From positions 1-13,345 of the forward strand of contig JAKEGR010000087.1 in the NCBI GenBank assembly GCA_022615465.1: a stretch of 13,345 bases of DNA, written 5' to 3'. The notes beneath the pieces are model-generated. The model made no database searches and was not told where the DNA came from. It saw nothing but the letters and a program-made list of their open reading frames with translations. Shown piece by piece: positions 1-13,345 of this stretch. The DNA comes from Planctomycetota bacterium (GTDB lineage Bacteria > Planctomycetota > Planctomycetia > Pirellulales > Lacipirellulaceae). A program made the position numbers and the translations under genes. Within the stretch, counting starts at the first letter, position 1. Each line of letters begins with the position of its first letter.

Positions 1-607
1 GGGCTTCAGCCAGAAGGATGGTCTTCGAACTGCCGTCGTAGATGTCCGCGAAGCGGATCTGGCTGTTGAGAAACAGCAGGCCATTGTTGTCTTTGTCGAT
101 GGGCGCCTCGGAATCATGGTGGCAGCCGGCATAACTGCTGCGGGCAACGGAATTTGCTTCGTTCACAAAATCCATCCGATCCGATGGACACTGGAGCACT
201 TGGATCTGGGCTGCTCGCACCTGCGCATTTGCGGCCGCGTAGGCACCGGCAGATTGGTCGAACCGCTGAAAGAGCGCGTTTTCCTCGATGTAGGGAAGGA
301 TGTGCGCGATCCAACTGACGTGTATCCCTTCCGGCTCGCTGCGGATCGGGCCGTCGGGGTTCGTCACGCCAGGAGGCAGATGTTCGAAGTGGAACTCGTA
401 GCTATGGACCGCCAGCCCGAGTTGCGTGACATTGTTTAGACAACTCGTTCGTCGAGCCGCCTCGCGCGCCGCTTGGACGGCCGGCAGCAACAAAGCGACC
501 AGGATGCCGATGATGGCAATCACGACAAGTAGTTCTACGAGTGTAAATGCGTGCTTGTCGCGGCAACGACCGACAACAACGCGCGAAAAAGAAAGTTTTG
601 ATCGCAT
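1..607 (-). CDS. DUF1559 family prepilin-like protein (3' end beyond window)
   Basis: The first 202 residues are visible and the frame is still open at the window edge. Residues 18-53 hold a type IV prepilin leader and hydrophobic helix: cleavage would fall between A20 and F21 of KHA/FTLVELLVV, with the conserved Glu at mature position +5 (E25). A helix rich in Ile, Leu and Val follows, running into LLPAVQAAREAARR, the usual DUF1559 start. An NN-Q-G motif, HLPPG near 77-80, and a CPSD motif further on are also typical. The start codon at 607 has a good ribosome binding site, CAGGAG, overlapping the stop of the gene before it (5-base gap). It is the last visible gene of the pseudopilin operon. 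Planctomycetes carry many DUF1559 paralogues with mostly unknown roles, and a surface pseudopilus subunit is inferred. The residue before cleavage is Ala rather than the usual Gly. Family call is confident; function is not. Confidence 0.93.
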   Translation of the reverse strand, partial: MRSKLSFSRVVVGRCRDKHAFTLVELLVVIAIIGILVALLLPAVQAAREAARRTSCLNNVTQLGLAVHSYEFHFEHLPPGVTNPDGPIRSEPEGIHVSWIAHILPYIEENALFQRFDQSAGAYAAANAQVRAAQIQVLQCPSDRMDFVNEANSVARSSYAGCHHDSEAPIDKDNNGLLFLNSQIRFADIYDGSSKTILLAEA

Positions 608-612
608 GATGA

Positions 613-1062
613 TCACTCCTGAATTTGAGGCGATTGGGGTTGAACAATAAACGTGTGCGAACGCCGAACTGAGAGTTCACTTCCAAGGGGATACTCGGCC
701 ACGACGCGGACCTGCCACGGTTTGCCGTCCGAATCGCGCGACGCCTCCATCGTGACTTGCCCGTCGCCGCGGCCGACGATCTGCTCTGCCGGAATCATCC
801 AGGTCTCACCCCGGTAGTCGGTTTCGCGGAACAGGCGATACGCGGCGCGATCCGCGCCCGCTTCGAGCAGCAGTTCCGTCTGACGCAGATCGCGCTGCGT
901 GCGTAATTGTCTTCTTACACGCAACGTGCCTTGCAACATGTTGCCGAGCAGCGTCATCACGACGAGCATGCAAACAAGGGCGGCAACGAGCACCGTGCCG
1001 CGCCGCTGATGCGGATTGCGGAATCGCAAACGCCACCAACAATCGTGACGGTGAGCTGTCAT
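613..1062 (-). CDS. PilX/GspK-like minor pilin-type membrane protein
   Basis: A 149-residue protein with a basic N-terminus (residues 1-21) ending in RRG, then a hydrophobic helix at about 22-44 (GTVLVAALVCMLVVMTLLG), then a soluble domain. The layout matches prepilins cut after G22, but mature position +5 is Ala27 instead of Glu. Glu5 is also missing in the tip pseudopilin GspK, and the protein is in the PilX/GspK position of the operon, although it is much shorter than GspK (about 300 residues). Its start overlaps the stop of the GspJ-like gene by ATGA (1059-1062), so translational coupling is likely. The C-terminal part has no motif I recognise. Likely a minor pseudopilin at the tip of the fibre, or simply a membrane-anchored assembly protein. 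Confidence 0.78.
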   Translation of the reverse strand: MTAHRHDCWWRLRFRNPHQRRGTVLVAALVCMLVVMTLLGNMLQGTLRVRRQLRTQRDLRQTELLLEAGADRAAYRLFRETDYRGETWMIPAEQIVGRGDGQVTMEASRDSDGKPWQVRVVAEYPLGSELSVRRSHTFIVQPQSPQIQE

Positions 1063-1670
1063 TCCGGAACCTCCTCGCCTCCCGCCAACTGCGAAAAACG
1101 CCAGTCGCGACCGGGGACCGCTTCCGCTTGAAAGCTCACCGGCATCGCGTGCGGGTTCCAGGGCGGTGAACGGTCGGGGTCTGGCTCATTTTGCGTAGTC
1201 TTCGGAGCAAAATGTGCCTGCCCCCCTTCCCGGGCGCTTGTGGAACTGGCTGTGGTAATGGATAGGGTGAGGCGGCGCGGTGATTCCTCCTCGCGAATCG
1301 CCAGTTCGATTGCAGGTGGAAACAGGAATTCTTCATGCGATACGCCCGCGGCGTTCCGTGACAAGACTCGCTGCACACTCCCTTCCTGGCGGCGATATTC
1401 CACGGATTGGTCGTCGGGAAGTTGAAGTCGCAGGAAGACGCCTTCGCCAAGCTCGGCATCGCCCGCAACAAGACCGATCGCTTGATGCACGTCGCGGCGG
1501 AACTGGTCGGAAAGCCGCCAGGCACTCCGTTCCACATCGAAGAAGGAGCGTGTCTTGGATTGCGCGTGCATTGCTCGATGAACGAGCACCCCGCTCATCG
1601 ACAGGATGACGCTACATGCCGACATGACCACCAGAAGCTCAACAAGGGATACAGCACGACGAATTCTCAT
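1059..1670 (-). CDS. GspJ/PilW-like prepilin with in-frame repeat insertion
   Basis: A 203-residue protein with a very short prepilin leader, MRIRRA, cut before V7. The mature protein starts VSLVELLVV with Glu at +5 (E11), followed by a hydrophobic helix to about residue 30. The body (FFDVERSAWRLSDQFRRDV near 43-61) resembles GspJ/PilW-type minor pseudopilins, which follow GspI in type II secretion operons. Start and stop both overlap neighbours by ATGA (1667-1670 and 1059-1062). Residues about 148-167 (reading QAHFAPKTTQNEPDPD) are encoded by a palindromic repeat at 1176-1225 and so look like an inserted linker rather than part of the fold. Ala stands at the cleavage site in place of Gly. 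Assignment to GspJ rests on the prepilin signature plus gene order, not on strong sequence motifs. Confidence 0.85.
   Translation of the reverse strand: MRIRRAVSLVELLVVMSACSVILSMSGVLVHRAMHAQSKTRSFFDVERSAWRLSDQFRRDVHQAIGLVAGDAELGEGVFLRLQLPDDQSVEYRRQEGSVQRVLSRNAAGVSHEEFLFPPAIELAIREEESPRRLTLSITTASSTSAREGGQAHFAPKTTQNEPDPDRSPPWNPHAMPVSFQAEAVPGRDWRFSQLAGGEEVPE
1176..1225. repeat. Palindromic repeat inside the GspJ-like gene
   Basis: Arms at 1176-1194 (GGGGTCTGGCTCATTTTGC) and 1207-1225 (GCAAAATGTGCCTGCCCCC) pair at 16 of 19 positions around a 12-base loop. The mismatches are scattered and the centre is perfect. This GC-flanked hairpin with an AAAATG core looks like a dispersed MITE-like repeat I associate with planctomycete genomes; that association is from memory. 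It lies wholly within a coding sequence and is read through without a stop. Confidence 0.82.
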
Positions 1671-2134
1671 GGTTCTTCGTTCCTTGGCGTCTGGCCGCTG
1701 GGCTGCTGGGAGGCGGCAGGAATCCAGGCCGCCAAGGCCACCGGCGCCGCGCGTTGCCGCGGCTCATCCCACGTAAGTTCAAGCGTAAGCCGCGCGCCGA
1801 TGTCGGCAGGCTCCAACCGGCTGCTGAGTTCCACGCCAGGCAGCCTGCTCGCCGTGAAAGGCGAAGCAGCGAGCCGCTGAAGCGCCTCCGCCAGTTTGTC
1901 TTCCGGCAGCGCGGTGAGGCGTTCCAGTTGGTTCGATAGTTCATCGAGCGCCAGTCGGTAGTGGCGCTGGGCGGTAAGCAGCCGACCATGCCGAACCACC
2001 AATGGCAGGGATAGGGTCAGCGTGGTGGTCAATAACGAGAGTGCGACAAGCACCTCGATGGCACTCGTTCCCAGGCCGGTACGGCGTTTCCTCGCCAACC
2101 ATGCGTCTCGCAGCAGCTTTGTCTTACTCGTCAT
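1667..2134 (-). CDS. GspI/PilV-like prepilin
   Basis: A 155-residue protein with a basic leader (residues 1-22, ending RKRRTGLG) and a class III prepilin-type cleavage site, G22/T23, with Glu at +5 (TSAIE, E27). A hydrophobic helix runs from about 28 to 46 (LVALSLLTTTLTLSLPLVV). The rest is a short helical and beta domain with heptad-like Leu-rich sequence near 57-85. It lies between the platform gene (6-base gap) and the GspJ-like gene (4-base overlap), the classical position of GspI. Likely a minor pseudopilin that helps to start fibre assembly in the inner membrane. The Phe normally found at +1 is Thr here, so automated prepilin finders could miss it. Confidence 0.82.
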   Translation of the reverse strand: MTSKTKLLRDAWLARKRRTGLGTSAIEVLVALSLLTTTLTLSLPLVVRHGRLLTAQRHYRLALDELSNQLERLTALPEDKLAEALQRLAASPFTASRLPGVELSSRLEPADIGARLTLELTWDEPRQRAAPVALAAWIPAASQQPSGQTPRNEEP

Positions 2135-2140
2135 GGCAGT

Positions 2141-3229
2141 TCACAGCAGTCCGGTAATAAATCGCGTAAGCGGTAGGAATACGCTGAGGGCCTGGAACAG
2201 AACGAAGATTCCGAGGAGACCAACAATCAGTGGCAAGACAAGCTCCGCCATTCGATTCAGGCGTCGCATCGTCCGACGCCGCTTGCTAAAGGCCAATTGC
2301 TTTAATACCCAAGGTCGATTGCCGACGCGCTCCGAGGTCGCCAGCGCGTTGACTTCGGCGGGAGAAAGCAGATCGACGGCGGCCAGGCTGTGCCATGCAT
2401 CGGCCCCTTGTTCGATTTCGTTCCGGACGAAAAGGAGCTTATACCTGGCGATCGGGTCAAAGTGATAACGAGCCAAGGTCGAAAGCACGCCCGGAAGGGG
2501 CCGGCCCGTCTGCGCCGCGATGCCGAGCTTCTGCAATACCTCGGCGGATCGCAATTCCCGCGCGGAGCGGGACAGCCGACCCAGGATCGAATAGCGGATG
2601 AACCGCCCCAGACGCGCGGAGAACATCGACCACAGAAGCACCCCTCCGGCCAGCGCGCCCAGCCACCAGTAGTTCACGAAGAAGCGAGCGAATCCGATGG
2701 ACCACAGCAGCGCCAGGGGCGGTTCCATGTCGAAATCACTCAATATCTTTTCGAATTCAGGAACTATCTTGATTTGCAGGAATGCTATAACGAGGAACGC
2801 GAGCAGAAGGAAGGTGCAGACATAGACGATCGCCCTGCGGATCGGAGAGGGGCTATCCGTCAGCGCTGATTTCGACTCGTCGAGCGTCGCGCGAAGTGTT
2901 GCCGAAAGCGTTCCTGATTGAGCGCCAAACCGTATCGCCAGGATGTCTTCATCGCGCAACAGGCCGGGGACCGCCTCGATGGCATCCGGCAGGGGAGTGC
3001 CTGTTTTCAACTGGTCGGCCAGCCGTAGCAGGCGGTGTTTCTGAGCACGACGTTCATCGGCGGCCCAGCTTTCCAGGAGCGGACTCAACGGCAGGTTTTC
3101 CTCCGCCGCCACCGCGATCAGCCGCAACAGCGCCCGGCGCTGCGCCAAATTGGCATACCGCGACCACAGCGAGGGAAACGGTATGCTCGGTTGTGCGAGT
3201 CGTCGGAATGTTGGGAACCATGTATCCAT
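2141..3229 (-). CDS. Type II secretion system F family protein (third of three)
   Basis: A 362-residue inner-membrane platform protein of the GspF/PilC family. It has two T2SSF domains: the first at about 28-155, with LPLSPLL and the RFGAQSGTLSATL signature (100-112), the second at about 225-352. Predicted membrane helices lie near 132-155 (ending in the typical IVPEFEKIL), 185-204 and 328-352 (FVLFQALSVFLPL). It lacks the extra cytoplasmic N-terminal domain found in full-length GspF of about 400 residues. Members of the family couple the assembly ATPase to pseudopilin extraction from the membrane. It is followed at once by the prepilin genes, so this is the platform protein most closely tied to them. 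A repeat cluster separates it from the preceding gspF-like gene, so it may have partly independent expression. Confidence 0.93.
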   Translation of the reverse strand: MDTWFPTFRRLAQPSIPFPSLWSRYANLAQRRALLRLIAVAAEENLPLSPLLESWAADERRAQKHRLLRLADQLKTGTPLPDAIEAVPGLLRDEDILAIRFGAQSGTLSATLRATLDESKSALTDSPSPIRRAIVYVCTFLLLAFLVIAFLQIKIVPEFEKILSDFDMEPPLALLWSIGFARFFVNYWWLGALAGGVLLWSMFSARLGRFIRYSILGRLSRSARELRSAEVLQKLGIAAQTGRPLPGVLSTLARYHFDPIARYKLLFVRNEIEQGADAWHSLAAVDLLSPAEVNALATSERVGNRPWVLKQLAFSKRRRTMRRLNRMAELVLPLIVGLLGIFVLFQALSVFLPLTRFITGLL

Positions 3230-3245
3230 CGAATGCGTAATTCAC

Positions 3246-3331
3246 GGAACGCCAGGGACGGCGTTCCCACCATTTTGGTTGCGGCCGCAGGCCGCGTTAG
3301 GGTGAGGGCCTCTGCGTGAGTCTCCCTCACC
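3246..3331. repeat. Cluster of three different palindromes
   Basis: Three perfect hairpins are packed end to end. GGAACGCC at 3246-3253 pairs with GGCGTTCC at 3260-3267. GCGGCC at 3281-3286 pairs with GGCCGC at 3290-3295. GGTGAGGG at 3301-3308 pairs with CCCTCACC at 3324-3331. None has a T-run on either strand, so they are not classic terminators. A related GC-rich motif (CCGCAGGCCGCGTTGG) recurs near 5825-5840. They look like fragments of dispersed intergenic repeats accumulated at one site. Confidence 0.8.
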
Positions 3332-3335
3332 CCAG

Positions 3336-3440
3336 CCCTCTCCCAGTGGGAGAGGGAGCAACCATTCCAACCCTCTCCCAGTGGGAGAGGGAGCAACCAT
3401 TCCGGTCCTCTCCCAGTGGAAGGGAGCAACCATCGTTCTG
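3336..3440. repeat. 35-bp tandem palindromic repeat, three copies
   Basis: The unit starts with the hairpin CCCTCTCCC-AGT-GGGAGAGGG and continues GAGCAACCATTCC. Copies begin at 3336, 3371 and 3406, an exact 35-base period. The third copy is degenerate (TCCTCTCCC, then GGAAGGG). A fourth, isolated copy of the hairpin lies at 10502-10522. Open reading frames across it translate into low-complexity peptides such as PLPLGEG and are spurious. The array ends a few bases after the stop codon of the upstream gspF-like gene (stop at 3446-3448). Confidence 0.92.
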
Positions 3441-3445
3441 CGTTC

Positions 3446-4687
3446 CTACATACTCAGGCCCTCAATAAGTTTGACTAACGGCACAAACAGCCCGATGACG
3501 GTCCCTCCCACAAGGATGCCAACGACGCAAATGGTGACGGGTTCGATGATTCCGTGTGTCCACGAAAAACGGCGGCGGGTTCGTTCCGCATGGCATTGGC
3601 TGACCTCTCTCAGCAGGTGAATTCGTGACGCGGTTGCCATGTCCGAACGCAAAGCGTGAAGGACTGTCGCGGTCAGCGGCCGCGATGGAACGTGCTGTCC
3701 GCGGCCGCCCACTGACTCCATCTCGCTCGCCAGATTCCAGGCAGCCCGCCGCAGCCGGGAATTCCGCGTGGAGAAACCGGCGATCCTCAGGGCCTTTGGA
3801 GTCTCAAGCCCCGCTTCCAGCAGATCTGCCGAGAATCGGGCAAACCGGGAAGCGGCCGCCCGGCGTCCGAAGGGCGTGGCGAACCGGTCTCCCAGCCAGC
3901 CGCTCACCCTGCGAGGCAGCCAGCGCCTGACGTTCACCAGCATGAATCCGGCGACCACGACCAGGAGTGCAACAATAACAATCCGGCCGCTGGTGATCCA
4001 ATCCGACAGTGTGAGCAGCAGCAGCGTGAGAGGAGGCAACTCGAGACTGAATTCTTCAAATATATCGCGGAAGGTGGGGACGACGAGAAAACTGAGCACA
4101 GTCATTACCGCGGCGGCGATCCCGGCGACAAACAGGGGGTAGGCGAATGTGAGCCACCGTTGCCGGCGAAGTTCTTCGGTGCGCTGCGATTCCTCCAGAA
4201 ACTCGTGCAACACGCGACCCGCATCCTGGGACGACGCGGCAGCACTGAGCAGCGGTATCCAATAATCGGGGAGCGTTCCCAGGGCGGTCTCTGCTTCCGC
4301 CAAGTTGCCCCGCTCGAGTACCTGGTACACCGCCGTCAATTGGCGGCGAGATCGCCCGGCTGGCAACTCTTCCGCATAAGCACGCAGTGCCGGAACGATC
4401 GCCTTGCCTTGCTCCAACACCCTGGCCAAATGGGACCGCAGCACCGCTTGTTCGGCACTTGCATCCCACGGCCTGGCATCCTGAGAAAGCGTCTGGTGTG
4501 CTGTTTCCTGTGCAGCCGATGCCCCGGCAGAACTGGATCTCGATTCCGTTGCGGCATAGCCGATCGACTGGACCGTCCATCCGCCGGTTTCTAATTGCGA
4601 GATGGCCTGCTGAACCGTGTCGGCCCGCAGTTCGCCTTCGACCAATTGCCCCTCGGCATTCAGAGCCTGATACCGAAAGTGTGCCAT
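3446..4687 (-). CDS. gspF: Type II secretion system F family protein (second of three)
   Basis: A 413-residue protein and the only one of the three platform paralogues with the canonical GspF N-terminal domain (MAHFRYQALNAEGQLVEGEL, residues 1-45). It is followed by a Ser/Ala/Gln-rich linker (about 45-75) and two T2SSF domains (about 80-205 and 280-405). Membrane helices are predicted at about 180-203 (PLFVAGIAAAVMTVLSFLVVP), 234-252 and 380-405 (VVGILVGGTVIGLFVPLVKLIE). The length fits typical GspF/PilC (about 400). The domain-1 signature seen as G-x-x-SG-x-L in other members is weakened to AASSQDAGRVL near 150-160. It begins 46 bases after the first gspF-like gene and would be cotranscribed. 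Platform role inferred from family. Confidence 0.95.
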   Translation of the reverse strand: MAHFRYQALNAEGQLVEGELRADTVQQAISQLETGGWTVQSIGYAATESRSSSAGASAAQETAHQTLSQDARPWDASAEQAVLRSHLARVLEQGKAIVPALRAYAEELPAGRSRRQLTAVYQVLERGNLAEAETALGTLPDYWIPLLSAAASSQDAGRVLHEFLEESQRTEELRRQRWLTFAYPLFVAGIAAAVMTVLSFLVVPTFRDIFEEFSLELPPLTLLLLTLSDWITSGRIVIVALLVVVAGFMLVNVRRWLPRRVSGWLGDRFATPFGRRAAASRFARFSADLLEAGLETPKALRIAGFSTRNSRLRRAAWNLASEMESVGGRGQHVPSRPLTATVLHALRSDMATASRIHLLREVSQCHAERTRRRFSWTHGIIEPVTICVVGILVGGTVIGLFVPLVKLIEGLSM

Positions 4688-4733
4688 ATGTTGAAATTGG
4701 GGATGGGAGCCTATGCGATCATGTCAAGGAATT

Positions 4734-5771
4734 TCAAGATGCCAGGGAACGGAGCATTTGGACTACCGGGATGAACAACATCAGGCCGTAGAGCAAGGTG
4801 ACGCCACCGCCGATAAGGACGCATGCGACGATCGGCGCCACGATCCGCAGTCGCTCGGCGCGACGTTCCGCGGAATGCCGGTAAACCCTCGCGGCCATGC
4901 GTAGGGCCGGAACTCGTCCGATGGTTGCCTCGGAATGCCATAGCGACCACCGGAGAAACGGCGGAAACCGCCTGGCCGCGGCACTGTCGTCCGGCGGCAT
5001 TTGCCCTTGTTCCAGACCGGCGACCAGCGCGCAAGCCCCTTGATTCAATCCGGCATCGCCACTCACCCCCGCTGCCAGATCCAGACTCTCCTCCAGCGAT
5101 ACGCCGCGCTCCAACAGGGTGGCCAGCGACTCGGAAAAACTTGCATACCGCTGCTGGGATATCGCTCGCGATATGCCGGGCACCCACGCCAAAACCCTGG
5201 CGACGCGACCGTTCGACATTGCCCCCCGCGATCTGGTTCGAAACCACCACGCAGCTAGCAGCAGCAAGGCCAGCGGCGGAAGGACAATCCAGTAGGGCAT
5301 GGTGTTCCGCACGAATTGAAGAGCGCGCAGGCCCGATCCGGGGGGAATCCGCAAGTCTCTGTAGAATTCCTCCAAGGTGGGCACGAAGTACAGACAAAAA
5401 CCAATCAAACCGACGTAGGCGACAGCGCACACCAGGATTGGGTAAAATAAGGCCGACCGCACGGCATACCGAGAGCTGTCGACCGTTTCCGCCAGGAGAT
5501 TGGACTCGTCCCATGCGGTCCCGACATTGCCGCTGTGGATCCCAAGCTGCACCAGACAGCGGTACGCATCAGGCACGTCGTGTTCGTCGTCTTCCAGCGA
5601 TTCGGAGAGCGATTCACCGCGACTGACACGGCGTGCCACCGTCGCGTTGATCTTCTCCAAACTTGCCGCCGCATCCATTCCCAAACCAGCATCGACCGGG
5701 ACGCCGGCCTCGACCAGTGCCATAAACTGGTCGTTCAACGCCATCAAATCGTCCAGCGTGGCGGTTTTCAT
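4734..5771 (-). CDS. Type II secretion system F family protein (first of three)
   Basis: A 345-residue polytopic protein of the GspF/PilC family and the first gene of the pseudopilin operon. The first T2SSF domain spans about 12-130 (EAGVPVDAGL; RRVSRGESLSESL; LGIHSGNVGTAW), ending in a helix at about 107-130 with the typical YFVPTLEEFYRDL exit. A second helix lies near 158-177. A second T2SSF domain spans about 205-338 (LATLLERGVSLEESL), with its last helix near 309-336 (YGLMLFIPVVQMLRSLAS). It lacks the GspF N-terminal domain. The start at 5771 is the first ATG that gives a family-like N-terminus. The upstream 217 bases hold hairpins and no gene. How three platform proteins share one machine is unknown; a hetero-oligomeric platform or several pseudopilus systems are both possible. 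Confidence 0.93.
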   Translation of the reverse strand: MKTATLDDLMALNDQFMALVEAGVPVDAGLGMDAAASLEKINATVARRVSRGESLSESLEDDEHDVPDAYRCLVQLGIHSGNVGTAWDESNLLAETVDSSRYAVRSALFYPILVCAVAYVGLIGFCLYFVPTLEEFYRDLRIPPGSGLRALQFVRNTMPYWIVLPPLALLLLAAWWFRTRSRGAMSNGRVARVLAWVPGISRAISQQRYASFSESLATLLERGVSLEESLDLAAGVSGDAGLNQGACALVAGLEQGQMPPDDSAAARRFPPFLRWSLWHSEATIGRVPALRMAARVYRHSAERRAERLRIVAPIVACVLIGGGVTLLYGLMLFIPVVQMLRSLAS

Positions 5772-5874
5772 GGAAGCGAGGCACGAGCAGCGGGGAACTC
5801 AGCGTGGCGAGGGCGCGAAGCAACCGCAGGCCGCGTTGGCATGAGCCGGATCGGTATTCCTGCAAGTTAGATGC

Positions 5875-5939
5875 GCGGGGGAAGAGAATTTGTTTGCCAG
5901 TTCCACGGAAAAGACAAATGGAACGCCACCTTCCCCCGC
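5875..5939. repeat. Long interrupted inverted repeat
   Basis: Arms GCGGGGGAAG (5875-5884) and CTTCCCCCGC (5930-5939) are perfectly complementary over 10 bases. An inner 6-bp helix, GTTCCA (5900-5905) with TGGAAC (5919-5924), is nested inside. It lies between the ECF/anti-sigma pair and the gspF operon, which run in the same direction. It could act as a transcript end or processing site, or be another dispersed repeat. No T-run follows on either strand. Confidence 0.65.
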
Positions 5940-5959
5940 AATGCGATACCGCTCGCGGT

Positions 5960-5978
5960 GAGGGATGAGGCATCCCTC
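5960..5978 (-). other. Short hairpin just after the membrane-protein stop codon
   Basis: GAGGGATG (5960-5967) pairs perfectly with CATCCCTC (5971-5978) around a 3-base loop, 10 bases beyond the stop codon of the minus-strand gene ending at 5989. Its position suggests a transcript 3' end or mRNA stabiliser, but there is no U-tract, so it is not called an intrinsic terminator. Confidence 0.5.
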
Positions 5979-5988
5979 CGAAGGGGGG

Positions 5989-6375
5989 CTACCAGGTCAA
6001 GCGGAGCACCTCCGCCTGCCGACTCCGCAATTCCGTGAAAGCGTCCACCAATCCTGAGCCGTAGTCGCCGTCCCAAGTTGCTTTCATTTGTGCTCGTGCA
6101 AACAACCAGTCCGAGCCGGTCCACGCCACCAACCCTTGCTGACCTGCTGCCTTGTCCATCCGATCGGAACTGGTTGTTGTGAACACCGCCAACAGCGCCA
6201 CAAGGACCGCCGCTTGCCGAAGATAGAAACGGGCCCGTTGCTCGCGGCATTGCATGCGCGCCGTTTCCAAAACCCGTGGCCGAAGATCGTCGGAGGCCTG
6301 CACGTAGTCGCCCGCCGCCCAGACCAGGGCCTCCACTTCGTCGATCGGTTCGTACCCGTTTTGCAGATCAGTCAC
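5989..6375 (-). CDS. Small single-pass membrane protein, probable regulator of the ECF sigma factor
   Basis: A 128-residue protein using a GTG start that overlaps the sigma-factor stop by 8 bases (GTGACTGA), so the two are translationally coupled. Residues 1-50 are cytoplasmic and acidic to mixed. A membrane helix spans about 51-68 (YLRQAAVLVALLAVFTTT). The remaining 60 residues should be outside and contain several Trp and aromatic residues (LVAWTGSDWLFARAQMKATW). The arrangement (cytosolic domain, one helix, external domain, gene directly after an ECF sigma gene) is that of an anti-sigma factor. It lacks the HxxxCxxC zinc motif of ZAS anti-sigmas, and I see no recognised anti-sigma domain. 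The function is inferred from context only. Confidence 0.75.
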   Translation of the reverse strand: MTDLQNGYEPIDEVEALVWAAGDYVQASDDLRPRVLETARMQCREQRARFYLRQAAVLVALLAVFTTTSSDRMDKAAGQQGLVAWTGSDWLFARAQMKATWDGDYGSGLVDAFTELRSRQAEVLRLTW

Positions 6376-6934
6376 GATGCACCTCCCGCGTTTGCTTCGA
6401 CAGGCGTTTGGCGAGTTTTGTCCTGGCGTATTGATACCGACTGGCGACCGTGTTCGGAGAGATGTCGAGGATCCGCCCGATCTGGGAAAACGTCATCCCC
6501 TCCCAAATTTTCAGAACTACCACCTCGGCTTGTTCGGGAGGCAACGCACGCAGTGCCGACCAGACCTCCCGATAGGTTTCTTCGCGCTCCAGTTCATCCA
6601 CGCGGCACCAGGTGACCAGATCGGCAAGGTTGTTGACAGGTGTCGAGCGGTGCTGCCTGCGAATGATGAGCAATGCCTCGTTGCGAACCATCCGAAGCAG
6701 ATATGCCCAGGGGCAATCGGCCGAACCCAACATCCGCGGTCGGCTCGCCACCCGGACCAAGGCAGCCTGGACGGCATCCTCGGCATCCTGCTGATGGCGG
6801 GTCAATGCGACAGCGAACCGCACCAGCCGATGGGATGTCAGATCAAACAGCAACCCCAGCGCACCGACTCCATCCTCCAAGAGCCGATCGGTACATTGTT
6901 GGACACACTGGGCAAAGTCGGTTTTGGCAGCCAT
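6368..6934 (-). CDS. ECF (sigma-70 family group 4) RNA polymerase sigma factor
   Basis: A 188-residue protein from the ATG at 6934; an in-frame TTG at 6955 would add seven residues. The sigma-2 region spans about 28-97, with the polymerase-binding motif around HQQDAEDAVQAALVRV (47-62) and the -10 recognition helix around CPWAYLLRMVRNEALLIIRR (74-93). The sigma-4 region spans about 124-178, with LPPEQAEVVVLKIWEGMTFS, then the helix-turn-helix QIGRILDISPNTVASRYQYA. There is no sigma-1 or sigma-3 region and the length is normal for ECF. It precedes and overlaps a small membrane protein, the usual sigma/anti-sigma layout, and lies upstream of the pseudopilin operon in the same direction. Whether it transcribes that operon cannot be told here. 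AGGAAG sits immediately before the ATG, which is closer than normal for a ribosome binding site. Confidence 0.95.
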   Translation of the reverse strand: MAAKTDFAQCVQQCTDRLLEDGVGALGLLFDLTSHRLVRFAVALTRHQQDAEDAVQAALVRVASRPRMLGSADCPWAYLLRMVRNEALLIIRRQHRSTPVNNLADLVTWCRVDELEREETYREVWSALRALPPEQAEVVVLKIWEGMTFSQIGRILDISPNTVASRYQYARTKLAKRLSKQTREVHRD

Positions 6935-7162
6935 GCTTCCTATAAGATGCGCCAACCCTGCTCATTTGTCTATTCTCGATTCTCGCGCGGCACGATGTCC
7001 GCTCACGCGCTGCGGATTTCGCCCCTTGACTGAAGGACGGAGTGCTGGCCGAAATCGCCATAACTGCTGTCCAGAGAGCAGATTGCGTTAGATTCACGCA
7101 GGAACCCCTCTCCCGACCAACCTTCGGTCGGTGCCCGGCAAGGAGATGGCCCAGAACTTCAT
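6935..7162. other. Gene-free spacer upstream of the sigma gene
   Basis: A 228-base spacer on the minus-strand path from the DUF362 gene to the sigma gene. The hairpin CCGACC (7113-7118) with GGTCGG (7126-7131) lies some 30-50 bases after the DUF362 stop and may mark its transcript end, but there is no U-run. The sigma-gene promoter must lie here or upstream. I see no clear ECF-type GGAAC/CGTC or sigma-70 pair. Confidence 0.45.
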
Positions 7163-8197
7163 TCAGGTCACCGATAGTCCCAGGGCATCTCTGCGCAACT
7201 GCCGCAAGTGCGGCTCGTCGAGGACCTCAAACGGGCTGGCCACTTCGCGCCACGCTTCGCCCCGCTCGTCGATCCGCGACTCGTCGATGGGGCCGAGTCG
7301 ATTCACGGCCAGCGCCAGGTAAGGCACCCGCTCCGGCACCAGACCCATGATTCGGGCAATGGTCGCATCGACGGCCGGCAGATTCGCGCCCATCACGAGC
7401 AGTCCCATCCGCTTGAGACTTCCCAAAATCGGCCCGTCGCCCTCCATGCAATCGATGCCATCGACAATCGTCAGCAGCGATGGCAACGAGGCGTTGATGT
7501 CGACAACCGTCTGCGGGATGCCGGCGTGATGCAGCACATTCTTCGGCCAGCCATATTGAATGCCAGGCAGCACGCCGTACAGATTCTTCATGCTGGCCGT
7601 GACGCCCATCCAGTGGTGGGTCTTCATCTTCGGCATCGAAACGATATAGTCGGCTTCCGCCACACTCCGCGGAAACCAGAAACCGCGTAGCATGCTCTGT
7701 CGGCCGCGATTCCGGCACCATGCGACTTCTTCGTAGTTCAAATCCGCGAAAACCACGTTCGCTTCGGCCAAGGCCGCGGCCACGCCCGATTCGGCGAGCG
7801 CCATTTCCGTGTCGCGCACGTGTCCTGGCGCCTCGCCGACGGTGACTATTGCGCCCCAGCCGCGGAATACTTCGGCCGCGGCGACAATTACCGCCGGGTG
7901 GGTCGTCATGTGTGGCCGGTGGCGTGTGGGTTCAACCATATTCGGCTTCAATAACACGCGTTTGTCGCGGAAACCTTGAGGTTCCGCGCCGACCGCCAGC
8001 AGCCCTTCGCGGATCGTGGCTGCAAGAGATCCGTCGTAACGCTGGTTAGCCGCGATGAACACGCTTGCCCTGGGCCGCAGCACGCCGCGCAGCCACGGCG
8101 CCGCCAGCAGGCCGCCGAGCGCGACGCCGCCCGTGGCCAGCAGCGTCCGCCGATTCAGGCGAGGCGTGTCCTCGAGATTTTGATGGGGCTGATTCAT
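7163..8197 (-). CDS. Tat-exported DUF362 domain protein
   Basis: A 344-residue protein. The ATG at 8197 is preferred over an in-frame GTG at 8209 because it forms a 4-base ATGA overlap with the stop of the preceding gene. Residues 13-40 are a twin-arginine signal (RLNRRTLLATGG, then a hydrophobic stretch, LAAPW). The mature part carries DUF362 landmarks: VLLKPNMVEP (81-90), a T-H-P motif near 98-101, DYIVSMPKMKTHHWMGVTASMKNLYG (183-208, given here only by its ends in practice: MPKMKTH and MKNLYG), and VDGIDCMEGDGP (245-256). No ferredoxin-type Cys cluster is present, unlike some DUF362 proteins. The biochemical role of DUF362 is not established. Its tight coupling to a toroid-fold protein suggests the two act together, probably in the periplasm for this one. 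Confidence 0.92.
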   Translation of the reverse strand: MNQPHQNLEDTPRLNRRTLLATGGVALGGLLAAPWLRGVLRPRASVFIAANQRYDGSLAATIREGLLAVGAEPQGFRDKRVLLKPNMVEPTRHRPHMTTHPAVIVAAAEVFRGWGAIVTVGEAPGHVRDTEMALAESGVAAALAEANVVFADLNYEEVAWCRNRGRQSMLRGFWFPRSVAEADYIVSMPKMKTHHWMGVTASMKNLYGVLPGIQYGWPKNVLHHAGIPQTVVDINASLPSLLTIVDGIDCMEGDGPILGSLKRMGLLVMGANLPAVDATIARIMGLVPERVPYLALAVNRLGPIDESRIDERGEAWREVASPFEVLDEPHLRQLRRDALGLSVT

Positions 8198-9105
8198 GGT
8201 TGATTCCACGCCTTCTCCGAGAGACCAGCGAGCGCACGGTCCTGATCGGGTGAGAGCGGGTATTCGTCCGCTGTCGCGAGAGCCAGAAGGGCCAGCGTGT
8301 AGAGGCTCACTTCCTGGCTGACAACCCGTTCATAGACCGCGCTCAGCCATGAGTCGGCCTCGGCGGGTCGACGGTTGTGGGCAGCCAGGCCCAGCAGGCC
8401 ATAGCAAAGCGACGCGGTCGTCGGCTCAGATGCCAGTTTGCGTTCCAAATAATCGAGCGAGAACGCGATCCGCGAATCGCCGTTGTCTTCGCCGGCGAGT
8501 CCCATCATTGCCAGACCGGTCGGCTGGACGTGAGCCAACAGCGTCTGGCCGAGCACGATGGTATTGCCATAGTTGCAGCCACCTGCCGGGAGCAGGCGAT
8601 CGACCAGAAGTCTCACGGCCTCGCGCGTCCGCTCATGTTGAGAGAGGCCCACTGCTTTCAACGCGAGCACGAACATCGCGGTCGGCTCGATCCAGGAATG
8701 GGTGTCGGCGGCCCACGACCAGCCGACAAGCGTTGTGTCATGACCGACGTGCGGCTGGCGTTTATTTGGCCGGCCGCGATCGGCCAAAGCCCAGGCGATC
8801 GCGTGTTGGATATTTGATTGATAATCGTCGGCGTTGTTGCCCTCGCCGAACGCCTTCCACATCAGGATCGCCAGACTCGTCGGCCAACATGGCGTTGGCT
8901 GGGCCGCGGAAACCCCGACGGATCCATCGTCTGATTGGATCGCCGCGAGCCAATTCCCCGCGCGTTGCGCGTGATCCAATTCGCCAACCGCGCACAGCGC
9001 GATTCCGGCCAGGGCTGTTGGCTCGGAGGCCTCGGGACCGGCGGCCCGGTAACCGCCGGGCACCGATTTCCTCAGACGTTCCACCAGATCGCGCTTCCAG
9101 TCCAT
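8194..9105 (-). CDS. Terpenoid cyclase / prenyltransferase-like alpha-alpha toroid protein
   Basis: A 303-residue, mainly helical protein with repeated helix pairs and Q-x-x-x-G turns like those of squalene cyclase and prenyltransferase beta subunits: NWLAAIQSDDGSVGV (51-65), CWPTSLAILMWKAFG near 73-87, HSWIEPTAMFVLALKAVG (about 136-153), LLPAGGCNYGN (about 171-181), and LCYGLLGLAAHNRR near 237-250. The catalytic DxDD or DCTAE motifs of true triterpene cyclases are not visible, and the protein is about half the length of squalene-hopene cyclase, so it is probably not a cyclase. No signal peptide is present. Its stop overlaps the start of the DUF362 gene (ATGA). Role unknown; a scaffold or binding module is as likely as an enzyme. 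Confidence 0.85.
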   Translation of the reverse strand: MDWKRDLVERLRKSVPGGYRAAGPEASEPTALAGIALCAVGELDHAQRAGNWLAAIQSDDGSVGVSAAQPTPCWPTSLAILMWKAFGEGNNADDYQSNIQHAIAWALADRGRPNKRQPHVGHDTTLVGWSWAADTHSWIEPTAMFVLALKAVGLSQHERTREAVRLLVDRLLPAGGCNYGNTIVLGQTLLAHVQPTGLAMMGLAGEDNGDSRIAFSLDYLERKLASEPTTASLCYGLLGLAAHNRRPAEADSWLSAVYERVVSQEVSLYTLALLALATADEYPLSPDQDRALAGLSEKAWNQP

Positions 9106-9146
9106 GGGATGCCGTCTCTCGTACCGCTTGTGCCTTGCGCGGGCAT

Positions 9147-9184
9147 CCGAGTCTCGGATCCGAGTCTCGGAGAGACTCGGCTAC
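9147..9184. repeat. GAGTCTCGG-type palindromic repeat, copy 1
   Basis: The 13-base unit CCGAGTCTCGGAT occurs at 9147-9159 and again, with one change, at 9160-9172. The second copy is the left arm of a perfect 9-bp hairpin, CCGAGTCTC (9160-9168) with GAGACTCGG (9172-9180), loop GGA. CTAC follows. The same family, in the opposite orientation, lies at 11146-11213. It sits just upstream of the toroid gene and just before the long leader region of the Flp locus. Confidence 0.88.
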
Positions 9185-9618
9185 TGACAGGCGATTGTGC
9201 CGCGAGTAAGGATTTGCCCGAGTGCATGCGGCGGTGGGGAAGCTCCCCGCGATCCGCCGGTTGCGTCTCTCTGCAAGTTTAGGTTGACAAGGCGTCGAAT
9301 GCGCAGGCATATGCCGTGTGGGTCGCCGTAACGATTTTGCGGACGGCAGCAGGCGAGCGTCTCCCTCCGAGGGCCATGGTTCATCACCGCGCCGGTACAA
9401 CCGGATATTTTTCCATTAGTCTCATGCCGCGGTTTGACTTCCTCCAGAACTGACATAGTGTTTTGGTGGAGGCATGACGCAGATGAAGCGTTGGCCCCCT
9501 GGTTCGCCGCTCACGGGAGTACGAACCGCGTAAGCTTCTCTTCTCCTAGACCGATTCAGGTCACTCACTGAGCGCGTTGGGCGAGGAGTGGTTTTCGCAA
9601 CAGGGCCTGCCGCGTCAT
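9185..9618. other. Gene-free region between the divergent loci
   Basis: A 434-base stretch with no credible gene. A strong hairpin, GGCGG (9230-9234) with CCGCC (9254-9258) enclosing GGGGA/TCCCC (9236-9240 and 9244-9248), lies near the left end. A weak sigma-70-like pair, TTGACT (9434-9439) and TAGTGT (9456-9461) with a 16-base spacer, is the best promoter candidate for the Flp transcript that I can see. A 19-codon ORF (ATG at 9474, stop ending 9533) follows a purine-rich GGTGGAGG. It overlaps a hairpin, GGTTCG (9501-9506) with CGAACC (9522-9527). Promoters for both the minus-strand toroid gene and the plus-strand pilin leader should be in this interval. Confidence 0.4.
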
Positions 9619-9730
9619 CATCCTCGATAAAGGCAAACCAGCCGTAAGGCTGGGACGCAAAGCTTAGGACCTGTCGGCGACCATGCGACCGCATGTTAGC
9701 GCGACAGGCGGCCGAGCTGCCGAAAGGATG
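9619..9730 (+). promoter_or_regulatory. Cyclic di-GMP-I (GEMM-I) riboswitch
   Basis: All parts of the GEMM-I consensus can be traced. P1 pairs CATCCT (9619-9624) with AGGATG (9725-9730). The conserved GGCAAACC follows at 9632-9639. P2 pairs CCAGCC (9638-9643) with GGCTGG (9648-9653), capped by the GNRA tetraloop GTAA. The signature GGGACGCAAAGC spans 9652-9663. P3 pairs CCTGTCG (9670-9676) with CGACAGG (9702-9708), extended by the hairpin CATGC-GACC-GCATG (9682-9695). The 3' conserved block GGCGGCCGAGCTGCCG (9707-9722) matches the consensus that carries the conserved C contacting the ligand. The class binds cyclic di-GMP and controls motility, pilus and matrix genes. This one is on the same strand as the Flp pilin gene, 238 bases before its start, so pilin mRNA is the obvious target. 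Whether it turns expression on or off cannot be read from the aptamer. Confidence 0.95.
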
Positions 9731-9957
9731 TTGGCTGTCGTCTGGAAGTCGACAAAGATTGGATTCTCCGAGCCAACCGAGGTTGATTTCGCAAGTTGTG
9801 TAGTAACTGGCGAGGCCTTTTGACGGCGATTGCAGGCTTACCGAGACTCCTTGGGGAGGATTGGGTGCCGTCGGAGGTCGGAAATCGGGAGCAATTATAT
9901 TGTGTAACGGCTCCCGTTAACAAAGTAGGGTAGGCCCGCAATGGCCAACCCGAGAAC
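9731..9957 (+). promoter_or_regulatory. Structured 5' leader between riboswitch and pilin gene
   Basis: Four hairpins follow the aptamer. TTGGCT (9731-9736) pairs with AGCCAA (9771-9776), directly stacked on P1. GACGGC (9822-9827) pairs with GCCGTC (9867-9872), enclosing CTCC-TTGG-GGAG (9847-9858). CGGGAGC (9886-9892) pairs with GCTCCCG (9910-9916). GGGT.GGCC (9928-9936) pairs with GGCC.ACCC (9943-9951), ending 7 bases before the ribosome binding site. A TTTT at 9818-9821 is the only U-run, with no strong hairpin just before it, so transcription termination is not evident and control at translation initiation is a reasonable alternative. The stretch CTCCG (9766-9770) could pair with CGGAG of the ribosome binding site. 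Confidence 0.6.
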
Positions 9958-9958
9958 C

Positions 9959-9963
9959 GGAGG
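9959..9963 (+). promoter_or_regulatory. Ribosome binding site of the Flp pilin gene
   Basis: GGAGG with a 5-base spacer to the ATG at 9969. It is the clearest Shine-Dalgarno sequence on the plus strand here. That is consistent with a highly expressed pilin and with the possibility that the leader controls access to it. Confidence 0.85.
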
Positions 9964-9968
9964 ATGCT

Positions 9969-10145
9969 ATGAAGAGTCTTGCTACGAAGGTACAACGTTT
10001 CCTCGTCTCGGAAGACGGTCCAACCGCAGTCGAATACGCCGTGATGCTGGCGTTGATTGTGATCGTCTGCTTGACCGCCATTCGTTCGATTGGAACGAAT
10101 GCGAACACGACGTTCACTAGTGTCGCGACTGAGCTCGCGTCGTAA
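9969..10145 (+). CDS. flp: Flp family type IVb major pilin
   Basis: A 58-residue prepilin. The leader MKSLATKVQRFLVSEDG ends at G17. The mature 41-residue protein starts PTAVEYAVMLALIVIV, with Glu at +5 (E22) and the adjoining Tyr (Y23) that marks the Flp subfamily, then a hydrophobic helix to about residue 38 and a short polar tail (SIGTNANTTFTSVATELAS). Length and layout are typical of Flp pilins of Tad systems, which polymerise into thin adhesive pili after cleavage by an A24 peptidase. It lies downstream of the c-di-GMP riboswitch and upstream of the peptidase, cpaB and cpaC genes, so it begins the Tad locus. Proline at +1 is unusual. A strong terminator directly after it should make pilin mRNA more abundant than mRNA for the assembly genes. 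Confidence 0.97.
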   Translation: MKSLATKVQRFLVSEDGPTAVEYAVMLALIVIVCLTAIRSIGTNANTTFTSVATELAS

Positions 10146-10203
10146 TTCAATCGACCAAACGACTGGTGGTGGCCTGGCCCTACTGGCTACTATTGAAACC
10201 CAC

Positions 10204-10240
10204 ACCCCTCGACAGCCGACGCGCTGCCGGGGGGTTTTTT
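10204..10240 (+). terminator. Rho-independent terminator after flp
   Basis: ACCCCTCGACAGC (10204-10216) pairs with GCTGCCGGGGGGT (10223-10235), with one wobble and one A-C mismatch in 13 positions and a 6-base loop, followed by a run of T (10235-10240). It lies 58 bases after the pilin stop, between the pilin and the rest of the Tad locus. It probably works by partial readthrough or sets a separate pilin transcript. Confidence 0.92.
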
Positions 10241-10258
10241 GTTGGAGGGGGGGAGTGC

Positions 10259-10307
10259 GGAGTGCGGAAGGGGGAAGGGCCAAATTTCTTTTCCCCTTCC
10301 ACACTCC
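10259..10307. repeat. Imperfect palindrome, GGAGTGCGGAAGGGG type
   Basis: Arms at 10259-10273 and 10293-10307 (CCCCTTCCACACTCC) pair at 14 of 15 positions, with a 19-base AT-rich loop (AAATTTCTTTT). Extra partial copies of GGAGTGC and CTTCCGCC flank it on both sides. It lies directly after the flp terminator and looks like a dispersed repeat. Peptides predicted across it (for example PLPHSA) are spurious. Confidence 0.8.
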
Positions 10308-10373
10308 GCCTTCCGCCTTATTTCTGAGCTACGCTTTCCCTGGGGAAGCAGTCTGCACTTCGCGGAGCACGCC

Positions 10374-10484
10374 ATGATTCCATTGATACCCGACGAGTTG
10401 ATGGCCGCCACGGTTCAGTGGGTGTGCTACTGTTGCACAGCCATCGGTGTTGCGTTGACGATTTTCCTCGCGCCGCGCACCTAA
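10374..10484 (+). CDS. Small membrane protein (36 residues)
   Basis: The frame from the ATG at 10374 reads MIPLIPDELMAATVQWVCYC and continues with a hydrophobic stretch, TAIGVALTIFLAP, ending RT. One membrane helix is likely (about residues 13-33), and it carries a C-Y-C-C motif at 18-21. A longer frame upstream from 10239 runs through the repeat and is unlikely to be coding. The position between the Flp pilin and the prepilin peptidase, on the same strand, with plausible codon use, suggests a small accessory subunit of the pilus locus. It has no clear ribosome binding site (GGAGC is 8 bases upstream). I do not recognise the family. Confidence 0.5.
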   Translation: MIPLIPDELMAATVQWVCYCCTAIGVALTIFLAPRT

Positions 10485-10501
10485 GCAGAACGATTTGTGC
10501 T

Positions 10502-10522
10502 CCCTCGCCCATTGGGAGAGGG
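10502..10522. repeat. Single copy of the CCCTCTCCC hairpin
   Basis: CCCTCGCCC (10502-10510) and GGGAGAGGG (10514-10522) pair at 8 of 9 positions, loop ATT. It is the same hairpin family as the 35-bp tandem array at 3336-3440, here preceded by GTGCT on its left. Confidence 0.82.
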
Positions 10523-10537
10523 GATGGCCTGGTGAGT

Positions 10538-10563
10538 AAAAACGGGGCCTGACACTTTTTTCG
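10538..10563. repeat. AAAAACGGGGCCTGACACTTTTTT-type repeat
   Basis: An A-run, then CGGGGCCTGACAC, then a T-run (10557-10562). The near-palindromic A...T frame with a GCCTGACAC core looks like a short dispersed repeat common in planctomycetes (recalled, not searched). It lies directly before the start of the prepilin peptidase gene, so its T-run and the ATG at 10566 are almost adjacent, leaving no room for a normal ribosome binding site. Confidence 0.55.
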
Positions 10564-10565
10564 GA

Positions 10566-11150
10566 ATGCCAATCATGTTCAATCTTGCCGACATCAACCG
10601 GGGACTTACTGAAAACTGGCCTATTTGGGTCGTTACCCTGACGCTCGTCGTCGCGGCCGTAATCGACGGCTGGAAATTGAAAGTTCCCAACTGGATCACG
10701 TTCCCGATGATCGTCGCCGGCTGGATCTACAGCGCCACGCTGTCTCCCTTTGCCGGCTGGGAAGGCCTGATGTTCAGCCTGGCGGGCACGGCGGTCGGCC
10801 TGGCATTGCTGATGCCGGCCTATGCCATCGGCGGAATGGGTGCCGGCGATGTCAAGCTGCTTGCCGGCGTCGGCGCTTGGGTGTGGAGCACGAACACGCT
10901 CTACGCATTTGCCGCCACGGCAGTCATCGGCGGGATCATTGCCGTCGGCATGGTTTTCTTTCGCCGCAAATGGAACAAGCATCAAAGCCAGTTTTGGTTG
11001 ATTTGCAATGAGATTCTCACGGTCAAAGATCCGGAGAAACTGTCCGCGATTGCCGCCCAGCGGAAACCAACCATGATGCTCCTGCCGTACGGCATCCCGA
11101 TAGCCATCGGCACCATCGCCTACTTTGCTTGCTCCGGCATGCTGCTGTAG
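10566..11150 (+). CDS. cpaA: A24 family prepilin peptidase (TadV/CpaA type)
   Basis: A 194-residue polytopic aspartic protease that removes prepilin leaders in the inner membrane. The two catalytic Asp are visible: D34 in VVAAVIDGWKLKVPN, with the Pro-Asn pair that follows it in this family, and D95 in GGMGAGDVKLLAGVG, the GxGD motif. Membrane helices are predicted at about 18-33, 43-60, 68-88, 97-110, 112-132 and 170-190. It lacks the N-terminal methylase domain of PilD, as expected for TadV/CpaA. A polar loop (133-168, rich in Lys and Gln) before the last helix is longer than usual. ATG at 10566 is used here; M4 at 10575 is an alternative. The stop codon is part of a dispersed repeat that starts at 11146. 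The likely substrate is the Flp pilin in this locus. Confidence 0.95.
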   Translation: MPIMFNLADINRGLTENWPIWVVTLTLVVAAVIDGWKLKVPNWITFPMIVAGWIYSATLSPFAGWEGLMFSLAGTAVGLALLMPAYAIGGMGAGDVKLLAGVGAWVWSTNTLYAFAATAVIGGIIAVGMVFFRRKWNKHQSQFWLICNEILTVKDPEKLSAIAAQRKPTMMLLPYGIPIAIGTIAYFACSGMLL

Positions 11151-11213
11151 CCGAGACTCTCCGATGTAGCCGAGTCTCTCCGAGACTTGGAAGCGAGTTT
11201 CGGAGAAACTCGC
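11146..11213. repeat. GAGTCTCGG-type palindromic repeat, copy 2 (three units)
   Basis: TGTAGCCGAGACTCTCCGA (11146-11164) is followed at once by the same 19 bases with one change (11165-11183). The second forms a hairpin, CCGAGTCTC (11170-11178) with GAGACTTGG (11182-11190), loop TCC. A diverged third unit forms GCGAGTTTC (11193-11201) with GAAACTCGC (11205-11213), loop GGA. It belongs to the same family as 9147-9184. Its TAG (11148-11150) is the stop codon of the peptidase gene. Confidence 0.9.
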
Positions 11214-11222
11214 CTACGTGAC

Positions 11223-11452
11223 ATGCCAGCACCTAGCGCGAATGCCCGCATTGGTTCCACAAGCCACGCCGTTTCGCGCGCCGCACCACTTTTAATGCGA
11301 TGCGCGGCGAATTGCCTGAACCGGATATGTTGATCGTGCCGAAGAAACCGACAAGGTTCCGTTGGCAACTGTGCTAGCGGCGCGCGGTCGGATGCCCATC
11401 CCGCATGGCATCCCGCTCGTCGCAACTTGCCACGGAATCAAAGGGGGGTATC
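11223..11452 (+). other. Gene-free spacer before cpaB
   Basis: Together with the repeat this makes a 302-base gap between the peptidase and cpaB genes. A perfect 7-bp hairpin, GGATGCC (11390-11396) with GGCATCC (11407-11413), lies about 40 bases before the cpaB start. The ribosome binding site AAGGGGGG (11441-11448) follows. I find no convincing promoter and no GG-N10-GC sigma-54 spacing. Confidence 0.45.
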
Positions 11453-12541
11453 ATGCGACCGAAATCGCTAATGCTGTTGGCGCTCGCGTTGGGCTGTGGC
11501 CTGGTGGCTTCGATTGGCATCAGCCAGGTGATGGACCGCAACGCCAAACCACAAGCCAAGCTCGAAACGACGCCAATCTACGTCGCCTTGCACAATATCA
11601 ACTTGGGCGACCCGATCGATGCCAGCATGCTTTCTCTGCAAGAGTGGCCCAAAGACAAAGTTCCGCGCGGCGTCGTCTCAAACCTGGAAGAACTCGAGGG
11701 TCGCCGTCCGCGCACGGCAATCATCGAGGGCGAGCCGATCCTCGAAGGCAAGCTCCTGGAACCCGGGCAGGTGGCCGATCCAATTCGGTCGATCCCCAAG
11801 GGCATGCGGCTGAAGACCATCGCCGTCGATGCGGAGAAAAGCGCGGCCGGCCTGCTGGGTCCCGGCGACCGGGTCGATGTGCAGCTCTTTGTTCAAAAGG
11901 ACCAGCGCACTGGAATCGAAAGCGCCAAGTCGAAAGTCATCCTGCAAAACATTCGCGTGTTTGCCGTCGATCAAGCGGTTCAGCGGTCGCCGGACGGCGG
12001 CGAGGAGCGGACGATTGCCAAGACCGTGTCGCTGATGCTCACGCCCGAGCAGGCGAGCAAACTTGCACTGGCGGAGCAGATTGGCGAAATCAGCCTGATC
12101 CCGCGCAACCCGGATGATGAGCAAACCTCCGATTGGAGCGAATACACGATTGACGATCTGCTAACCAGCGGAGAAAAAGGCAGCCGCGAGAACGAACAGC
12201 GGCGCGACATTGCACAGGAACCGGCGTCCGGTCTCAGTGGCCTGGTGGCGGCCGTGCGCGACACCCTGCCTGCCGCGAAGCCGCCATTCCGCATGGAAAT
12301 CGTCGAAGCCTTCGATGTCCGCGAAATGATGTTCGACGCGGAAACGGGCAAACCGATCCGCGATGAATCCACGCCGGCCAACACCGGCCCAGCCGTGACG
12401 CCAGCGATGCCCGTTAGCATCCCCGCGAGTGACGCGATCAAGGACGCTCTCGACGATGCGCGGCAGAACGCCGTGCGGCAGAACGCCCCCCAAGGGGCGA
12501 CAGAGAATTTTCCCATCGACTTGGGGGCAACCACTAACTGA
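11453..12541 (+). CDS. cpaB: CpaB/RcpC family Flp pilus assembly protein
   Basis: 362 residues from the ATG at 11453, chosen over an in-frame start at 11405 because it begins with MRPKSLMLLALALGCGLVAS, a clean membrane anchor (residues 5-25), and has AAGGGGGG just upstream. A SAF-like beta-clip domain spans about 38-103 (IYVALHNINLGDPIDASML; EGEPILEGKLL). The RcpC/CpaB domain follows at about 115-220 (PKGMRLKTIAVDAEKSAAGL, LGPGDRVDVQLF, VILQNIRVFAVDQ, TVSLMLTPEQASKLALAEQIGEI), which is the family signature. The last 140 residues are low-complexity, charged and Ala/Pro-rich and look disordered. CpaB is a periplasmic protein tied to the Tad secretin. The gene precedes the secretin gene by 123 bases, the usual order. 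Confidence 0.96.
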   Translation: MRPKSLMLLALALGCGLVASIGISQVMDRNAKPQAKLETTPIYVALHNINLGDPIDASMLSLQEWPKDKVPRGVVSNLEELEGRRPRTAIIEGEPILEGKLLEPGQVADPIRSIPKGMRLKTIAVDAEKSAAGLLGPGDRVDVQLFVQKDQRTGIESAKSKVILQNIRVFAVDQAVQRSPDGGEERTIAKTVSLMLTPEQASKLALAEQIGEISLIPRNPDDEQTSDWSEYTIDDLLTSGEKGSRENEQRRDIAQEPASGLSGLVAAVRDTLPAAKPPFRMEIVEAFDVREMMFDAETGKPIRDESTPANTGPAVTPAMPVSIPASDAIKDALDDARQNAVRQNAPQGATENFPIDLGATTN

Positions 12542-12664
12542 AACGGCTGTTGCACCTGGCAACATGGAAGTTGCGGGGGTGACGGCGACAACCAATAGCG
12601 ACTGAGGACGTAATCACAGCCCAGCCGGCGCCCTGTGGCGCCCGATCACGAAGGAAGTACAAGG

Positions 12665-13345
12665 ATGTACGCAAACCTCATGGGGGCCACTGGCTCGGCC
12701 AGTGCTGCTCGACAAGTCCAATCACGCTGGCACGGCCAGTGGCACACACGGGTTCTCCTGACGGCGTTCGCGCTGGCGCTGGTGGGCGGCGCCGCCGAGG
12801 CCTTGGCCCAGGATTATCAACAACCCGATTCGGTCGTCTACAAGATCAGCGGTCTCAGCGAAAAGCTGGAGTTGACGACCAACACCAGCCGGATCCTCAC
12901 GCTGGACAAGAACGTCCCGCGTGTGCAGGTCAATAATCCGGAACTGCTGGCGGTGACGCCCCTGTCGGCCACGCAAGTCCAGATCTCCGCCAAGAAGGCC
13001 GGCGTCACCCAGGTCAATCTGTGGGACGAAGATGGCAACATCCACACGGTCGACGTCATGATTTACGGCGATGCCCGCGAGTTGGAAGTCGCCCTGCAGA
13101 CGCAATTCCCGCATTCCTCGATCAAGGTGTACCGCTATAGCGAAAGCCTGGTCCTCAAGGGTTTTGTGGATCGGCCAGACTATGTCAGCCACATCATGCG
13201 GCTGGCCGAAGACTATGCGCCGAAGGTGATCAACAACATCAACGTCGGCGGCGTGCAGCAGATTCTTCTCAAAGTGAAAGTGATGGAGATTTCCCGGACG
13301 AAGCTCCGTACGCTTGGCTTTGATTGGGCCTATATCTCGGGCGAC
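12665..13345 (+). CDS. cpaC: CpaC/RcpA family pilus assembly secretin (3' end beyond window)
   Basis: The first 227 residues are visible and the frame is open at the edge. A long polar N-region (1-29) precedes a signal peptide core (about 30-48, LLTAFALALVGGAAEALAQ). A pilus/BON-type N-terminal domain follows (about 58-135: SRILTLDKNVPRVQVNNPEL, then ATQVQISAKKAGVTQVNLWD). A second domain at about 137-190 (ELEVALQTQFPHSSIKVYR, LVLKGFVDRPD) is BON-like. The secretin core begins at about 196 with GGVQQILLKVKVMEISRTKL and GFDW. This order is diagnostic of the outer-membrane channel of Tad pili. Ribosome binding site AAGGAAG lies at 12651-12657. A GGCGCC-CTGT-GGCGCC hairpin (12627-12642) sits in the 123-base gap after cpaB. 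The N-region is longer than normal, and M6 (12680) is an alternative start. Confidence 0.95.
   Translation, partial: MYANLMGATGSASAARQVQSRWHGQWHTRVLLTAFALALVGGAAEALAQDYQQPDSVVYKISGLSEKLELTTNTSRILTLDKNVPRVQVNNPELLAVTPLSATQVQISAKKAGVTQVNLWDEDGNIHTVDVMIYGDARELEVALQTQFPHSSIKVYRYSESLVLKGFVDRPDYVSHIMRLAEDYAPKVINNINVGGVQQILLKVKVMEISRTKLRTLGFDWAYISGD

Follow-up and report, generated by a model that had tools for sequence, protein, structure and literature searches.

What is a cyclic di-GMP aptamer doing at the head of a planctomycete Tad/Flp pilus locus, and how might it act on the pilin gene that follows it? We addressed this question in a 13,345-nucleotide stretch of DNA (the window) from a Lacipirellulaceae genome whose assembly amounts to 2.29 Mb at 66.2% completeness. 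The first-pass annotation of this DNA had described a complete GEMM-I aptamer, and covariance models agree. In a cmscan of the whole window, RF03167 (c-di-GMP-I-GGC) matched 9623-9725 on the plus strand with 63.1 bits (E 3.1e-13, gathering cut-off 59), and RF01051 (c-di-GMP-I), the model that the annotation had proposed as a check, matched 9622-9724 with 62.8 bits, well above its gathering cut-off of 35. The two labels are tied for this aptamer; according to PMC9943018, models of these two types tend to detect identical RNA sequences. The core (9622-9725) can be read as lengthened by extra P1 pairs, CATCC with GGATG, to 9619-9730 on the plus strand, and the P2 hairpin at 9638-9653 carries a GTAA loop, which is a GNRA tetraloop. 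The class I c-di-GMP aptamer in the window, on the plus strand, is complete.

Whether c-di-GMP itself is the ligand can be judged from a few positions. In our numbering after the Vc2 sequence, the equivalent of G20 is G 9632, that of A47 is A 9659 (CGCAAAGC, within GCAAAGC), and that of C92 is one of the two bases of the CC at 9720-9721. In Vc2 itself, G20, A47 and C92 contact the ligand, according to PMC4744006. At the A47 equivalent, RF03167 shows G in its consensus line and the window has A, and the window accordingly appears to lack the G that would mark the RF03167 variant if "GGC" means what we read it to mean. That the best Rfam model belongs to a variant family with this consensus G would fit recognition of some other cyclic dinucleotide, such as 3',3'-cGAMP, by the aptamer. 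Variants that bind cGAMP are marked by a change at G20, and the window has G at that equivalent as well as A at the A47 equivalent; RF01051 scores equally high, and GGDEF domains were found in every family genome searched (at least one match in 43 of 43 genomes, and six in the source genome). These observations make a different dinucleotide very improbable and c-di-GMP the strongly favored predicted ligand.

The gene next to the aptamer on the same strand is flp, as the first-pass annotation had also claimed. It encodes a Flp/Fap pilin of 58 amino acids (9969-10145, plus strand; PF04964, 38.5 bits against a cut-off of 32.2) and starts 243 nt after the end of the aptamer core. The plus strand of this interval contains no gene-like open reading frame, just mechanical ones of 45-46 amino acids, in agreement with the claim that no gene intervenes. 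Genes for Peptidase_A24 (PF01478) and RcpC/CpaB (PF16976) follow on the same strand, and this succession of Flp pilin, prepilin peptidase and RcpC/CpaB is that of a Tad/Flp pilus locus. Upstream of the flp start codon lies the Shine-Dalgarno sequence CCGGAGGA (9957-9964, plus strand), in which GGAG is near-invariant ahead of the ATG across the family. Downstream of flp, folding of 10150-10250 yields a terminator-like hairpin with a T-run (10205-10240, plus strand), absent from the listing of our terminator scan, which suggests that the switch acts on flp rather than on the entire Tad locus. A long near-perfect inverted repeat, mobile or REP-like in appearance, occupies 10240-10329 right after flp. 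Rfam matches to miRNA and Pxr families at 10196-10329 were rejected as chance, as they are below gathering and all fall on one long inverted repeat. Elsewhere in the window, three GspF/PilC-like genes stand in tandem on the minus strand (2141-3229, 3446-4687 and 4734-5771, within 613-5771), divergent from the Tad locus and adjoining pseudopilin-like open reading frames whose profile matches are weak at best.

The pairing of aptamer and flp, for which the annotation had suggested a survey of related genomes, recurs across the order. Of 43 genomes of the family Lacipirellulaceae, 32 contain RF03167 matches, 50 in all; 30 of these matches, in 30 genomes, lie 235-282 nt upstream of a Flp domain encoded in the same orientation, and the Flp pilins at which all 30 leaders end resemble one another at the N-terminus. 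For 42 of the 72 Flp matches in the family there is no such aptamer within 1500 nt. In a sample of the order Pirellulales (97 genomes), RF01051 gave 76 matches in 60 genomes, at least 57 of which (at least 53 genomes from at least 15 families) lie 124-372 nt upstream of a Flp domain on the same strand. When the best 80 of 553 flp loci from a Flp similarity search, a set that overlaps the family set in that several loci come from the same genomes, were scanned with all Rfam models at gathering, 43 had a c-di-GMP-I-type match. All 43 are upstream of flp and on its strand, with their ends no more than about 310 nt away in 42 cases and about 910 nt away in L088, and the 465,742 bases of these 80 loci hold no such match on the opposite strand or downstream. 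Blastopirellula marina DSM 3645 (Pirellulaceae; L143) likewise has the aptamer upstream of flp. This aptamer very probably controls flp. The pairing, together with a similarly folded leader, probably ties surface attachment to c-di-GMP; that it does so without a protein effector, as first proposed, is something we infer, and protein effectors may act additionally. Across a sample of the phylum, RF03167 was found in 135 of 392 genomes. Many genomes of one family in that sample (f47) have up to 11 c-di-GMP-I-GGC matches each, some close together on one contig; 11 is the number of candidates scored, and the true number may be higher.

The 30 family leaders can be aligned over their full length, and conservation begins well upstream of the aptamer. 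A promoter-like pair, TTTGAC at 9433-9438 and CATAGT at 9454-9459 (plus strand), is separated by 15 nt; TTTGAC is present in all 30 loci and TTTGAC-N15-CATAG in 26, and in the remaining four the second element reads CATAA or CCTAG, again 15 nt away. A sigma-70 scan did not list this pair because its spacing is below the 16-18 nt of the scan rule. If the pair is used, the flp transcript would start near 9466 and its leader would be about 500 nt long. Between this putative start and the aptamer, about 55 nt upstream of the helix described below as P0a, lies a pyrimidine tract, CTTCTCTTCTCC (9535-9546, plus strand), and similar tracts are visible by eye in many of the 30 family loci. On the opposite strand of the leader, a promoter-like TTGTTA-N18-TATAAT at 9923-9894 may be due to chance; two sites of this type were found in the region against 0.6 expected.

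Structure also extends beyond the aptamer. A long-range closing helix, P0a, pairs 9603-9610 with 9832-9839 (both plus strand); in the 30 sequences 97.5% of its alignment cells are paired, three of its eight pairs show changes on both sides, and its mean RNAalifold probability is 1.0. Taken jointly with the adjoining helix formed by P0b and the anti-P1 strands, P0a beat all 500 shuffles in both cells paired and covariation score, with 85.5% of cells paired against 29-45% in versions slid out of register. Nearer the gene, the P6 hairpin (CGGGAGC 9886-9892 with GCTCCCG 9910-9916, plus strand) is paired in 97.6% of cells and has changes on both sides in four of seven pairs; none of 500 shuffles reached its covariation score, and 447 of 500 reached its number of further pair types. 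A further hairpin, P7 (9928-9951, plus strand), appears directly upstream of the ribosome-binding site when 9925-9968 is folded, and relatives have similar hairpins by eye. P1 itself is paired in 82.9% of cells in the family sequences, with covariation no higher than in shuffles. RNAalifold with RIBOSUM scoring, applied to the 30 sequences, picks P0a, P0b, an anti-P1 helix, P2, P3 and P6 with mean probabilities of 0.93-1.0. Both the long-range helix that encloses the aptamer and a hairpin ahead of the ribosome-binding site are supported by covariation. The range first annotated, 9619-9968, covers the aptamer and the leader that follows it and misses the 5' arm of P0a, the 9612-9618 portion of the anti-P1 strand and the promoter-like pair. 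Conservation and covariation of the leader continue past the aptamer, and the leader probably contains a structured element without a match in Rfam release 15 in the window; 9726-9990, searched alone, matched no Rfam family at E values up to 5. We consider it somewhat better than an even proposition that a single RNA device of about 350-500 nt, comprising the aptamer, an exchange of the P1 5' strand, the closing helix and this structured element beyond the aptamer, has stood over flp since an early Pirellulales ancestor.

The proposed exchange involves two alternative partners for the 5' strand of P1. Duplex prediction, alignment and RNAalifold place the 5' strand of an anti-P1 helix at 9612-9626 (P0b at 9612-9614, AP1 at 9617-9620 and 9622-9626) and its 3' strand at 9778-9792 (CGAGG 9778-9782, TGAT 9784-9787, CGC 9790-9792), both on the plus strand. 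The anti-P1 5' strand overlaps that of P1 (9619-9623 and 9625-9626), and the two helices are mutually exclusive, since each draws on bases within 9619-9626. In most riboswitches it is the 3' strand of P1 that is exchanged, unlike the 5' strand proposed here. The anti-P1 duplex of the window has a predicted energy of -18.6 kcal/mol. In the 30 family sequences, just 78.6% of the P0b and anti-P1 cells are paired, with changes on both sides in six of 14 pairs. The RNAalifold consensus gives the P0b part a mean probability of 0.99 and the AP1 part 0.93 in a partly shifted register, its anti-P1 helix having three pairs in common with ours and the next two displaced by one.

Comparison with a second group of flp loci provides further evidence. 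This group comprises 22 loci that match the aptamer pattern and have a second type of leader, unlike that of the family; L114 and L128 were excluded because their pattern matches are not aptamers, L114 having no Rfam match. Seven loci with an Rfam match and no pattern match (L082, L083, L099, L106, L109, L111 and L130) stand outside the covariation tests, and L087, with the same combination of matches, has a family-type leader. The 5' arm of anti-P1 contains GCGT in 27 of 30 family loci and in none of the 22 others, while GCCTC occurs in 16 of the 22 and in no family locus; the 3' arm has changed to match in most loci, resembling ACGC in the family and, in most of the other group, GAGGC. Within aligned blocks, which were chosen after the alignment had been seen, each locus's own strands pair at a mean of -15.4 kcal/mol in the family and -16.8 kcal/mol in the others, against -8.4 kcal/mol with shuffled 3' blocks. 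Crossing the 5' strands of the others with family 3' strands gives -10.0 kcal/mol, and the reverse cross gives -13.4 kcal/mol, a smaller loss. When partners were permuted over all 52 loci, none of 5000 permutations reached the observed mean, a figure inflated by relatedness; permutation within groups gave a weak signal (524 of 5000 reached the mean in the family and 164 of 5000 in the others). The test was confined to the aligned blocks because over the whole downstream region it separated nothing, own partners not being favored over swapped ones. In an unbiased scan of the 100 nt downstream the signal was modest: 15 of the 52 flp leaders beat all 12 shuffles, against three of 19 aptamers without flp (19 of the 20 in the family, L065 being omitted). 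A good anti-P1 is missing from the aligned block in three of the 22 others (L113, L094 and L144), and the helix is weak in family loci L005 and L015. Support for anti-P1 is good though mixed.

These mixed statistics leave room for a reading in which P0a and P0b/anti-P1 form a fixed scaffold or stability element, and control would pass through P1 and an unrecognized downstream element, or through RNA decay. Natural variants bear on this point. Two family leaders with a decayed aptamer core (L041 and L043) retain anti-P1 by eye, a pattern that a scaffold would accommodate and that is awkward for an exchange if anti-P1 alone switches flp off. Folding of the leader, considered below, likewise gives no computed link to the ribosome-binding site. 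Against a scaffold, shared bases prevent anti-P1 and P1 from both forming fully, and the CATCCTCG strand is absent from 19 of the 20 family aptamers that lack flp. The exception, L065, has a flp-type leader: aptamer, anti-P1 and P0a lie at 1-900 on its minus strand, followed near a contig end by an open reading frame that is not flp and that we take to be hemA-like, an arrangement due either to rearrangement or to an assembly artefact. On this balance a fixed scaffold seems unlikely, and we regard the P1/anti-P1 exchange as the probable switch. Other family leaders vary in further ways. Two, L046 and L049, from two genomes, lack the cassette between the P0a arms and keep, by eye, the promoter-like pair and the downstream hairpins; such loss of the cassette does not equal loss of c-di-GMP synthesis domains, because all 43 family genomes have GGDEF matches. 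By eye, L047 has a degenerate leader, while L040 and L044 contain aptamer-like sequence that the family RF03167 search did not report, and a pattern search of the 480 nt next to each of the flp paralogues L042, L045, L048 and L050 showed no aptamer motif.

In the exchange that we favor, an flp transcript that would start about 500 nt upstream of the gene carries the class I aptamer, and P0a would close the whole domain. The 5' strand of P1 could pair either with its own 3' strand or with the conserved downstream segment; by analogy with the behavior of class I aptamers, binding of c-di-GMP would stabilize P1 and disrupt anti-P1. When each form in turn was imposed on the 30 loci in folding, the mean difference between P1 and anti-P1 was -0.5 kcal/mol (sd 5.1), a near-zero value which indicates that the RNA is poised on average, as expected of a switch driven by its ligand, and that ligand could tip the balance; for the window itself the model favors P1 by 8.1 kcal/mol. 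Modelled access to the Shine-Dalgarno sequence is similar in the two forms, at 0.42 with anti-P1 and 0.37 with P1, so that the modelling shows no path by which the exchange would reach the ribosome-binding site. Masking of the Shine-Dalgarno sequence itself by the 5' strand of P1 (CATCCTC with GAGGATG) would fit the window by eye and is doubtful given the nearly equal access in the two forms.

The stretch that follows anti-P1 (9793-9822, plus strand) offers another route. It is T-rich in many relatives: stretches with at least five T in eight occur within 30 nt after anti-P1 in 34 of 52 loci, 22 of the 30 family loci among them, against 18% of random stretches from the same leaders; in the window the maximum is four in eight. 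It does not amount to a standard terminator because it is not immediately 3' of the stem, and our scan found no intrinsic terminator of standard form on the plus strand between aptamer and flp. Its position suggests attenuation or pausing in the ligand-free form, with c-di-GMP as inducer: anti-P1 followed by the T-rich stretch would be the OFF form, and high c-di-GMP would lead to more Flp pilin synthesis and so favor attachment. The same aptamer and exchange could also work in the opposite sense, with c-di-GMP lowering Flp pilin. The anatomy leaves the direction free, the slightly lower Shine-Dalgarno access of the P1 form points that way, and cassette loss in L046 and L049 would release flp, as it equally would under the ON direction. 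Set against such an OFF switch are the T-rich stretch, which follows the ligand-free anti-P1 form, and the class I switch Vc1, which is reported to regulate an attachment gene positively (PMC4744006). We therefore consider an OFF switch doubtful and lean towards the ON direction, in which c-di-GMP raises flp. Taken as a whole, a P1/anti-P1 exchange through which c-di-GMP switches flp on is a likely explanation of this leader.

Aptamers of the family that do not precede flp have settings of their own. Eight of them (L056, L057, L058, L063, L064, L067, L068 and L069) form a second set whose P1 strand differs; a conserved, presumably RecJ-like gene lies about 0.8-2.7 kb downstream of them, and they may serve a small gene or act as RNAs of their own. 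In three more (L059, L061 and L066), the aptamer ends 28-29 nt before a large open reading frame that we take to encode a surface-protein-like product with an LExRxMLS motif, and P1 could there mask the ribosome-binding site.

The aptamer class found here is already known, and it is the expression platform that is unusually conserved. Bordeleau and colleagues reportedly described, in 2015, a c-di-GMP riboswitch upstream of pilus genes in C. difficile, which we take to be of class II; it resembles the window in serving a pilus gene and differs in aptamer class, pilus type and phylum. Another parallel is Vc1, upstream of gbpA in Vibrio cholerae (PMC4744006), which shares with the window its aptamer architecture and its ligand contacts; each aptamer precedes a gene for surface attachment, in the 5' UTR for Vc1 and in a putative 5' UTR for the window. 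The window differs from Vc1 in its gene (Flp pilin), in its phylum (Planctomycetota), in its conserved closing helix and anti-P1, and in leader length, the 5' UTR of Vc1 measuring 225 nt in the same source against the roughly 500 nt that we infer here. Bc1 of Bacillus thuringiensis is likewise a class I aptamer with a long expression platform, up to 220 bp from its gene; PMC11218506 gives it two typical rho-independent terminators, whereas none of that form lies between the window aptamer and flp. Among the literature matches listed, in a search that left the original GEMM papers and most subscription papers outside its scope, none placed a c-di-GMP riboswitch ahead of a planctomycete flp gene.

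If the proposed exchange is true, a large group of planctomycetes would control pilin synthesis through direct sensing of c-di-GMP by RNA. The conserved leader supplies many natural variants, including genomes without the aptamer, for dissecting a long expression platform, and the arrangement would provide a testable model for how planctomycetes switch between free and attached life.
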